This document shows positions 1-64,000 of a stretch of DNA of 64,000 nt, in pieces; position 1 is the first letter of the stretch; each line of letters starts with the position of its first letter. The position numbers and the translations under genes were made by a program. Below the pieces are notes generated by a model. That model saw only the letters and a list, made by a program, of their open reading frames with translations. It was not told where the DNA came from and ran no database searches. This stretch comes from Litoreibacter halocynthiae (lineage in GTDB: Bacteria > Pseudomonadota > Alphaproteobacteria > Rhodobacterales > Rhodobacteraceae): positions 124,001-188,000 of the forward strand of contig NZ_SOBH01000003.1 in NCBI RefSeq assembly GCF_004365635.1, given 5' to 3'.

Positions 1-1079
1 CGGTCGTCGGGGGCTAACCCCTCGTCGATCTGCTGGCGGCGGAAGCGGATGTCGTCGGGGCCGTAAAGCGTCAGCGTGTCGGCAGGGGTACCGTCGCGGC
101 CTGCGCGGCCGATTTCCTGATAATAACCTTCGATGGATTTTGGCAGGTCTGCATGGGCGACCCAGCGAATGTCGGGTTTGTCGACACCCATCCCGAAAGC
201 GATGGTGGCGACGACGATCAGGCCGTCTTCTTGGGAGAACCTACGCTCCACTTCGCGGCGGTCATCCTTGTCCATGCCGCCGTGATAATGGCAGGCGGAA
301 TGGCCTGCCTCGCGCAGGGCTTGGGCCAGCGTTTCGGTTTTGGCGCGGGTGCCGCAATAGACGATGCCCGCCTGATCGCGGTGGGCGGCGGCGAAGTCGA
401 GGATCTGGCGGCGGGGGCCGTCCTTGACCTCGAACGCGAGGTTCAGGTTGGGGCGGTCGAAGCCTTGCATGAAAGTTTCGGGCTGCACCCCGTCGAACAG
501 GCGGGTGACGATTTCCTCGCGGGTTTCCGCGTCGGCGGTGGCGGTGAAGGCGGCCAGCGGCACGTTTAGCGCACGGCGCAACTCGCCGATGCGCAGGTAG
601 TCGGGGCGGAAATCGTGGCCCCATTGGCTGACGCAATGCGCCTCGTCCACGGCGATCATGGTGCAGTTCGCGCGGCCCAGCATGTCGCGGGTGCCGCTGG
701 AGGCGAGGCGTTCGGGGGCGATGTAGAGCAGTTTCAGAGTGCCTGCGTGCAGCGCGTCTAAGACCGTGTCGGTCTCTTCCTCGGTGTTGCCGGAGGTGAG
801 CGCACCGGCCTGCACACCCGCCGCCCGCATGGCGCGGACCTGATCGCGCATCAGTGCAATGAGCGGAGAGATCACAACGGTAAGCCCGTCGCGGGCAAGG
901 GCGGGCAGTTGGAAGCATAGCGACTTGCCGCCGCCTGTCGGCATGATGGCCAGCGTGTTTTTCCCTGCGCAAACGGCATCCACAATGTCGCGTTGACCGG
1001 GACGGAAGGCGTCGAATCCGAATATATCGGCCAGCAGCGTTTGCGGGTCTTGCATGGGGGTTTCGCCTGTTTTTGTCAT
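1..1079 (-). CDS. recQ: ATP-dependent DNA helicase RecQ, 5' part
   Basis: This superfamily 2 3'-5' DNA helicase acts in recombination and repair of stalled forks. About 359 N-terminal residues lie in the window and the gene runs off its left edge, so the zinc-binding and HRDC regions are not seen. Visible motifs are the FRPGQ Q-motif region (about 25-29), Walker A MPTGGGKS (46-53), motif II DEAH (145-148) followed by CVSQWGHDFRPDY, the FTATA motif III and the QEIGRAGRDG motif VI. The start is the ATG at 1079; a second in-frame ATG at 1055 is possible and would shorten the protein by eight residues. It is divergent from the next gene. Confidence 0.95.
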   Translation of the reverse strand, partial: MTKTGETPMQDPQTLLADIFGFDAFRPGQRDIVDAVCAGKNTLAIMPTGGGKSLCFQLPALARDGLTVVISPLIALMRDQVRAMRAAGVQAGALTSGNTEEETDTVLDALHAGTLKLLYIAPERLASSGTRDMLGRANCTMIAVDEAHCVSQWGHDFRPDYLRIGELRRALNVPLAAFTATADAETREEIVTRLFDGVQPETFMQGFDRPNLNLAFEVKDGPRRQILDFAAAHRDQAGIVYCGTRAKTETLAQALREAGHSACHYHGGMDKDDRREVERRFSQEDGLIVVATIAFGMGVDKPDIRWVAHADLPKSIEGYYQEIGRAGRDGTPADTLTLYGPDDIRFRRQQIDEGLAPDD

Positions 1080-1173
1080 TTGCTCGATTTTGGCCGAAAC
1101 TCCCATATTTTACTTGTGCAAACAATCCCTGTGACCACTACATCTAGAAGAAGTTTTTGCGAATGACTTGCAA

Positions 1174-1191
1174 TAAGCGTATCTCTGCTTA
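1174..1191. promoter_or_regulatory. Small inverted repeat upstream of the TRAP binding-protein gene
   Basis: TAAGC (1174-1178) and GCTTA (1187-1191) form a perfect 5-bp inverted repeat with an 8-bp spacer, inside an AT-rich part of the 172-bp divergent region between recQ and the dctP-like gene. It could be an operator or a chance repeat; no regulator is known for it. Confidence 0.25.
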
Positions 1192-1251
1192 CATATTTGC
1201 TGCGATGCAGCTAAAGCTTCGCCAACCGATCTTGCAAAAGGAGGTCTTAAG

Positions 1252-2277
1252 ATGACCTTTCTAAAAACTACAACTTTCGCCCTTATCACCATGGCAAGCG
1301 CCTCGACGGCCTTCGCACAGGACGTGACACTGCGTTTCCAGCACTTCGTGTCCCCCAAATCGGCGAACCCAACGTATTTCATGCAGCCATGGGCGGACAA
1401 GATCGAGAAGGACTCGGGTGGCCGCATCAAGGTGGAACTTTACCCGTTCATGCAGTTGGGCGGCAAAGCCCCGAACCAGTATGACCTGATCCGCGACGGC
1501 GCGGTGGATGGCGGCTGGGTGATCCCCGGCTACCAGCCCGGTCGCTTCCCCGAGGCGGAGGCCATGGAGCTGCCCTTCATGACCACCAAATCCGGCGAGG
1601 CCGCATCTGTGGCCGCGTGGAAATTTACACAAAAATACCTGATGGACGACTTCAAAGACGTCCACCTGATAGCGGCCCACATGCACGGGCCGGGGATCGT
1701 GCACAAGAAAGGCCCGTCGATCAAAACGGTCGAGGATTTCAAAGGCCTGAAGCTGCGCGGCCCGTCGCGCCCTGCGACGCTGCTTTTGAACAAGATGGGG
1801 GCCACGCCTATCGGCATGCCGGTTCCGGCCTTCCCCGAGGCGCTGTCAAAAGGTGTCGTGGATGGTGGCGTGATCACGTGGGAAATGTCGCCCTCTCTGA
1901 AGCTGGACGAATTGACCGACAGCCACACCGATGTGGCGGGGGATCAGGCGCTCTATAACCTTTATTTCATCTGGGCGATGAACAAGGACAGATACGACAG
2001 CCTGCCCGCTGATTTGAAGGCAATAATTGACGCCAATTCCGGCGAGTTTGCTTCCGCTTGGGCTGGTCGGGCCCATGACGAGGGCGACGTGGTTGGCAAG
2101 CAGGTGATGACTGCTGACGGCAACGAAATCGGGGTTCTGTCCGAGGAAGAAACCGCCCGCATCATGGCGCTGGGCGAGGAAGTCACCGCCGAGTGGATTG
2201 TTGAGGCGACCGAAAAAGGCCTTGATGGCGCAGCGCTTGTTGAAGACGCCAAAGCGTTTGTTGCTGAAGGTCGGTAA
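1252..2277 (+). CDS. TRAP transporter substrate-binding protein (DctP family), orphan
   Basis: This is a periplasmic binding protein for a tripartite ATP-independent (TRAP) transporter, probably for an organic acid. It has 341 residues, normal for DctP/TAXI-like proteins. A Sec signal peptide covers residues 1-22 (cleavage after AFA). The LKLRGPSRPATLLLNKMGATP segment region (about 163-183) and the VVDGGV motif are typical of the family and carry the ligand-binding Arg. A strong AAGGAGG site (1238-1244) lies 7 bases before the ATG. No DctQ or DctM gene lies beside it: it has its own terminator (2305-2332) and recQ points away, so it must use a membrane component encoded elsewhere. The substrate cannot be read from sequence. 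Confidence 0.9.
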   Translation: MTFLKTTTFALITMASASTAFAQDVTLRFQHFVSPKSANPTYFMQPWADKIEKDSGGRIKVELYPFMQLGGKAPNQYDLIRDGAVDGGWVIPGYQPGRFPEAEAMELPFMTTKSGEAASVAAWKFTQKYLMDDFKDVHLIAAHMHGPGIVHKKGPSIKTVEDFKGLKLRGPSRPATLLLNKMGATPIGMPVPAFPEALSKGVVDGGVITWEMSPSLKLDELTDSHTDVAGDQALYNLYFIWAMNKDRYDSLPADLKAIIDANSGEFASAWAGRAHDEGDVVGKQVMTADGNEIGVLSEEETARIMALGEEVTAEWIVEATEKGLDGAALVEDAKAFVAEGR

Positions 2278-2304
2278 TTACCTGAGTAACCAGTAATATA
2301 CCCA

Positions 2305-2332
2305 GCCGCTCCGAATTTCGGGGCGGCTTTTT
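2305..2332 (+). terminator. Intrinsic terminator of the orphan dctP-like gene
   Basis: A 9-bp stem GCCGCTCCG / CGGGGCGGC (one G-U pair) with loop AATTT is followed by TTTTT. It starts 28 bp after the stop codon and separates the gene from the convergent minus-strand genes. Confidence 0.85.
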
Positions 2333-2334
2333 CA

Positions 2335-2679
2335 TTAGTCATTGCGAATGTCGATGGATTTGAACAAGCCTTCAGTGTCCGTCGCGCGATGCCGTGAAAG
2401 CAGCGGTTGTGCCACGATGCCACCAAAGCGCGCCTCGGTAAGGTACACGTCGCGATTCAGAATGTAGCAGTAAAGACCACGGCAGGTTGTCCAATCATCG
2501 GTCCCGATATACCGCCATTGGAAGCCTCCCGACATGCTGACATTGGTGCATTCCACTTGTCGCCCGCTACCATTGGTCGCTTGTTCGCAGCAATCGGAGC
2601 AAAAGTGCCAAGCGTAGCGCGGGAAGCTTTTTCGGGCGACACCACAACCCGGGCAGAAATGATCGGGGGTGTCGGTCAT
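2335..2679 (-). CDS. Hypothetical small protein with zinc-ribbon cysteines
   Basis: I do not recognise the family. The 114-residue product has CPGC at 9-12 and CSDCC at 27-31, a CxxC-x14-CxxC spacing typical of a zinc ribbon, with more cysteines at about 42, 62 and 67 and a tryptophan/tyrosine-rich middle. The start ATG at 2679 was chosen because a longer frame would run into rsmD. It lies 28 bp after rsmD on the same strand and is probably co-transcribed. A nucleic-acid or redox role would be only a guess. Confidence 0.6.
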   Translation of the reverse strand: MTDTPDHFCPGCGVARKSFPRYAWHFCSDCCEQATNGSGRQVECTNVSMSGGFQWRYIGTDDWTTCRGLYCYILNRDVYLTEARFGGIVAQPLLSRHRATDTEGLFKSIDIRND

Positions 2680-2707
2680 GCCGACAATCCGGATGATGCG
2701 ACCGGTG

Positions 2708-3268
2708 TCATGCGGGTTCCATAAACGTGATGTTGGTGGAGCCGTATTTTTTGCTCTCCAGCAGCGCGAAACCCTCGGGGGCGGCTTGCGGGCTGTCCTC
2801 TTCCCAGACAATCAGCGCGTCGTCGGCAATCCAGCCCTGCGCCTTGGCGCAGATGAGCGCTGCGGGTCCAAGCGCTTTGCCATAGGGCGGGTCCAGAAAC
2901 ACCAGATCGAAGGGCTTGTAGGGGTTCGCGGGCAGGCGGGTGGCGTCCCATGTGAGGGCGTTGGTGACCTCGCCCGCGCGCAGTTTGGCGATGTTCTTGC
3001 TCAGGATCTTGTAGCCCGAGCGGCCCTTTTCGATAAAGCAGACCTGCGCGGCCCCGCGAGACAAAGCCTCCAACCCAAGCGCGCCGGTGCCTGCGAACAG
3101 GTCCAGCACCCGCGCATCGGTGAGGGGGTCGCCAAAGCGGCCACCCGCCAGCACATTGAACAGGCTTTCGCGGATGCGGTCGGTGGTGGGACGCAGGTGG
3201 CCCGCCTCGTCGCCTTTGCCCACAGGCGTCAGTGCGACGGAGCGGTGGGTGCCGCCGATGATCCTCAC
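2708..3268 (-). CDS. rsmD: 16S rRNA (guanine(966)-N(2))-methyltransferase RsmD
   Basis: It methylates G966 of 16S rRNA in the small ribosomal subunit using S-adenosylmethionine. The 186-residue length fits the family. The N-terminal MRIIGGTHR, the RPTTDRIRESLFN block (26-38), the SAM-binding DLFAGTG (56-62) and the catalytic DPPYG (126-130) are all present. The start codon is GTG and overlaps the upstream stop as GTGA (3265-3268), so translation is probably coupled to the flavoprotein gene before it. A zinc-ribbon-like gene follows. Confidence 0.95.
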   Translation of the reverse strand: MRIIGGTHRSVALTPVGKGDEAGHLRPTTDRIRESLFNVLAGGRFGDPLTDARVLDLFAGTGALGLEALSRGAAQVCFIEKGRSGYKILSKNIAKLRAGEVTNALTWDATRLPANPYKPFDLVFLDPPYGKALGPAALICAKAQGWIADDALIVWEEDSPQAAPEGFALLESKKYGSTNITFMEPA

Positions 3269-4467
3269 CTGAGCAGCGCCTTCATGTCCGTGTCAGGGTC
3301 GCTGACCAAATCCGCCGAGGGGCTTTTGCCCGCCTCTATCAGACGCTTGCCGATCATGTAGCTGCGCGGATCGTTCATCGCGTCGACCGCGAGCAGTTTG
3401 TCGCCTTTGTAATACCAGTAGGACACTGCATCATCGATGTGGCGCACGGCGATTTTGTCGTAGCCGGTGTTCAGCCCCGCGATCTGCAATTTGACGTCGT
3501 ATTGGTCGGACCAGAACCACGGCATCGGCAAATAGTCCTTGCCCGCGCCCATGATGTTCTCGGCCACCAGTTCTGCCTGGTCGATGGCGTTCTGCACCGA
3601 TTCCAGCCGTATGCGCCCGCCTTGCCACGGGAAGGAGGCGCAGTCGCCCGCAGCCCAGATATCGGGGTCGGAGGTGCGGCCATGGGTGTCCGTTTCGATG
3701 CCATTATTGATGGTCAGACCAGCGTCTGCCGCAAGTGCGTCACCCGGTGTGATGCCGACGCCGACGATCACCATATCTACATCGATATGGCTGCCATCGG
3801 TCAGCTTTGCACCGCTGACATGGGACTCGCCCAACAAGCGGTCCAGCCCGACGCCTTCGCGGATATCGACGCCATGTGCTTCGTGCAGCTTGCGGAAGTA
3901 GCCGGAGGTTTCGGGGGCCGCGACCCGTTGCAGGATGCGGTCGGCCATTTCGATCACGGTGACCTTCAGCCCCATCTTGGAGGCCACCGCGGCCGCTTCC
4001 AGCCCGATATATCCGCCACCGACGATCAAGGCGCGTTTGCCGGGGGCCATTTCGGCGCCCATGGCGTCCACATCATCCAGGCTGCGCACGACATGTACGC
4101 CGTGCAAAGCACCGCCAATGCTGGCGGGCAGGTGGCGCGGGTTGGAGCCGGTGGTCAGCGCGAGTTGGTCGTAGTTCAGCGTCTCCCCCGCGACGGTGAC
4201 TGTCTTGGCCGCGCGGTCTATGGCCGTCACAGGCGCGCCAAGGCGTAGGGTAATATTCTGATCCGCATAGAATTGCTCGGGGCGCAGGAACAGGCGTTCT
4301 TTCTCCATTTCACCCAGCAGATAGGCCTTGGACAATGGCGGGCGCTGGTAGGGTGGCACGGTTTCGGTCCCGATCAGCGTGATGTCCCCGTCAAAGCCTG
4401 AGTTGCGCAACTTGGCGGTCAGGGATGATCCGGCCTGCCCCGCCCCGATCACGATAATATGGCTCAT
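3265..4467 (-). CDS. FAD/NAD(P)-dependent oxidoreductase, ferredoxin-reductase type
   Basis: This is a flavoprotein pyridine-nucleotide oxidoreductase of the rubredoxin/ferredoxin reductase class that feeds electrons from NAD(P)H to small iron-sulfur partners. It has 400 residues. The FAD-binding GAGQAG is at 8-13, the NAD-binding GGGYIG at 150-155 and the second FAD motif AAGDC at 272-276, with a C-terminal reductase dimerisation-like domain. I placed the start at the ATG at 4467, because upstream in-frame starts would overlap the divergent peroxiredoxin gene. The partner is not in the window; rsmD follows by a GTGA overlap. Confidence 0.9.
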   Translation of the reverse strand: MSHIIVIGAGQAGSSLTAKLRNSGFDGDITLIGTETVPPYQRPPLSKAYLLGEMEKERLFLRPEQFYADQNITLRLGAPVTAIDRAAKTVTVAGETLNYDQLALTTGSNPRHLPASIGGALHGVHVVRSLDDVDAMGAEMAPGKRALIVGGGYIGLEAAAVASKMGLKVTVIEMADRILQRVAAPETSGYFRKLHEAHGVDIREGVGLDRLLGESHVSGAKLTDGSHIDVDMVIVGVGITPGDALAADAGLTINNGIETDTHGRTSDPDIWAAGDCASFPWQGGRIRLESVQNAIDQAELVAENIMGAGKDYLPMPWFWSDQYDVKLQIAGLNTGYDKIAVRHIDDAVSYWYYKGDKLLAVDAMNDPRSYMIGKRLIEAGKSPSADLVSDPDTDMKALLR

Positions 4468-4546
4468 GCAGACTGCCTTTTTCTGGTCTAGCGTTCGGTA
4501 AGAACCTATATGCATGGGTAACCAGAACTCAATCAGGGAAATCGAC
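4468..4546. promoter_or_regulatory. Divergent promoter region, flavoprotein / peroxiredoxin
   Basis: Seventy-nine bases separate two divergent redox genes and must hold both promoters. I see no convincing -35/-10 pair and no clear OxyR or PerR site; GGTAACC (about 4516-4522) is the only small palindrome-like string. Confidence 0.4.
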
Positions 4547-5035
4547 ATGGCTATTTCTACCGGCGACACACTGCCCGACGTAAATCTTATCCGCCTCGGA
4601 GCCGAGGGGCCCGAAGCGGTTTCCCTGTCCAGCCTGACCAAAGGCCGCAAGGTCGTGATCTTTGCGGTGCCGGGGGCCTATACGCCGACCTGTCATTCCG
4701 CCCACGTCCCCAGCTTCATCCGCACCAAGGGTGAATTCGACGCCAAGGGCGTGGACGAGATCATCTGCGTGTCGGTCAACGACCCGTTCGTGATGAAGGC
4801 ATGGGGCGAGGCGACCGGCGCCACCGAGGCGGGCCTGACTATGCTGTCGGACGCAGGGTCCGAATTCACAAAGGCCATCGGCATGGATTTCGACGCTCCG
4901 CCCGCGGGCCTGATCGCCCGCTCCAAACGCTACGCGATGTATGCGGATGACGGCGTGGTGAAAGTCCTGCAAGCCGAGGAAAACCCCGGCCAGTGTGAAG
5001 TGTCGGGCGGCGAAGCACTGCTGGCGAGTTTGTAA
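4547..5035 (+). CDS. Peroxiredoxin, Prx5/redoxin type
   Basis: It reduces hydrogen peroxide and organic peroxides through a peroxidatic cysteine. The 162-residue protein has VPGAYTPTCH with Cys49 as the peroxidatic residue, plus Cys74 and Cys150. That spacing resembles human PRDX5 (Cys47, Cys72, Cys151), so Cys150 may be the resolving residue. The C-terminal PGQCEVSGGEALL is typical of bacterial Prx5-like proteins. The ATG at 4547 was preferred over an upstream in-frame ATG at 4514 because the CAGGGA site fits it and the length matches the family. It is divergent from a flavoprotein reductase. Confidence 0.93.
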   Translation: MAISTGDTLPDVNLIRLGAEGPEAVSLSSLTKGRKVVIFAVPGAYTPTCHSAHVPSFIRTKGEFDAKGVDEIICVSVNDPFVMKAWGEATGATEAGLTMLSDAGSEFTKAIGMDFDAPPAGLIARSKRYAMYADDGVVKVLQAEENPGQCEVSGGEALLASL

Positions 5036-5132
5036 GGGGCGAAGGCCCTGACAAGCGGGCGGCGACGGTCCGTTGGGATAAAGGCGATTTCATGGTACGA
5101 TCTGTTCATTCAATTGTGAAAGAGATCATTCC

Positions 5133-5528
5133 ATGCCCAATAAAACACCAGTTGCCGCCTCGCGGTTCTCGATCTCGGTCGATGGAGTCGAGGTTGCGAG
5201 TTTCTCCGAATTGCAGGGGATATCGACCAAGGTTGATGTCACTCCGAGAACAACGCCCCGCAAGCTTCTCGCCCATGAGCTGACCCACGCTGTACAGAAA
5301 ACAGTCGGCTACGGCCCTGTCGCGGTGCGGGTCAAGACCGCAGATATCGGCAAATCTGCCGCTCAGAAACTGCGGAGCGCTGTCGGACGCATGCTGATCC
5401 TGACCGCGACCAACGCTCGCGGCGGTGTCGCATCACGCTTTCGGGGCAGGCTTATTGCCCCCGAACGCTCGGCAAATGCCGAGACAGTCACCATTGTCTG
5501 CGATCATCTGCAACGGGTGGCAGTCTGA
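5133..5528 (+). CDS. Tail-tube-like / HELTH-motif chimeric small protein
   Basis: The 131-residue product is unusual. Residues 11-35 (RFSISVDGVEVASFSELQGI and onward) resemble the N-terminus of T4 gp19-type tail-tube proteins, whose pattern is F-x-V-x-I-D-G-x-x-x-x-x-F-S-E-x-x-G-L. Residues 45-55, LLAHELTHAVQ, match the zinc-metallopeptidase signature (HExxH at 48-52) of DUF4157 proteins found with contractile injection systems. Residues 60-131 look beta-rich and I do not recognise them. No other tail gene is nearby. It could be a relic of a phage-tail-like cluster or a small domesticated protein. Its TGA overlaps the likely start of the next gene. Weak ribosome site GAAAGAGA lies upstream of the ATG. 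Confidence 0.55.
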   Translation: MPNKTPVAASRFSISVDGVEVASFSELQGISTKVDVTPRTTPRKLLAHELTHAVQKTVGYGPVAVRVKTADIGKSAAQKLRSAVGRMLILTATNARGGVASRFRGRLIAPERSANAETVTIVCDHLQRVAV

Positions 5529-5941
5529 GCGAGGTTGGTGAACAGGCGCTGGACCGACTGGCGGGCGGATGCCTATGCGGCAAGGTCCGGTTTGTAGCTT
5601 CGGGGCGCCCGTACCGCGTCGGGATCTGTCATTGCCTTGATTGCCGAAAACACCACGGAGCGTTGTTCTATGCGGCAGCGGTGTTTCCGCAGGCCGCGGT
5701 TCAAATTCATGGTGAGACACGAGAGTACGAGCAAAGGTTCTTCTGCCCCCAATGTGGCTCATCCGTCTTCGCGCGCAGTGCCGACGAGGTTGAATTGCAT
5801 TTGGGGGCGCTTGATGCGCCGGACCAGTTGAGGCCCACCTATGAATGCTGGACCGTTCGCCGTGAGGCATGGTTACCGCAGTTTCCGGAATTGGCGCGAT
5901 ATGAACGCGGCCGGAGCAGGCCAGAGAGACGTGAAGAGTAG
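5525..5941 (+). CDS. GFA/CENP-V family zinc protein, probable CTG start
   Basis: The family is named after glutathione-dependent formaldehyde-activating enzyme; most members have no proven reaction. The zinc ligands are complete: GGCLCG near 14-19, CHCLDC near 35-40 and CPQCGS further on, followed by the usual C-terminal EVELHLG and EAWLPQF. The reading frame is open from 5279 but has no ATG, GTG or TTG before 5663, which is inside the fold and after the first two zinc motifs. The CTG at 5525, overlapping the preceding TGA as CTGA, gives 138 residues and a normal N-terminus. The alternative is that the true start has been lost. Confidence 0.7.
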   Translation: MSEVGEQALDRLAGGCLCGKVRFVASGRPYRVGICHCLDCRKHHGALFYAAAVFPQAAVQIHGETREYEQRFFCPQCGSSVFARSADEVELHLGALDAPDQLRPTYECWTVRREAWLPQFPELARYERGRSRPERREE

Positions 5942-5970
5942 GCCCCGCGAAATCACGGGACCTTCTTTCG

Positions 5971-6816
5971 TCAGGACGCCTGACTGACAATCGTGCGGGT
6001 TGGAAACGGGATGTCGATATCCGCCTCGTCCAGCGCCTCTTTGACCTTGCGGGTCATGTCTGTCTTGAAGGCCAGATAATCCGTCCGGTCGCACCAGACG
6101 CGTACCAGAAAATCGACGGAGCTGCCGCCGAGGTTGTTGACCTGAATGAACGGTTCGGGGTCCGTGCGGGCGCGCTCGTCGGCCATGATGGTGTCGCGGA
6201 TGACTTGTTCGGCCTTCGCCAGATTGACGCCGTAACCGACGCCAAATGTCCATTCCGCGCGGCGGGTCGGGTAGACGGAGTAGTTGGTGATCGTGTTGCC
6301 CCAGACTTCGGAGTTCGGAACAATCACCTGCGTATTCGACAGCGATGCCATCTCAACAAAGTTCAGGGTGACATCCTTTACCGTGCCGCTCTTGTCGTTG
6401 ATCTCGACGAAGTCGCCCACCTTGATCGGGCGGAACAGGATGAGCATCACGCCCGCCGCAACATTGGACAGGGTGCCTTGCAAGGCCAAACCAATCGCCA
6501 AGCCAGCAGCACCGATTGCCGCAACCATGGAGGTGGTCTGGATTCCGAACGTGTTCAGCACGAACAGGATCGCGAAGGCCATCACCACATAGCGGGCGAT
6601 GTTCGACAGAAAATTGAACAGGGTGTCGTCCAGCTTGGCGTGGTTCTCGCCAATCGAGCGTATGCGGCGACTGATCCAGCCTGACACCAGCAATGCAATC
6701 ACCAGAATGGCGATTGCGCTGGCGATACTGCCAACGATGGAGACCATCATGTCGAGGGTGAGATAATCGGCAATGCTTTTGCCGTTCCAGATTTCGGTCT
6801 TCAGTAATTCTTCCAC
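5971..6816 (-). CDS. mscS: Small-conductance mechanosensitive channel, MscS family
   Basis: This inner-membrane channel opens on hypo-osmotic stress. It has 281 residues, close to E. coli MscS. Two N-terminal membrane segments (about 24-46 and 70-90) are followed by the pore helix region rich in Gly and Ala (AAIGAAGLAIGLALQG, about 99-114). The beta domain starts with RPIKVGDFVEI and contains the VPNSEVWGN motif. The start is GTG, placed directly after the TAA of the pterin dehydratase gene with no gap, so the two are co-translated. It ends the long minus-strand run that starts with the type I secretion genes. Confidence 0.95.
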   Translation of the reverse strand: MEELLKTEIWNGKSIADYLTLDMMVSIVGSIASAIAILVIALLVSGWISRRIRSIGENHAKLDDTLFNFLSNIARYVVMAFAILFVLNTFGIQTTSMVAAIGAAGLAIGLALQGTLSNVAAGVMLILFRPIKVGDFVEINDKSGTVKDVTLNFVEMASLSNTQVIVPNSEVWGNTITNYSVYPTRRAEWTFGVGYGVNLAKAEQVIRDTIMADERARTDPEPFIQVNNLGGSSVDFLVRVWCDRTDYLAFKTDMTRKVKEALDEADIDIPFPTRTIVSQAS

Positions 6817-7116
6817 TTAACTCTCTCGCAGTCGGTCCATAATCCGAGCCAGCTTCACATCCAGCGGGGAAAGGCCGTCGACGTCATGGGTGATCAAGGT
6901 GACCGCCACTTTGTTGTAGACATTGGACCACTCGGGGTGGTGGTTCAGCTTTTCCGCATGGATGGCGGCTCGGGACACAAACCCGAATGCATCGATAAAG
7001 TTCCGAAATTTATAGGTTTTTGTGATGGCGTCGCGATCGGGATGCGTTTCCCACCCGTTTTGCAACAGCTCCTGAAGATCGGTTTCGCGTGCGTCGTCGC
7101 TGAGGGCGTCGGTCAT
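6817..7116 (-). CDS. phhB: 4a-hydroxytetrahydrobiopterin dehydratase (pterin carbinolamine dehydratase)
   Basis: It dehydrates 4a-hydroxytetrahydropterin to recycle the cofactor of aromatic amino acid hydroxylases. The 99-residue length is normal, and the active-site motif EKLNHHPEW lies at 55-63 with the two catalytic histidines, followed by [18 protein letters not shown]. No phenylalanine hydroxylase is in the window, so in this organism it may serve pterin or molybdopterin-related steps. Its ATG overlaps the preceding stop as ATGA, and mscS follows without a gap. Confidence 0.93.
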
Positions 7117-8318
7117 GGGTCCACCTTTTGATCAGATTTCTTGAACGGGCCGTATTCGGTCATGATCTCGATATCCTCGTCGATGGCGGTCCGTTCTGCA
7201 TCAAGAAACTGCTGGACCGCGTCGCGGAAGCCTTCATCGGCAATCCAGTGCAGCGAATGGGTGGCGACAGGCAGATACCCCCGTGCCAGTTTGTGTGCGC
7301 CTTGCGCGCCGGCCTCAACGCGGGTCAACCCGTGGGTAATCGCCCAGTCGATAGCCTGATAATAGCACAGCTCGAAATGCAGGCAGGGGTGGTCCTCTAG
7401 GCAGCCCCAGTAGCGGCCATAGAGGGTGTCGCGCCCAATGAAGTTCAGCGCGCCCGCGATGAACTGCCCGTCACGTTCCGCCAGCAGCAAAACCATGTCG
7501 TCGCGCAGGTTCGCTTGCGCCTCGTCGAAGAACGCGCGGGTGAGGTAGGGTGTCCCCCATTTGCGCGCGCCGGTGTCTTGGTAGAACAGCCAGAAGGCGT
7601 CCCAATGTTCAGGCTGGATCTGGTCGCCGGTCAGGGCATGGATGGTGCCGCCGAACTTCGCGGCCTGTGCGCGTTCGCGGCGGATGTTTTTGCGCTTACG
7701 CGCCGACAGCGAGGCAAGGAAATCGTCGAAGGTCTTGTACCCGCCCGACACCCAGTGGAACTGCTGGCTGAGCCTTGGCATCAGACCCATTTGCGTACCT
7801 GCATCGGCCTCGTCCTCAGTGCAAAACGTGATGTGCAGGGAGGAGACGTGGTTTTGTGACGCCAGTTGCACAGCACCTTGCACCAGCGCAGATTGCGCTA
7901 CTGCCTCGAATTCGGGCTTCACCAACAGCCTGCGCCCTGTGGCGGGGGTATGCGGAACGGCCATTTGCAGCTTGGGGTAGTAGTTTCCGCCTGCGCGCTC
8001 GAAGGCATGCGCCCAGTTGTGGTCGAAGATGTATTCGCCCTGCGAATGGTTTTTGGCGTAAAGCGGCGCTGCGCCGATCAGTGTGCCGTTCTGGCGGGCG
8101 AGCAGGTATTGCGGCTGCCACCCCGTGCCAGCGCCAACAGAGCCGGAGCGTTCCAGAGCCAGCAGAAACCGATGCGTTGTAAATGGATCGACGAGGCGGC
8201 CATCTGCGGCCTCCGGGCAAGCACAGGCGTCCCAGTCGGCGGCATCAATCTGCGTGAGGCTCGCGATGACGCTGATCTCTATCTGCGTCTCCGCCTTATC
8301 ATCGGTCCCGTCATGCAT
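7113..8318 (-). CDS. GNAT/FemAB-like acyltransferase-fold protein (DUF482)
   Basis: This protein belongs to the COG3146/DUF482 group, annotated as peptidoglycan-biosynthesis or GNAT-like and of unproven function. It has 401 residues from the ATG at 8318; an upstream TTG at 8339 has no ribosome site. Family features include the [21 protein letters not shown] region early in the chain, [12 protein letters not shown] near the middle, GRYWGC and the C-terminal [11 protein letters not shown], with several conserved His and Trp. It sits between glycerophosphodiesterase and pterin dehydratase, in an ATGA overlap with the latter. Confidence 0.85.
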
Positions 8319-8348
8319 GACTGAAAGATGGGCCTTCAAGATGCAGGG

Positions 8349-9104
8349 TCAAGCGGGGATGAACCCCTCGAAGGTGATGTTTTGCGCGAATTTCAATGCT
8401 TCATCCGCCTGCGCTTGGCTTTTGATCGTCCAGCAGAGGATTTGAGCGCCTTGTGACTTCAGCTCCGCCACGCGTGGGCGGGTGAGGTCTGGCGCTTCAT
8501 GAGAGATAAAGGACGCCGTGCTCCATTCGTAGTCAGGAATTTCGCGCAAATGGTCGCAAACCTTGGTTGAAAGGGGTGCCCAGTCGGACGGTTTGTAGGC
8601 GCTTGTGACCAATCCGCGGGGGCGGTTGGGGCTAAGCTCGGACATCATCTTTGTGGAGTGCGGGTTGAAAGACATGACCGCTGCGTCGCCTTGGTAGGTG
8701 CTCAGGGCGTCGGCCACAGCGCGTTCCAAAGGGCCGATATTTGGACCCATGGAACCGTCCTGATCCTTCAACTCGATAAGCAGCGGGACGCGACCGGCGA
8801 CAAGTTCCAGCACGGCTTGCAGGTCAAAGATCGTGTCGTCACTGTCGCTGAGCGTCATGCCCCGCACGGTTTCCGCCGTGCGGGTCTGGATAGGCCCGCC
8901 CTTGCCGGTCAGGCGGGCCATGTCGTAATCATGGAACACCATGGCTTGCCCATCGAAAGACAATTGCACGTCCAGCTCGATCCCGTAGCCCGCGTCGATG
9001 GCGGCCTTGAAGGCCGACATGGAGTTTTCGATCACGCCCTTGGAGCGGTCGTGCAACCCCCGATGTGTGATCGGACGGGCAAAGAACGCGGCGGGCAGGG
9101 TCAT
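8349..9104 (-). CDS. Glycerophosphodiester phosphodiesterase
   Basis: It hydrolyses glycerophosphodiesters to glycerol-3-phosphate and an alcohol, letting the cell use lipid head groups. The 251 residues carry the TIM-barrel catalytic elements: THRGLHD (13-19), ENSMSAF (26-32), the GYGIELDVQLSFDG segment (39-52), VFHD and, later, LIELKD. No signal peptide is visible, so it is probably cytoplasmic (UgpQ-like). It overlaps the RidA gene by ATGA. Confidence 0.93.
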   Translation of the reverse strand: MTLPAAFFARPITHRGLHDRSKGVIENSMSAFKAAIDAGYGIELDVQLSFDGQAMVFHDYDMARLTGKGGPIQTRTAETVRGMTLSDSDDTIFDLQAVLELVAGRVPLLIELKDQDGSMGPNIGPLERAVADALSTYQGDAAVMSFNPHSTKMMSELSPNRPRGLVTSAYKPSDWAPLSTKVCDHLREIPDYEWSTASFISHEAPDLTRPRVAELKSQGAQILCWTIKSQAQADEALKFAQNITFEGFIPA

Positions 9105-9565
9105 GTATTGATCTGGAAAATGCCTTCGATCTCGACGGCGACATTGAAGGGCAACGCGCCGGCACTGACGGCAGAACGGGCGTGTTTGCCAGCGTCACCC
9201 AAGGCTTCAACAAGGAAATCCGACGCGCCGTTGATAACCTTCGGCTGCTCGGTGAAATCGGGCGTGGAGTTCACGAAGCCGGTCAGTTTCACAACACGCA
9301 CCAGGCGGCTGAGGTCACCGCCGCAGGCGGCTTTCAGTTGCGCCAGAAGCGAGATTGCGCAGGTGCGGGCGGCTGCGGCACCTTGCTGGGCGGTCAGGTC
9401 TGCACCGATTTTTCCGGTGATGAACCCGTCGTCGTTCTGGCTGATCTGGCCGGAGATATACACTGTGTCGCCGACAATAACGCTCGGCACATAATTGGCG
9501 GCGGGGGCTGGGGCGTCGGGCAGGGTGACGCCAAGTTCGGCAAGGCGGGTTTCGTAATGTGACAT
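9101..9565 (-). CDS. RidA family protein (YjgF/YER057c/UK114)
   Basis: RidA proteins deaminate reactive enamine/imine intermediates released by PLP enzymes. This 154-residue member belongs to the longer subgroup. The DTVYISGQISQN segment near residue 35 and the C-terminal LPFNVAVEIEGIF region fit the trimeric chorismate-mutase-like fold. An arginine equivalent to the catalytic Arg is not certain in this subgroup (the region reads LPFNVAVEIE). The ATG at 9565 follows GGAG at a good distance and is preferred to one at 9577. It lies between HlyD and the glycerophosphodiesterase. Confidence 0.88.
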   Translation of the reverse strand: MSHYETRLAELGVTLPDAPAPAANYVPSVIVGDTVYISGQISQNDDGFITGKIGADLTAQQGAAAARTCAISLLAQLKAACGGDLSRLVRVVKLTGFVNSTPDFTEQPKVINGASDFLVEALGDAGKHARSAVSAGALPFNVAVEIEGIFQINT

Positions 9566-9577
9566 GGTGATCTCCAT

Positions 9578-10879
9578 TCAGGTTTCGCGGAAGGCGCGAT
9601 TGAAGTAATCGGTAAAAGGTTTCAGCAGATATGTCATCGGTGATCTGTCGGCGGTGCGGATGAATCCGTCCACAGGCATACCCGGCACAAGGTCCACATC
9701 GCCCAAGCGGTCGATCTCGCCTTCTTTCAAAGTCATCTCGACACGGTAGAAGCTACGGCCCGTTGCCTCGTCGCGGAATGCGTCGCCAGAGATGGACGAG
9801 ACGGTGCCGAATACCTCCGGCGTGGTGCGGGCGTCAAAGGTGGCAAAGCGTAGGGTGACGTCTTGCCCCAGATAGACCTCATCCACATGGATCGGCTCAA
9901 TCTCACCGGTGATCACCATCGGGCGGTCTTGCGGTACGATAAACATCAGCGCTTCGGCGGGTTTGATAACCGCGCGTTCTGCAAATACCGTGAGGCCGAA
10001 AATCAGCCCTGAAACCGGTGCTGTAATATCAAGTCGCGACAGGCGTTCCTGCAACGACAGGCGTTGTTCGCGCAGTTCAAATTCGCGGTATTGCAGGTCA
10101 CGCAGTTGGGTGATCGCCTCTTCCTTGCGCTGGGTGGCAAGGCGCAGGATTTCAAGGTCGATCTCGGTGATGCGGCCTTCGTTTTCGGCGGCGGAGGCGG
10201 TCAGTTCACCTACCGTCCCACGCAGCCGCGCATCTTCACGACGCAGCGCCAATACGCGGCTGGATTGTGCCAACCCTTTTTCGAGCAGGTCTTGCTGGGT
10301 CAGCAGTTCTTCTTGCAGCAAGTCGAGCTGCGTCTCCAGCGCTTGTTGCTGCGCGCGGACGCCGTCCACCTGATTGTCGATTTGAGCCTTGCGTTTTTCA
10401 AGCTGCTCGATCGCTTGGTTCGCCGAAGACACGCGCGTCTCGAACAGCAGTTGTTGCCCGTCGATCAGTTCCAGAAGTTGCGGGCGGCGTTGCGCGGCGT
10501 CCAGAAGCAGCGGGTCAAACGTGATCTTATCTGTTTCGTCACGTTCAGCCTTCAACCGGCCATTCCTCGCGAGGATTTCAAACAGCTGACCTTCGACGAT
10601 CAGCAGTTCGGAGCGCAGTCGCGTGTCGTCCAGCTTGACCAGTAGATCGCCTTTTTTGACGCGATCCCCTTCTCGCACCGGCACCGCTGCGACCACACCG
10701 CCATCGGGATGTTGTAGCACCTGACGGTTCTGGTCGACCTCGATGCGCCCCGGCGCGATAATTGCGCCAGAGATGTTGGCTTCGACAGCCCACAGGCCAA
10801 ACCCGCCCAGTAAGACCACCAAAGCCAGCAGGCCTATGCTGACGGGGGTGCGGGCGGACCATTTGTTCGCGCCACTCAT
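9578..10879 (-). CDS. Type I secretion membrane fusion protein, HlyD family
   Basis: This periplasmic adaptor links the secretion ATPase to an outer-membrane TolC-like channel. It has 433 residues with one membrane segment (about 13-32), a biotinyl-lipoyl half-motif ([21 protein letters not shown], about 60-80), a long coiled coil (about 140-275), then the second lipoyl half ([14 protein letters not shown]) and a beta-barrel. Its ATG overlaps the stop of the ATPase gene as ATGA. No RTX-type substrate and no TolC are in the window. Confidence 0.93.
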
Positions 10880-12612
10880 GACACACCTCCTGGACCGGGT
10901 TTTTTGGCAATGGTCTCATGGTTTGCAACCGTGCCCCGCAGAACTTCGTCGCGGGGGCCGAAGGCGCGGCGCTGGCCTTGTTCTAGAACCATCAAAAGCT
11001 CGCATTCAGAGATGGCGGACGGGCGATGGGCCATGATGATGATCGACCCGCCGTCCGCCTTCATTGCGCGGATGGCAGTGTTTAGGGCCAGCGACCCGTT
11101 ATTGTCGAGGTTGGAGTTCGGCTCGTCCAGGACCAGCAAAACCGGCTCCCCGAACAGCGCTCGCGCCAGCCCGATCCGCTGCAACTCGCCGCCTGACATC
11201 CGCCCGCGCGTGGCCGAGATATGCGTGTCGTAACCGTTTGGTTGGCGCAGGATCAGATCATGGGCGTCCGCCTTTTGCGCGGCCTTGATGATTGCCTCAG
11301 GATCGGCGTTGGCCTGCAGCCGCGCGATATTTTCGCCGATCGTGCCGTCAAACAGGGTCACTTTCTGCGGCAGATATCCAATATGGCTTCCCAATGTGTC
11401 AGGGTCGTATTGGTCCAGCGCGGCCCCCCCAAGGCGGATTTTGCCACCCGCGGTCGGCCAGATGCCCGTCAGCGCCTTGGCCAGCGTGGATTTGCCCGCG
11501 CCGGACGGCCCGATCACGCCCATGGCCTGACCGGCTGGCAGTTCAAACGACACCATGCGCAATGTGGCCTGCTTTTCGCCCGGTGGAATAACGGTGATCT
11601 GTTCGCCGCGCAGATGCGCCTCGGGGCGCGGCAGCGGGGTGCGGGGCGGCAGAACCGCGACTTCGGATAGCAACGCCTTGAGACTGTCCCATCCCATCAA
11701 AGCGCGTTGCACCAAGGCCCATTGCCCGATTGCCATTTCGATCGGCGCAAGTGCGCGACCCAATAGGATAGAGCCCGCGATCATTGCGCCCGCCGTCATT
11801 TCATTTTGCAGGACCAGATAGGCACCAAGGCCAAGCATTGCAGACTGCAAGAACAGCCGTAGCGTCTTTGTGGTGGCGCTGATCGCGCCCGCGCGGTCGG
11901 CTTTCAGGATGGACTTTTGCAAGGATTCCGACCGGAACTTTTGCCAGCGGTCAAAGCTGGCCCCACGCATCCCAAGGCCTGCGATGACTTCGGTTTCTTC
12001 CATGATTTCGTCGGATAACCGGTTCGCCTGAAGGCCGGATATTCCGGCTTCCAGTTGCGGCTGGCGGGTAGTGCGCTGGTTGACCAATGTCAGGATCACC
12101 AGAAGCGTGCCACCGGCGACGGCCAGATATCCCAACCAGGGGTGAAAGATGAAAATGGCGGCAACGAAGAACGGCGTCCAAGGCATGTCGAACAAGGCCA
12201 GCAATGCCGGCGATGACAGCAGGGTCTGCACCGATTCCAAATCGCGCAAGCCGGTGTTGTTGTCACCCGATTGCGGGGCAAGATTGGACTTGCGCTGCAT
12301 CGCGGAAAAGACACGGCGGTCGAGTTTGTCCTGAAAACGCGCGCCGATCCGTGATAGGATGCGTCCGCGGGCATAATCCAATATGCCCATCATAGCGTAA
12401 AGGAACACCACAAGTATTGAGAGGGCGACGAGTGTTTCCTCGGAGCGGGAGCCGAGGACACGGTCATAGACCTGCAGCATGTAAAGCGGGCCAGTTAACA
12501 TCAGGAGGTTAACAAAAATGCTGAAAATGAAGGCCGCGACGAATAACGGGCGGCTTTCGCGGCGTGCGGCGGTCAGTTCAGCCCGGCCAAGGTGATTTTG
12601 CTCTCTTCTCAT
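10876..12612 (-). CDS. Type I secretion system permease/ATPase, PrtD family
   Basis: This ABC exporter half-transporter moves unfolded RTX-like proteins through a type I secretion channel. It has 578 residues, the usual PrtD size. The N-terminal membrane domain has about six helices (roughly 22-300). The ATPase domain has Walker [10 protein letters not shown] (368-376), signature MSGGE (472-476), Walker B with Asp-Glu (496-497) and the switch His in IIMAHRP. There is no N-terminal C39 peptidase-like domain. It is first in an operon with hlyD, and the substrate gene must be elsewhere. Confidence 0.94.
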
Positions 12613-12798
12613 GCGAGAGTTTTAACCCCATTTTTACTGTCTCGCGCCAGTGCATTGTGAAATCGGCGGCAGGATTGTGCCTTTCAATCCTCTATCGACA
12701 AAAGATTGAAGGGTCGTGACTTGAACATCTGGAACTTTGCAACATCGTCTCATATAGCGCGATACTTGGACTTTAAGACGACCCTGATGGGGGGCAAG
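12613..12798. promoter_or_regulatory. Divergent promoter region, type I secretion / mlaA
   Basis: The 186 bp between two divergent operons is AT-richer than its flanks and should contain both promoters. A G-rich stretch ending in GGGGGGCAAG (about 12789-12798) can act as the ribosome site for mlaA. I see no clear operator. Confidence 0.4.
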
Positions 12799-13551
12799 AT
12801 GACAAAATTTGCACATGTACTGCTGAAGCGCGTTGCTGTCGTGTTGGTGGCTGCGGCTGTTGCCGGTTGCACCGCTGCGCCTATTGGTGTCGGCATTGAC
12901 GATCCGATTGAACAGCAAAACCGTGACACCCACGCGGCGAACCGTGCTTTGGATAAAGCCTTGGTGCGTCCTGCGTCGAACGGCTACGGTTCCGCCGTGC
13001 CATCTCCGGTGCGCACGGGTGTGTCGAACTTTGCTTCAAACCTGAACCTGCCGGGGCAGGTGCTCAACAACCTGCTGCAATTCCGCATTGAGAATGCAGG
13101 CCACAACACCTTCCGTTTCCTTATGAATACGACGTTCGGGTTCGGTGGTTTGCTGGATGTGGCGACAGAGGCCGGTTTGGAAAACAGACGCACAGATTTC
13201 GGCGAGACGCTGCATGTCTGGGGCGCGCCTGAGGGGGCGTATCTCGAACTTCCGCTCATTGGTCCCTCGACCGAGCGTCATGCCGCTGGCCGTGTTGTCG
13301 ACATTCTGATGAACCCGCTGAATTTTGCGGTCGAAGGCCCGCTGCGAAGCGCAGGGACCGGGGCCAGCGTGGCCGCACGGTTTGGTGATCGCTACCGCTA
13401 TTCAGATTTGGTAGACTCTGTTCTATATGAAAGCGAAGACAGCTACGCACAGGCGCGGCTTCTGTATCTGCAAAACCGGCGCTTCAAGCTTTCGGGCGGG
13501 GCGCAGCCGGACTATATTGATCCCTATGAGGCCGTCTATGGTAATGAATAA
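12799..13551 (+). CDS. mlaA: Outer-membrane lipoprotein MlaA (VacJ)
   Basis: MlaA sits in the outer membrane and removes mislocalised phospholipid from the outer leaflet, passing it to MlaC for return to the inner membrane. The 250-residue product has a lipoprotein signal peptide with lipobox VAGC, so Cys24 is the lipidated residue. VacJ-family landmarks are DPIEQQNRDTHAANRALDK, FRFLMNTTFGFGGLLDVA and the late YSDLVDSVLYESEDSY. The start at 12799 gives a normal signal peptide; longer in-frame starts do not. mlaC overlaps its end. The inner-membrane MlaFEDB genes are not here. Confidence 0.93.
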   Translation: MTKFAHVLLKRVAVVLVAAAVAGCTAAPIGVGIDDPIEQQNRDTHAANRALDKALVRPASNGYGSAVPSPVRTGVSNFASNLNLPGQVLNNLLQFRIENAGHNTFRFLMNTTFGFGGLLDVATEAGLENRRTDFGETLHVWGAPEGAYLELPLIGPSTERHAAGRVVDILMNPLNFAVEGPLRSAGTGASVAARFGDRYRYSDLVDSVLYESEDSYAQARLLYLQNRRFKLSGGAQPDYIDPYEAVYGNE

Positions 13552-14137
13552 CCTCTTTTCCCGTCGCGCGTTTGTCGCCAGCCTTGCTGCGTTGACGCTT
13601 CCTCTTCCTGCTTTCGCGATTTCCGGCCCTGCTGCCGAAAAGCTTGTCGAGAACGCGGTCGGCGACATCAATAAAATCATCGCTTCGGGCAAGTCCGGGA
13701 ATGCGATGCTGCGTGATTTCGAACGTGTCTTCGAGCGTTACGCCGATGTGAACATCATCGCGCTGACAACGCTTGGTCCAGCGCGTCGTAGCGCCAGCAA
13801 GGCCGAAGTGTCAGCCTTTGTGTCGGCCTTCAAGGGCTACTTCACCCGCAAATACGGCAAGCGTTTCAACGAGTTCGTTGGTGGCCAGATCATCGTCGAA
13901 GGCTCCCGCGCTTCCAAAAGCAACGTGGAGGTTCAGTCCACCGCAAAGCTGCGCGGCTCTGCACCGTTCAAGGTAACTTGGCTGGTGTCCGATAAATCCG
14001 GCAGCCCGAAAATCTTCAACATCATCATTGAAGGTGTGAACACGCTGACCTCCGAGCGGGCCGAAATCGGTGCCATGCTTGACAAGCGGCGCGGCGATAT
14101 TGGCGCTTTGACTGCCGACCTTAAAAAGCTGGGCTAA
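13538..14137 (+). CDS. mlaC: Phospholipid-binding protein MlaC (Ttg2D), probable Tat signal
   Basis: This periplasmic carrier shuttles phospholipid between MlaA and the inner-membrane Mla ABC complex. The 199-residue product starts with MVMNNLFSRRAFVASLAALT; the SRRAF sequence followed by a moderate hydrophobic stretch and AFA cleavage at about 27 suggests twin-arginine export, unusual among MlaC proteins. The mature part has the family blocks FERVFERYADVN and VEVQSTAKL. The start at 13538 has GAGG about 7 bases upstream and overlaps mlaA by 14 bp. Its TAA overlaps the stop of the convergent PBP gene. Confidence 0.9.
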   Translation: MVMNNLFSRRAFVASLAALTLPLPAFAISGPAAEKLVENAVGDINKIIASGKSGNAMLRDFERVFERYADVNIIALTTLGPARRSASKAEVSAFVSAFKGYFTRKYGKRFNEFVGGQIIVEGSRASKSNVEVQSTAKLRGSAPFKVTWLVSDKSGSPKIFNIIIEGVNTLTSERAEIGAMLDKRRGDIGALTADLKKLG

Positions 14138-16344
14138 TTCCCGCCTAACAGCTTCCCGAGCAGATTGCCCACGTCGCGGATGATCTGCTCGGTGACATTT
14201 TCCAGATTTTGCTGACCCTGATTGCTGCGACCGTTTCCGCGTGGTCGCTGTGCCACTTGTGGTTGCTGCACGGGTTCTGGCCGCGTGACTCGGGGCGGGT
14301 TGGCGGGGCGGATCATCGGTAGCGGTTCCGCCGGAAGGCCGTCCGTTACGCGCACCATGGTCTCTTTCCAGATCTCCGCCGGCAATCCTCCGCCGGTCAC
14401 GCCTTTCAGCGGGGTGTTGTCGTCATACCCCATCCAGACACCGACCACATACTGCGCGGTGAAGCCGATGAACCAAGCATCCTTTGCAGCACTTGTGGTG
14501 CCGGTCTTGCCCGCCACTTCGCGGTCGCCCAGTTTGGCGCGGCGCCCCGTGCCGTCATTGACGACGCGGTACATCATATAAGTCAGCTGTTGTGCGGCGC
14601 TCTCGGTGATAACCCGCTCGCCGTAGCCGCCGCCTTGGCCGAACAGCGCGTTCTGGTCACCCTTCAGGCGCAGCTCGCGGATGCCGTAGGGCGACACTGC
14701 ACGGCCGCCGTTCAGGATGCCCGCATAAGCCCCCGTCATCTCCAGCAACGTGCTTTCAGACGCACCAAGCGCCAGCGCGGGGCCGGCGGCCAACTCATTG
14801 TCGATGCCGAACCTTTCGGCCACATCGCGCACGTTGTCACGGCCCACGGCTTCTGACACTTTCACGGCCACGGTGTTAATGGACTGCGCCAGCGCATCGG
14901 TCAGCGTCATTTCGCCTTTGAAGTTGCGGGTGTAGTTCTTCGGCGTGTAGGGGCCCGAGCCGGGGACGTTGATAGTGAAGGGTTCATCCACCACGATGCT
15001 GTCATACTGGAAGCCCAAATCCATCGCGGCGGCATAAACGAATGGCTTGAACGCCGATCCGGTTTGCCGCTTGGCCTGCACCGCGCGGTTGAACGCGCCA
15101 GAGACCTTGGCCTGACGTCCACCCACCATGGCGCGCACTGCGCCATCGGCGGACATGACCACAATTGCGGCCTGCGCCTCGGAGCCTTCGCGCACCTTTT
15201 CTTCGAAGATGTAATCCAGAGCGTCTTCCGCGGCTTTTTGCAGACGCGTGTCGAATGTCGAGCGGATCATAACGTCTTCGGTCGTATCGTTCGCCAGAAA
15301 GTCGGGCGCGGTGTCCATCACCCAATCCACGAAATAGCCACCCGCCCGCGCTTGCGCGGCTTTGGACAGGGTCGCAGGGGCGGCATTTGCCGCGGCCTCG
15401 TCAGAGGAGGTAATATAGCCCTGCTCACGCATCAGTTTCAAAACTGTCGCCGCGCGGTCTTGGGCGCGTTGCAGGTTGTTGGTCGGCGCATAGGTGGACG
15501 GGGCTTTCAGCAAGCCCGCCAGCATTGCGGCTTCCGGCACGCTGACCTTGGCGGCGTGTTTGCCGAAGTAGATTTGCGATGCGGCCTCGAACCCGCGTGC
15601 GCCGCTGCCCAGATAGGCGCGGTTCAGGTAGACCGACAGGATGTCGTTCTTCGAATACTTGGCTTCCATCGCCAAGGCATAAAGCGCTTCCTTGCCCTTG
15701 CGGGCCAATGTGGTGCGGCGGCAGTCGGATTCGTAGTCGGTTTCGTTCTTCCACTTGGTGGGGTCAAACTTCACACCAAGGCACAACAGCTTGGCCGTTT
15801 GCTGCGTCAGGGTAGAGCCGCCGTTGCCTTTCCACGGCTTGCGCCCCTCGCGCATGTTGATGCGCATCGCCGATGCGATACCACGGGGCGAGATGCCCAG
15901 ATGCCAGTAGAACCGCTTGTCCTCGGTCGCGACCACGGCGTTTTTCAACGCTGGGGCTACGGATTCCGCGCGGACCGCACCGCCGAAATTGTCACCGCGC
16001 CATGCGAAAACCACGTTCTCGCGGTCCAGCACTGTGACCGAACCACGGGTCCGCCCGTCCAGTAGTTCCTCCACAGGGGGCAGTTGCGCGTAAGTATAGG
16101 CCACGGCAGCCGCCAGCAGGATCGCGGCGACGGCGGTGATCCGCCATGTCAGACGCCAGATCAGCCGGAAGGTCCAGACAAACGGGAACAAAATCCACCC
16201 GATCACGCCTCGCTTCTTGGGCGCGGCCTTGCGCTTGGTCACGCGAGGCTTCGGCTTGGCCTTGGGTTTCGGCTTCGCTGCGGGCGCCTTGGAATAGCGC
16301 TTTTCTGCCACCAGAGGGGGCTTTTTACGTCCGGAATTGCTCAT
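14134..16344 (-). CDS. Class A penicillin-binding protein, PBP1A family
   Basis: A bifunctional murein synthase with a glycosyltransferase (GT51) and a transpeptidase domain. The 736 residues start with a long Lys/Pro/Ala-rich cytoplasmic tail (about 1-48), then a membrane helix (about 58-85). GT51 motifs include ATEDKRFYWHLG and GGSTLTQQTAK. The transpeptidase has SxxK as GSAFKPF, SxN as SIN, and KTG as AGKTGTT. The C-terminus is a Pro/Gln-rich low-complexity tail. The start ATG at 16344 was chosen over a TTG at 16359. The last 4 bases are shared with the convergent mlaC stop. Confidence 0.94.
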   Translation of the reverse strand: MSNSGRKKPPLVAEKRYSKAPAAKPKPKAKPKPRVTKRKAAPKKRGVIGWILFPFVWTFRLIWRLTWRITAVAAILLAAAVAYTYAQLPPVEELLDGRTRGSVTVLDRENVVFAWRGDNFGGAVRAESVAPALKNAVVATEDKRFYWHLGISPRGIASAMRINMREGRKPWKGNGGSTLTQQTAKLLCLGVKFDPTKWKNETDYESDCRRTTLARKGKEALYALAMEAKYSKNDILSVYLNRAYLGSGARGFEAASQIYFGKHAAKVSVPEAAMLAGLLKAPSTYAPTNNLQRAQDRAATVLKLMREQGYITSSDEAAANAAPATLSKAAQARAGGYFVDWVMDTAPDFLANDTTEDVMIRSTFDTRLQKAAEDALDYIFEEKVREGSEAQAAIVVMSADGAVRAMVGGRQAKVSGAFNRAVQAKRQTGSAFKPFVYAAAMDLGFQYDSIVVDEPFTINVPGSGPYTPKNYTRNFKGEMTLTDALAQSINTVAVKVSEAVGRDNVRDVAERFGIDNELAAGPALALGASESTLLEMTGAYAGILNGGRAVSPYGIRELRLKGDQNALFGQGGGYGERVITESAAQQLTYMMYRVVNDGTGRRAKLGDREVAGKTGTTSAAKDAWFIGFTAQYVVGVWMGYDDNTPLKGVTGGGLPAEIWKETMVRVTDGLPAEPLPMIRPANPPRVTRPEPVQQPQVAQRPRGNGRSNQGQQNLENVTEQIIRDVGNLLGKLLGGN

Positions 16345-16423
16345 GTACCTGCGCTTCAAGGCTACTTTTTGTTCGGGTCAATATAGGGCGGCTTGTCGCA
16401 GATGTGGAGAGGAAGTCTGCGCA

Positions 16424-16444
16424 GAGCACGTCTCAATTGTGCTC
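16424..16444. promoter_or_regulatory. Inverted repeat in the glnK promoter region, NtrC-like
   Basis: GAGCAC (16424-16429) and GTGCTC (16439-16444) form a perfect 6-bp inverted repeat with a 9-bp spacer in the 258 bp between the PBP gene and glnK. NtrC sites have GCAC/GTGC half-sites, but with 7 bases between them rather than 9, so this is only a candidate. No sigma-54 promoter with correct spacing was found nearby. Confidence 0.35.
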
Positions 16445-16602
16445 AATTCGCGGGCATCGGCTAGAAATTGTGCAAAAATTCATGCCGCATGGCAGCATTT
16501 GCCCCGAAATCGCGGCGGGAAACATTGCTGCGCGCCCCTCTTCCTCGCTGTCCTGATGCCAGACCTGCCCTGCGTATCGGGGTGAAATCGAAGGGGAAGA
16601 CA

Positions 16603-16941
16603 GTGAAACTGATCATTGCAGCAATCAAGCCGTTCAAGCTGGAGGAGGTCCGTGAAGCGCTGACCGCCATCGGCGTGCGCGGGATGATGGTGACCGAGAT
16701 TAAGGGCTTCGGCTCCCAGTCCGGTCACACCGAAATCTACCGTGGTGCGGAATACGCCGTGAACTTTGTGCCCAAGGTCAAGCTGGAGATCGCGGTGACC
16801 GCCGCCATGGCCGACCAAGTGGTCGAGACCATCACCACCACCGCGCGGACCGACAAAATCGGGGATGGCAAAATCCTCGTGCTGGACGTGACGCAGGCCG
16901 TGCGTGTGCGCACCGGCGAAACCAATGAAGACGCGTTGTAA
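16603..16941 (+). CDS. glnK: Nitrogen regulatory protein P-II (GlnK)
   Basis: This trimeric signal protein senses glutamine/2-oxoglutarate and ATP/ADP and blocks AmtB when nitrogen is plentiful. It has 112 residues. The T-loop has the uridylylation tyrosine Tyr51 (RGAEYAVNF, 47-55), and the Walker-like TARTDKIGDGKI (about 83-94) binds ATP. The start is GTG with AAGGGGAAG just upstream; earlier in-frame ATGs would add an unrelated basic tail. amtB follows 13 bp later, the standard glnK-amtB pair, which favours GlnK over GlnB. Confidence 0.96.
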   Translation: MKLIIAAIKPFKLEEVREALTAIGVRGMMVTEIKGFGSQSGHTEIYRGAEYAVNFVPKVKLEIAVTAAMADQVVETITTTARTDKIGDGKILVLDVTQAVRVRTGETNEDAL

Positions 16942-16954
16942 GGGAACCCAACAC

Positions 16955-18271
16955 ATGAAACTCACTCACCTTCTACCCGCTGCCACGCTGATCGCGTTGC
17001 CAACCACGGGCTTTGCCCAAGACGCCGAAACCTTGCCGGTCAGCGCTGAAATCGGCTTTATCTTCAACACCTTCATGTTCCTTGTAGCGGGCTTCCTCGT
17101 CTTCTGGATGGCGGCAGGCTTCGCCATGCTGGAGGCGGGTCTGGTCCGCTCCAAAAACGTGGCGATGCAGTTGACCAAGAACATCGCGCTGTTCTCGCTG
17201 GCGGCGATTGCTTACTACCTTATCGGTTACAACCTGATGTATCCGGGCGATGGCTGGAGCATCAACGGCATCCTCGGCACATTTTCCACCGCGTCGCTGG
17301 AACCCGTCGGCCTTGACGGCGCCGAGCCCGATCTGACCTACGCTTCCGTCGGCTCGGACTTCTTTTTCCAGTTGATGTTCTGCGCCACCACCGCGTCCAT
17401 CGTGTCCGGCACATTGGCCGAGCGCATCAAGCTGTGGCCCTTCCTGTTCTTCGTGATCGTGCTGACCGCGTTCATCTACCCGATCCAAGCGTCGTGGAAA
17501 TGGGGCGGTGGTTTCCTTGACAGCATGGGCTTCCTCGACTTCGCAGGCTCCACGGTCGTTCACTCCGTCGGTGGCTGGGCAGCGCTTGCAGGTGCCCTGA
17601 TTCTCGGCCCGCGTCTGGGCAAATACAAGGACGGCCGCACGGTGCCGTTCATGGGCTCCAACCTGCCGTTGGCCACGCTGGGGACGTTCATCCTGTGGCT
17701 TGGCTGGTTCGGCTTCAACGGTGGCTCGCAACTTTACATGAACACGGCAGGCAATGTCGGCGATATCAGCCGCATCTTTGCCAACACCAACACCGCCGCA
17801 GCTGGTGGGGCCGTCGCCGCACTGCTGCTGACGCAGCTTCTTTATAAGAAGGTCGACCTGACCATGGTTCTGAACGGCGCGCTGGCCGGTCTGGTCTCCA
17901 TCACGGCGGAACCACTGACCCCGACCTTGGGTGCAGCGACCCTAATTGGTGCCGTCGGTGGGGTAATCGTGGTCTTCGCGGTGCCCTTCCTCGACAAGCT
18001 CAAAATCGACGATGTTGTCGGTGCCATTCCGGTGCACCTGATGGCGGGTATCTGGGGTACCATTGCTGTGGTCTTCACAAACGGCGACGCCAACATCGGC
18101 ACGCAGCTCTATTCGATCCTTGTGGTGGGTGCGTTTACTTTCATCGTGTCCGGCGCCATTTGGTTCATCCTCAAGTCGACCATCGGTATCCGCGTGTCCG
18201 AGGAAGACGAGGTTATGGGGCTCGATATGGCAGAGCTGGGTATGGAGGCCTATCCAGAGTTCACCAACTAG
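16955..18271 (+). CDS. amtB: Ammonium transporter AmtB
   Basis: This trimeric inner-membrane channel brings in ammonium. It has 438 residues with a cleavable signal peptide (about 1-22, cleavage after GFA) and about eleven membrane helices. The pore's twin histidines are in VVHSVGGW and in IPVHLMAGIWG; the FFFQLMFCATTASIVSG helix and the NGGSQLYMNTAGN segment are typical. It follows glnK by 13 bp and ends at a strong terminator. Confidence 0.96.
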   Translation: MKLTHLLPAATLIALPTTGFAQDAETLPVSAEIGFIFNTFMFLVAGFLVFWMAAGFAMLEAGLVRSKNVAMQLTKNIALFSLAAIAYYLIGYNLMYPGDGWSINGILGTFSTASLEPVGLDGAEPDLTYASVGSDFFFQLMFCATTASIVSGTLAERIKLWPFLFFVIVLTAFIYPIQASWKWGGGFLDSMGFLDFAGSTVVHSVGGWAALAGALILGPRLGKYKDGRTVPFMGSNLPLATLGTFILWLGWFGFNGGSQLYMNTAGNVGDISRIFANTNTAAAGGAVAALLLTQLLYKKVDLTMVLNGALAGLVSITAEPLTPTLGAATLIGAVGGVIVVFAVPFLDKLKIDDVVGAIPVHLMAGIWGTIAVVFTNGDANIGTQLYSILVVGAFTFIVSGAIWFILKSTIGIRVSEEDEVMGLDMAELGMEAYPEFTN

Positions 18272-18290
18272 GCATTTGCCACGCGATAAA

Positions 18291-18320
18291 AAAAGGGCGC
18301 GGCCATCTGGCTGCGCCCTT
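18291..18320. terminator. Bidirectional terminator between amtB and trxA
   Basis: A 10-bp stem (18295-18304 with 18309-18318, one G-U pair) and loop ATCT has an A run before and a T run after, so it can stop both amtB transcription and minus-strand transcription from trxA. Confidence 0.8.
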
Positions 18321-18344
18321 TCCTGTTTCTAACTGAAAACCGGT

Positions 18345-18665
18345 TTAGACGGTCTCTTTGATCCAGCCTTCAAACGCGGATTTCGGAGCTGCGCCAACTT
18401 TGTTCGAAACGACTTCGCCGTTTTTGAACATAAACAACGCCGGAATGGAGCGGACGCCAACGGCCGCAGCGGAATTCGGGTTCTCGTCGACGTTCACTTT
18501 GACGATTTTCACTTTGCCTTCGTACTCGGCGGACAATTCTTCCAAAGCCGGGCCGATCTGCTTGCAAGGGCCACACCATTCGGCCCAAAAATCGACCATG
18601 ACCGGGATGTCCGAGTTGCGTACTTCGGCGTCAAAAGTTGCATCGGTGACTGCGACGGTGGCCAT
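18345..18665 (-). CDS. trxA: Thioredoxin
   Basis: This cytoplasmic protein disulfide reductant has 106 residues. The active site is [13 protein letters not shown] with the Cys pair in CGPC (31-34), and the cis-proline loop is RSIPALFMF. It sits 64 bp after addA on the same strand, an arrangement often seen in this group, and may have its own promoter in that gap. No signal peptide is present. Confidence 0.97.
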
Positions 18666-18729
18666 ATTTAGCCCTCCAAACTGAATGAGAATTGCGTTGG
18701 TTGGAACCTAGGTAGCCCCGCCCCGCGCG

Positions 18730-21700
18730 TCAAGATGTATGGGCTGCGACCAGTGCGCACCTCACGATGTCGTGCGGGAGCGTCATAAGCCGCGCGGATT
18801 GCGTCCAAAGGATTGCCACCTCTACAGATTTTTGCGGATAGAGCTGCTCCAGCATCTCCAAATAGGCCCCCATCTGCGCCAAAACGCCAGACGGTGTTTT
18901 TTCTGCTGTGTCAGGAACGACTACGTTGGACTTGAAATCCACGGCAAGGATTCGATCGTCTTTGATGATCAACCGGTCGATCGTGCCTAATACCACCTGC
19001 CCGCCAAGCGAGGGCAGCTTTGCGGTCAATGTGACCTCCGCCAAAGTGCCATCCGCGAAGATATGGGCCAAGGACGGATCGCCCAGAACCGCCTGCGCCA
19101 ACGGGTACAGGTCTTCCTCATTCGGGCCATACCGACCCACGCGGTTCGCCAAATCCATCGGGTCAGCCGCATGGGGCAAATGCTCCAACAAGCGGTGCAG
19201 TGCTGTACCCCGCGCTTTGGCATCATCTTCCGACAAGGCTGCGCCACTCGGATCGGGCAGCGCCTTTGCCCCTTCAAATTTGGACGGTGAAATCGGCTCT
19301 GGCGTTGGCGCGACGGTCGGGGCTTTGGTCTCCACCCAAGGGGGCAGGGCCGCACGTTCGGGTTTCGCTTCGGCCTCGCGGCGGGGCAGATCTTCGGGCC
19401 ATTGCAAATACTCCAGCCGCCCGTCCACAGCTTCCGCCTTAGCCATTCCGGCCTCCGCCACCGCGTACCAGCCGCCATCTTCCAGCTTAGCAGGCTTGCC
19501 CGCGCCGCAGATAATCAGCCAGCTTTCCGCCCGCGTCATCGCCACATAAAGCAGCCGCATCCGCTCCTCGCGCTGGCGTTTCTTGATCTCGTCGGTCAAG
19601 TCCACCTGAGCAGGCGGCAGGTCCTCGGACTTGGCCTTCCACAGAGCCACCCCGTCGCGGTTCAGCACATCGTCGCGGACCGAGTTCCTGACCTGCCCCG
19701 TATCCGGCAAAATCACGATCGGCGCTTCCAGCCCCTTGGCCCCGTGCACCGTCATCACCCGAATGGCGTCGCCCGCGCTGTCCATCTGGCGCTTGATCGT
19801 CACCTCGTCGCGGGCCAGCCATTCCAGAAAACCCGTCAGCGACGGGATGTCCGCGCGTTCATACGCCATCGCCTGATCCAGCAGCGCGGCGATGCCTTCG
19901 TCGGCCTCGATCCCCAGCCGCGCCAGCAGTTTTTCACGGCCATTGTGGCGGGTCAGAACACGCTCCAGCAGATCATAGGGGCGCAGGTAGTCGGCGCTGT
20001 CGCGCAGATCGCGCAGCATGGCGGTCACTTGCGGGAAGCGGCCTTTCTGGTCCTCCAAGGCGCGGGTCAGGTAGTTCGGTCGGCCATGGGCAAGGTCGAA
20101 TAGCTCCCCTTCCGATAATCCGCACAAAGGGGATCGCAGCACCGCGGCCAGCGACAAGTCATCCTCCGGCGTCGCCAAATAGCGCATTAGCGCGGTCAGG
20201 TCCTTGACCCCAAGCTCCGCCCCGATCCGAAGCCGGTCCGCGCCCGCCATAGGCAGGCCCGCATCCTTACAAGCGCGGATAATCTCGTGGAACAGGGTCG
20301 ATCTGCGCTGCACGAGGATCAGGAAATCCCCCGCCTCGATCCGGCGGGTTTGCTGCACGTCGCGCCCGTCCACGCGCTTCACCTCGGTGATCTGGCCGTG
20401 CAGCAGCCGGTCCTTGATCGTCGCCGCAATTTGACGCGCCAGAATGACGGAGTGGTGGTCGTCGCCCACCGTATCGACCGGATCGAACCAGTCCTTCTTT
20501 TCAGCCTTTTCAGTCTCGTCGATCCAGTCCCAAATGTCGACCCGTCCGGGCAGGTCTTGCTTGAAGGCTACGTGCTCCACGCGGTCGCCCATGCCGCGCA
20601 TCAGATCGCCGGTGAAGCTGGCGTCAACCAGACCCAAAACCGCCTTGGAAGACCGGAAAGAGTGCAACAAGTCCTGCCGCTGCAAAGGCTGCCCGATGGC
20701 GGTCAGGGCTTCGTCGAAATGGGCGCGCATCGCCTCGAACGCGTCGGGGTCCGCCCCTTGGAACGAGTAGATCGACTGCTTCTGGTCGCCGACCACAAAG
20801 ATCGTCCGCTCCGTCTCGGCCCGCGCGCCCTGTCCGGCGGTAAATTCCTGCGCCAGCAAGCGCACCACGTCCCATTGCCGCGGGGCGGTGTCCTGCGCCT
20901 CGTCCACTAGAATGTGATCGATCCCGCCATCCAGACGGAACAGCACCCACGCCGCGACGCTTGGATCGGTCAATAGCCGGCGGGCTTTCAAAATTAGGTC
21001 ATCGAAATCCAGCCATGCATGGGACTGCTTGTGGGAGTCCAACCGAGGCAGATAGGCCTGCGCAAATTTATGCAGCGCCAGATTGCGCGCGTGCGCAGCC
21101 AAAGCCTGCCGCATCGGTCGCGCCTCGGATACGCGCATTCGAAGGGCATCAAAAGGGTCTAACAAGGCTCCAAATGCCTCTTTCGCGCCTTTTGTCGGTG
21201 GATGTAGCTTCGGCAATCCTTCCGATTTTCCGGACGCTGACAGGAACAGTTTTTCCAACTGCGTCAGCAGCGCCAAGCTTGGGGTGGAGCAATCCAGCAT
21301 GGCCAAACTCTGGCCCAGCTGCATGTCACTCTTGCCCGTGCAGCTTTGCAGCACGGCCGCCACATCGCGCAGCAGCGCAGCTTCATTCCCATGGAATACA
21401 GACTCTAAAACAACCGCTTCGGTCACGCCTGAACCCAACCCGCCTGCAGTACGCAAGTCGGCGTCCGTGGCGGCACTGTCAAACAGCTCCTTGCGTCCAA
21501 GCAACTCTTGCAGGAACCCGTCCACTTCAGCCCCGCTGAAATGCTGCGCGAAGGCAGCCATGGCGTCGGAGTCTTGTAATGCGACCTCTTCCATCACGTC
21601 TTCGCGCAAGGCTTTGGCCGCACGGTCGTCCATTTCGGTAAACGCCGGAGACACGCCAGCTTCCAGCGGAAACCGCCGCAACAAGGACGCGCAGAACGAG

Positions 21701-22068
21701 TGGATGGTCTGTATTTTCAGCCCGCCCGGTGTCTCGATCGCCTTGGCGAACAGCCGACGCGCCTCCGACAGCACGTCCGGCGCGATGTCTTCCGCGCCCA
21801 AAGCTGTCAGGCTGTCGCGCAACGCGGCGTCAGGCATCATCGCCCAGTCGCCCAAGCGCTGGAACAGGCGGTTCTGCATCTCGGACGCGGCCGCTTTGGT
21901 ATAGGTTAGACACAAAATCCGCTGTGGCGGCACGCCGTCTAGAAGCAGTCGCGCCACGCGGTCGGTCAGCACCCGCGTTTTGCCGGATCCCGCATTGGCG
22001 GCGAGCCATGTCGATGCCTTCGGGTCGGCTGCCGCAACCTGCGCCTGTGTGGCCGCGTCCCGCTTCAT
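18730..22068 (-). CDS. addA: Double-strand break repair helicase-nuclease AddA
   Basis: With AddB this subunit resects double-strand ends for RecA-dependent repair. The 1112 residues include the UvrD-like helicase, with Walker A AGSGKT (26-31), TYTKAAASEM motif Ia, DEAQD motif II and a VMTVHGAKGLEAPIV motif V region. The C-terminal PD-(D/E)xK nuclease has GTIDRLI and VDFKSN. Its ATG overlaps addB's stop (ATGA), with GGAGG a few bases upstream. The length is typical of the alphaproteobacterial AddA type. Confidence 0.96.
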   Translation of the reverse strand: MKRDAATQAQVAAADPKASTWLAANAGSGKTRVLTDRVARLLLDGVPPQRILCLTYTKAAASEMQNRLFQRLGDWAMMPDAALRDSLTALGAEDIAPDVLSEARRLFAKAIETPGGLKIQTIHSFCASLLRRFPLEAGVSPAFTEMDDRAAKALREDVMEEVALQDSDAMAAFAQHFSGAEVDGFLQELLGRKELFDSAATDADLRTAGGLGSGVTEAVVLESVFHGNEAALLRDVAAVLQSCTGKSDMQLGQSLAMLDCSTPSLALLTQLEKLFLSASGKSEGLPKLHPPTKGAKEAFGALLDPFDALRMRVSEARPMRQALAAHARNLALHKFAQAYLPRLDSHKQSHAWLDFDDLILKARRLLTDPSVAAWVLFRLDGGIDHILVDEAQDTAPRQWDVVRLLAQEFTAGQGARAETERTIFVVGDQKQSIYSFQGADPDAFEAMRAHFDEALTAIGQPLQRQDLLHSFRSSKAVLGLVDASFTGDLMRGMGDRVEHVAFKQDLPGRVDIWDWIDETEKAEKKDWFDPVDTVGDDHHSVILARQIAATIKDRLLHGQITEVKRVDGRDVQQTRRIEAGDFLILVQRRSTLFHEIIRACKDAGLPMAGADRLRIGAELGVKDLTALMRYLATPEDDLSLAAVLRSPLCGLSEGELFDLAHGRPNYLTRALEDQKGRFPQVTAMLRDLRDSADYLRPYDLLERVLTRHNGREKLLARLGIEADEGIAALLDQAMAYERADIPSLTGFLEWLARDEVTIKRQMDSAGDAIRVMTVHGAKGLEAPIVILPDTGQVRNSVRDDVLNRDGVALWKAKSEDLPPAQVDLTDEIKKRQREERMRLLYVAMTRAESWLIICGAGKPAKLEDGGWYAVAEAGMAKAEAVDGRLEYLQWPEDLPRREAEAKPERAALPPWVETKAPTVAPTPEPISPSKFEGAKALPDPSGAALSEDDAKARGTALHRLLEHLPHAADPMDLANRVGRYGPNEEDLYPLAQAVLGDPSLAHIFADGTLAEVTLTAKLPSLGGQVVLGTIDRLIIKDDRILAVDFKSNVVVPDTAEKTPSGVLAQMGAYLEMLEQLYPQKSVEVAILWTQSARLMTLPHDIVRCALVAAHTS

Positions 22069-24986
22069 TGGCCCACCTCCTGTGCAACGGCCTCATCGGT
22101 TTCGTCCCATTCGCCAAAGCGGGCGAGGTGGTCGTAATTCTGTTCCCAACGGGTCTCGAACACCGCGCGGCGGGAGGAAAATCCCTTGTCCGGTTCTAGA
22201 TAGGCACTGATCAATGCGGTCAGCTCCTCCCAAACTTTGTCCAGATCACCGAACTCGAAGCGATCACCCTCCTGTTTTGCAGCGGAGCCCAGGCCGATAT
22301 AGTCGGCACCAACGACTTTACGCCGTGTTATACCGTTAAAGCCGTCCTTGTCAGCAATCGCCGCCAGCAGCGGAAGCTGCTTGTTGAAGTGCTCTCGTTG
22401 CGCCTTCGTTGGCAGAGAGCCGGTTTTGTAGTCATACAAGAACAGCGCGCCGTCTGTGGCCTCGTCAATGCGGTCGGCACGGCCTTCCAGCGTAAAGTCG
22501 AGCCCGTCGAGTTTCACCGCACCGCGCTCCTCTTGCAGCAGCGGGCGGGCATATTGGCGGCGCAGATGTTCCGTCTCGATGAACCATGGTGCGACCCGCT
22601 CCAGCTTCGCTTGCCACATGGCGCGGGTCGCGGGCCAAGGCACCATATCCGCGAAGACTTCCTCGGCCAAATCGGCCAGTTTTTGAACCGCGTCATCCGG
22701 CAAATGCGCTGAAGTTTCGTCAATGAAGCGGTCCAGCACGTCATGCAGCGCCAACCCACGCAGCGGTGCATCGGCAGAGGCGTGGAGCGCATCCAGCGGG
22801 CGAAGCTTTAATACATAGCGGGCATAAACCGCGTAAGGATCGCGGATCAGCGTTTCGATCTGCGTCACCGGCAGTTTTTTCGGACGTGCTGTCAGCGGCG
22901 GTATCGGGGAGGGGCGCTTGGCGGGGGGTAAATCTCCGCGCGGCGTATCCAGTGCCCCGGCGAGTGCGACCCATTCGGCACCACGCCCACGCATTGCATC
23001 CAAGGCGGGTTTCCCTTCGTCTTCCAGCCCGCCCAACAGGTTGGTCAGCCGGTTGACCCAGCGGGATGGCACCGTTTCGGCCTCCGCATTGCGTTTGGCG
23101 CGGGTAAGCCAGACTTCCGGCGCCGCAATCGCTTGCTGGAAATCATGCGCCGACAACCCGATGCGACGGTCCGGCAGCAAAAGCCCTGCATCGCGTCGCA
23201 TCTGTCGGTTGAGCCACGGGTCGGGGCCGGGAAGTTCCGGCCAAATGCCGTCATTCAACCCCGCAAGGATCACCATGTCAGAGCCTTGAACCCGCGCTTC
23301 CAACGTCCCCCAGATCATGATGCCGGGATGCGGGGCGTTCGGGTCGCGCACCTCGTGGCGGTTCAGGACAAAATGCACAAGGTCGCCATAATCGGTGCAG
23401 GACATCTCGCCACCAGCGCTGGCGGCTTCACGCAACTCACTCACAGCTTTCGCCGCCTCTTCGCCAGTGGGCTTGTCCCACATCGCCGCGCCGCACAGTT
23501 GCTCGGTCAATGCGATGTGACTTTCCAGCAGTTCCGGCAGGGGGGCGGTCGTGCAGTTCGCCAGGGCGTCGAGCACATCCCAAATCCACGCGACCCATGT
23601 TTGGATGCCTTCATCGGATTTGCGCTTTTCGGCCCATTCCAAAACCTCGTCACGGGTGGGGAAGGGCGGGCCGCCCCGCAGCAGCTCAAGCTCCAGATCG
23701 CGGGTGCGTTTCAGGTGATCGCCGCGCTCGCCAGATGCCACCAATGGATGTTTCAGCAAGGCCAGCAGCTTGTCCGAGGGCAGTTTGCGCCCCATCAGTT
23801 CCGCCGTCTGACGCAAAATGCGCCCGCTTGGCGTTTGAGGCAGCGGAATGCCCGCACTGTCGTCAGGCTCAATCCCCCAGCGTTGCAATGCGGCGGTGAC
23901 CTGACGGGTCAGCATCCGGTCGGGAGAGATCAGCGCGGCGCTTTGGCCGTCCTCTGCCGCTTTTCGCAAACGCAACGCAATGGCGAGCGCTTCGTGGCGG
24001 GCGGTGGGGGCTTCGATCAAGGTCACATTGCTGGTCGCCGCAGTCAAATTCTGCAGTTTAGGGCCTTCTAGAAGCCATTCGTCGGTCACAGGGGCAGGTC
24101 GCAAGGCCAGCGACACCAACGCATTCCGTCCCGCGCTCGCGGGTGGGGTGTCATCCCAAAGCGGCACACCGGTATTTGTCAGATCCAACGCGCGCAGCAA
24201 GGCATGGAACCGATATTGTGGATGGTCTTCGCTGGCCAGATCATTGTCCAGTTGGTTCCACACGGTTTCAGGCATATCAGTGTCGAACCCGGGCAAAACC
24301 AACGCGCCTTGCGGCAGCTTCGCGACCGCCTCCATAAGCAATCGCGTGGTGCCGCGTGATCCAGTCGAGCCCGCGATGATCACCGGATGCGTTGGGGGTG
24401 TGTCCGCCCATCGTGCGATCAACCGGTTCACCACGACACGTTGCCGCGCCTCGGCATTCAGCGGCGCGTCGGAGGCGAAAAACTTGGTCACCAGTTTCAG
24501 GAACTTCTGGCTGCGTTCCCAGTGGGCGGAGTGGCGGTCCACATCCAGTTGCCCCAGCGTGTCGGGATGCACGCCTTCGCCCTGCATCTCCTCCATCAAT
24601 GCGGCGAGACTGTCTGCCAGATCAAACGTGTGCGCGCGGGCAGCAAAGTCGCGTTCGGCTTCGATCAGCTTGCGCACCAGTTGCGCCAGTTCCAGCCGTC
24701 GCACCAGCGGGTTCACAGCGTCGGGAAGGTTTGCGCCAATGTCATCGCGCCCCAGATCGGTGACCAGCCGCAGTTTGGGCAGAAAGCTGGCGTCTTGTCG
24801 GGCAAACAATGTGCGGATGCGGCGTTGCATGCGGGCGGTGTTCACGAACAACTCCACCCGCGCCAAGTCATGCGGTGCGGCGTCTTTTATACGGTCACGC
24901 AACCCGCGCACCAAGGCCGCCGGAAAATCCACACCGGGTGGCAGGGCAAAGACGCGCGGGCGGTGGGAAGGGTCAAACATCGGCAT
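22065..24986 (-). CDS. addB: Double-strand break repair protein AddB
   Basis: This is the AddA partner of 973 residues. It has a degenerate helicase-like core and a C-terminal nuclease with GRADRID and LYDYKTG. I find no cysteine cluster in the C-terminal region, so the iron-sulfur staple known from Bacillus AddB appears absent, as expected for the alphaproteobacterial subtype. The ATG at 24986 follows GGAG by 5 bases and overlaps the end of the preceding nucleotidyltransferase gene by 14 bp. Confidence 0.94.
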   Translation of the reverse strand: MPMFDPSHRPRVFALPPGVDFPAALVRGLRDRIKDAAPHDLARVELFVNTARMQRRIRTLFARQDASFLPKLRLVTDLGRDDIGANLPDAVNPLVRRLELAQLVRKLIEAERDFAARAHTFDLADSLAALMEEMQGEGVHPDTLGQLDVDRHSAHWERSQKFLKLVTKFFASDAPLNAEARQRVVVNRLIARWADTPPTHPVIIAGSTGSRGTTRLLMEAVAKLPQGALVLPGFDTDMPETVWNQLDNDLASEDHPQYRFHALLRALDLTNTGVPLWDDTPPASAGRNALVSLALRPAPVTDEWLLEGPKLQNLTAATSNVTLIEAPTARHEALAIALRLRKAAEDGQSAALISPDRMLTRQVTAALQRWGIEPDDSAGIPLPQTPSGRILRQTAELMGRKLPSDKLLALLKHPLVASGERGDHLKRTRDLELELLRGGPPFPTRDEVLEWAEKRKSDEGIQTWVAWIWDVLDALANCTTAPLPELLESHIALTEQLCGAAMWDKPTGEEAAKAVSELREAASAGGEMSCTDYGDLVHFVLNRHEVRDPNAPHPGIMIWGTLEARVQGSDMVILAGLNDGIWPELPGPDPWLNRQMRRDAGLLLPDRRIGLSAHDFQQAIAAPEVWLTRAKRNAEAETVPSRWVNRLTNLLGGLEDEGKPALDAMRGRGAEWVALAGALDTPRGDLPPAKRPSPIPPLTARPKKLPVTQIETLIRDPYAVYARYVLKLRPLDALHASADAPLRGLALHDVLDRFIDETSAHLPDDAVQKLADLAEEVFADMVPWPATRAMWQAKLERVAPWFIETEHLRRQYARPLLQEERGAVKLDGLDFTLEGRADRIDEATDGALFLYDYKTGSLPTKAQREHFNKQLPLLAAIADKDGFNGITRRKVVGADYIGLGSAAKQEGDRFEFGDLDKVWEELTALISAYLEPDKGFSSRRAVFETRWEQNYDHLARFGEWDETDEAVAQEVGQ

Positions 24987-25668
24987 GTTGCTCCAGCATT
25001 TGCTCGGCCAGCCCGATGCCGTCAGGGGTGCCTACATCCGCCCAATAGCCCGGATATTCCACGCCAAACAGACGTTGTTCGGGCAGCATCTGGTCCCACA
25101 ACACATTCAGCGAGAAACTTGCCTCGGTGATCTTTGCAAGCCCGCCCGTATGAAGCACCTGCGCGCCGGTATAGACCATGCCGCTACGGCTGCGTGTCAG
25201 ATGCCCTCGCGCGTCGGTGGCGAAGTTTCCGGCACGGGTGTAGCCAACCGTACGCTCCAAAGGAACCAGCAGCAGCAGCGCGCCCATCTGCTCAGGGCGC
25301 CACGCCGCGTGCAGGCAGTCGATCGGGTTTGGCCCCGCCCAAATGGCGTCGGAATTCAGCGTGAAAACCGGCGCGCTTCCCAGCCGCGGTAACGCCGCTT
25401 TCAATCCGCCGCCTGTGTCGAGTATCTCCGGCTGCTCGACCAGCAGTTCGGTGTTCGGGCGGTCCTTTAAATGCGCGGCAACCATGTCGGCTTTGTAATG
25501 GGCATTCACCACCGTTTTGACCCCTGCGGCGGTGGTGAGGTCCAACGCATGGTCCAGCAACGCCCGTCCTGCGACTTCAATCAACGGCTTTGGACGGTTC
25601 GCGGTCAATGCCACCATGCGGGTGCCAAATCCTGCGGCGAACACCATTGCGGCTGTTGGATTAACCAT
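24973..25668 (-). CDS. murU: Nucleotidyltransferase, probable MurNAc-1-phosphate uridylyltransferase
   Basis: MurU makes UDP-MurNAc from MurNAc-1-phosphate and UTP in cell-wall recycling, bypassing MurA-MurB. The 231-residue product has the nucleotide-binding MVFAAGFGTRM (8-18) and RPKPLIEVAG (26-35), then LNSDAIW with the metal Asp, and a C-terminal YWADVGTPDGI. The ATG at 25668 overlaps the kinase gene's stop by 8 bp. The assignment rests on the tight pairing with an AmgK-like kinase, as in Pseudomonas; by sequence alone a sugar-1-phosphate guanylyltransferase would also fit. Confidence 0.82.
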   Translation of the reverse strand: MVNPTAAMVFAAGFGTRMVALTANRPKPLIEVAGRALLDHALDLTTAAGVKTVVNAHYKADMVAAHLKDRPNTELLVEQPEILDTGGGLKAALPRLGSAPVFTLNSDAIWAGPNPIDCLHAAWRPEQMGALLLLVPLERTVGYTRAGNFATDARGHLTRSRSGMVYTGAQVLHTGGLAKITEASFSLNVLWDQMLPEQRLFGVEYPGYWADVGTPDGIGLAEQMLEQHADV

Positions 25669-26677
25669 GCGCGGCAGCCTTGATACGGGCGATGATCGCG
25701 GCGTTGGGCGTAGGGACATGCGTGTCGATAAAGCTGCGCAACGCAGCAAGCGCAGGGTGCTTCAGGTCGTCCATCAAATTGTCCCAGACGCGCGGCATCA
25801 TGTCGGGGTAGTTTGGCTTTCCATCACGAACGCAAAGGCGGGCAAAGCCGCCGATGATCCGCAAGTTGCGCTGCGTCGAACACGCGGCGTAGGCCGCGGT
25901 GAACGCCTCAGCATCAGCCCCCGTTTGCGCGATGTAATAAGCCAGCATTTCTCGCTGCACATCCACCGCCACATCACGCCGCGCATCTTTGAGCAGGGAG
26001 GCCAGATCATAGGCCGGATGGCCCAGCATCGCGTCCTGAAAGTCCAGTAAGCCGACGCGGGCGGCGCCGTCACGGTCCGGCAGCCACAGCAGGTTTTCGG
26101 CGTGGTAATCGCGTTGAACCATCACCGACGGGCCGGTCATAAGGCGGTCCAGCATGTTGCGTACCAGCGCGTCATACTCTGTCGCCAGCGCATCGGGAAC
26201 CGCATGTCCGGTCGCGTGGGGAAGGTACCAGTCCGTCAGCCGCATCGCGGTGACCGCCATCGCGTCAGTGTCATAGGGGGCAATGGGTGGCGGCGGCGCA
26301 TTTTGCGCCACGATCAGCGCGTCGATGGCCGCTTGGTACAGTTGGCCTTCCAAGTCCGGTCGACGCGCCACCATACGCGCGAAAAGGTCATCGCCAAGGT
26401 CTTCGATCAGCAAGAACCCGTGCGCCGCGTCCTCTGCATAGATCATCGGCGCGCTCAGTCCGAGGTCGGACAAATGCCGCGCGATGGTGGTGAACGGCCG
26501 CACGTCCTCGCCCCGTTCCGGGGCCGCGTCCATCAGCACCGCAGGTGGCAGGCCGTCCTTGCGCACACGGTCATATTTCCGGTTCGACGCATCACCAGCC
26601 AAGGGCGTGCGATTTGCGCCGGTCCAATCGGTTGAGGCGATAAATCGCTCTGCCAGCTCTTGCCGCGTCTGGGTCAT
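25661..26677 (-). CDS. amgK: Aminoglycoside-phosphotransferase-fold kinase, probable AmgK
   Basis: AmgK phosphorylates the anomeric carbon of MurNAc and GlcNAc released from old peptidoglycan. The 338-residue protein has the kinase motifs VMVQRDYHAENLLW (catalytic Asp and Asn) and GLLDFQDAMLGHPAYDL (metal-binding Asp). An N-terminal ATP-site region contains GDASNRKYDR. It overlaps tsaE (ATGA) before it and murU (8 bp) after it. The older label for this gene was phosphotransferase next to tsaE; the AmgK role is inferred from family and neighbour. Confidence 0.85.
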   Translation of the reverse strand: MTQTRQELAERFIASTDWTGANRTPLAGDASNRKYDRVRKDGLPPAVLMDAAPERGEDVRPFTTIARHLSDLGLSAPMIYAEDAAHGFLLIEDLGDDLFARMVARRPDLEGQLYQAAIDALIVAQNAPPPPIAPYDTDAMAVTAMRLTDWYLPHATGHAVPDALATEYDALVRNMLDRLMTGPSVMVQRDYHAENLLWLPDRDGAARVGLLDFQDAMLGHPAYDLASLLKDARRDVAVDVQREMLAYYIAQTGADAEAFTAAYAACSTQRNLRIIGGFARLCVRDGKPNYPDMMPRVWDNLMDDLKHPALAALRSFIDTHVPTPNAAIIARIKAAAHG

Positions 26678-27204
26678 TCGGGGGGGGGCTCCATGGCGCT
26701 GGGCAAGCGGGTGATCAGATCGGTCGGGCCGTCAATCCTGACATGCCGCCTGTCCTCGTGATCGGGGTCGGGCGTCAGGGTCAGCTCCACCGCGCCATCC
26801 GGGCGCAGGCTGCCCAAGCGGTCCGGCCATTCGATCAAGCACAAGGCGGTGTCGAAGGCCTGCTCCAACCCCAGTTCGATCAGCTCGCCCGCATCTGTCA
26901 GCCGATAAAGGTCGGCATGCCACACGTCCAACGGCCCCAGCTCATAGGTCTGCACCAGCGTAAAGGTCGGGGACGGAACATCTTCCAAAGCGCCATTTTG
27001 CGCCATCAAGGTCTGGATAACGTTGCGTGCGAAGAAGCTTTTGCCCGCGCCCACAGGGCCGTCGAGCAAAACGCACAGGCCCGGCGTCGCGATAGCAGCG
27101 AACGCGCGGGCCAGTGTGGCGGTCGCGTCCGGCGATGTCAGATCGGCGGTCCAGACGGAGCGCGGCGTGTCTGCATCGTGTCGGGATGGGGCGGGAGACG
27201 TCAT
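26674..27204 (-). CDS. tsaE: tRNA threonylcarbamoyladenosine biosynthesis ATPase TsaE
   Basis: This ATPase works with TsaB and TsaD to add threonylcarbamoyl to A37 of ANN-decoding tRNAs. The 176-residue product has Walker A GPVGAGKS (49-56), the SPTFTLVQTYE switch region and a late LIEWPDRLG motif. The ATG at 27204 was chosen since a longer frame has an unrelated basic leader. It is first in the tsaE-amgK-murU-addB-addA run; tsaD is in another operon of this window (43850-44947). Confidence 0.94.
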   Translation of the reverse strand: MTSPAPSRHDADTPRSVWTADLTSPDATATLARAFAAIATPGLCVLLDGPVGAGKSFFARNVIQTLMAQNGALEDVPSPTFTLVQTYELGPLDVWHADLYRLTDAGELIELGLEQAFDTALCLIEWPDRLGSLRPDGAVELTLTPDPDHEDRRHVRIDGPTDLITRLPSAMEPPPE

Positions 27205-27247
27205 ATGATGCAGTCTTACGCCAACCCGCCCTGCCTTCAAGCGGTGA

Positions 27248-28816
27248 TCAGGAAGAAATCGCCGCCAATTGTGTGGAACGTGGGGGCGGCAACGCGCTTT
27301 GATGCGCGGGTGTGAACCCGACAAGCGTTGCCCCGCCTGCCAACGGCTGGAACCGGCAGGTCACCACAAGACCATTTGCGAGCGTTGCGGTGTCTGTCCA
27401 TTCCGACCGGTCGCCCCGCTGGCTGACGAAGTCGCGCGCATCGCCCCAGATCGGGTTCGGCGCGCTGCTGGCCTGCCAAAGGCGTGTCGCGTCGGTGATC
27501 GTGAGCTGGCCCAGCGCATCTTCGGGATCGGTACCCCACAAGGCATCATAGGCGGCGTTGGTCATGGTGATGACACCGTCATCGGCAAAGACAGCCAGTG
27601 CTTCGGGCAGGTGGTCCAGCAGCGCCTGGTTCATCGACATCTCGCGACGGAATTTGCGGGTCAGGCTCATCTCGGCGGTGATATCTTCCATCAGGAATGC
27701 CACAGCACCTTCGGGGTGGGGTCTGCCTGTGACGCGGTAGGTTTGGCCCGTCGGCAAGGTCCAGGTTTCGCAATAGGTGCCGTCTTCGGCAGATTTCTCC
27801 AGTTCCGTTATTTTCTTGCGCCAGTCGGCGAAGTCGCGGCGTTCCGGCAGCATCCGTTTTTCGCGCAACTGGTTGACGAAATCATACAATGTCGGGCGTG
27901 CACTCAGCCATTCTGGCTCCAGATTGGTCAGATCCATCAACGCGGGGTTGAACATGACCAGTGAGCGCGATCGGTCAAAGATGGCCAATCCGATGGGCAA
28001 CGCCGCGAAGGTCTGGGTTAGCGTCTGCATGAAGCTGCGCAGGGATTCTTCGGCTTTGATGGTTGCGCCGACATCTAGGGCAAAGTTCAGCGTCCCGTTG
28101 CCGCTGCCGTAGCGAAGGACCTCATAGGTTCTGCGCTCGCCCGAATTCATCATCAGCGTGGAGCGTTTGGGACGGGCCTGATCGCCCGATTGTGCAACGG
28201 CCCCGCCATGAAACAGGCGCGCTGGAGGCCATGATGTTTCTTTGCGCGGGATGTCGGCTTCTCCGGCGGCTGTGGTGTAGGCTTTGTTGGCCCAATCCAC
28301 GGTCCCATCGGCCGTTTCGCGCCACGACAAAAAGGGTGCGGTCTCGGTCGCCGCGCGCAAAACCGCAAGCTCGGCCGCGACGGCGGTAGCTTGGTCGCTG
28401 TCCACCAGAACCTTGCGCGATAACGGTGCATCAATTCCGGACAGGCGCAGGCGCAAACTGCCGCCATGCGCATCGACATCGAGTAAGGCGGGGCCGTTTT
28501 GCGTCGCTTCGCTCAGCGTAAAACTGGCGCTGTGAAGGGTGGTATCGTCGAGCCGTTGCCGCAGGTCGGGAAAAATTCTGCCCAGCCTGTCAATCAGCTG
28601 GTGGTAAACGTCTTCGTCCAGGTCTTCGAGGCTGAGCGAGCGCCGCGCCCGCGGACAAGCCCCGACCAGTTCGCGGTTCTCGAAGCGGAATTCCAGCTGG
28701 GACTTGTCTGCGCTTTCGGGCGGAGACGTCAATCTCAACAAGGAGTAAACGGCCATCGCCCCAAGCAGCGCGCCCAGCGCCATTGTCGCTGCGAATTCGA
28801 ACAATAAATCTGCCAT
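27248..28816 (-). CDS. Membrane-anchored PAS-domain protein without a kinase domain
   Basis: I do not know its function. The 522-residue protein starts with one membrane helix (about 5-27), then a charged region, and at least two PAS-like segments: one around residues 270-370 with MFNPALMDLTNLEPEWL, and one around 400-500 with MTNAAYDALWG. A weaker third lies near 160-200. No H-box, HATPase, GGDEF, EAL or receiver domain follows, although the PAS segments resemble those of DivL-like or hybrid sensor kinases. ATG 28816 has AAAGGTGG upstream and is preferred to 28840. It lies 66 bp after regB on the same strand, which suggests co-transcription. Confidence 0.75.
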   Translation of the reverse strand: MADLLFEFAATMALGALLGAMAVYSLLRLTSPPESADKSQLEFRFENRELVGACPRARRSLSLEDLDEDVYHQLIDRLGRIFPDLRQRLDDTTLHSASFTLSEATQNGPALLDVDAHGGSLRLRLSGIDAPLSRKVLVDSDQATAVAAELAVLRAATETAPFLSWRETADGTVDWANKAYTTAAGEADIPRKETSWPPARLFHGGAVAQSGDQARPKRSTLMMNSGERRTYEVLRYGSGNGTLNFALDVGATIKAEESLRSFMQTLTQTFAALPIGLAIFDRSRSLVMFNPALMDLTNLEPEWLSARPTLYDFVNQLREKRMLPERRDFADWRKKITELEKSAEDGTYCETWTLPTGQTYRVTGRPHPEGAVAFLMEDITAEMSLTRKFRREMSMNQALLDHLPEALAVFADDGVITMTNAAYDALWGTDPEDALGQLTITDATRLWQASSAPNPIWGDARDFVSQRGDRSEWTDTATLANGLVVTCRFQPLAGGATLVGFTPAHQSALPPPRSTQLAAISS

Positions 28817-28881
28817 CAGTGCCACCTTTGATGCTGACATCGGGTTGCTGATGAACTGAAACTAGATTCATTAAGGGTTGA

Positions 28882-30270
28882 TTAAATCTCGATAGGTTTG
28901 TTTTCGCCCAGCGGTTTGGAGGGGCCATCGCTGGCCTCCACGATGGCCTCCGTCGGCCAGATCACTTCCGCAATCGCCCCGTATCGTGGCCTGCCCGGGT
29001 GATTGTGCCGGTCGGAACCGTTGGCAAAATTCACCCTCGCGCCAGAGCGCTCCAGAAGCGTTTTCGCGATGAACAGTCCCAGTCCCATGCCTTCATATTC
29101 GGGCCGCGACGCGTCTTTTTCGCGCTTGCCACCCCGTTTGATGAACGGATCGCCGATTCGCCCCAAAAGGTCATACGGATAGCCGGGTCCGTCATCCAGA
29201 ACCCGCACGATTACCTCGCGGTCGCTCCATTTCACCTCGACCCAGACCTGAGAGGTGGCGAAATCCACGGCGTTCTGAATAAGGTTGCGCACCCCGTGGA
29301 TGATCTCGGGGCGGCGGTAGATATTGGGCGTTTTGTCATCCGCCCCTTGCCTCGGTCCAAACTTGAAATTCAGCGTCTTGCCGCGATGGGTATGTGGTTC
29401 CGCCGCGTCTTTGATCACAGAGCTGAGCGGCGCTGTGTGTAGATGGCGGTCGTCCTTTCCCGCGCGCCCCATGGAATGCAGAATGTCACGGCAGCGGTCT
29501 GCCTGATCGCGGATCAGGGCGGCATCTTCGCGCAGGTCAGCGTCTTCCAACTCGTCCAGAAGCTCGGCGCTGACCAGCTTGATGGTGGCAAGCGGTGTGC
29601 CCAACTCATGCGCCGCTGCCGCTATCACCCCGCCAAGGTCGGTCAGTTTCTGCTCGCGGGACAACGCCATCTGCGTGGCCAAAAGCGCCTTGCTCATGGA
29701 GGTCGTCTCGGCGGTGACGCGCGCGGCATAGATACCCAAGAACACGATGCCAATGACCATGGCGACCCAGAACCCAACCACAAACAGCTGCGGCATGCGC
29801 AGCACAAAGCCAAGGTCGCTGCGCAGCGGCACGTAGTAATAGGCCAGCAACGTGACCAGAACCACGGCCAACCCGCCCAGAAAGAAGGTCGGCCCTGCGC
29901 GCAACGTCATGGCCGACACCGTCACGGGGGCCAACATCAGCAGGGCAAACGGGTTGTTCAAACCGCCGGTGAGGTACAGCAGAAAGGCAAGCTGGCTGAT
30001 GTCGAACAGCAGGGTGATCAACACCTCGCGCTCCGGCATTCGGCGGTTCTCGGGGTATACGAAATGCGCCACGAGGTTGGTGATGACCGATGCGCCAATC
30101 GCCAGGAAGCACAGGCCCAGCTCGATTTTCAGTTCAAGAAAGAAGCTGGCGACGCCAATGGCGAAAATCTGGCCGAAGACAGCGAGCCATCGCAAAATTA
30201 TGAGGGTACGAAGGCGGACAACGCCTCCGCGCGTCCCCACCGTGGCAAGGCCAAGCGAGGTATCTACCAT
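28882..30270 (-). CDS. regB: Redox-sensing histidine kinase RegB (PrrB/ActS)
   Basis: RegB is a membrane kinase that senses aeration through the quinone pool and a redox cysteine and phosphorylates RegA to control respiration, photosynthesis and fixation genes. The 462 residues have six membrane helices (about 22-182), the quinone-binding GGLNNPF (102-108), H-box AAHELGTP with His221, redox Cys260 in ADRCRDIL, and HATPase motifs NLIQNAVDFA, DDGPGYP and GMGLGLF. Spacing matches Rhodobacter RegB His225/Cys265. It is divergent from senC-regA. Confidence 0.96.
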   Translation of the reverse strand: MVDTSLGLATVGTRGGVVRLRTLIILRWLAVFGQIFAIGVASFFLELKIELGLCFLAIGASVITNLVAHFVYPENRRMPEREVLITLLFDISQLAFLLYLTGGLNNPFALLMLAPVTVSAMTLRAGPTFFLGGLAVVLVTLLAYYYVPLRSDLGFVLRMPQLFVVGFWVAMVIGIVFLGIYAARVTAETTSMSKALLATQMALSREQKLTDLGGVIAAAAHELGTPLATIKLVSAELLDELEDADLREDAALIRDQADRCRDILHSMGRAGKDDRHLHTAPLSSVIKDAAEPHTHRGKTLNFKFGPRQGADDKTPNIYRRPEIIHGVRNLIQNAVDFATSQVWVEVKWSDREVIVRVLDDGPGYPYDLLGRIGDPFIKRGGKREKDASRPEYEGMGLGLFIAKTLLERSGARVNFANGSDRHNHPGRPRYGAIAEVIWPTEAIVEASDGPSKPLGENKPIEI

Positions 30271-30366
30271 CGCGAAGAAGTGAGGTGCAGCGTCATAATG
30301 GCAGATTGATACATGGCGCTGTATAGCGGATCAACTGAAGCGTTAATATCACTGCGGAGCATGACC
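30271..30366. promoter_or_regulatory. Divergent regB / senC promoter region
   Basis: The 96-bp gap must hold promoters in both directions. ATACA (about 30310-30314) and TGTAT (about 30321-30325) make a perfect 5-bp inverted repeat with 6-bp spacer near its middle. In Rhodobacter this region is autoregulated by RegA; I cannot define the sites here. Confidence 0.45.
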
Positions 30367-30987
30367 ATGAACAAGATCTATTCAGCCACTGCAATCGGAC
30401 TCGTCATAGCCATGCTCGGTGGGACCGCCGCATATGTTGTATTTAACCGCGGGGGCGAGGACGAGTTCGCGTCCTGCCGGTCCTCGGCCGTGGCGGGTGG
30501 TGATATCGGGGGTGCGTTCGAGTTGGTGAGCGAAACTGGCGCAACCGTCACCAATACCGATGTAATCACGTCGCCGACGCTGGTCTATTTCGGCTACACC
30601 TTCTGCCCCGATGTCTGCCCGCTGGACAGCGCGCGTAACGCCGAGGCTCTGGATGTGTTGGCGGAACGTGGCATCGACGCTGGGGCGTTGTTCATCTCCA
30701 TCGACCCGGAACGCGACACACCAGAGGTCGTGGCGGAGTTCACCGAGGTGATGCATCCCAAGATGATCGGGCTGACAGGCTCGCCGGAGCAGGTGAAAGC
30801 CGCTTCACAGGCCTACAAAACCTATTACAAGAAGCAGACCGGCGATCCGGAATACTACCTCGTCGACCACTCGACCTTCACCTATCTGGTGCTGCCGGAA
30901 AAAGGGTTTGTTGAATTCTTCCGCCGCGAATCCACGCCAGAGCAGATCGCCGACACCGTCGCGTGCTACGTCAACGCCAGCAGCTAG
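30367..30987 (+). CDS. senC: SCO1/SenC family copper chaperone
   Basis: SenC (PrrC) delivers copper to the CuA or CuB site of cytochrome oxidase and influences RegB signalling. The 206 residues have an N-terminal membrane anchor (about 7-26), the copper-binding FCPDVCP with Cys80 and Cys84, and the distal His168 in VDHSTF, in a thioredoxin fold. The ATG at 30367 follows GGAG by 7 bases; the ATG at 30361 is too close to that site. regA lies 87 bp downstream. Confidence 0.94.
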   Translation: MNKIYSATAIGLVIAMLGGTAAYVVFNRGGEDEFASCRSSAVAGGDIGGAFELVSETGATVTNTDVITSPTLVYFGYTFCPDVCPLDSARNAEALDVLAERGIDAGALFISIDPERDTPEVVAEFTEVMHPKMIGLTGSPEQVKAASQAYKTYYKKQTGDPEYYLVDHSTFTYLVLPEKGFVEFFRRESTPEQIADTVACYVNASS

Positions 30988-31013
30988 GCCGCGTCACGCC
31001 GCCGCAGTAGTGT

Positions 31014-31066
31014 TTGACGCGCCCTCGCTTGCGACCTACATCTTGTAGATGAATTGCGAACGAGGG
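31014..31066 (+). promoter_or_regulatory. regA promoter and leader hairpin
   Basis: TTGACG (31014-31019) and TACATC (31037-31042) with a 17-bp spacer make a plausible promoter for regA alone. CCCTCG (31022-31027) can pair with CGAGGG (31061-31066), which contains the regA ribosome site; a second small hairpin (CTACA/TGTAG or CATCT/AGATG, 31036-31051) lies between. The longer pairing exists only in transcripts coming from senC, not from the internal promoter. Confidence 0.45.
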
Positions 31067-31074
31067 AAATTGCC

Positions 31075-31629
31075 ATGGCTGACAACGCGCTAAAAGAGAT
31101 TGGCGAAGACAATTCCCTGCTGCTTGTCGATGATGACGAGCCGTTTCTGCGCCGACTGGCCCGTGCCATGGAAAAACGGGGTTTTGCCCCCGAAACTGCC
31201 GACACCGTTGCAGGGGGCCGCGCCATAGCCACTGCCCGCCCACCCGCTTACGCCGTGATTGATTTGCGACTTGGCGACGGGAACGGCCTCGACGTGGTCG
31301 AGGTGTTGCGAGAGAAACGGCCCGACGCCAAAATCGTGGTGCTGACGGGCTACGGCGCGATTGCCACCGCCGTGGCGGCGGTCAAGATCGGGGCCACGGA
31401 TTACCTGTCCAAGCCCGCCGACGCCAATGACGTGACGAATGCGCTGCTGGCCAATGGTGACGAGTTGCCGCCCCCACCGGAAAACCCCATGTCCGCTGAC
31501 CGTGTGCGCTGGGAGCATATCCAGCGGGTTTATGAACTGTGCGACCGCAACGTCTCCGAGACCGCGCGCCGGCTGAGCATGCACCGCCGGACGCTGCAAC
31601 GCATCCTTGCCAAGCGGTCGCCCAAGTAA
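31075..31629 (+). CDS. regA: Response regulator RegA (PrrA/ActR)
   Basis: RegA is the DNA-binding partner of RegB and controls redox-dependent genes. The 184 residues have a receiver domain with LLLVDDDEPF and the phosphorylated Asp63 in VIDLRLGDGNG, Lys in LSKPA, a proline linker (ELPPPPENP) and a Fis-type helix-turn-helix NVSETARRLSMHRRTLQRIL at the C-terminus, which is near-invariant in the family. The start ATG at 31075 has CGAGGG upstream; earlier in-frame starts lack a site. A lipoprotein gene starts on its last base. Confidence 0.97.
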   Translation: MADNALKEIGEDNSLLLVDDDEPFLRRLARAMEKRGFAPETADTVAGGRAIATARPPAYAVIDLRLGDGNGLDVVEVLREKRPDAKIVVLTGYGAIATAVAAVKIGATDYLSKPADANDVTNALLANGDELPPPPENPMSADRVRWEHIQRVYELCDRNVSETARRLSMHRRTLQRILAKRSPK

Positions 31630-31952
31630 TGCGCGCGCTGGTGGCAGTTCTGCTGCTGGCCGCTTGTGCGCCCGCGGCACCTAACTCTCCGCGCTCTGAG
31701 CCTATCTCCTACACGCTTGACGCGGGCGGTGTTCAGCTGTCCGACCGTGCGCAGCGTATTGATTTCGGGCGCACGGACCACTCCACTATCCCTGCCATGA
31801 CGAAGCTGGTCGGGCGCGGCCCCACCGCAACACGCGATTGCGCGGGCGGTGTGCAACAGGTCGAATGGTCCGACGGCACCGCGCTGGTCTTCGCCGCAGG
31901 GGAGTTCCGCGGCTGGACCAACGCGACGGGCAGCGCCGGGCTTAGCTGCTGA
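31629..31952 (+). CDS. Small putative lipoprotein
   Basis: I do not recognise it beyond the signal. The 107-residue protein has a short signal peptide with lipobox LAAC (about 14-17, Cys17). The mature part is polar with two further cysteines, one in TRDCAGG and one at the C-terminal end. ATG overlaps regA's TAA by one base (TAATG), so it should be translated with regA. In Rhodobacter the gene after regA is usually hvrA; it is replaced here. Its end overlaps the convergent gene by 11 bp. Confidence 0.75.
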   Translation: MRALVAVLLLAACAPAAPNSPRSEPISYTLDAGGVQLSDRAQRIDFGRTDHSTIPAMTKLVGRGPTATRDCAGGVQQVEWSDGTALVFAAGEFRGWTNATGSAGLSC

Positions 31953-32190
31953 GCAGCCCAGCCCCCATCGCCGCCAATGCGACGGCGTGAATCAGCATGA
32001 TGGCGCGGTCCTTCCACAGAACACCCACCGCGAACCATCCGATCAGGCCGACCAGAAACAGGTAGATGTTCAGCGGCGCCATCCCGAAGGCGGTCGTGGC
32101 GTAGCCCGCAATCTGGACCAGTGAGGCCGCCCATTTCAGGGCGAATGTGGCGGCCTCACGGTCCAGCGCTCGGAGCGTGGACGTTACCAT
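31942..32190 (-). CDS. Small membrane protein (DUF6552-like)
   Basis: An 82-residue protein with two or three hydrophobic segments (about 20-34, 38-58 and 64-80), including LVGLIGWFAVGVLWKDRAIML. It probably sits in the inner membrane; function unknown. It overlaps the previous small gene by 7 bp (ATGGTAA) and the convergent lipoprotein gene by 11 bp. Confidence 0.7.
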   Translation of the reverse strand: MVTSTLRALDREAATFALKWAASLVQIAGYATTAFGMAPLNIYLFLVGLIGWFAVGVLWKDRAIMLIHAVALAAMGAGLLSS

Positions 32191-32348
32191 AGGTCGCGTC
32201 CGTACCGCTCGGAGCGTCGCGACACGCCGTCCCGCCGCGCCGCGCGGGGGCTGCGGATATAGCGGTCGGCGTGATCCTTGAGGTGGTCGGGAAAGTCCGC
32301 GCGGCGGCGGATGGCTGTGAGCATACTTTCGGCGATGATGCTAAACAT
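32184..32348 (-). CDS. 54-residue basic small protein
   Basis: This short gene encodes a 54-residue protein, starting MFSIIAESMLTAIRRR and ending SERYGRDLW, with 13-14 Arg residues and a His/Asp-rich middle. AAGGA lies about 9 bases before the ATG, and its stop overlaps the start of the next membrane-protein gene by 7 bp, which supports it as a real translated gene. No family is recognised. It is divergent from the LysR regulator, which may control it. Confidence 0.6.
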   Translation of the reverse strand: MFSIIAESMLTAIRRRADFPDHLKDHADRYIRSPRAARRDGVSRRSERYGRDLW

Positions 32349-32452
32349 GGGTTATAGTCCTTCTATGAAGTGATGACCCATCATGCACCGCTTGCCTTTG
32401 CTCTGCACGTCAGTATGATTTCACATATGTTAGCTCAACTTTCATATACTTG
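32349..32452. promoter_or_regulatory. Divergent promoter region at the LysR gene
   Basis: This 104-bp AT-rich region lies between the LysR gene and the small divergent operon, the classical place for a LysR operator. T-N11-A-like sequences are present but too many to choose between. Confidence 0.4.
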
Positions 32453-33325
32453 ATGGACTGGCGCGACATCCCATCCTTGTCGGCGCTCAAGGCGTTCGAG
32501 GCCACCGCGCGGCTCGGCAGTTTCTCGGCGGCAGCGCGGGAGTTGAACGTGACCCATGCAGCCATCGCCCAGCATGTGCGCGGGCTGGAGGCGGAGTTCG
32601 GCGCGGAGCTGGCCTTCCGCGAAGGCACCGGCATGGCGCTGACCGAAGCGGGACGGGCCTTGTCGCTGTCCTTGGGCGAGGGGTTCGGGACCATTGCCAG
32701 TGGCGTGCGCGACATCCGCGCACTAAAGCAGAACCAACCGCTGAAGGTTGCCCTGACCGCGACCTTCGCCGAAAACTGGCTGATGCCGCGCATCGGCGCG
32801 TTCTGGGCAGAGCATCCCGATATAGAGGTCGCCTTGCAGCCATCCAACGCGGTCGTCGACATGCGCCGCGACGGCTTTGATCTTGCGATCCGTTACGGCC
32901 ACGGTGAATGGGCTGGGCTGGACGCGGAGTTGCTGGTCCATGCCAATTATGTCGTCGTGGCCTGCCCCGAACTGGCGGCTAAGACGAACGACACCACAAT
33001 GCTGGGCCTGTGCTCCCTGCCATGGGTGTTCGAGGCCGGACGGATGGAGCAGCGCGTCTGGGCGGAGGAGGTCGGGCTTGATCTGTCCTGCACCACCAGC
33101 ATCGACCTGCCTACCAATTCGCTGGTTCTGTCCGCGACGCGCGGCGGTGCGGGGTTGTCGATCCAGACACGCGCCATGGTGGAGGGCGACCTGCAACGCG
33201 GCACGCTTGTCTGCCTGCAAGAAGCACCGGTTTCCACGCTCGGATACTACCTTGCGACCCGCCCTGTGCCACGGTCGGAGGCGCTGAAAACCTTCATCAG
33301 ATGGCTGAAATCGGCGGCGGCCTGA
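32453..33325 (+). CDS. LysR family transcriptional regulator, GcvA type
   Basis: A 290-residue activator-type regulator. The N-terminal winged helix has SLSALKAFEATARLGSFSAA and the recognition helix VTHAAIAQHVRGLE, and the rest is a periplasmic-binding-like effector domain. It is closest in style to GcvA/AmpR-like proteins (PSLSALKAFEA start). The ATG at 32453 follows a TTG in frame by one codon; no ribosome site is visible and the message may be leaderless. It is divergent from two small unknown genes, its probable targets; the effector is unknown. Confidence 0.9.
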   Translation: MDWRDIPSLSALKAFEATARLGSFSAAARELNVTHAAIAQHVRGLEAEFGAELAFREGTGMALTEAGRALSLSLGEGFGTIASGVRDIRALKQNQPLKVALTATFAENWLMPRIGAFWAEHPDIEVALQPSNAVVDMRRDGFDLAIRYGHGEWAGLDAELLVHANYVVVACPELAAKTNDTTMLGLCSLPWVFEAGRMEQRVWAEEVGLDLSCTTSIDLPTNSLVLSATRGGAGLSIQTRAMVEGDLQRGTLVCLQEAPVSTLGYYLATRPVPRSEALKTFIRWLKSAAA

Positions 33326-33341
33326 ATTTGGCCGCGACGCT

Positions 33342-33376
33342 AATCAAATCAAAAACACCCGCTTTTTGATTTGATT
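33342..33376. terminator. Perfect AT-rich hairpin after the LysR gene
   Basis: AATCAAATCAAAAA (33342-33355) and its exact complement (33363-33376) form a 14-bp stem with a 7-base loop CACCCGC. The arms carry A and T runs, so it could terminate in either direction, but the low stem GC content is unusual. The rest of 33326-33478 holds nothing I can name. Confidence 0.5.
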
Positions 33377-33478
33377 GAATTAACCACCTCGAAACAGGTG
33401 TAAACGCACTCTCAGCCATCGCCTTGCGGGCCTGCAAAAGCTGGTTAACGCTCGCTACAATGCAGCGTAACCCATGGG

Positions 33479-33952
33479 TTACCTCAGGTGCATCCGCTTG
33501 TGGACGCGGTCCACGGGGGTTCCGTCGCTTAAAGGCACCGCGGGGGTCACGGAATGGTCCTTGAATCCCATCTTGGAATAGTAGGCCAATCCGCCGGTGT
33601 TGTCGGCGCGGATCGTTGCATCAAGCAGCGTATATCCCGCCTCGCGACAGCACCTCAGCGTCCGATGAAACAGCGCCGAGCCAATGCCGCGTTGCACGGT
33701 TCCGGGACGTGCGAAAGTTGCGATGATGCCCATTCCGTCTTTGTCGGGACTCATCCATTGAAAGCCCACAACCTCACTATCTGCTTCGGCCACATGCAGA
33801 AACGTCCGGTCGTTTTCGGGCGCAATGAAGCGGTCGAAATGCGAAGGCTCAATCGGTTTTTGATAAGCGGTCGTGCCGCCAATCGCGATGACCTCGTTCA
33901 GGATCGCAGTGATCGCGTCGCGGTCTTGCGGGGCGACTTTGCGGATGATCAT
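33479..33952 (-). CDS. GNAT family N-acetyltransferase
   Basis: A 157-residue acetyl-CoA-dependent acetyltransferase of the type that includes phosphinothricin acetyltransferases. The acetyl-CoA-binding loop is VQRGIGSALF (about 86-95), followed by ATIRADNTGGLAYYSKMGF, a common end of GNAT folds. The substrate is unknown. It overlaps the preceding HD-domain gene by ATGA. Confidence 0.88.
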   Translation of the reverse strand: MIIRKVAPQDRDAITAILNEVIAIGGTTAYQKPIEPSHFDRFIAPENDRTFLHVAEADSEVVGFQWMSPDKDGMGIIATFARPGTVQRGIGSALFHRTLRCCREAGYTLLDATIRADNTGGLAYYSKMGFKDHSVTPAVPLSDGTPVDRVHKRMHLR

Positions 33953-34539
33953 AATGCCTCCGACAATGCGTTGAAGCGGGCCAGAAACTCCGCCTTCACC
34001 TCCATAGGCGGGCGAGGGATCAGCTTGTCGGGTAGTGGTATGCTGCCGCGTGGCGCGCCGAAAAACTTGTTGCTCTCCTCAATAGAAAACCCCGCAATCT
34101 GCGTCGCTTCTAGCCACGCGGACAGCTTGTCGGCCTTTTTGATCTGCTTTTTCACCGCCACCGGAATCGCCGCGGGCAGGCCAAAGCGCAGGTGGATGGC
34201 GGCTGTCAGCCGGTCGTCGAGTTCCGCATAGCCCGGCCCGACCGCATTTTTCACCGGTGAGATCATATCCCCGATCACATATTCCGGCGCGTCGTGCAGC
34301 AAGGCGGCCAGTTGCCACTTTACCGGCGCGTTTGGATTTGCTTCGGAATAAAGGCGTTCCACCAGCACGGAATGCTCCGCCACGGAGTAAGCGAACTCAC
34401 CCATGGTCTGCCCGTTCCAGCGTGCGACAAAAGCCAGCCCGTGGGCGATGTCCTCGATCTCTATATCCATCGGGGTTGGGTCCAGCAGGTCGAGCCTGCG
34501 ACCGGACAACATGCGCTGCCATGCTCTGGGTTGTTTCAT
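33949..34539 (-). CDS. HD-domain phosphohydrolase (YfbR-like)
   Basis: A 196-residue metal-dependent phosphohydrolase resembling the 5'-deoxynucleotidase YfbR group. Metal ligands are seen in AEHSVLVERL, ALLHDAPEYVIGD and later DDRL. The substrate is probably a nucleoside monophosphate, inferred from the family. The ATG at 34539 has AGGTGGGCAGG upstream. It is co-transcribed with the GNAT gene and divergent from a small secreted-protein gene. Confidence 0.86.
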   Translation of the reverse strand: MKQPRAWQRMLSGRRLDLLDPTPMDIEIEDIAHGLAFVARWNGQTMGEFAYSVAEHSVLVERLYSEANPNAPVKWQLAALLHDAPEYVIGDMISPVKNAVGPGYAELDDRLTAAIHLRFGLPAAIPVAVKKQIKKADKLSAWLEATQIAGFSIEESNKFFGAPRGSIPLPDKLIPRPPMEVKAEFLARFNALSEAL

Positions 34540-34613
34540 CTGCCTGCCCACCTTTTCGTGATCGTCCGGAACTTCTGTGCGGTTTCCCCGTTCTACCCCC
34601 GAAGGAGAAAACG

Positions 34614-34928
34614 ATGAAACCGCTTTTTACTGCCGCTGTACTTGCTCTTAGCACCTTGCCTGCGTTCGCGCAGGATGACGTGGTCTGCATGGCCACGGAA
34701 GAAATGGAGGCGTCACTTGTCGACTGGTATGACGAAACCCCTGCCGTGATGGACGAAGACGGCACAATCGTTTGGGCATCCGGTATCGGCGGGACATGGA
34801 CCGTGGTAAGCTACAACGATAACGGGACAAGCTGCGCATTGGCTCAGGGTGATAACTGGTCGCCGCGTATGAATGCGGACGCACTGATGGCTGGCTTGCT
34901 CAACGAACAAGGCACCTCAGGGTCGTGA
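34614..34928 (+). CDS. Small secreted protein of unknown function
   Basis: A 104-residue protein with a Sec signal peptide (1-19, cleavage after AFA). The mature part is acidic with Cys25-type and Cys80-type residues that could pair in the periplasm. GAAGGAG lies 6 bases upstream of the ATG. I do not recognise the family. It stands just before ahcY on the same strand, 64 bp away. Confidence 0.75.
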
Positions 34929-34992
34929 CCCATTGAGATCGGGGCGTTTAGCTGTTACGCGAAGCGCAAATTCCCAAGAGGACCGTGATACA

Positions 34993-36378
34993 ATGGCTAA
35001 CGACTATATCGTCAAAGACATCAACCTTGCCGCCTTCGGCCGCAAAGAGCTTGATATTGCAGAAACCGAAATGCCGGGGCTGATGGCCCTGCGCGACGAG
35101 TATGGCGAGAGCAAACCGCTCGCCGGGTCGCGCATCGTCGGCTCACTGCACATGACCATCCAGACGGCTGTTCTGATCGAGACGTTGGTGGCTCTTGGTG
35201 CCGATGTGCGCTGGGCGTCGTGCAACATTTTCTCGACTCAAGACCACGCCGCCGCGGCGATTGCCGAGGCTGGCGTGCCGGTCTTTGCGATCAAGGGCCA
35301 GTCGCTGGAAGAGCATTGGGACTATCTCGACAAGTCCTTCATGTTCCCTGACGGCCCGAACCTGATCCTCGACGATGGCGGCGACGCGACGCTGTATATC
35401 CTGCTGGGTGCCCGCATCGAAGGTGGCGAAGCGTTTGGCGTAGCAACCTCCGAGGAAGAAGAAGCCATTCAGGCGCAGATCAAGAAGCGCATGGAAGCCA
35501 GCCCCGGCTGGTTCACCAAGATGCGCGACCAGATCAAAGGTGTCTCCGAGGAGACCACCACGGGTGTTCACCGCCTCTATGATCTAGTGAAGAAAGGCCA
35601 ATTGCCGTTCCCTGCGATCAACGTGAATGACTCGGTGACCAAGTCGAAGTTCGACAACAAATACGGTTGCAAGGAATCGCTGGTCGACGGCATCCGCCGC
35701 GCCACGGATACGATGATGGCGGGCAAGGTTGCCGTGGTCATGGGCTATGGCGACGTGGGCAAAGGCTCTGCCGCTAGCTTGCGCGGTGCCGGTGCGCGGG
35801 TGAAGGTGACCGAGGTCGACCCCATCTGCGCGCTGCAAGCTGCCATGGACGGGTTCGAGGTTGTGCTGCTGGAGGACGTCGTGTCCTCGGCTGACATTTT
35901 CATCACCACCACCGGCAACAAGGACGTGATCCGCATCGAGCACATGCGCGAGATGAAGGACATGGCGATCGTCGGCAACATTGGCCATTTCGACAACGAA
36001 ATCCAAGTTGCCGCGCTGAAGAACCACAAATGGACCAACATCAAAGAACAGGTCGACATGATCGAGATGCCGAATGGCCATCGTCTGATCCTGCTGTCCG
36101 AGGGCCGTTTGCTGAACCTTGGCAACGCCACCGGCCACCCGTCCTTCGTGATGTCCGCATCCTTCACCAACCAGGTGCTGGCGCAGATGGAGCTTTGGAC
36201 CAACAACGATGCCTACAAGAACGACGTCTACATCCTGCCCAAGCATCTGGACGAGAAGGTTGCCCGCCTGCATCTGGATCGCATCGGGGTGAAGCTGTCG
36301 AAACTGGACGCAGAGCAGGCGGCCTATATCGGCGTGTCGCCTGACGGTCCGTTCAAGCCAGAGCATTATCGCTACTAA
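34993..36378 (+). CDS. ahcY: Adenosylhomocysteinase
   Basis: AhcY hydrolyses S-adenosylhomocysteine to adenosine and homocysteine in the methyl cycle. The 461-residue protein has the [13 protein letters not shown]-like region ([15 protein letters not shown]), the NAD-binding [10 protein letters not shown], the catalytic HFDNEI ([11 protein letters not shown]) and the C-terminal FKPEHYRY. The start ATG at 34993 follows AGAGGACC. In Rhodobacter ahcY also lies near the reg locus, supporting the proposed lineage. The 64-bp leader shows no riboswitch I can identify. Confidence 0.97.
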
Positions 36379-36408
36379 GGGGGCGGTACTATCGCCACTT
36401 TTCGCATC

Positions 36409-37104
36409 TTGCTGAGTATTCTAAGCGCCATCGCGGTTTTTGCTGCGGTGGCGTTTGGCGTTTACTGGGCGTTTACTGATCCGAGCAGCCCTGTGCCGCG
36501 CGAATGGAATCCCCTGCGTGAATTGGTGGTGTCCGATCCTGTGACGCCGGTGACGCATTTCAAGCTGCGACGTGTGGTCGATGATCCGAAGCTGTGCCTG
36601 ACCGTGCTGGCACAGGCGGGCCGTTACCAAGAAATGACCCCGTTGGTGGCCAGCGCACGGTGCGGCATCGCCAACCGTGTTGATCTGACCGGAGTGGGTG
36701 CTACAAGGTTGCAAGCAGTCGAGACGGAGTGTGAAACTGCCCTGAGACTTGCGATGTGGGAGCAGCACGGTATCCAGCCCGCCGCACAGGTGCATCTGGG
36801 GCAGGGTGTGTCGGCGCTTCGCCATATCGGAAGCTACAATTGCCGCGCCATTCGTGGCTCCAGCACGCGGATGAGCAAGCACGCCACGGCAGCAGCGATC
36901 GACATTGGCGGGGTTGTGCTGGCAGACGGCACACGGATCGAGTTGCTGGCAGATTGGAACGGCACGCCGCAAGAGAAATCCTTCCTGCGCGACATACGCG
37001 ACGCGTGCTGTGAATGGTTCTCCACCGTGCTGGGACCCGACTATAACGCGCTGCACGCAGACCATTTTCATTTGCAAAACAGGGGCTGGGGCACCTGCCG
37101 TTAG
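36409..37104 (+). CDS. Extensin-like C-terminal domain protein, start uncertain
   Basis: A 231-residue membrane-anchored protein with one N-terminal helix (about 1-20) and a C-terminal extensin-like domain that has a peptidase M15-like fold: SKHATAAAIDIGG, DACCEWF and the HADHFHLQNRGWGTCR end with likely zinc-binding His and Asp. A murein-related role is possible. The only standard in-frame start is TTG at 36409, but the strong AAGGGGGCGG (36378-36387) lies 21 bases away and fits a start near 36391, where the codon is ATC. Either translation starts at TTG or an unusual codon is used. Confidence 0.75.
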   Translation: MLSILSAIAVFAAVAFGVYWAFTDPSSPVPREWNPLRELVVSDPVTPVTHFKLRRVVDDPKLCLTVLAQAGRYQEMTPLVASARCGIANRVDLTGVGATRLQAVETECETALRLAMWEQHGIQPAAQVHLGQGVSALRHIGSYNCRAIRGSSTRMSKHATAAAIDIGGVVLADGTRIELLADWNGTPQEKSFLRDIRDACCEWFSTVLGPDYNALHADHFHLQNRGWGTCR

Positions 37105-37111
37105 GCTTGAT

Positions 37112-37142
37112 GCCGCCTGCGGGGAAAAGTAGCGGCTTTTTT
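37112..37142 (+). terminator. Weak intrinsic terminator after the extensin-like gene
   Basis: GCCGC (37112-37116) and GCGGC (37132-37136) flank a 15-base loop and are followed by TTTTTT. The stem is short, so read-through is likely. Confidence 0.5.
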
Positions 37143-37242
37143 CCTTTGGAATGGCTGATTTAGCCAGTATTGTGCACTCTAAGGCCGTTTGCTGGCCTGA
37201 AACGGGGCCTGATGCGCCCGAACATTGGTGGGAGATATTTCT

Positions 37243-37584
37243 TTGGGAAAACGTGACGAACTGATCGCTGTCTATGCGGATGATCTGAAAAATAAATGTG
37301 GCATGACGCCTGATATGGACCTTTTGACAAAGGTCACCATCGGGTGCGGTCCTGCAATCTACAACGCGGACGCATCGACTGTTGCCGGTAGCCAGCCAGA
37401 AGAGCTGGAAACCGTCAAAAACAACTTCCTGATCAAGAAGCTGGGCCTGTCCGACAGCCCGCAGCTGATGGAAGCGATTAACTCGGTCATCGAGACCTAT
37501 GGCAAATCCGAACGCAACAAGTACCGCGCTGTGGTTTACTACATGCTGACCAAGCATTTCAGCAAAGAGTCCGTGTACGGCTAA
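37243..37584 (+). CDS. DUF2853 family protein
   Basis: A 113-residue cytoplasmic protein of the DUF2853 family, common in alphaproteobacteria and with no known reaction. Conserved blocks are MTPDMDLLTKVTIGCGPAIYN, VAGSQPEELETVKNNFL and YMLTKHF-SKESVYG at the end. The start is TTG at 37243 (LGKRDELI) with GGGAG about 7 bases upstream. Convergent neighbour is a DUF1761 gene, and a strong terminator follows at 37611-37640. Confidence 0.85.
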   Translation: MGKRDELIAVYADDLKNKCGMTPDMDLLTKVTIGCGPAIYNADASTVAGSQPEELETVKNNFLIKKLGLSDSPQLMEAINSVIETYGKSERNKYRAVVYYMLTKHFSKESVYG

Positions 37585-37610
37585 GCCCTGCCGCTCTTGT
37601 GCATTGATAG

Positions 37611-37640
37611 AACGTCCGCCGGACTTCGCGCGGGCGTTTT
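37611..37640 (+). terminator. Intrinsic terminator of the DUF2853 gene
   Basis: ACGTCCGC (37612-37619) pairs with GCGGGCGT (37630-37637, one G-U) around a 10-base loop and is followed by TTTT. It also insulates the RNA element downstream from this gene. Confidence 0.75.
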
Positions 37641-37720
37641 GCTTTTCTGGTATGGAAAAATTGAACGAAATGGGGATCGAATTGTGGGGATAGTTTGTTT
37701 GCAATGTTGAGATGCGGTCG

Positions 37721-37832
37721 CTACCCATAAGACACCGAGCCAGTAAGGCCGGACCCAGTTTCATAGTCACGTGGTGCGAGTAACCAAACACGTGGGGTAG
37801 AAGAGGGTTCCGGGGGGTCGGAGCCCTCTTTT
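37721..37832 (+). ncRNA. Candidate structured small RNA with terminator
   Basis: No protein frame fits here, but the sequence folds well. CTACCC (37721-37726) pairs with GGGTAG (37795-37800) and encloses two hairpins: CCG-A-GCC/GGCCGG (37735-37752, loop AGTAA) and CACGT-GGT/ACC-ACGTG (37768-37794, four-base bulge). The 37794/37795 junction would let the second hairpin stack on the closing stem. A perfect terminator follows (37802-37832, 11-bp stem, one G-U, TTTT). The terminator of the preceding gene lies about 80 bp upstream, so it probably has its own promoter, which I cannot place. The next gene is on the other strand, so it is not a riboswitch for it. Confidence 0.5.
37802..37832 (+). terminator. 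Intrinsic terminator of the candidate RNA
   Basis: An 11-bp stem AGAGGGTTCCG / CGGAGCCCTCT (one U-G pair) with loop GGGGGT is followed by TTTT. It is oriented for the plus strand; the minus strand lacks a T run after the stem. Confidence 0.75.
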
Positions 37833-37874
37833 CATTTTCAGCGTTGCAATGACAGCCTTGGCGCCGCGGCAGCC

Positions 37875-38267
37875 TTAGAACAGGCCAAGTACCAGCCCCA
37901 TAATAGCGCAGCCAAAGCTGGCATAGCCACCGTCGATCAGGGTCAATTTAAACGGGCGATCACCATAGGCATTATTGATCATGATCCAAGGCGAGATGAA
38001 AAACAGCCCGATACCCAAACCCGCTACCAAGCCAGACAGCGCGGTGTCGATACCCGATGCCGCGAAGGTGTGGCGCATCATTCCCGCGACGATGACCATT
38101 GCAACAGCGGCCATAAGATAAGGTGTCATGGAGTCGTTCTCGGGTTTGCCATCAGGGCCGGTTTTGATGCCTGCTGCAGCCATCCACGGTTTGGCCAGTG
38201 TCATGTACCAAACGGCGCCGAACGCGAATCCGGCAAATGCAGCGACGATGATTGACAGGAATCCCAT
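37875..38267 (-). CDS. DUF1761 family membrane protein
   Basis: A 130-residue inner-membrane protein with four hydrophobic helices, starting MGFLSIIVAAFAGFAFGAVWYM, the usual DUF1761 opening (a Gly-Trp-Tyr pattern in helix 1). Function is unknown. ATG at 38267 with GAGGAGGACG upstream; a longer frame would run into the GntR gene. It follows the GntR gene by 79 bp on the same strand. Confidence 0.85.
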   Translation of the reverse strand: MGFLSIIVAAFAGFAFGAVWYMTLAKPWMAAAGIKTGPDGKPENDSMTPYLMAAVAMVIVAGMMRHTFAASGIDTALSGLVAGLGIGLFFISPWIMINNAYGDRPFKLTLIDGGYASFGCAIMGLVLGLF

Positions 38268-38346
38268 AATGCACGTCCTCCTCGTTGTTTCACGCAGCAG
38301 AATAGCAGCGGTGTGAGGACGCGACCAACTTTTTAGGTTGTTGGCT

Positions 38347-39027
38347 TTACTCGAAGTACTCGGAATGCTCTTTCTGAATTCTTTCGACGATAGAATCCAG
38401 CCGGGCAAGGTGTTTGCGGATTGTAGTTTCCAGCGCGTTGAAATCGTTCTTGTCCAATGCAGCGAGGATTTGTGTGTGGTCTTCCAGAAGAACCCCCATC
38501 TCGGTGGGTTCTTCAAGGGACAGACGACACAGGCGGTCGACCTTGGTTTTGTTCTCGGCAATCGTTTCAAACGCCAACTCGAATCCGGCTGCCAGACATA
38601 AAAGTTTGTGAAACTCGTAGTCCAGCTCGTGGAAGCGATCGGTATCCTGCGCCTTCACCGCTTTCGCCTGCTCCGTCATGTTTTCGCGGATGGCGGTTGT
38701 GTCGGTGTCGGCCCATTTCAGGATTGCCGTGCGCAAGACCTCGACCTCGATCGCGGTGCGGATGAAGCGGGCGTGGGAAATATCGGGGATGGAGAATTTG
38801 CGGATCACGGTTGCCCTTTGCGGGCGGATCAGCAGCAGCCCCAAATTTCCCAAGCGGGAGAACGCGTCGCGGACAGGCTGGCGGGACACCGAGAACTTGT
38901 TCGCAATCTCGACCTCGGAAATCTTGGTGCCCGGCATCAGCTTCAAGGTGACGATGTCATGATGAAGCGTGTCGAAGACTTCATCGACGCTGGTGCGGCG
39001 CTCTGCGATACTTGTGAACTGTGACAT
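38347..39027 (-). CDS. GntR family regulator, FadR subfamily
   Basis: A 226-residue transcriptional regulator. The winged helix has the typical PGTKISEVEIANKFSVSRQPVRDAFSRL-type opening (about 32-60), and the C-terminal all-helical FCD domain binds a metal and an organic acid (His-rich HELDYEFHKLLC, DHTQIL). It is adjacent to and on the same strand as a TRAP operon and is probably its repressor. Its own promoter and the TRAP promoter share the 9-mer GTATACTAG, so it likely also controls itself. Confidence 0.92.
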   Translation of the reverse strand: MSQFTSIAERRTSVDEVFDTLHHDIVTLKLMPGTKISEVEIANKFSVSRQPVRDAFSRLGNLGLLLIRPQRATVIRKFSIPDISHARFIRTAIEVEVLRTAILKWADTDTTAIRENMTEQAKAVKAQDTDRFHELDYEFHKLLCLAAGFELAFETIAENKTKVDRLCRLSLEEPTEMGVLLEDHTQILAALDKNDFNALETTIRKHLARLDSIVERIQKEHSEYFE

Positions 39028-39050
39028 ACCGTTTTCCCACTTTGTGTTGG

Positions 39051-39070
39051 GGTTACGTATACTAGTAACC
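39051..39070. promoter_or_regulatory. Candidate GntR operator in its own promoter
   Basis: GGTTAC (39051-39056) and GTAACC (39065-39070) form a perfect inverted repeat, and between them lies GTATACTA; the whole contains GTATACTAG, also found upstream of the TRAP binding-protein gene. It lies 24-43 bp before the GntR start codon, suiting autoregulation. Confidence 0.5.
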
Positions 39071-39114
39071 TCGGTTAATCCACCGCTCTTGCCCCGATCC
39101 CCAGCCCCGTTTGA

Positions 39115-40395
39115 TCAGTCATAGAGCGACGGCAGCCATAGTGAAACCTGAGGGACGAATGTGACCAGCAGCAGCGCGCCCAGAATGGCGATGTAGAACG
39201 GCCAGATCGACTTGAGCGCCTGCTCGATCTTGATCTTGCCGACCGCGCAGCCAACGAAAAGGCAGGTGCCGACAGGTGGTGTGCACAGGCCCAATCCGAG
39301 GTTTATCAGCATCATGATACCGAACTGGGTCGGGTCCATGCCCAGCCCCTTGGCGATGGGCAAGAAGATCGGTGTGCAGATCAGGATCAGGGCGGCCATG
39401 TCCATGATCATGCCCAAGATCAGCAGGATCACGTTGATCATCAACAGGATCATGATCGGGTTGTCGGAAATGGACACCAGAAGATCACTAAGCTTTGCCG
39501 GAACCTGATAGAGCGCCAGCAGGTAGGCGAAGGAACTGGCGAAGGCGATGAGGATCATCACCATGGCCGTTGTGCGCACCGCACCTGTTACGGCCAGAAC
39601 AAAGGCATCCCAGCTGAGGCTGCGATAGTAGAACCGCGTCAGCAGCACCGCGTAGATCGCACCGAACGCACCGGATTCCGTCACGGTGAAAACACCCGAC
39701 AGCGTACCGCCCACGATGATCACCGCCGTAAAGAAGCCGGGAATGGCGTCGACGGCACTGCGGCCCACTTCGCCCCAGCCGGGGAACGGCTCTGACGGGT
39801 AGTTGTGTTTGATGGAAAGGATGTAGGCGGCGATGGCCAGACAGGCGCACATCAGGATGCCCGGGATCACTCCAGCCAGGAACAGCTTGGAGACCGATAT
39901 GCCCCCACCGGCGGCCACGGCGAAAATGATCATGTTGTGGCTGGGCGGAATGACGATGCCCGCGATGGAAGAGGTCACGGTGACGTTGACCGCAAAGTCG
40001 GGGCGGTAACCGCGCTCTTTCATCACCGGAATAAGCAGCGAGCCAAGCGCCGAGATGTCAGCAACCGCAGAGCCGGAGATGCCGCCGAACAGCATGCTGG
40101 AGAAGATGTTGACCATGGCCAAACCACCCTTGAGGTGGCCGACCAAGGCGGAGGCGAGTTTGACCAAGCGTGTTGCGATCCCGCCGTGCAACATGATCTC
40201 GCCTGCGAACACGAAGAACGGGATGGCAAGCAGCGAGAACACCGACACGCCTGCGGTTGCCCGCTGGAAGGTGATGAGAAGGGGGAAGCCCTCGTACCAG
40301 AAGGCCGCGGCGGCTGCGATGCCCATGGCGAAGGCCACGGGAACGCCGATCACGACGCCTACGCCGAAGACGCAGAGTAATATGGCTAGTCCCAC
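39115..40395 (-). CDS. TRAP transporter large permease, DctM family
   Basis: This 426-residue protein with about twelve membrane helices is the ion-coupled permease of the TRAP system. Family traits include LAIPFFVFAGEIM, the SSIAGIVIPPSHNMI segment and the NLGLGLCTPPVGTCLF segment. The start is GTG and lies 2 bp after the DctQ stop. With dctQ and dctP it forms an operon next to the GntR gene. Uronates are plausible substrates, by analogy and from the operator. Confidence 0.94.
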   Translation of the reverse strand: MGLAILLCVFGVGVVIGVPVAFAMGIAAAAAFWYEGFPLLITFQRATAGVSVFSLLAIPFFVFAGEIMLHGGIATRLVKLASALVGHLKGGLAMVNIFSSMLFGGISGSAVADISALGSLLIPVMKERGYRPDFAVNVTVTSSIAGIVIPPSHNMIIFAVAAGGGISVSKLFLAGVIPGILMCACLAIAAYILSIKHNYPSEPFPGWGEVGRSAVDAIPGFFTAVIIVGGTLSGVFTVTESGAFGAIYAVLLTRFYYRSLSWDAFVLAVTGAVRTTAMVMILIAFASSFAYLLALYQVPAKLSDLLVSISDNPIMILLMINVILLILGMIMDMAALILICTPIFLPIAKGLGMDPTQFGIMMLINLGLGLCTPPVGTCLFVGCAVGKIKIEQALKSIWPFYIAILGALLLVTFVPQVSLWLPSLYD

Positions 40396-40397
40396 GC

Positions 40398-40928
40398 TCA
40401 GGACTCCTTGAGTTCGGTTTCAGGCGCCCAGTCCTGAAACGTAAGAATACGAATAAGCCCGCGCAGACCCGCGAACAGCAAGATCAGCGCACCACAGGAG
40501 GTGATTGCAAGCGTCCGGAAAGTTTCTGGGATGTTCAGCATCGGTAGCAAGGTGTCCCAGCCGAATTGCATCAGCACCGTTCCGGCAAACAACATGATCC
40601 CCCCGAAGGCCGCGAGGATCAGGTCGATTGCGATCATCAGGACTTTCTGCACTCTGACGGGCATCATGTCGCGAAACAGCGTGACCCCGATATGGGTGTC
40701 GTCGCGGATGCCAGCGGCAGCGCCTAAAAACGCCACGTAGCAGATGAGCAAAAGGGCCAATTGTTCGACCCATGTCGGGGTGACGTTCAAGACGTAGCGC
40801 CCGAAGACCAGCCAGCCGAAAGTGGTGACGAGGACCACAAGGGCGATGGATGAGAGCAGGATGCACAGGGACCGGACCCAGTCCAAGGCGTGCTCGATGC
40901 GCTGAATGAATGGTGAATGTCCTGACAT
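40398..40928 (-). CDS. TRAP transporter small permease, DctQ family
   Basis: A 176-residue, four-helix membrane protein that bridges the binding protein and the large permease. The WLVFGRYVLNVTPTWVEQLA segment is typical. The ATG at 40928 has GGAG 6 bases upstream; a second ATG at 40931 is slightly too close. It is separated from the binding-protein gene by a strong hairpin. Confidence 0.93.
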   Translation of the reverse strand: MSGHSPFIQRIEHALDWVRSLCILLSSIALVVLVTTFGWLVFGRYVLNVTPTWVEQLALLLICYVAFLGAAAGIRDDTHIGVTLFRDMMPVRVQKVLMIAIDLILAAFGGIMLFAGTVLMQFGWDTLLPMLNIPETFRTLAITSCGALILLFAGLRGLIRILTFQDWAPETELKES

Positions 40929-40964
40929 CATAGTCTCCGCAGATGTGTGTAGGCGCAGTCTGGT

Positions 40965-41001
40965 AACAAAAGGCCCGCTGTCCAAAGGAAGCAGCGGGCC
41001 T
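40965..41001 (-). terminator. Hairpin between TRAP binding protein and permease genes
   Basis: On the minus strand AGGCCCGCTG and CAGCGGGCCT (40971-40980, 40992-41001) form a perfect 10-bp stem with an 11-base loop, followed by TTTTG. It starts 19 bases after the dctP stop and should stop or slow a fraction of transcripts, leaving more dctP than dctQM message. Confidence 0.75.
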
Positions 41002-41019
41002 ATCGTCGTTCAGATCACA

Positions 41020-42015
41020 TTACTCTGCGTTGCGGATCATGTTGACCAGATCAGTCAGGTCAGGATTTGCCGCGAGGAAGCTGTCATAGACAGGGGCCAT
41101 TGCCGCCTGAAATGGCGCTTTGTCTGCAATGGTGTTCACGATCGTGCCGCCTGCCTGGACTTTCTCCATGCTGGCTGCCTCACGGGCCTGCCACAGCTCA
41201 CGCTGCAAGTTGGCGCTTTTCTGGCCGGCTTCTTTCAGGATAGCCTGCTGCTCCGGTGTCATCTTTTCCCAAGTCTTCAAGCTCATGCACAGGCATTCGG
41301 GGATGATCAGATGCTCGGTCAGCGAGTAGTATTTGGCGACCTCGAAGTGGTTGGTCGACTCGTAGGAGGGCGGGTTGTTTTCCGCACCGTCTACAACGCC
41401 GGTTTTGATCGATTGGTAGACTTCGCCGAATGCCATTGGTGTTGCGTTGCCGTCCATGGATTCGACCATTTTCACGAACAGGTCGTTGCTCATGACGCGG
41501 ACCTTGAGGCCTGTCACGTCGGCCGGCGTGTTGATCGGTGTCTTGGAGTTGTAGAAGGAGCGTGCGCCCGCATCATACCATCCCAGCGGCACCATGCCTT
41601 TGGCCATCATGCCTTCACCGATTGCCGCGCCGACTTCGCCGTCCATCAGCTTGTACATCTGTGGGATGCTTTTGAATATGAAGGGCAGGGAAACGACGTT
41701 GGTTTCCGGTACAGACTGGCCCATTGGCCCGAGGCTGAATTCACCAAAGTCGATCACACCAAGGCGGATCTGCTCGATGGCGTCCGGTTGGTTGCCCAGA
41801 ACGCCGTTGTGGTAAATCTTGCCGGTCACTTCACCGCCGGTCTTCTCGGCCACTTCGGCCATGAAGGATTCCATGGCGATGGACACCGGATAATCCTCGA
41901 CGTGGATGTTCCAGCCACGCAGCTCCGCAGCACCTGCTGTTGTTGCGGCGACTGCAAGGCATCCGCCGACCACTGCACCGGCCATGGCTGTGTTAAACTT
42001 TGAAATAAATGTCAT
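41020..42015 (-). CDS. TRAP transporter substrate-binding protein, DctP family
   Basis: A 331-residue periplasmic binding protein with a signal peptide (about 1-29, after AGA). The ligand-binding region has KVRVMSNDLF, and GVVDGAENNPPSYES fits family members that bind uronic or sialic-type acids. GGGAGG is upstream of the ATG. First gene of a GntR-linked TRAP operon. The exact ligand is unknown. Confidence 0.92.
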   Translation of the reverse strand: MTFISKFNTAMAGAVVGGCLAVAATTAGAAELRGWNIHVEDYPVSIAMESFMAEVAEKTGGEVTGKIYHNGVLGNQPDAIEQIRLGVIDFGEFSLGPMGQSVPETNVVSLPFIFKSIPQMYKLMDGEVGAAIGEGMMAKGMVPLGWYDAGARSFYNSKTPINTPADVTGLKVRVMSNDLFVKMVESMDGNATPMAFGEVYQSIKTGVVDGAENNPPSYESTNHFEVAKYYSLTEHLIIPECLCMSLKTWEKMTPEQQAILKEAGQKSANLQRELWQAREAASMEKVQAGGTIVNTIADKAPFQAAMAPVYDSFLAANPDLTDLVNMIRNAE

Positions 42016-42098
42016 TCGATCCTCCCTGATCGTCTTGATTCTTTCACAGTTGCGTTGTGGCGGGGTCCTCCAACCTCACAACACGCCCACTGCGTGAT

Positions 42099-42112
42099 GT
42101 ATTCTAGTATAC
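42099..42112. promoter_or_regulatory. Candidate GntR operator upstream of the TRAP operon
   Basis: GTATTCTAGTATAC is a 14-bp near-palindrome (6 of 7 pairs). On the minus strand it reads GGTATACTAGAATAC, with GTATACTAG as in the GntR gene's own site, and TTGGTATACTAG resembles the ExuR/UxuR operator TTGGTATACCAA. It lies 84-97 bp before the binding-protein start codon. The rest of 42016-42224 is AT-rich promoter DNA. Confidence 0.5.
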
Positions 42113-42224
42113 CAATGAGAGATTCGCGTCAATTTATTTGCGATTTGAATGTCACAAACCGCGTTGCCGGCCTTGCTGGGCGGTGTTGATAGGGTAGTGC
42201 TAGCGAAGTGTTAGGGGGCGGTGG

Positions 42225-42638
42225 TTACAGTCCGCCCAGCCCGCAGACGAGTTTCCACTCGGCGTCGGTCACGGGTTGCACCGACAGGCGCGAGTTTTTG
42301 ACCAGCACCATATCGTCAAGCCGTCCGTCAGCCTTGATCTGGTCCAGTGTGACGCCGTTTTTCAGCGGCTTGACCGCCTTGATGTCCACACACTCCCAGC
42401 GGTCGTCTTCGGTGGTGCTGTCGGGATGCGCCTCGGCGCAGACCTCAACGATGCCGACGATCTCGCGGTCCTTTTGGGAGTGGTAAAAGAAGCCGCGATC
42501 ACCGAGTTTCATCTCCCGCATAAAGTTGCGGGCTTGGTAGTTACGCACACCGTCCCATTCCTCGCCCGCGTCGCCTTTGGCGACCTGATCATCCCATGAC
42601 CAGACGGAGGGTTCGGATTTGAACAGCCAGTAGCGCAT
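42225..42638 (-). CDS. EVE domain-containing protein
   Basis: A 137-residue EVE-domain protein, the PUA-like fold found in human THYN1 that recognises modified bases. It opens with MRYWLFKSEPSVWSW and has EWDGVRNYQARNFMR, DRGFFYHS and the WECVDIKAVKP strand, the most conserved elements. The cellular target is unknown. ATG and the preceding TGA overlap by one base (TGATG), so it is coupled to the YciI gene. Confidence 0.92.
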   Translation of the reverse strand: MRYWLFKSEPSVWSWDDQVAKGDAGEEWDGVRNYQARNFMREMKLGDRGFFYHSQKDREIVGIVEVCAEAHPDSTTEDDRWECVDIKAVKPLKNGVTLDQIKADGRLDDMVLVKNSRLSVQPVTDAEWKLVCGLGGL

Positions 42639-42910
42639 CAGCCGATCACCTTGTTCCATTGCTCAAGGCGCACCTCGGAGAACAGGCCAGCTTGCGCGTA
42701 GGGATCAGCAGCGGCCCACGCGTGGGCGGCATCCATATCCTCCACATCTAGTACGATGAGTGATCCGTACATGTCGCCGCTTTCATCAAGGAAGGGACCC
42801 GCCTGCTTCACGCAGTCGGAGGCCTTCAGATACGCCACATGTGCATCGCGGTTCGCCTTGCGGGTGTCGAGGTGGTCGGGTTTATCGGTGCAGATCAGCG
42901 CGATAAGCAT
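42638..42910 (-). CDS. YciI-like protein
   Basis: A 90-residue dimeric ferredoxin-like fold protein of the YciI family with unproven function. The HVAYL region has the conserved His and the late WAAADPYAQAGLF carries the conserved Asp-Pro-Tyr. It overlaps the end of gpsA by 29 bp, which is unusually long, and is coupled to the EVE gene after it. Confidence 0.9.
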   Translation of the reverse strand: MLIALICTDKPDHLDTRKANRDAHVAYLKASDCVKQAGPFLDESGDMYGSLIVLDVEDMDAAHAWAAADPYAQAGLFSEVRLEQWNKVIG

Positions 42911-43853
42911 AGGGCCATTCCTTTGTCAGCGGTCGGGACAGCAGCATCGAGACCGCTTGTTCCAGTGTCAGTTTCTCTTCTACCACCCCAGCGACCATTT
43001 TGGCGATGGGCATATCCACGCCTTTAGCCTCGGCCAGCTTCACGATGGCGCGGGCGGTGTGGCGGCCTTCGGTGGTGGCCGTCGGGGCAGGGCCTTTTCC
43101 ACCAAGGGACAGGCCGAATTTGAAGTTACGGGATTGCTCGGACGTGCAGGTGAGCGCCAGATCGCCGAAACCCGCGAGGCCCGCAAGTGTTTCAGGCTTG
43201 GCCCCCATGGCAACGGCCATACGCAGCATTTCGGCCATGCCGCGTGTCATCAGCGCGGCGCGCGCGCTTTCGCCAAGGCCCGCGCCGATGCAGATGCCGC
43301 AGGCAATAGCGATGACGTTTTTCAACGCGCCGCCAAGTTCCGCGCCGATGGGGTCGTGGGACAGGTAAAGGCGCAGGGTGTCGGTCGAGAGGGCTTCTTG
43401 CAACTCCTCGCCCAAGTCGCTTTCTGTGGCGATAACCAGCGCGGTGGGCAGGCCGCGGGCGATGTCGGCGGCGAAGCTGGGGCCGGTGAGGATGGCGGAC
43501 GGCACGTCCAGCAGGTCATTGATGATCGCCGTCGGGCCGCGCCCGGTGGCGAGGTCGACGCCCTTGCTACACGCGATGGCGGCCTTGGGTTTGGGCTTGG
43601 TGTCTTCCAGGTAGCCCGACATGGCTTGCATGGGGACAGCGAGCAGCAGCAGGTCGTCTTGGGTGACGTTCAGCTCGGAAGTAAGCGTGATGCTGTCAGG
43701 GATCGGCACACCTTTGAGGCGCGGGTTGTCGCGACTGGTCTGGAAGGTGTCGATGTTACGGCCCACGAGCGTGACCTCGCGGCCTGCCATGTCCAAGGCG
43801 ACAGCTAGCGCGGAGCCGAATGCGCCCGCGCCTGCGACGGTGATTTTGGTCAT
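42882..43853 (-). CDS. gpsA: Glycerol-3-phosphate dehydrogenase [NAD(P)+]
   Basis: GpsA makes glycerol-3-phosphate for phospholipid synthesis. The 323-residue product has NAD-binding GAGAFG (8-13), [29 protein letters not shown] and the catalytic [10 protein letters not shown] region. The ATG at 43853 overlaps tsaD's stop (ATGA). The gene extends 29 bp into the YciI gene. The tsaD-gpsA-YciI-EVE order is common in Rhodobacterales. Confidence 0.95.
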
Positions 43854-44947
43854 GCTTTCGCTCCTTTTTTGCCGGAGCCCAGCATGGCGGGGGCTGCGGC
43901 GTCCAGCGGCCAGCGAGGCCGCGCGGTGAGTGTCAGGTCGTCGATCAGGCCAAGGCGGAAGCGTTCCAACCCCGCCCACGCGATCATCGCGGCGTTGTCA
44001 GTGCAAAGCTTTAGCGGTGGGGCAGTGAAGCGGACGCTATGCTGGTCGGCCAAGCCGGACAGGCTGGCGCGTATGGTCTGGTTCGCGGCGACGCCACCGG
44101 CGACGGCGATGGCGGGGGCCTTTGGTTCGAGTTCTAGATACTGGAGCAAGGCGCGACGGGTCTTCTCGGTCAGAACGTCCGTCACGGCGGCTTGGAAGCT
44201 GGCGGACAGGTTGGCCTGATCTTGCGGGTGCAGGCCGCCTTGCTCCGCGACCAGCGCATCGCGGGCGCGCAGTGCAGCGGTTTTGAGGCCGGAAAAGGAC
44301 ATATCACAGCCCTCGCGGTCCAGCAGAGGGCGGGGGAGCTTGTGGGATTTGGGGTCACCGGTTTTTGCGGCCTGCTCGATGGAGGGGCCACCGGGTTGTG
44401 GGAGGCCGATGAGTTTGGCGATCTTGTCGAAGGCTTCGCCGGGGGCATCGTCGATGGTGCCGCCGAGGCGTTGGAACTTGGTGGCAGAGTGCGCGATCAG
44501 GAACTGACAATGCCCGCCGGAGACAAGAAGCATCAGATAGGGAAACTCCAACTGATCTGTCAGTCGCGGAGTCAGGGCGTGGCCAGCGAGGTGGTTCACC
44601 CCGATCAGCGGCTTGCCCGATCCAGCGGCCAGCCCCTTGGCGCACATCACGCCGGACATGACGCCGCCAATCAGGCCGGGGCCGGCGGTAACGGCGATGG
44701 CGTCCATATCCGCGAGGGTCAAGCCGGAGGTCGTCAAAGCCGCCTCAACCATGACATCTAGCTTCTCCGCATGGGCGCGGGCGGCGATTTCAGGGACGAC
44801 GCCGCCGAAATCGGCGTGCAGGTCGGTCTGGCCGAAGACCTCGTTCGACAGGATTTCAGGCGGCTGGCCATCGACATGGCGCACCACGGCGGCGGCGGTG
44901 TCGTCGCAGCTGCTTTCGATGCCAAGGATGGTGAGGGTTTGCGCCAA
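43850..44947 (-). CDS. tsaD: tRNA N6-adenosine threonylcarbamoyltransferase TsaD
   Basis: TsaD transfers threonylcarbamoyl to A37 of tRNA. The 365-residue protein opens with [11 protein letters not shown] and has the metal-binding HLAGH and the actin-like VSGGHCQFL and GGVAANQ motifs. It works with the TsaE encoded at 26674-27204. It starts 48 bp from the divergent hemD gene, so one small region holds both promoters. Confidence 0.96.
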
Positions 44948-44995
44948 GGGTCGGGCCTGTTGTGCGGGGCTTTTGCAACGGGTAACACCTTTGCC

Positions 44996-45667
44996 ATGAC
45001 ACAGACAATCCCAGCCACCGTCTTACTGACCCGCCCCAAAGCCGCGGGGGAGCGTTTTGCCGCTGAACTGGCAGTACCTGTGATCTTGTCACCGCTGATG
45101 GAGACGGTGTTTTTGGACCCCGAACCATTGGACACGCCACCAGATGCGATGGTGTTCACCTCGGAAAACGGGGTGCGCGGGTTTGTGCGTGGCTCGGCAT
45201 GGCGCGGATTGGCGTTTTGCGTGGGGGAGCGCACTGCGCAAGAGGCTCGTGATGCGGGATTCGAGGCGGAAAGCGCCGACGGGGACCTGCGCGACCTGAA
45301 TGCTTTACTGTCCGACCGTGCCGAAGGGTTGCGGCTGGTTCACTCTCGCGGGCGGCACGTCGCGGGGGATCTGATCCTGCCGTCGATACCTTTAGTGACC
45401 TATGAGCAACGACCTTTGTCGCTTACCGAAGACGCGCGAAGGGCGTTGGGCACTGACGGCAAGCTGATTGTCCCGCTGTTTTCCCCGCGAAGTGCCGCAT
45501 TGTTTGCGAAACAGTTGAACGGCACTGAAAAGGCGGCGCTGGACGTGATTGTTATCAGCCAAGCCGCTGCTGAAGTTGCCGAAGGCGCGGGGTTGCAGGT
45601 GTCCTGTGTGGCGGATGCGCCCGATGGCGTGGCGATGTTACACGCCATTGAAGCCCGTCGGAGCTAG
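44996..45667 (+). CDS. hemD: Uroporphyrinogen-III synthase HemD
   Basis: HemD cyclises hydroxymethylbilane to uroporphyrinogen III for heme, siroheme and related tetrapyrroles. The 223 residues have low family conservation, but [23 protein letters not shown] and [13 protein letters not shown] fit. ATG 44996 leads the hemD-mic60-hemY run; hemC is not in the window. Start codons earlier in frame lie inside the divergent tsaD gene. Confidence 0.88.
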
Positions 45668-45767
45668 GTGTTCTGCTTGAGAGCGGGTAAGTTGTTGGTT
45701 TAAGGTCGGGTGTGGCGGTGTCCCAGAGAGTCGCCGCGCGCGATTGAAGTGAAAAGGAATACGCGCC

Positions 45768-47042
45768 TTGGCCCGAAAGAAAAACACTCCGCCCAAGACA
45801 GACGCGACCGACAGCAAAGCGTCGTCGTCAAAAGCCGGTGCTATTTCCGGCGTGGTGAAAGATGCGGAGTTCGACGAGCTGGACGCCGCGATGGCCGATA
45901 CCAAGGTTGAAGGTGTGCGTCTGGACGAGGACGCTGCGACGGATACCCCAGACGACAAAACGCCAGACCAGTTGCCAGCGGTGGAAACCCACCGCGAGGT
46001 CGTGGTTGACGGTGAAGTCGTCGACGAGGGTGCCGCCAAGGATGGCGAAAGTGCCAAGCCCGTGGACGAGCCCGAAGCCGACAGTCCTTCGGAAGACCCT
46101 GTTCCGGCACCCGTGTCGGCACCGGTCACTGTGGTCGAAAAACGGGGCGGCTTCTGGTCGGCCCTGCTTGGTGGCGCGCTGGCTGCGTTGATCGGTTTTG
46201 GCGGCGCGATCTATTTCAAAGCGGCTGAATGGCCGGTTTTCGGGGGCGGTGGCGATAGCGGGCTGGAAGCGATGATCGCCCAGCAATCCGAAACCGTTTC
46301 CACATTGCAAGCCGCGTTGGACACCGCACAGGCCGGCGATGCGGAAGCCCGCGCAGCCTTGAGCGCCCGCATCGACGAATTGCCGACAACTGCGCCAGTG
46401 GCCCCGCTACCGGCAGACGTACAGGCCAAACTGGATGCGCAGCGCGCCGAGATGGAGACGCTGGAAGCGAGCCTTGCGAAGATGCGGGAACTGACTCAAG
46501 GCCAGATCGCGGCCGCGCAAGCCCAGCAGGAAAACGCGGCACAGGCCGAAGCCCGCGCCAAAGCACGCGGGGCATTGAACGCCTTGCGGACGGCTTTGAC
46601 CACAGGAGCGCCCTATGCCCCGATCGTGCCGGAAATTGCCGCAGCCACAGATGTGCCGGAGGTTTTGGCCGCCAATGCCGAGACCGGTGTTCCCACCGCC
46701 AAGGCGCTGGAAGACCGGTTCGCCGTAGGTGCCCGTGCGGCGTTATCCGCATCGCTGAAAGCGACGGCAGGTGATACGCCGACAGAACGGTTGACGTTTT
46801 TCCTGAAGGACCAGCTTGGCGCACGCTCGTTGACACCACGCGAAGGGGATGACCCTGATGCCGTGCTGTCGCGTGCTGAAGCCGCCACCAAGGCGGGGGA
46901 TCTGGACGCCGCTTTGGCAACCATTGACGCCTTGCCGGACGCGGGCAAAGCCGAACTTCAAGACTGGGCAAGCGCCGCCGTAACGCGCCGCGATGCCCTT
47001 GCCGCTTTCGACAGCCTCTCAGACGCGCTGAACGCGAATTAG
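45768..47042 (+). CDS. Mitofilin/Mic60-like inner-membrane protein
   Basis: This 424-residue protein is the alphaproteobacterial homologue of mitochondrial Mic60, found with heme genes in many members of the group and linked to shaping intracytoplasmic membranes. The acidic Pro-rich region (1-122) precedes one membrane helix (about 125-150), a Gly-rich spacer, a coiled coil (about 165-265) and a C-terminal mitofilin domain with GDDPDAVLSRAEAATKAGD. The start is TTG at 45768. It is followed by hemY after 9 bp. Confidence 0.88.
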   Translation: MARKKNTPPKTDATDSKASSSKAGAISGVVKDAEFDELDAAMADTKVEGVRLDEDAATDTPDDKTPDQLPAVETHREVVVDGEVVDEGAAKDGESAKPVDEPEADSPSEDPVPAPVSAPVTVVEKRGGFWSALLGGALAALIGFGGAIYFKAAEWPVFGGGGDSGLEAMIAQQSETVSTLQAALDTAQAGDAEARAALSARIDELPTTAPVAPLPADVQAKLDAQRAEMETLEASLAKMRELTQGQIAAAQAQQENAAQAEARAKARGALNALRTALTTGAPYAPIVPEIAAATDVPEVLAANAETGVPTAKALEDRFAVGARAALSASLKATAGDTPTERLTFFLKDQLGARSLTPREGDDPDAVLSRAEAATKAGDLDAALATIDALPDAGKAELQDWASAAVTRRDALAAFDSLSDALNAN

Positions 47043-47051
47043 GATAGTTAT

Positions 47052-48548
47052 ATGCTTTGGTCTCTCGTGAAAATTCTGGTGTTTGTGGGCGTCATTGTGG
47101 CGATCACTCTGGGCTTGGGCATGTTGCTGGAAACCAGCGGCGGGGTCCGCGTGTCGGTGGCGAATACCGAATTTACCCTAAGCCCGCTGATGGCGATCTT
47201 GGGTCTTGTGGCCCTGCTGGCAGGGTTCTGGGTGTTGCTGAAAGTCCTTGGGCTTTTGAACGCGACCTTCCATTTCCTCAATGGCGACGAGACGGCGATC
47301 AGCCGCTACTTCACCCGCAACCGCGAGCGGAAAGGCTTTGAGGCATTGGCCGATGGCCTGATGGCACTGGCGTCGGGCGAAGGCCGCACCGCGATGGCGA
47401 AAGCGGCGAAGGCCGAGAAATATCTGGCCCGCCCGGAATTGACCAACCTGCTGACCGCGCAAGCGGCTGAATCTGCGGGCGACACCAAGAAGGCGCAAGA
47501 GGTTTACAAGCGGCTGCTGACAGACGAGCGGACCCGTTTTGTGGGTGTGCGCGGTATCATGAAGCAGAAGCTGGCCGAAGGGGATACGGACACAGCACTT
47601 AAACTGGCCGAGAAGGCGTTTGCCCTGAAGCCGAAGCATGAAGAAACTCAGAATGTGTTGCTTGGTTTGCAAGCCAAGACCGAAGACTGGTCCGGCGCGC
47701 GCAAGACGTTGAACGCCAAGCTCAAGCACGGAAGCTTGCCGCGCGATGTGCATCGCCGCCGCGATGCGGTTCTGGCGCTGTCCGAGGCGAAAGACATTCT
47801 GGCCGAAGGGTCCAGCATTGAAGCGCGGGAAACCGCGATCGAGGCCAACCGACTGTCCCCCGATTTGATCCCTGCGGCGGTACTTGCTGCGCGCGGCTAT
47901 ATCGAACAGGGCAAACCCAAATATGCCACCCGAGTCATCAAGAAATCTTGGGCCGCACAGCCACATCCGGATTTGGCCGCGGTCTTTGCCGAGATCGTGC
48001 CGGACGAGACGCCTGAGGCACGCATAAAGCGCTTCACCGCGCTGACACGGGCGCAGCCTGACCACCCCGAAACCAAGATGCTTCTGGCCGAGTTGAACAT
48101 CGCAGCCGAGAACTTCCCCGAAGCGCGCCGCGCCGTCGGTGATCTGGCTGAGACCGCTGCGACCGCGCGCTCGCTGACCATTATGGCGGCGATCGAGCGT
48201 GGCGAAGGCTCTGACGATGCGGTTGTTCGAGGTTGGTTGACCCGTGCGCTTTCCGCCCCGCGTGGCCCGCAATGGGTCTGCCAGAATTGCCAGACCGTGC
48301 ATCCTGCATGGGCGCCGACCTGTTCCAGCTGTGGCAGCCTTGATACGCTAAGCTGGGCCGAAGTACCGGAGACATCAGTGTCGATGCCTGCGGGAACCGC
48401 GATGTTACCGCTGATTGTCGGGGCCTTGCAGGACAAGTCCGACGCTGTGGAGGCTGAGGATGCCGAAATCGTGCCGGATCACGAGGTCATCGTGGTGAAA
48501 CTCGACGACGAGCCCGCCAAGGACGAAGACGCCGCGAAAGCAAATTAG
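47052..48548 (+). CDS. hemY: HemY family TPR membrane protein with C-terminal zinc ribbon
   Basis: HemY is a membrane protein found with heme genes but not the protoporphyrinogen oxidase of the same name. The 498 residues have two membrane helices (about 5-25 and 43-66), several TPR-like helical repeats (about 95-390) and a rubredoxin-like zinc ribbon CQNC-x10-CSSC (410-427). An acidic tail follows. The overall plan, helix then TPRs then metal ribbon, is like LapB/YciM. It follows the Mic60 gene by 9 bp; tRNA-Thr comes after. Confidence 0.88.
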   Translation: MLWSLVKILVFVGVIVAITLGLGMLLETSGGVRVSVANTEFTLSPLMAILGLVALLAGFWVLLKVLGLLNATFHFLNGDETAISRYFTRNRERKGFEALADGLMALASGEGRTAMAKAAKAEKYLARPELTNLLTAQAAESAGDTKKAQEVYKRLLTDERTRFVGVRGIMKQKLAEGDTDTALKLAEKAFALKPKHEETQNVLLGLQAKTEDWSGARKTLNAKLKHGSLPRDVHRRRDAVLALSEAKDILAEGSSIEARETAIEANRLSPDLIPAAVLAARGYIEQGKPKYATRVIKKSWAAQPHPDLAAVFAEIVPDETPEARIKRFTALTRAQPDHPETKMLLAELNIAAENFPEARRAVGDLAETAATARSLTIMAAIERGEGSDDAVVRGWLTRALSAPRGPQWVCQNCQTVHPAWAPTCSSCGSLDTLSWAEVPETSVSMPAGTAMLPLIVGALQDKSDAVEAEDAEIVPDHEVIVVKLDDEPAKDEDAAKAN

Positions 48549-48590
48549 GACTTTCCCCATCGCGCACAGGGTGCTAATTCCCGCGCCGAA

Positions 48591-48666
48591 GCCCCAATAG
48601 CTCAGCTGGTAGAGCAGGTCCTTCGTAAGGACAAGGTCGGCGGTTCGAGTCCGTCTTGGGGCACCA
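48591..48666 (+). tRNA. tRNA-Thr (anticodon CGT)
   Basis: Acceptor GCCCCAA (48591-48597) pairs with TTGGGGC (48656-48662), and CCA is encoded (48664-48666). The anticodon loop TTCGTAA gives anticodon CGT, which reads ACG (Thr). The TTCGAGT T-loop is standard. It lies 42 bp after hemY. Confidence 0.97.
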
Positions 48667-48699
48667 TTTCCCTGCTATGAATTCCCGAACGTCCGGCGC

Positions 48700-49665
48700 T
48701 TAGGTCGGGCTGTTTTCCGGGAAGAAGCAGGCCGCTGAATGGGCGTCGCCAAACAATGCAGGGCGCGTTGCACGACATTTTTCCTGCACCTTCCAGCATC
48801 GCGGCGCGAAGGGACACCCGTCCGGAATAGCCAATGGCGAAGGCAGCTCCCCGTCCAGCTTGATCCGTTCCTTTTTCGCCCGTGGATCGGCTTGCGGCGT
48901 CGCAGAAAGAAGCGCCTTGGTGTAGGGGTGAAACGGCGTTGCAAACACGGTATCACGGCTGCCTTTTTCGACGGCGCGGCCCAGATACATGACGATCACC
49001 TCGTCGGCGACGTGCTTCACTACGCTCAGATCGTGAGAGATAAACAGATAGGCCAGTTGCAGCCGCTCTTGCAGGTCCACCAACAGGTTCAGGACCGAGC
49101 TTTGGATGGACAGGTCCAGCGCGGAGACAGGCTCGTCCAGTACCAACACTTTCGGGTCCAGCATCAGAGCGCGGGCAATCGCGATCCGTTGACGTTGGCC
49201 GCCGGAAAACATGTGGGGGTAGCGGTCGAAATGCTCGGGTCTCAGGCCCACCAGCCCCAGCATCTCGCGCGCTTTGGCGGTGCGTTCGGTGTTGCTCATG
49301 TCGGGGCGGTTGATCTTCAGCGGTTCCTCTAGAATGGTGCCGATGCGTTGGCGCGGGTTCAGCGACCCGTAGGGGTCTTGAAACACGATCTGTACCGATT
49401 TACGCAAGGAGGCCCAGTCTTCGGGGACCACGGGTTTGCCGTCCAACGTCAAAGACCCGGCGGTCGGCTCTTCGATCATCGTGACCATACGGGCCAGCGT
49501 GGACTTGCCGCAGCCGCTTTCGCCAACCACGGCAAGCGTTTTGCCCGGGTAGAGCGCGAACTCGACACCGGCCACGGCCTTCAGCGTGCGTGAGGCGCGA
49601 AACAATCCGCTGCTAACTTCATAATGCCGCTCAAGTGCTGTTGCTGTCATCACCGGGTCTGTCAT
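48700..49665 (-). CDS. dppF: Dipeptide ABC transporter ATP-binding protein, DppF/OppF type
   Basis: One of two ATPases of the dipeptide importer, 321 residues. It has Walker A GESGCGKST, the GKPVVPEDWASLRKSVQIVFQDP Q-loop region, FSGGQRQRIAIARAL and the VLVLDEPVSALD Walker B, and ends with the Cys-containing oligopeptide-transporter domain (CPFAPRC). ATG overlaps dppD's stop (ATGA). The substrate is inferred as short peptides from the dpp gene order and the adjacent M24 peptidase. Confidence 0.92.
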   Translation of the reverse strand: MTDPVMTATALERHYEVSSGLFRASRTLKAVAGVEFALYPGKTLAVVGESGCGKSTLARMVTMIEEPTAGSLTLDGKPVVPEDWASLRKSVQIVFQDPYGSLNPRQRIGTILEEPLKINRPDMSNTERTAKAREMLGLVGLRPEHFDRYPHMFSGGQRQRIAIARALMLDPKVLVLDEPVSALDLSIQSSVLNLLVDLQERLQLAYLFISHDLSVVKHVADEVIVMYLGRAVEKGSRDTVFATPFHPYTKALLSATPQADPRAKKERIKLDGELPSPLAIPDGCPFAPRCWKVQEKCRATRPALFGDAHSAACFFPENSPT

Positions 49666-50639
49666 GACGCCGCCCTCTCGTTCGAATTCAATGGGTAGAA
49701 GCACCGTGCGTGGCCCAATTCGATGCTTGACGGGCGCGGGGCTTCGGCCTTGCACTTTGCATTGGCAAACTGGCAGCGCGGTGAAAACAGGCAGCCCGCC
49801 GGACGGTCGAACTGTCCGGGGACCACGCCGGGGATCGTTGGCAGCCGCTTTTCGGTCGCGCGTTCCGGCAAGGCGTCCAACAGCGCGGAGGTATAGGGGT
49901 GATGCGGTGTCTCGAACAGCGGCACCACAGGCTGCTCTTCGATCTTCTGGCCCGCGTATTGCACGCTGACGCGCTCCGCCGTTTCGGCGACCACGCCCAT
50001 GTCGTGGGTGATCAACACCAGACCCATTCCGGTTTCGTCGCGCAGTGATGCGAGAAGGTCCAGAATTTGCGCCTGAATGGTCACGTCGAGGGCTGTCGTC
50101 GGCTCGTCCGCGATCAGCAGCTTGGGTTTGCAGGCGATTGCCATGGCGATCATCACGCGCTGGTTCATGCCGCCGGACATCTGGTGCGGAAAGGCGGACA
50201 GGCGTTTTTCAGGGTCGGGGATGCCGACTTGTTCGAACAACTCAATCGCGCGGGCCTGCCGTTCGCGTCGGCCCATGCCCAGATGCACCCGCAGTGCCTC
50301 GCGGATTTGCCAGCCTACGGTGAAACAGGGGTTGAGCGAGGACATCGGCTCCTGAAAGATCATCGCGAGATCTTTGCCGACGATCTTGCGGCGGGCGCGC
50401 GGGTCCATTGTCAGCAGGTCTTGCCCGTCAAAGGTCAGCTCGTCAGCGGTGACGGTCGCGGTCCATGGCAGCAGGCCCATCACGGCCAGCATGGACACCG
50501 ACTTGCCAGAGCCGCTTTCGCCGACGATGGCGAGAATTTCGCTTTCGTTGACGTCCTGATCGACGCCGTCCACCGCGCGGAACTGGCCGGAGGCGGTGGC
50601 GAAGTCGACGCTAAGGTTTCTGATGTGCAAAAGGGTCAT
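49662..50639 (-). CDS. dppD: Dipeptide ABC transporter ATP-binding protein, DppD type
   Basis: Second ATPase of 325 residues. Walker A is GESGSGKS; the signature is MSGGMNQR, a normal variant; Walker B is [12 protein letters not shown]; the C-terminal domain has CLFSPRC-type cysteines. It pairs with DppF in a heterodimer that powers DppB and DppC. Both ATPases end in the extra oligopeptide-transporter extension. Confidence 0.92.
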
Positions 50640-50643
50640 TGGC

Positions 50644-51549
50644 CTAGCTCCGCTTCAGTTTCGGATCAAGCGCGTCGCGCAGCCCGTCACCCATCAGGTT
50701 GATGGCCAGAACGGTCACAAGAATTGCGAGGCCGGGGAAGGTGACGACCCACCACGCGCGCAAGATGAACTCGCGCGCCTCGGCCAGCATGGTGCCCCAT
50801 TCCGGCGTGGGTGGTTGCGCCCCCATTCCCAGAAAGCCGAGGGCGGCGGCGTCCAGAATGGCGGTAGAGAATGACAGCGCCGCTTGCACGATAATCGGTG
50901 CCAGACAGTTGGGCAGCACGGTGATGAACATCAGCCGGAATATCCCCGCCCCTGCGACGCGGGCGGAGACCACGTAGTCTTTCTGCCGCTCTGACAACAC
51001 GCTGGCGCGGGTCAGACGCACGTAATGGGGTTGCAGTACGATGGCGATGGCGATCATCGCGTTGGTCAGCGACGGCCCCAGAATGGCCACCAGCACCAGC
51101 GCCAGCAGCAGGGACGGAAAGGCCAGCACGATATCCATGATGCGCATGATGATGCTGTCGACCCATTTGGGAGCGAAGCCGGCGATCAGCCCGATGATGA
51201 TGCCGCCGGTGGCGGCGATGCTGACGACAACGACCCCGACAAAGAACGAATAGCGCGCGCCGACAATCAGGCGGGACAGCATATCGCGACCCAACGGGTC
51301 GGTGCCGAGGATATGGGTCCATGAGCCGCCGTCCTGCCAGACGGGGGGCTGCAAGGTCGCGGTGCGGTATTGGGCGGTTGCATCATGCGGCGCAATCCAC
51401 GGCCCGAAGAAAGCGAGGAACGCGAAAACCGCGAATATCCATAGGCCGATGACCGCGCCGCGGTTCTCGCGAAAGTAAAACCAGAATTCACGCAGGCGGC
51501 CCGGGCGGTCCTGAACTGTCTCTGCTTCGGCTGAGAGTGCGTCGTCCAT
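50644..51549 (-). CDS. dppC: Dipeptide ABC transporter permease, DppC type
   Basis: A 301-residue permease with about six membrane helices and the HILGTDPLGRDMLSRLIVG family segment near the N-terminus. The EAA-type loop contains RQKDYVVSARVAGAG. ATG 51549 lies 1 bp after the DppB stop. Longer in-frame starts overlap dppB. Confidence 0.93.
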   Translation of the reverse strand: MDDALSAEAETVQDRPGRLREFWFYFRENRGAVIGLWIFAVFAFLAFFGPWIAPHDATAQYRTATLQPPVWQDGGSWTHILGTDPLGRDMLSRLIVGARYSFFVGVVVVSIAATGGIIIGLIAGFAPKWVDSIIMRIMDIVLAFPSLLLALVLVAILGPSLTNAMIAIAIVLQPHYVRLTRASVLSERQKDYVVSARVAGAGIFRLMFITVLPNCLAPIIVQAALSFSTAILDAAALGFLGMGAQPPTPEWGTMLAEAREFILRAWWVVTFPGLAILVTVLAINLMGDGLRDALDPKLKRS

Positions 51550-51550
51550 C

Positions 51551-52558
51551 CTAGCGTTTCCTGATCTTGGGGTTGATGACGCCGTAGAGCATATCAACGG
51601 TAAGGTTTACGATCATCACCATCACGGCAATCAGCAGCAGGCCGCCTTGCACGACGGGATAATCGCGCCGGAAAATACTATCGACCATCCACTTGCCGAT
51701 GCCCGGCCAGCTGAAGATGGTCTCGGTCAGGATCGCGCCCGCCAGCAATGTGCCAACCGACAAACCAATTACGGTGATCACGGGGATCAGCGCGTTGCGC
51801 AGCGCGTGAATGCCGTTGATCCGGCCCGGGGACATACCCTTCGCGCGGGCGGTGCGAATGTAGTCTTCGCCCAAAACTTCCAGCATCGCGGAACGGGTTT
51901 GGCGTGCAATCACTGCCAACGGGATCGTGCCCAGCACGATTGTGGGCAAGATCAGATGGCGCATTGCCGAGGTGAAGGCACCCTTTTGGCCCGAGGCGAG
52001 GCTGTCGATGATCATGAAACCAGTTGGGTCGGGGAAGTAGTAGAGCAGGTCAATGCGCCCTGACACTGGTGTCCACTGCAAGTTGCCCGAGAACACGATG
52101 ATCAGCAGCAAGGCCCACCAGAAGATTGGCATAGAGTAGCCCACAAGGGCGGTCGACATCAGCGCGCGGTCGAAGAACTTACCGCGGTTTACGGCGGCGA
52201 TCACCCCTGCGGGCAAGCCCAGTGCTACGGCAAAGATCATGGCGCAGATGGAAAGTTCCAGCGTTGCGGGGAAGAGCGCGAAGAACTCGTCCCAGACGGG
52301 GCGCTTGGTGACGAAGGAGTTTCCCAGATCGCCTTGCAGAACGCCTGTCAGGTAATCCCAGAACTGCACATAGATAGGGCGGTCGTAGCCGAATTGTTTG
52401 GCCAGTTCGGCGTAGCGTTCGTCTGATATGCCCCGCTCGCCCGCCATGACCTGAATGGGGTCCCCTGGCAGGGCGCGAATGAAGCTGAACGAGATCAGCG
52501 TCACCCCGATGAAGGTGGGAATGAAGGTAAGCAGGCGGCTTAGGGCATAATTCAGCAC
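51551..52558 (-). CDS. dppB: Dipeptide ABC transporter permease, DppB type
   Basis: A 335-residue permease opening with GTG and LLTFIPTFIGVTLISF. It has the DPPB-family GDPIQVMAG and the EAA loop LGEDYIRTARAKGMSPGRI. Its start overlaps the M24 peptidase stop by 7 bp. It pairs with DppC. Confidence 0.93.
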   Translation of the reverse strand: MLNYALSRLLTFIPTFIGVTLISFSFIRALPGDPIQVMAGERGISDERYAELAKQFGYDRPIYVQFWDYLTGVLQGDLGNSFVTKRPVWDEFFALFPATLELSICAMIFAVALGLPAGVIAAVNRGKFFDRALMSTALVGYSMPIFWWALLLIIVFSGNLQWTPVSGRIDLLYYFPDPTGFMIIDSLASGQKGAFTSAMRHLILPTIVLGTIPLAVIARQTRSAMLEVLGEDYIRTARAKGMSPGRINGIHALRNALIPVITVIGLSVGTLLAGAILTETIFSWPGIGKWMVDSIFRRDYPVVQGGLLLIAVMVMIVNLTVDMLYGVINPKIRKR

Positions 52559-53661
52559 GAAATCACCATCAATTCTTTGGGGAAATGGGTCAGGGTTTGG
52601 TAGCCATCTTCGGTTATAAGCACATCGTCTTCGATGCGCACGCCGAAGTTGCCTATCTGATATAAACCGGGCTCGTTGGTGTAAACGGTTCCGGCGGGTA
52701 ACGTCATGTGGTTGCCGCGCATGATGTAAGGGGCTTCATGCACGTCTCGGCCCAGCCCGTGTCCGGTTTTGGTGCGAATGCGGTCAGCATAGGGCGAGGC
52801 TTCGAGCACACCGGTGACGACATCGTCAATTTCGTGGGCCGTGACACCTGCGCGGGTGACAGCCAAGCCGGCCAGATTGGCCTGTAGCACCGCGTCATAG
52901 ACCGCGCGCCCTTCATCGGAGACGTGGTCGAGAAACACCGTGCGCGTGATGTCGGCGGCAAACCCGTTCTTGCGCGCGCCGAAGTCGATCAGCAGGGCAT
53001 CACCTGCCTTGACCTTGTAGTCATGCCGCGCGTGGGCGTGGGGCATGGCGGTGCCGTCTCCGGCGACCACAATCGGGTTGAAGGCCAGATCATCCGCGCC
53101 TTCGTCAAACAGCGTTTTGATGAGCATCTGTTCGATTTGTTTTTCGGTCTGGCCCAGCTTGACGCTGTCCAGAGTCCGGTGCAACGCGCGCTCTGATATA
53201 TCAATGGCGTCCTGCATCGCAGCAATGTCTTGAGAGGTCTTGATCATACGCAGACCGGAGATTTCGCGTTCGGCGTCGGTGATCTTCAGCGATGGCTGCG
53301 CGGCGATCAGGGCATGGTGCACGAATACGCGCATCACTTGCCCTTCGACAGCCAGAGACGAGATGCCCAAGTGGTCAATCAGTGCGGCGAAGGCGTCTGC
53401 ATAGCCCGTCTGGTCGCGCCAATCGAACACGGCGCCGTCAAACCCGACCTGGTTCCAGCTGCCCAACTCCAGGTTTGGCACCAAGGCAGCGGATGGTTTG
53501 TTAGCTGGAATAACCAAAAGGAACGGCCGCTCGTGGCTCATGAAGCTCTGGTCGATTGCGCGGGTGAAATTAGGGCCGGGCACCAATGCCACAGCATCTA
53601 CGCCCAAATCGGCGGCAACACCGGCATACTCAGAAAGACGCTGTTCAAGTGATTGGGGCAT
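52552..53661 (-). CDS. M24 family metallopeptidase, Xaa-Pro type
   Basis: This 369-residue creatinase-fold peptidase has metal ligands Asp in LLIDFGARKNGFAADITRT (two Asp), His in GHGLGRDVHE, Glu in TNEPGLY and Glu in GVRIEDDVLIT, as in PepQ/PepP. It lacks a signal peptide, so it acts in the cytoplasm on imported peptides. It lies between the binding-protein gene and dppB of the peptide transporter, which suggests it digests the imported peptides. Confidence 0.93.
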   Translation of the reverse strand: MPQSLEQRLSEYAGVAADLGVDAVALVPGPNFTRAIDQSFMSHERPFLLVIPANKPSAALVPNLELGSWNQVGFDGAVFDWRDQTGYADAFAALIDHLGISSLAVEGQVMRVFVHHALIAAQPSLKITDAEREISGLRMIKTSQDIAAMQDAIDISERALHRTLDSVKLGQTEKQIEQMLIKTLFDEGADDLAFNPIVVAGDGTAMPHAHARHDYKVKAGDALLIDFGARKNGFAADITRTVFLDHVSDEGRAVYDAVLQANLAGLAVTRAGVTAHEIDDVVTGVLEASPYADRIRTKTGHGLGRDVHEAPYIMRGNHMTLPAGTVYTNEPGLYQIGNFGVRIEDDVLITEDGYQTLTHFPKELMVISC

Positions 53662-53695
53662 GATGTGGTGCGCCTTGAAATTCGCAAAATATGGA

Positions 53696-53722
53696 AGGGG
53701 CGGCGCATGGTGCGCCGCCCCT
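53696..53722 (-). terminator. GC-rich hairpin after the dipeptide binding-protein gene
   Basis: GGGGCGGCGCA (53697-53707) and its exact complement (53711-53721) form an 11-bp stem with a 3-base loop, 17 bp after the dppA stop on the minus strand. After it comes TTCC and then an AT stretch but no true T run, so it probably protects or partly ends the dppA message. Confidence 0.7.
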
Positions 53723-53738
53723 CAGGTCTATCAGCCGC

Positions 53739-55328
53739 TTATTGCGACAGGCCGACTTGGTTGAAGATGTGGCCGCCCAGCGGGTGCACGACATAGCCTT
53801 CAACTTCCGGACGCATGGTCATGTAGACAACCGAGTGCGCAATGGTGGCCCAAGGTGCTTGATCCTTGAAGATGACTTGTGCCTCTTCGTAGAGCTTCGC
53901 ACGCTCTGCCTGTGTTGGCAGAACTTTGGCTTTCTGGATGATCGCATCGAATTCCTCGTTGCACCATTGTGCGCGGTTGGATTTCTCTACGCCGTCACAG
54001 CCCAACAGAACTGCGAGGAAGTTATCCGGATCGCCGTTGTCACCGGTCCAGCCCAGCAGAACCGCACCGTCACGGTCCTTGGCTTTGGAGCGCTCAAGAT
54101 ACTCGCCCCACTCGTAGGACACGATCTCCACGTTCACGCCGACCTTGGAGAAATCCTCCTGCATCAGCTCGGCCATGCGGCGGGCGTTCGGGTTGTACGG
54201 ACGCTGAACCGGCATCGCCCAGATCTTCATCGACAGATCGGAGACACCTTCGGCCTCGAGCGCAGCTTTCGCGGCTTCGGGGTCGTAGTTATCGTCTTCG
54301 ATCGCGTCGTTGTAGGACCACATGGTCGGTGGGATCGGGTTCTTGGCGATCTGGCCAGAGCCTTGGAAGACCACGTCGATGATCGCTTGCTTGTCGATCG
54401 CCATGTTCAGGGCCTTGCGAACCTTCGGGTTATCGAAAGGCGCGACTTGGGTGTTGTAGGCGAGATAGCCGACGTTCAGACCCTCTTGCTCCATCACCAC
54501 GATGTCATTGTCGTCTTTCATCGACTGGACATCTGCCGGGTTAGGATAGGCCATTACGTGACATTCGCCCGCTTGGACCTTCTGGAAGCGCACGGAGGCG
54601 TCAGGCGTGATTGCGAAGATCAGGCTTTCAACCTTGGCTTTGTCGCCCCAGTAGTCGTCGTTACGCAGATAGCGGATAACCGCATCTTTTTGATACGCTT
54701 GGAACGCGAACGGGCCAGTGCCGATTGGCGCTTGGTTTAGCATCTCGGGCGTGCCAGCTTCGAGCATGGCGTCCGCATATTCCTTGGACACGATGGAGGC
54801 GAAGTCCATTGCCATGTTGGCGATGATTGGCGCTTCGGGGCGAGTCAGCTTGAACGCAACCGTATAGTCGTCGACCTTCTCAATGCTCTCGATCAGGTCA
54901 GGCATGGACATGCCACCGAAGTATTCCCACGTGCCGCCGGAAACCTGATTGTAGGGGTTTTCCGCGTTGCCCTGACGGTCAAAGCTGAAAATCACGTCAT
55001 CCGCGTTAAAGTCGCGCGTTGGTGTGAACTGAGCGTTGGAGTGGAACTTCACGCCCTTGCGCAGCTTGAAGGTTACCGTTTTGCCGTCTTCGGACACTTC
55101 CCAGCTTTCAGCCAAAGCAGGAACTGTTTCCGTGGTGCCAACCTTGAATTCCGCCAAGCGGTTGTAGATCGGGTGGCTGGACGCGTCGAAGGTGGTGCCA
55201 GCGGTATACAGCGCTGGGTCAAAGCCTTCGGGCGAGCCTTCCGAGCAATAGACCAGTGATTGCGCATGCGCCGACACGCCCAGCGTGCTCAGCAACAGGC
55301 CAGTGGCCATGATTTTGTTAAAAGACAT
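53739..55328 (-). CDS. dppA: Dipeptide ABC transporter substrate-binding protein, DppA-like
   Basis: A 529-residue periplasmic SBP of family 5. The signal peptide ends at about residue 22 (HAQ or AHA); the mature start LVYCSEGSPEGFDPALY is near-diagnostic of the dipeptide/heme-binding DppA. AGGAGAG precedes the ATG. It is the first gene of the dpp operon; the hairpin after it should favour its expression over the permease genes. An XRE-cupin regulator stands upstream. Confidence 0.93.
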   Translation of the reverse strand: MSFNKIMATGLLLSTLGVSAHAQSLVYCSEGSPEGFDPALYTAGTTFDASSHPIYNRLAEFKVGTTETVPALAESWEVSEDGKTVTFKLRKGVKFHSNAQFTPTRDFNADDVIFSFDRQGNAENPYNQVSGGTWEYFGGMSMPDLIESIEKVDDYTVAFKLTRPEAPIIANMAMDFASIVSKEYADAMLEAGTPEMLNQAPIGTGPFAFQAYQKDAVIRYLRNDDYWGDKAKVESLIFAITPDASVRFQKVQAGECHVMAYPNPADVQSMKDDNDIVVMEQEGLNVGYLAYNTQVAPFDNPKVRKALNMAIDKQAIIDVVFQGSGQIAKNPIPPTMWSYNDAIEDDNYDPEAAKAALEAEGVSDLSMKIWAMPVQRPYNPNARRMAELMQEDFSKVGVNVEIVSYEWGEYLERSKAKDRDGAVLLGWTGDNGDPDNFLAVLLGCDGVEKSNRAQWCNEEFDAIIQKAKVLPTQAERAKLYEEAQVIFKDQAPWATIAHSVVYMTMRPEVEGYVVHPLGGHIFNQVGLSQ

Positions 55329-55398
55329 CAGTTTTTCTCTCCTAGTTGACGACTTGTTGTGGTCAGCGACCTATCGATGCCGCTGATGGTGATGGGTT

Positions 55399-56049
55399 TC
55401 AAGGCCTGAGTGGTAGCATCTCACGCGTAGTCTCATGTTGCGTGGCCTCTAGTTGTCCGATCTCGCCGGACTTATCGTATTGCATCCGGCCAACCCACAG
55501 AATGCGGGCGAGCCGGGATGTCTTGTTGGACCAGCAATGCGGGGTCGACCCGAGATAGTGCAGGCTGTCACCCACCCCCATCAGGTATTCCCGCTCGCCG
55601 ACCATTTGTGAAATCTCACCCTCAAGGATGTAGATGATTTCCTCGCCGATATGGGTGACCACCTCGGATTCGTATCCCGGGGGGACGTTCATCACAAAGG
55701 ATGTCAGTTCGTGCCCTGCACGTTCCGCGCCGATTTGCTCGTATTCAATGGAGGATCCAGACACAGCGAATTTGGGCCGGGCTGCGCTGCGGGTCAGACT
55801 GTCGACGGCACGGGGAGGGCGGACAAAATAACCAGCGTCCACCTCCAACGCCTGTGCGATTTGTGTGAGTGTGCCCAAGGTAGGTGTCGCGTTGCCACGC
55901 TCCACCTGACTTAGGTAGCCGACCGAGACACCAGACATCGCTGACAATTGCTGTAACGTCATCGACAACCGATGCCGCTGTGCGCGCATCCGCAAACCCA
56001 GCCCTTCGGCCGGTTTTCGTGCTTTCGCTTGTACTGTCGTCTGTGGCAA
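55399..56049 (-). CDS. XRE family regulator with cupin domain
   Basis: A 216-residue regulator with an N-terminal XRE helix-turn-helix (MTLQQLSAMSGVSVGYLSQVERG, about 29-51) and a C-terminal cupin (about 120-195) with GEEIIYILEGE and HYLGSTPHCW. Proteins of this type often sense amino acids, polyamines or peptides. It is 70 bp upstream of dppA on the same strand and is the likely regulator of the peptide operon. Confidence 0.92.
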   Translation of the reverse strand: MPQTTVQAKARKPAEGLGLRMRAQRHRLSMTLQQLSAMSGVSVGYLSQVERGNATPTLGTLTQIAQALEVDAGYFVRPPRAVDSLTRSAARPKFAVSGSSIEYEQIGAERAGHELTSFVMNVPPGYESEVVTHIGEEIIYILEGEISQMVGEREYLMGVGDSLHYLGSTPHCWSNKTSRLARILWVGRMQYDKSGEIGQLEATQHETTREMLPLRP

Positions 56050-56201
56050 CTGTTTCCCCGTAGGCGCTCGTTGGCGTTCCTAGGGTGTAGCCTGTCGTGA
56101 CATCTTGTGAGGGTCAACAATAAAAATTATTCTGACAGTGAAAGTAGTTGACTGGAGCGACGGTTGCCCTTGCAAATAAGGCCGCGCTTATCAACCTCTA
56201 G

Positions 56202-56708
56202 CTATTCGGCGGCTGCACGACGTGGCAGAACCCAGTCCGGTCGGACGAAGTGGCATGTGTATCCGTTCGGGATTCGCTCCAGATAATCCTGATGCTCCGG
56301 CTCGGCTTCCCAAAAATCCCCGACGGGCTCCACCTCTGTCACCACCTTGGCGGGCCAGAGGCCGGAGGCGTCGACATCGGCGATCGTGTCGAGCGCGACC
56401 TCTTTCTGGGCATCGTCGACATAGTAAATCGCGGAGCGGTAGGACATGCCACGGTCATTGCCTTGCCGGTTGGGTGTCGTCGGGTCGTGAATCTGGAAGA
56501 AGAACTCGAGCAGCGTGCGGTAGCTTGTCAGCTCGGGGTCAAAAGTAATCTCGATTCCTTCGGCGTGAGTGCCGTGGTTGCGGTAGGTGGCGTTCTCGAT
56601 ATCGCCGCCAGTGTAGCCCACGCGGGTCGAGACAACGCCGGGCAACCTGCGGATCAAATCCTGCATGCCCCAGAAGCAGCCACCGGCCAGAACAGCGCGT
56701 TCAGTCAT
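56202..56708 (-). CDS. msrA: Peptide methionine sulfoxide reductase MsrA
   Basis: It repairs the S form of methionine sulfoxide. The 168-residue protein has the active-site GGCFWGMQ with Cys11, and YTGG and [10 protein letters not shown] typical of MsrA. Its ATG overlaps msrB's stop (ATGA). Residues after the main fold include AEPEHQDYL and the C-terminal RPDWVLPRR. Confidence 0.95.
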
Positions 56709-57151
56709 TCGATTTCCTCCACTTGATCCACGAAATCGCCATAGCCTTCACTCTCCATCTCGTCGCGATGAATGAAGCGCAGGCTGGCGGAGTTGATGCA
56801 GTAGCGCAACCCGCCGCGGTCGGCGGGGCCATCGGGGAAGACGTGCCCGAGGTGACTATCCCCGTGCATCGAGCGGACCTCTGTGCGGACCATGCCCAAA
56901 GAAGCGTCGCGGTGTTCTGTTACGTGGTCGGTAACGATGGGCTTGGTGAAGCTGGGCCACCCGCAGCCGGATTCGAATTTGTCCGACGACGCGAAAAGCG
57001 GCTCGCCAGAGACGATGTCGACATAGATCCCTGGCTCCTTGTTGTCTGTCAGCTCTCCGGTAAAGGGGCGTTCCGTGCCGCTCTCCTGCGTTACACGAAA
57101 TTGCTCGGCTGTGAGTTTCGCCAGCGCTTCTTCGGTCTTTTCATATTTCAT
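56705..57151 (-). CDS. msrB: Peptide methionine sulfoxide reductase MsrB
   Basis: It reduces the R form of methionine sulfoxide. The 148-residue protein has SGCGWPSF and the catalytic [12 protein letters not shown] with the nucleophilic Cys. The four zinc-binding CxxC cysteines found in many MsrB proteins are missing, so this is the zinc-free type. ATG at 57151; earlier in-frame starts lie in the divergent region. msrA follows by ATGA. Confidence 0.94.
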
Positions 57152-57470
57152 GGCGCAGATCCTTTGCGTTTCGGTCCGTTGGTTTGAAAATAGGATGCTG
57201 GTGGCAAGAATTCCAATTCTAAACCAAATTTTCGAGCGGGACTTCGGTGGGCAGGAACATGATTCGACCACCCGAGGGAGTCATGAAATCCTGGAGTTTG
57301 GGCGTGGAAAGGGGTGCGGGTTGTATTATTCTGACGCAAATTCTCGTACTTTGCCGCAGTAGGCGCACAAAAAGTATCAATCCTTGATAAAATGATATTG
57401 GCTGAGAAGCGGGAAGATCAGCAAGCTTACCTCACGGAATTCTGCAAACCGTGATTTCAGGGAGGATAAC
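57152..57470. promoter_or_regulatory. 319-bp divergent region, msrB / polyol operon
   Basis: No gene is seen. TATCAA (57375-57380) and TTGATA (57384-57389) form a perfect 6-bp inverted repeat with a 3-bp spacer, followed by ATGATATTGG, about 80 bp before the smoE start. It is a candidate operator for the AraC-type regulator encoded in the operon. AT-rich strings that could be promoters are present, but none is clear. The GGGAGG ribosome site of smoE is at about 57460-57465. Confidence 0.45.
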
Positions 57471-58778
57471 ATGAAATCTCTTCGCAATACTGCGTTAGGT
57501 CTTGCCATCGGCGTCGCCGGTGCAACGACCGCATTCGCCGGCGAGCTTACCATCGCCACAGTAAACAACGGCCACATGGTCGAAATGCAAAAATTCACCC
57601 CAGAGTTTGAAGCTGCAAATCCAGGCATCACATTGAACTGGGTTACGCTTGACGAGGGCACTTTGCGCTCCCGCGTTACGACGGACATCACCACCAAGGG
57701 TGGCCAGTTCGACGTTATGACCATTGGTATGTACGAGGCTCCGATCTGGGGTGCGCGTGGCTGGTTGGAAGAGCTGACTTTCGACGCCGAATACGACGTT
57801 GATGACATTCTGCCCGCGATGCGCGGCGGTCTGAGCCACGAAGGCAAACTGTACGCGGCACCATTCTACGGTGAATCGTCGATGATCATGTACCGCAAGG
57901 ACCTGGTCGAAGCTGCTGGCATGTCCATCGAGGACAACCCGAGCTGGGATCACATCCGCGAAGTTGCTAAGGCGATCACCAACAAGGACGAAGGCGTCTA
58001 CGGTATCTGTCTACGCGGCAAGCCGGGTTGGGGTGATAACATGGCGTTCATCACGACAATGGCGAACTCGTTCGGCGCACAATGGTTCAACGAAGACTGG
58101 ACACCTGCTCTGAATTCCGAAGCTTGGAAAGATGCAGTCACCTTCTACGTTGAGATGCTCAACGAATCGGGCCCTCCCGGCTCTGAAGGGAACTCGTTCA
58201 ACGAGATTCTTGCTTTGATGAACGAAGGCAAATGCGGCATGTGGATCGACGCAACTATCGCGGCTTCCTTCGTGACCGACCCTGCGCAGTCCAAAGTGGC
58301 TGACAAGATCGCCTTCGCACAATCGCCACAAAAAGCGACCACCAAAGGTGCGAACTGGTTGTGGGCATGGGCGCTGGCTGTTCCGGCCGGTACCAAGCAA
58401 GGCGACGACGCCAAAAAGTTCATCGAGTGGGCAACTTCCAAGTCCTATATCGAACTTGTTGCATCCAAGAACGGTTGGGGCTCGGTGCCGACTGGCACAC
58501 GTCAGTCCACCTACGACAACCCGAAGTTTCAGGAAGCTGCAACCTTCGACGAAGCTGAACTGAAAGCCATCCTGTCTGCGAACCCGGAAGACAGCACAAT
58601 GAACCCATCCCCTTATGTTGGTGTTCAGTTCGCTGCGATCCCCGAGTTCCAAGCAATTGGTACAGCTGTTGGTCAGCAAATGACCGATGCGCTTGCGGGC
58701 AACATCACGGTTGAAGAAGCTCTGGCAAATGGCCAAGCTGCTGCGGACCGTGAAATGAAGAAAGCCGGCTACTACTAA
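57471..58778 (+). CDS. smoE: Polyol ABC transporter substrate-binding protein, SmoE type
   Basis: A 435-residue periplasmic protein of the extracellular solute-binding family 1 for sorbitol/mannitol. The signal peptide ends after about residue 23 (AFA). The mature protein has GQFDVMTIGMYEAPIWGARGWLEEL early and the GMWIDATIAASFV hinge later. GGAGG lies 7 bases before ATG. It heads the operon smoE-smoF-smoG-araC-mtlK-smoK, a close match to the Rhodobacter polyol operon. Confidence 0.93.
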   Translation: MKSLRNTALGLAIGVAGATTAFAGELTIATVNNGHMVEMQKFTPEFEAANPGITLNWVTLDEGTLRSRVTTDITTKGGQFDVMTIGMYEAPIWGARGWLEELTFDAEYDVDDILPAMRGGLSHEGKLYAAPFYGESSMIMYRKDLVEAAGMSIEDNPSWDHIREVAKAITNKDEGVYGICLRGKPGWGDNMAFITTMANSFGAQWFNEDWTPALNSEAWKDAVTFYVEMLNESGPPGSEGNSFNEILALMNEGKCGMWIDATIAASFVTDPAQSKVADKIAFAQSPQKATTKGANWLWAWALAVPAGTKQGDDAKKFIEWATSKSYIELVASKNGWGSVPTGTRQSTYDNPKFQEAATFDEAELKAILSANPEDSTMNPSPYVGVQFAAIPEFQAIGTAVGQQMTDALAGNITVEEALANGQAAADREMKKAGYY

Positions 58779-58795
58779 GCCTAGGCTGACTGTTA

Positions 58796-58821
58796 GGGGT
58801 GGGCGCTTCGGTGCCCGCCTC
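58796..58821 (+). other. UUCG-capped hairpin after smoE
   Basis: An 11-bp GC-rich stem (58796-58806 with 58811-58821, three G-U pairs) closed by a C(UUCG)G tetraloop lies 18 bp after the smoE stop. There is no T run, so it is more likely to stabilise the upstream message than to terminate it. Confidence 0.7.
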
Positions 58822-58911
58822 GACCTCTCTTCTCTGCGTTACTCTACTCTATAATTGGTTTCTCGAACGCTGTCCGCGTTCTGATCGAACTGCCAACCAA
58901 GGGGCTACTCC

Positions 58912-59772
58912 ATGAATCCGACACTTGTCAGATGGCTACAGGCACCGAGCGTAATCTTGCTTCTGGTGTGGATGATCGTCCCGCTGAGCATGACGATCTA
59001 CTTCTCGACCATCCGCTACAACCTGCTGTACCCTGAGCGCACCGGTTTCATCGGTCTTGATAACTACCGCTTCTTCGCCACCGACCCGTCCTTTGGTCCG
59101 GCGCTGATCAATACGCTGGTTCTCGTCGGCTCCGTACTGGTCATTACCATTGTCCTTGGCCTTGCCATTTCGATCCTGATCGACCGCCCGTTTCGTGGTC
59201 GCGGGATTGCCCGTGTTATGCTGATCTCACCGTTCTTTATCATGCCAACCGTGTCGGCACTGGTCTGGAAGAACATGCTGATGGATCCGAATAACGGGTT
59301 GTTCGCCGCCTTCTCAAAGTCATTTGGTCTGGAGCCGGTTGAGTGGCTGGCCCAGTACCCGCTGTTTTCGATCATTTTGATGGTCAGCTGGCAGTGGACG
59401 CCCTTCGCGATTCTGATTTTCATGACGTCGCTTCAGTCCCAAGACCAAGAGCAAAAAGAGGCGGCCACCCTCGACGGCGCTGGCTTCTGGTCCCAGTTCT
59501 GGAACCTGACGCTGCCGCATCTGGCCCGCCCGATTTCCATCGTGCTGCTGATTCAGATGATCTTCCATCTGTCGATCTTTGCCGAGATATTCGTGACAAC
59601 CTCCGGCGGTCCGGGCGTGTCGTCCACCAACCTGACCTACCTAATCTATATCCAGTCGCAGCAAGCCTTTGACGTGGGCGTAGCCTCCGCCGGTGGTGTC
59701 TTTGCAATCATCCTCGCCAACATTGTCGCGCTGTTCCTCATCCGCGCTGTTGGCAAAACATTGACGGTGTAA
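58912..59772 (+). CDS. smoF: Polyol ABC transporter permease, SmoF type
   Basis: A 286-residue permease of the MalF class with six membrane helices; the EAA loop has EAATLDGAGFWSQF-type residues and the conserved Gly. It forms a heterodimer with SmoG. It is 133 bp after smoE, the gap that holds the hairpin. Confidence 0.93.
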   Translation: MNPTLVRWLQAPSVILLLVWMIVPLSMTIYFSTIRYNLLYPERTGFIGLDNYRFFATDPSFGPALINTLVLVGSVLVITIVLGLAISILIDRPFRGRGIARVMLISPFFIMPTVSALVWKNMLMDPNNGLFAAFSKSFGLEPVEWLAQYPLFSIILMVSWQWTPFAILIFMTSLQSQDQEQKEAATLDGAGFWSQFWNLTLPHLARPISIVLLIQMIFHLSIFAEIFVTTSGGPGVSSTNLTYLIYIQSQQAFDVGVASAGGVFAIILANIVALFLIRAVGKTLTV

Positions 59773-59774
59773 TC

Positions 59775-60605
59775 ATGACCGATAGACAACGCCAAATCTG
59801 GATCGACCGCGCCGCCGTAACGGCCGCATGGATCGCCGCCCTTGTGTTCTTCTTTCCGATCTTCTGGATGGTTCTCACCAGCCTCAAGACGGAAGGGCAG
59901 GCCATTCAGGTGCCACCGCTGCTGATTTTCGAGCCGACGCTGGAGAACTATCTGGAGATTCAAGAGCGCACGAACTACTTCAAGTTCGCCATGAACTCGG
60001 TCATCACGGCCTTTGGCGGCACCTTGCTGGCGCTGCTGATCGCAATTCCGTCGGCCTATTCCATGGCGTTCAACACCACGCATCGTACCAAGGATGTGTT
60101 GATGTGGATGCTGTCCACAAAGATGTTGCCTGCAGTTGGTGTTATGATGCCGATCTACTTTCTGGCGCAGAAGTTTGACCTGTTCGACACAAGGACCCTT
60201 CTGGTTGTCATCTACGCAATGATGAACCTGCCGATTGTGATGCTGATCCTGTTCAACTACTTCCGCGAAATTCCGAAAGAGATTTTGGAAGCCTCGCGGA
60301 TGGACGGGACGTCGACCTTCAATGAAATTCGCCAGATCGTCCTGCCACTGGCATGGGGCGGGATTGCGTCGACCGCTTTGCTGTCCATCATCTTGTGCTG
60401 GAATGAAGCGTTCTGGTCGATTGTTCTGACGACAACTGACGCCAGTACTCTGACCGCCTTCGTGGCCTCCTTCCAAGCGCCTGAGGGACTGTTCTGGGCG
60501 AAGGTTTCCGCCGTGTCGACGCTGGCCTGCGCACCGATTGTGGTATTTGGCTGGATGGCGCAAAAGCAATTGGTCCAAGGCCTGACATTCGGGGCGGTGA
60601 AGTAA
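59775..60605 (+). CDS. smoG: Polyol ABC transporter permease, SmoG type
   Basis: A 276-residue permease of the MalG class. The EAA loop is EILEASRMDGTSTFNEI, and PIFWMVLTSLKTEGQA is the usual N-terminal segment. It starts 2 bp after smoF and its TAA overlaps the regulator's ATG by one base (TAATG). Confidence 0.94.
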   Translation: MTDRQRQIWIDRAAVTAAWIAALVFFFPIFWMVLTSLKTEGQAIQVPPLLIFEPTLENYLEIQERTNYFKFAMNSVITAFGGTLLALLIAIPSAYSMAFNTTHRTKDVLMWMLSTKMLPAVGVMMPIYFLAQKFDLFDTRTLLVVIYAMMNLPIVMLILFNYFREIPKEILEASRMDGTSTFNEIRQIVLPLAWGGIASTALLSIILCWNEAFWSIVLTTTDASTLTAFVASFQAPEGLFWAKVSAVSTLACAPIVVFGWMAQKQLVQGLTFGAVK

Positions 60606-61498
60606 TGTCGATTATCCAACCGGAAATCGAAGTTGTTGACCGTGCGATAGAGAGTGTCCGCTATCTTGAGCATGGCTGGCCCACGGAATTGTGCCGTTGG
60701 CACAGCCACCGTGAGTACGAGCTGCATTTGATTACCGAGACGCGCGGTAAAGCCTTTGTTGGCGACTATATCGGTGATTTCAATCCAGGAAGCCTGTTCC
60801 TGACAGGGCCAAATCTGCCGCATAACTGGATCACCGACGAGGTCTACAGCGATCCGGTCAAAGTCCGCGATATGATGGTGCAATTCAGCCAAAGCAGTCT
60901 GGACCGCCTAGCGACCGCCTTTCCGGAGTTTCTGGATCTGCGCCCGATGTTGACCCTTGCCCAATCGGGCATCGAATTTGTCGGCTTCAACCCGACCTTT
61001 GCGCAGGGCCATCTTGAGGCGATCCGCGATTCCAAAGGGCCGGAGCGTATTGTGGCACTTCTCAGGTTTCTTATTCGTGTAAACGAGCACGCGGAAAAGA
61101 AAGCACTGTCGGTGATGAAAATTGTGCAGCCCGAAGGCGGTAGCAAACAGACGCGCATCGCGGAGGTGATCAATCACATCGTCAAAAATTTCGCCGACGA
61201 TATTTCGGTTGATCTGGCAGCTCAGAAAGCTGGCATGAGCACGACGTCGTTTTCGCGCAACTTCCAAGCTGTGACGGGCCACCGTTTCGTCGAGTTCGTA
61301 AACCGCGTGCGCATCGGGCAGGCATGCGGCATGCTCTATGCTACTGATGAGCCGATTTCGGCGATTTGCTATGATGTGGGGTTTCAGAACCTCGCCAATT
61401 TCAACCGTCAGTTCCTGAAAATGAAGGAAATGACCCCTTCGGCATATCGCGATTTTGCGCGTCACGAATTGGCCTCCAAAGGGACGCGCGCGTCATGA
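60605..61498 (+). CDS. AraC family regulator with cupin-like N-terminus
   Basis: A 297-residue transcriptional regulator in the middle of the polyol operon. The N-terminal cupin has CRWHSHREYELHLI, and the C-terminal double helix-turn-helix (about 190-290) has DLAAQKAGMSTTSFSRNFQ and the SAICYDVGFQNLANFNRQF second helix. It probably activates the operon in response to a polyol. It overlaps mtlK by ATGA. Confidence 0.94.
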   Translation: MSIIQPEIEVVDRAIESVRYLEHGWPTELCRWHSHREYELHLITETRGKAFVGDYIGDFNPGSLFLTGPNLPHNWITDEVYSDPVKVRDMMVQFSQSSLDRLATAFPEFLDLRPMLTLAQSGIEFVGFNPTFAQGHLEAIRDSKGPERIVALLRFLIRVNEHAEKKALSVMKIVQPEGGSKQTRIAEVINHIVKNFADDISVDLAAQKAGMSTTSFSRNFQAVTGHRFVEFVNRVRIGQACGMLYATDEPISAICYDVGFQNLANFNRQFLKMKEMTPSAYRDFARHELASKGTRAS

Positions 61499-62919
61499 AC
61501 AAGCCGAACCAAAAGTCCCTTTATGCCACCAGCTATGACAGGAATGCCTGTTCAATTGGTATTGTGCATTTGGGCTTCGGCGCGTTTCACCGTGCGCACC
61601 AGTCGATGTATATCGATGACATGATGGAAAAGACGGGCGATCTGCGGTGGGGCATCGCCGCGGTCAATCTACGTGCAGCCGAGGCAGACGCTTTTGCGCG
61701 GCATAGTGCTGATGCTGATGGCTACGTGATCAAGTCTATCTCGCCTGACGGGCAGGTTTCGTTTCGCAAAGTCCGCGCGCATGTGGCTTTTGAGGACTGG
61801 AGCAAGAACGCTGCCCAAGCCGAAGAGTTGTTGGCGCTGCCCTCAGTTCACGCCGTGACAATCACGGTCACCGAAAGCGGCTACTACACTGACGATTCTG
61901 GCGCGCTGAACCCCGAAGACCCGACTATCGTATCCGAGGTTTCAGGCGGAAAATCTGTGTCCGTTTATGCCTATCTGACCGCTGCCTTGAAGGCCCGGAA
62001 AGCCGCAAGTGGTCGGGCGCTTACTGTTTTGTGCTGCGATAACATTCGTGAAAACGGCACCAAACTGGGGGCAAATTTCAAGCGGTATCTGACCCTGCTT
62101 GGGGATGCCGATCTGGCAAATTGGGTGCAGCAAAACGTGACCTTCCCGTGTTCGATGGTCGACCGGATTACGCCGCGCAGTAGCCCCGACCTCGAGGCTG
62201 AAACCCGCGCGCTGTTCGGCCGTGACGGGGCCGCACCGGTGATTGCGGAATCCTTCGTTCAGTGGGTTCTGGAGGACGATTTTGCCAGCGAAATGCCTGA
62301 TCTGGTTGCGGTTGGCGTTACGGTAACGAAGAATGTTCACCCCTATGAAGAAGCCAAAATCCGTATCCTGAACGGCGGACATACTTGCCTGACATATCTT
62401 GCGGCTTTGCGTGGTCTGGAGACCTTCGATGCCGCAATGCGGGACCCTGAGCTGAATGCCCATTTCTGGGCCTATGAACGTGACGAGGTTCTACCAGCCC
62501 TGACGCTTGATCTGCCTTTCGACCGTGCGGAATATCTTCAAAGCATCGCAGACCGTTTCGGCAATGCCGCGATCGCGGACTCCGTCTCGCGTATTTGCGC
62601 GGACGGTATGGCGAAGTTCCCTATTTTCATTCGACCGACACTTGAAGAATGTTTCGCCCAAGGGTTCACACCCGACGCCGGGCTTCGGTCGGTTGCGAGC
62701 TGGTATGTTTTCGCCAAGCACGTGGCGGCAGGAAACATTCCTTTTACCTATCTCGAACCCAGCTGGGCCTCTTTGGAGGACATGCTCCAAGGGGATGCAG
62801 GGCTGGACGCTTTTTGTACTTCGAAGCTTCTTTGGGCGGACCTACCTGACCGCTTCCAAGACTTCTCCAACGCCCTACGCGGCGCGATCAAAGAAATGGA
62901 GCTAACATGGCCGGTGTAA
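61495..62919 (+). CDS. mtlK: Mannitol 2-dehydrogenase (polyol dehydrogenase)
   Basis: It oxidises D-mannitol to fructose (and related polyols) using NAD. The 474-residue long-chain dehydrogenase has the HLGFGAFHRAH nucleotide-binding start and the catalytic Lys-Asn-His set in EEAKIRILNGGHTCLTY. It lies between the regulator and the ATPase gene and its TAA is 13 bp inside smoK. Confidence 0.94.
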   Translation: MNKPNQKSLYATSYDRNACSIGIVHLGFGAFHRAHQSMYIDDMMEKTGDLRWGIAAVNLRAAEADAFARHSADADGYVIKSISPDGQVSFRKVRAHVAFEDWSKNAAQAEELLALPSVHAVTITVTESGYYTDDSGALNPEDPTIVSEVSGGKSVSVYAYLTAALKARKAASGRALTVLCCDNIRENGTKLGANFKRYLTLLGDADLANWVQQNVTFPCSMVDRITPRSSPDLEAETRALFGRDGAAPVIAESFVQWVLEDDFASEMPDLVAVGVTVTKNVHPYEEAKIRILNGGHTCLTYLAALRGLETFDAAMRDPELNAHFWAYERDEVLPALTLDLPFDRAEYLQSIADRFGNAAIADSVSRICADGMAKFPIFIRPTLEECFAQGFTPDAGLRSVASWYVFAKHVAAGNIPFTYLEPSWASLEDMLQGDAGLDAFCTSKLLWADLPDRFQDFSNALRGAIKEMELTWPV

Positions 62920-63935
62920 CCATACGCAATTTGGTGAAACGCTATGGCGACGTGCAGGTTATGCATGGCGTCGATCTGGATATTAATGACGGCGAGTTCG
63001 TTGTCTTTGTTGGCCCGTCGGGGTGTGGCAAGTCCACTTTGCTTCGCATGATTGCCGGTCTGGAAGACATTTCAGACGGGACGGTTGCCATTGGCGACCG
63101 CGTCGTGAACGAAGTGGCACCTTCCAAGCGTGGCGTGGCCATGGTGTTCCAGACCTATGCGCTTTACCCGCATATGACGGTTTACAAGAATATGGCGTTT
63201 GGTCTTCAGCAGGCGAAGACGCCTCAGGACGAAATCGACCGTCGCGTCCGGTCCGCCGCCGAAGTACTGCAAATCACCGACTACTTGGAACGTAGCCCGC
63301 GTAATTTGTCGGGTGGTCAGCGCCAGCGGGTGGCCATTGGTCGCGCCATTGTACGCGACCCGGAAGTGTTCCTGTTTGACGAGCCGCTGTCGAACCTCGA
63401 CGCGTCCTTGCGTGTGCAAACGCGTTTGGAAATTGCGCGCCTGCACGAGCGTCTCAAGTCGACGATGATTTACGTGACACACGACCAAGTCGAAGCGATG
63501 ACTTTGGCCGATAAGATTGTTGTTCTGCGCGACGGTATGATCGAGCAGGTCGGCTCGCCCATCGAGTTGTACGAACGCCCTGCGAATGCCTTCGTTGCAC
63601 AGTTCATCGGTAGCCCTCAAATGAACTTCTTCGTTGCGGCCGATGTGGTTGCTGACTCCCGCCCGTCAGTCTTTGTGGATGGCGACACGTTGGGCATTCG
63701 CCCTGAACACCTGATCGAATGCGACGCAGACTCCGCCTTTGTGTCGGGCAAGCTGGAGCTGGTTGAGCAGTTGGGCGAATACGCGCTGGCTCACCTGATT
63801 TCCCCTGCCGGATCGGAGTTCATCGCCAAGATGGAAACACCGCCAACGCAGGCGCATGGCGATACATTGCATTTCACTGCGGTTCCGGAACGGCTTCACG
63901 TCTTTTCTGCTGACGGGATATCTAAAACATCCTGA
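62907..63935 (+). CDS. smoK: Polyol ABC transporter ATP-binding protein, SmoK type
   Basis: A 342-residue MalK-like ATPase. Walker A GPSGCGKST (36-44), Q-loop FQTYALYPHM, signature NLSGGQRQRVAIGRA, Walker B VFLFDEPLSNLD and the C-terminal TOBE-like domain with GIRPEHL are complete. The start overlaps mtlK by 13 bp. It ends the polyol operon in this window; the remaining 65 bp hold only a 7-bp hairpin CTTCCAG/CTGGAAG (63945-63961) without a T run. Confidence 0.95.
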   Translation: MAGVTIRNLVKRYGDVQVMHGVDLDINDGEFVVFVGPSGCGKSTLLRMIAGLEDISDGTVAIGDRVVNEVAPSKRGVAMVFQTYALYPHMTVYKNMAFGLQQAKTPQDEIDRRVRSAAEVLQITDYLERSPRNLSGGQRQRVAIGRAIVRDPEVFLFDEPLSNLDASLRVQTRLEIARLHERLKSTMIYVTHDQVEAMTLADKIVVLRDGMIEQVGSPIELYERPANAFVAQFIGSPQMNFFVAADVVADSRPSVFVDGDTLGIRPEHLIECDADSAFVSGKLELVEQLGEYALAHLISPAGSEFIAKMETPPTQAHGDTLHFTAVPERLHVFSADGISKTS

Positions 63936-64000
63936 GGGGTTGACCTTCCAGTAGCTGGAAGCACCATATAACGAGTCACTGACACATTCAGAGGCTTGTT

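What the first reader, a model, noticed from the sequence alone, without database searches (positions are those of the whole stretch)
5133..5528. Short gene joining a tail-tube-like start to an AHELTHAVQ metallopeptidase-like motif
Residues 11-35 match the N-terminal pattern of gp19-type tail-tube proteins, and residues 45-55 (LLAHELTHAVQ, with HExxH at 48-52) match the signature of DUF4157 proteins that occur with contractile injection systems. The C-terminal 70 residues are unassigned. No other tail gene is near. That both halves come from the same kind of system, in 131 codons, is hard to explain as chance. It could be a collapsed relic of an injection-system cluster or a small functional derivative.
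Basis: partly seen in the sequence, partly recalled or inferred. Interest (0 to 1): 0.72.

Follow-up and report, generated by a model that had tools for sequence, protein, structure and literature searches.

The report
Injection-tube subunit carrying an HExxH helix
A short gene of a marine bacterium appears to make a version of the tube subunit of phage-tail-like injection machines in which the ring-stacking loop is replaced by a helix typical of those machines' cargo, and natural selection seems to preserve it.

Summary
Orthologs exist in Litoreibacter ascidiaceicola (62% identical, same locus) and in a third same-genus species (63%, another locus). dN is 0.23-0.29 against dS 1.6-1.9, and the PRKLLAHELTH codons differ only synonymously. 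The "unassigned" C-terminus is tube too: a tube beside a sheath gene matches both ends, and a model made without any canonical tube has phage-tail, CIS and T6SS chains as its ten best PDB matches. So this is one tube-fold protein whose beta2-beta3 loop, the main ring-to-ring contact of tail tubes (PMC8718954), is replaced by the last helix of DUF4157/eCIS_core. It is not a relic of a collapsed cluster: a complete-looking eCIS cluster lies on another contig. Most likely it is a non-stacking eCIS accessory (adaptor, cap or cargo). That function is inferred: the link with eCIS is weak statistically, and relatives without HExxH occur in two genomes with no detected sheath or canonical tube. The fusion was found in 3 of 21 genomes of the genus and nowhere convincingly outside it. 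Catalysis is unproven: only 17-22 of 79 DUF4157 positions are present and no third metal ligand was identified.

The parts
5133..5528 (+). CDS, 131 aa solitary tube-fold protein with internal HELTH helix
5163..5237 (+). residues 11-35: first strands of the gp19-type tube (RFSISVDGVEVASFSELQGISTKVD)
   Evidence: gp19 match residues 10-65, below cut-off; hhalign to CIS tube P0004 over residues 1-36, E 9.3e-19 for this one comparison; strands 11-16, 19-24, 29-32 in the model
5256..5309 (+). residues 42-59 PRKLLAHELTHAVQKTVG: DUF4157/eCIS_core-like last helix in the place of the beta2-beta3 loop
   Evidence: eCIS_core residues 41-57 = profile 60-76 of 79; helix 47-57 in both models; only synonymous differences in PRKLLAHELTH
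5274..5288 (+). HELTH (HExxH) residues 48-52
   Evidence: kept in the three orthologs, absent from the Gammaproteobacteria relative
5319..5525 (+). residues 63-131: remaining tube strands and helices; shorter than canonical tubes near residue 103
   Evidence: C-terminal ETVTIVCDHLQRVA shared with tube P0004 of a CIS cluster
5073..5101 (+). possible promoter TTGGGA-17-TACGAT
   Evidence: the block TTTTGTGATAGGGTG lies at about the same distance (30-32 nt from the end of the -10-like hexamer to the start codon) in L. ascidiaceicola and G397; consensus match only

Best explanation
The gene encodes a single small tube-fold protein derived from a contractile-injection-system (CIS) inner-tube subunit, not a chance frame and not a relic. 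Shown by the calls: (1) N- and C-terminal parts both match a CIS tube; (2) the beta2-beta3 loop region, the main ring-to-ring contact in most tail tubes, is replaced by a stretch with the DUF4157/eCIS_core signature, predicted as a helix; (3) the protein, and that stretch in particular, is under purifying selection in three species; (4) it is a solitary gene that occupies two different loci in the genus. Inferred: lacking the stacking loop, it cannot build a tube but can still meet tube or tube-lumen partners (as a monomer or a single ring). It therefore works as an accessory of the eCIS encoded elsewhere in the same genome: an adaptor or terminal ring that uses its DUF4157-type helix to hold or mimic DUF4157 cargo (own genome: a 1298-aa DUF4157 protein), or itself cargo. 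Proteolysis is not required by this reading.
For: Orthologs and selection. Tube fold along the length: a tube that directly follows a sheath gene in an Ilumatobacteraceae MAG matches both ends; the solitary relative L035 passes the gp19 cut-off with 35.8 bits; a profile of five solitary proteins (A7) finds two canonical tubes next to sheath genes at E 3.9e-7 and 7.7e-4 over nearly its whole length, but profiles A2 and A3, without L035, find them only weakly and mainly at the N-terminus; the model made from P0001-P0003 only (pLDDT 73.6, pTM 0.71) ranks phage Mu terminator/trunk, Streptomyces CIS, other eCIS and T6SS Hcp/VgrG chains as its ten best. Loop replacement: with the loop's role in PMC8718954 (passages). 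eCIS in the genome. The three carriers all hold the same kind of eCIS tube, found in 7 of 21 genus genomes (hypergeometric P=0.026). DUF4157 proteins fill the tube lumen in AlgoCIS and the growth inhibition by Cgo1 did not need the HExxH motifs (PMC8894135, passages).
Against: The grouping of 7 genomes was made by me after the fact from match length and score; counting any gp19-type tube, 10 of 21 genomes have one and P is 0.09, and with only two independent gains P is 0.1 or 0.21. 4 of the 7 genomes lack the gene. Solitary relatives without HELTH sit in two genomes with no sheath_1C match and no canonical tube match (G596, G794). The own eCIS tube is barely related to it. It lies on another contig than the eCIS cluster. 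Foldseek matches have low TM-scores (0.37-0.48 by query length for the top ten) and rmsd of 7.9-13.7 A; the models are of middling confidence. Ring formation is unproven; the missing segment near residue 103 may also change the barrel.
Confidence: 0.4

Rival explanations
1. A CIS-independent family of solitary mini-tubes: the tube fold has been taken into another role (for example a chaperone or carrier of neighbouring toxin-like proteins), and the HELTH helix is one of several replacements of the dispensable stacking loop.
For: L035 in G596 (99% complete) has the loop simply deleted and stands beside an M35 peptidase, a HELGH protein without a Pfam match and a Peptidase_C58 protein, with no sheath_1C and no other gp19 match. 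L004 has a replacement without HExxH in a MAG without sheath_1C match.
Against: In the window's genus the three carriers all have an eCIS; DUF4157 is described as a marker of eCIS and is found in some T6SS effectors (PMC11297309, PMC8213781, passages). In the window the adjacent genes listed (peroxiredoxin-type, GFA, MscS-type) are not toxin-like (two of the names by inspection).
Confidence: 0.3
2. A tube-polymerisation blocker: a non-stacking subunit that caps or poisons growing tubes of phages or of a rival or own CIS.
For: Loss of the loop that makes ring-to-ring contacts; in T5 and SPP1 its deletion stops tube growth and in YSD1 it leaves rings (PMC8718954, passages). Solitary and differently placed.
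Against: Does not explain why the DUF4157-type helix is kept residue for residue; no match of P0001 in 50,697 phage or 72,556 plasmid records.
Confidence: 0.13
3. A miniature zinc metallopeptidase delivered as part of, or through, the tube (a tube-effector, like T6SS 'evolved Hcp').
For: HExxH is invariant in the three orthologs.
Against: Only profile positions 55-76 (orthologs) or 60-76 (window) of 79 of eCIS_core are present, and no third ligand was identified. Conserved C123 and H125 occur also in tube P0004, which has no HELTH. L004 has no HExxH. Zinc geometry was not testable.
Confidence: 0.1
4. A decaying relic of a tube gene or a recombinant pseudogene.
For: Small, solitary, patchy distribution (3 of 21 genomes).
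Against: No stop or frameshift in the three orthologs; dN/dS 0.13-0.15 (NG86) or 0.09-0.19 (YN00); possible own promoter at both loci.
Confidence: 0.05
5. A chance open reading frame.
For: Single-sequence Pfam scores are below cut-off.
Against: Orthologs, selection, fold.
Confidence: 0.02

Closest known systems
CIS/eCIS inner tube proteins (Phage_T4_gp19 PF06841; TIGR02241; CIS1/CIS5 families)
   Same: Same N-terminal strands, C-terminal ETVTIVCDHLQR block and predicted fold
   Different: No stacking beta2-beta3 loop; a segment near residue 103 is missing; not in a CIS cluster; carries a HELTH helix
DUF4157 / eCIS_core (PF13699), e.g. AlgoCIS Cgo1/Cgo2 (PMC8894135, passages) and the own-genome 1298-aa protein
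   Same: LLAHELTHxxQ-type last helix
   Different: The first 54-59 of 79 profile positions are absent; the named members are longer cargo-type proteins with the whole domain or a central one
T6SS 'evolved Hcp' tube-effector fusions
   Same: Idea of a tube subunit joined to a cargo-type element (analogy, recalled; such papers seen only in the listing)
   Different: Here the added element replaces an internal loop instead of extending the C-terminus, and there is no T6SS evidence
Loop-deleted tail tube proteins made in the laboratory (SPP1, T5, YSD1)
   Same: Same loop affected; such mutants do not form tubes (PMC8718954, passages)
   Different: Natural, selected, and with a new helix in its place

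Membership tests
CIS/gp19-type tube | Sequence match over the family cut-off | tested here: not met
   Window protein 16.8 bits against 28.2; orthologs not listed at E<=1, while the solitary relative L035 passes with 35.8
CIS/gp19-type tube | Tube beta-sandwich fold with outer helix | tested here: met
   Predicted only: models pLDDT 72.1 and 73.6; top ten PDB matches of model 2 are tail, CIS or T6SS chains, with TM-scores 0.37-0.48 and rmsd 7.9-13.7 A
CIS/gp19-type tube | beta2-beta3 stacking loop | tested here: not met
   Replaced by the helix; alignment
CIS/gp19-type tube | Encoded in a CIS cluster beside the sheath gene | tested here: not met
   The one sheath_1C match of the genome is on another contig
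CIS/gp19-type tube | Hexameric ring formation | not testable with these tools
   -
DUF4157/eCIS_core | Over the Pfam cut-off | tested here: inconclusive
   Window protein 19.9, below 22; orthologs 23.3 and 23.1, above
DUF4157/eCIS_core | Whole 79-position domain | tested here: not met
   Only positions 55/56/60 to 76
Zinc metallopeptidase (HExxH) | HExxH conserved in the subfamily | tested here: met
   Invariant in 3 of 3 fusion orthologs; absent from P0003 (L004), L035 and P0004
Zinc metallopeptidase (HExxH) | Third metal ligand and bound zinc | not testable with these tools
   No coordinates or metal modelling; no dedicated conserved residue found by eye
eCIS-associated toxin/cargo | Encoded in or near an eCIS operon (88% of known ones within ten genes, PMC11297309, passage) | tested here: not met
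   Different contig

The most novel reading that the evidence does not exclude
A natural non-stacking tube subunit whose ring-to-ring loop was exchanged for the DUF4157 signature helix, forming a ring or monomer that docks DUF4157 cargo to the end or lumen of an eCIS tube. This would be a cargo-loading part not described for CISs so far as my searches show, and it would say what the DUF4157 helix does: bind tube-type partners rather than cut proteins.
Probability: 0.25. Interest if true: 0.78.

Novelty: new variant of a known kind. Interest (0 to 1): 0.55.

Why it matters
DUF4157 marks eCIS operons and cargo in many phyla but its role is unknown (PMC8213781, PMC11297309, passages). A 131-residue protein that consists of a tube fold plus only the last DUF4157 helix, kept under selection, gives a very small test object for whether that helix is a docking element. 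It also suggests that tube subunits can leave the CIS cluster and persist as solitary genes after losing the stacking loop. The searches for print were: DUF4157 with contractile injection; gp19, tube protein, fusion, HExxH; eCIS, tube protein, orphan; evolved Hcp, tail tube (20 of 22 papers listed); tail tube protein, paralog, effector loading; tail tube with DUF4157 and domain architecture; Litoreibacter with contractile injection (none). No title or abstract start that was listed describes such a protein; I read only passages of four papers, and the library lacks most subscription papers.

Tried and rejected
Relatives outside the genus: 394 genomes of the family (own included) gave 14 further hits at E 3.2e-4 to 9.0e-3, more than the about 4 expected at that cut-off. 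I dropped them from all counts because they are mostly partial, 29-38% identical, and 6 of 14 have stops inside. A check of 428 frames of at least 60 aa from the 17 loci of these 14 hits, G409 and G1148 found no match to the canonical tube profile A4, six weak ones to A2 (best 17.6 bits) and one to A7 (L057, 19.8 bits, in a long frame of G1148). G409 in the genus search (E 0.0038, 4 stops) was dropped likewise. 385 class genomes gave own plus G596; 369 genomes of G794's class gave G794 plus two partial hits in long frames of G1148; 398 phylum genomes gave only the window's genome; 355 genomes of G795's class gave three, all tubes beside sheath genes. These samples overlap. The genome-contig scan used exact 8-residue patterns: 148 stretches, 4 relatives, of which L006 matches only through DUF4157. 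IMG/VR: no relative with A2 or A5; one short match with P0004. Phage and plasmid records: none for P0001. PHROGs: none. Solved structures by sequence: nothing significant, with adenosylhomocysteinases on top at E about 0.8 and a 'Phage tail protein' at 1.2. A simple two-half fusion, a relic and a chance frame were considered and rejected (see rivals). The run of 11 invariant residues is only mildly unusual against shuffled columns (418 of 20,000 shuffles), so I rest the case on the synonymous pattern. The promoter is a consensus match; other hexamer pairs score higher in the two relatives. The stretch upstream of the own eCIS was printed but not compared further. Sheaths were sought with PF17482 only.

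Full report
OBSERVATION. Window 5133-5528 (+) encodes 131 aa. The gp19-like start and LLAHELTHAVQ with HExxH at 48-52 are as described. Single-sequence evidence is modest: eCIS_core E 8.2e-4 and gp19 E 0.0064, both below Pfam cut-offs; TIGR02241 E 0.013 and CIS5 E 0.017, far below cut-off; PHROGs nothing.

IT IS A REAL GENE. A scan of genome contigs (one genome for each of 84,980 species, by the tool's description) gave four relatives. One, in Litoreibacter ascidiaceicola DSM 100566, is 62% identical by alignment over the whole length and sits at the same place, between a peroxiredoxin-type gene and an mscS-type gene (names by inspection); in the window a GFA frame also lies there. In the window's genus, 21 genomes including the window's own were searched: the window genome, G396 (same protein as L. 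ascidiaceicola, and its eCIS tube at the same place as in G793, the genome of L003) and G397 carry it; a fourth weak hit with four stops was discarded. In G397 the gene lies between a GTP-cyclohydrolase-like gene and an arsR-type gene (names by recall), while its peroxiredoxin/mscS site is empty, as in G394. So the gene occupies two loci. Upstream of it, L. ascidiaceicola and G397 share the block TTTTGTGATAGGGTG, and the window has a -35/-10-like pair at about the same distance. Nei-Gojobori dN and dS are 0.228/1.556, 0.250/1.895 and 0.289/1.893 for the three pairs; the 11 codons of PRKLLAHELTH differ at 5-9 nucleotides per pair without a change of residue. Both orthologs pass the eCIS_core cut-off.

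IT IS ONE TUBE-FOLD PROTEIN. The closest tube found in a CIS cluster, P0004, directly follows a sheath-type gene in an Ilumatobacteraceae MAG (sheath_1C match 46 bases or so upstream) and passes gp19 with 95.4 bits. It matches the window family at residues 1-36 and again at the C-terminal ETVTIVCDHLQRVA, but not in between; hhalign aligned only the N-terminal 34 positions. A Gammaproteobacteria MAG relative, P0003, aligns over nearly the whole length at about 40% identity. A same-class genome, G596, encodes a 129-139 aa relative that passes the gp19 cut-off. A profile of the five solitary proteins finds canonical tubes beside sheath genes in two further genomes at E 3.9e-7 and 7.7e-4, covering model positions 6-124 and 11-124 of 129; profiles without G596 find them only weakly and mainly at the N-terminus. 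Two AlphaFold2 models agree: strands 11-16, 19-24, about 29-32, helix 47-57, strand 63-68, helices 69-72 and 74-82, strands 87-93, 99-112, 118-123. The second was made without any canonical tube in the alignment (pLDDT 73.6, pTM 0.71). Its ten best PDB matches are phage Mu terminator/trunk, Streptomyces CIS (two), a Hcp-VgrG-PAAR complex (two chains), Hcp1 (two), PVC (two, one of them so named by recall) and AFP; flavin reductases begin at rank 18. TM-scores are low (0.37-0.48 for the top ten of model 2), rmsd is 7.9-13.7 A, and only one match in each list has E below 0.001, so the ranking, not any single match, carries the argument.

WHAT WAS CHANGED. In canonical tubes of the alignment the stretch after the second strand is a long loop (for example EHRENNMAGKEVIKKLPGKKSW) before the third strand. 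In the window family this is replaced by PRKLLAHELTHAVQKTVG; in P0003 by a stretch keeping the L50, V54 and Q55 positions but with no HExxH; in G596 it is missing. [quoted passage not shown] P0001, P0002, P0005 and P0003 (not G596) also lack a segment near residue 103, 11 residues against P0004, so the oligomeric state cannot be deduced. The replacing stretch matches only the last part of eCIS_core (profile 60-76 in the window protein, 55-76 and 56-76 of 79 in the orthologs). A like signature (RLMAHELTHVVQQTKG) is in the 1298-aa DUF4157 protein of the same genome.

GENOMIC CONTEXT. The window's genome has a complete-looking eCIS cluster at C1 about 1.231-1.255 Mb: sheath, tube (PF06841 126 bits), an AAA-type ATPase, a CIS_tube protein, spike/baseplate-type genes, the DUF4157 protein and a patatin-like phospholipase (ATPase and spike/baseplate named by inspection, not by a family search). 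Seven of 21 genus genomes have this kind of tube (grouped by me by match length and score), including all three carriers; 10 of 21 have some gp19-type tube over the cut-off. The hypergeometric P is 0.026 for the first grouping and 0.09 for the second with three carriers, 0.1 and 0.21 with two independent gains. The association is therefore suggestive only. The own eCIS tube is hardly similar to the window protein (hhalign E 0.053), so it is not a recent copy of it. Against a strict eCIS role, G596 and G794, which have solitary relatives without HELTH, gave no sheath_1C match and no canonical gp19 match; G794 is a MAG, and its only gp19 match is a weak one elsewhere (E 0.09). In G596 the relative lies among an M35 peptidase, a HELGH protein without Pfam match and a Peptidase_C58 protein.

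FUNCTION. DUF4157 proteins fill the lumen of AlgoCIS tubes, and the growth inhibition by one of them did not depend on its HExxH motifs (PMC8894135, passages). Others suggest that DUF4157 helps loading, or acts as a chaperone in cis or trans (PMC11297309 and PMC8213781, passages). Joined with the loop exchange, the best-supported explanation is a non-stacking tube-type accessory that holds or mimics DUF4157 cargo. This step is inference (0.4). A CIS-independent mini-tube (0.3), a tube blocker (0.13) and a tiny peptidase (0.1) remain. Novelty rests on the seven literature searches listed under Why it matters and covers only that library.

Noticed in passing
window 5504-5941 (+): A GFA-family frame (PF04828, 84 bits, profile 2-113 of 115) runs on from inside the end of the solitary gene, but has no ATG/GTG/TTG before 5663; CTG at 5525 is one alternative. 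In L. ascidiaceicola the mscS-type gene follows the solitary gene directly, with no room for it.
   Followed up: partly
L036:6288-9614 (genome G596): Solitary loop-less tube protein next to an M35 peptidase, a HELGH protein and a Peptidase_C58 (YopT-type) protein, in a 99% complete genome with no sheath_1C or other gp19 match.
   Followed up: partly
L061 and L063, between prx and mscS: Empty sites, with a short GC-rich inverted repeat visible by eye, where the solitary gene sits in the window genome and L. ascidiaceicola.
   Followed up: yes
L030:14838-18734 and 18747-19925: End of the own eCIS cluster: 1298-aa DUF4157 protein followed by a patatin-like phospholipase, possibly cargo.
   Followed up: no
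L005:6001-10425: Ilumatobacteraceae CIS cluster with three gp19-type tube genes around an 830-aa protein with an LAHELTHAAQQ signature.
   Followed up: no
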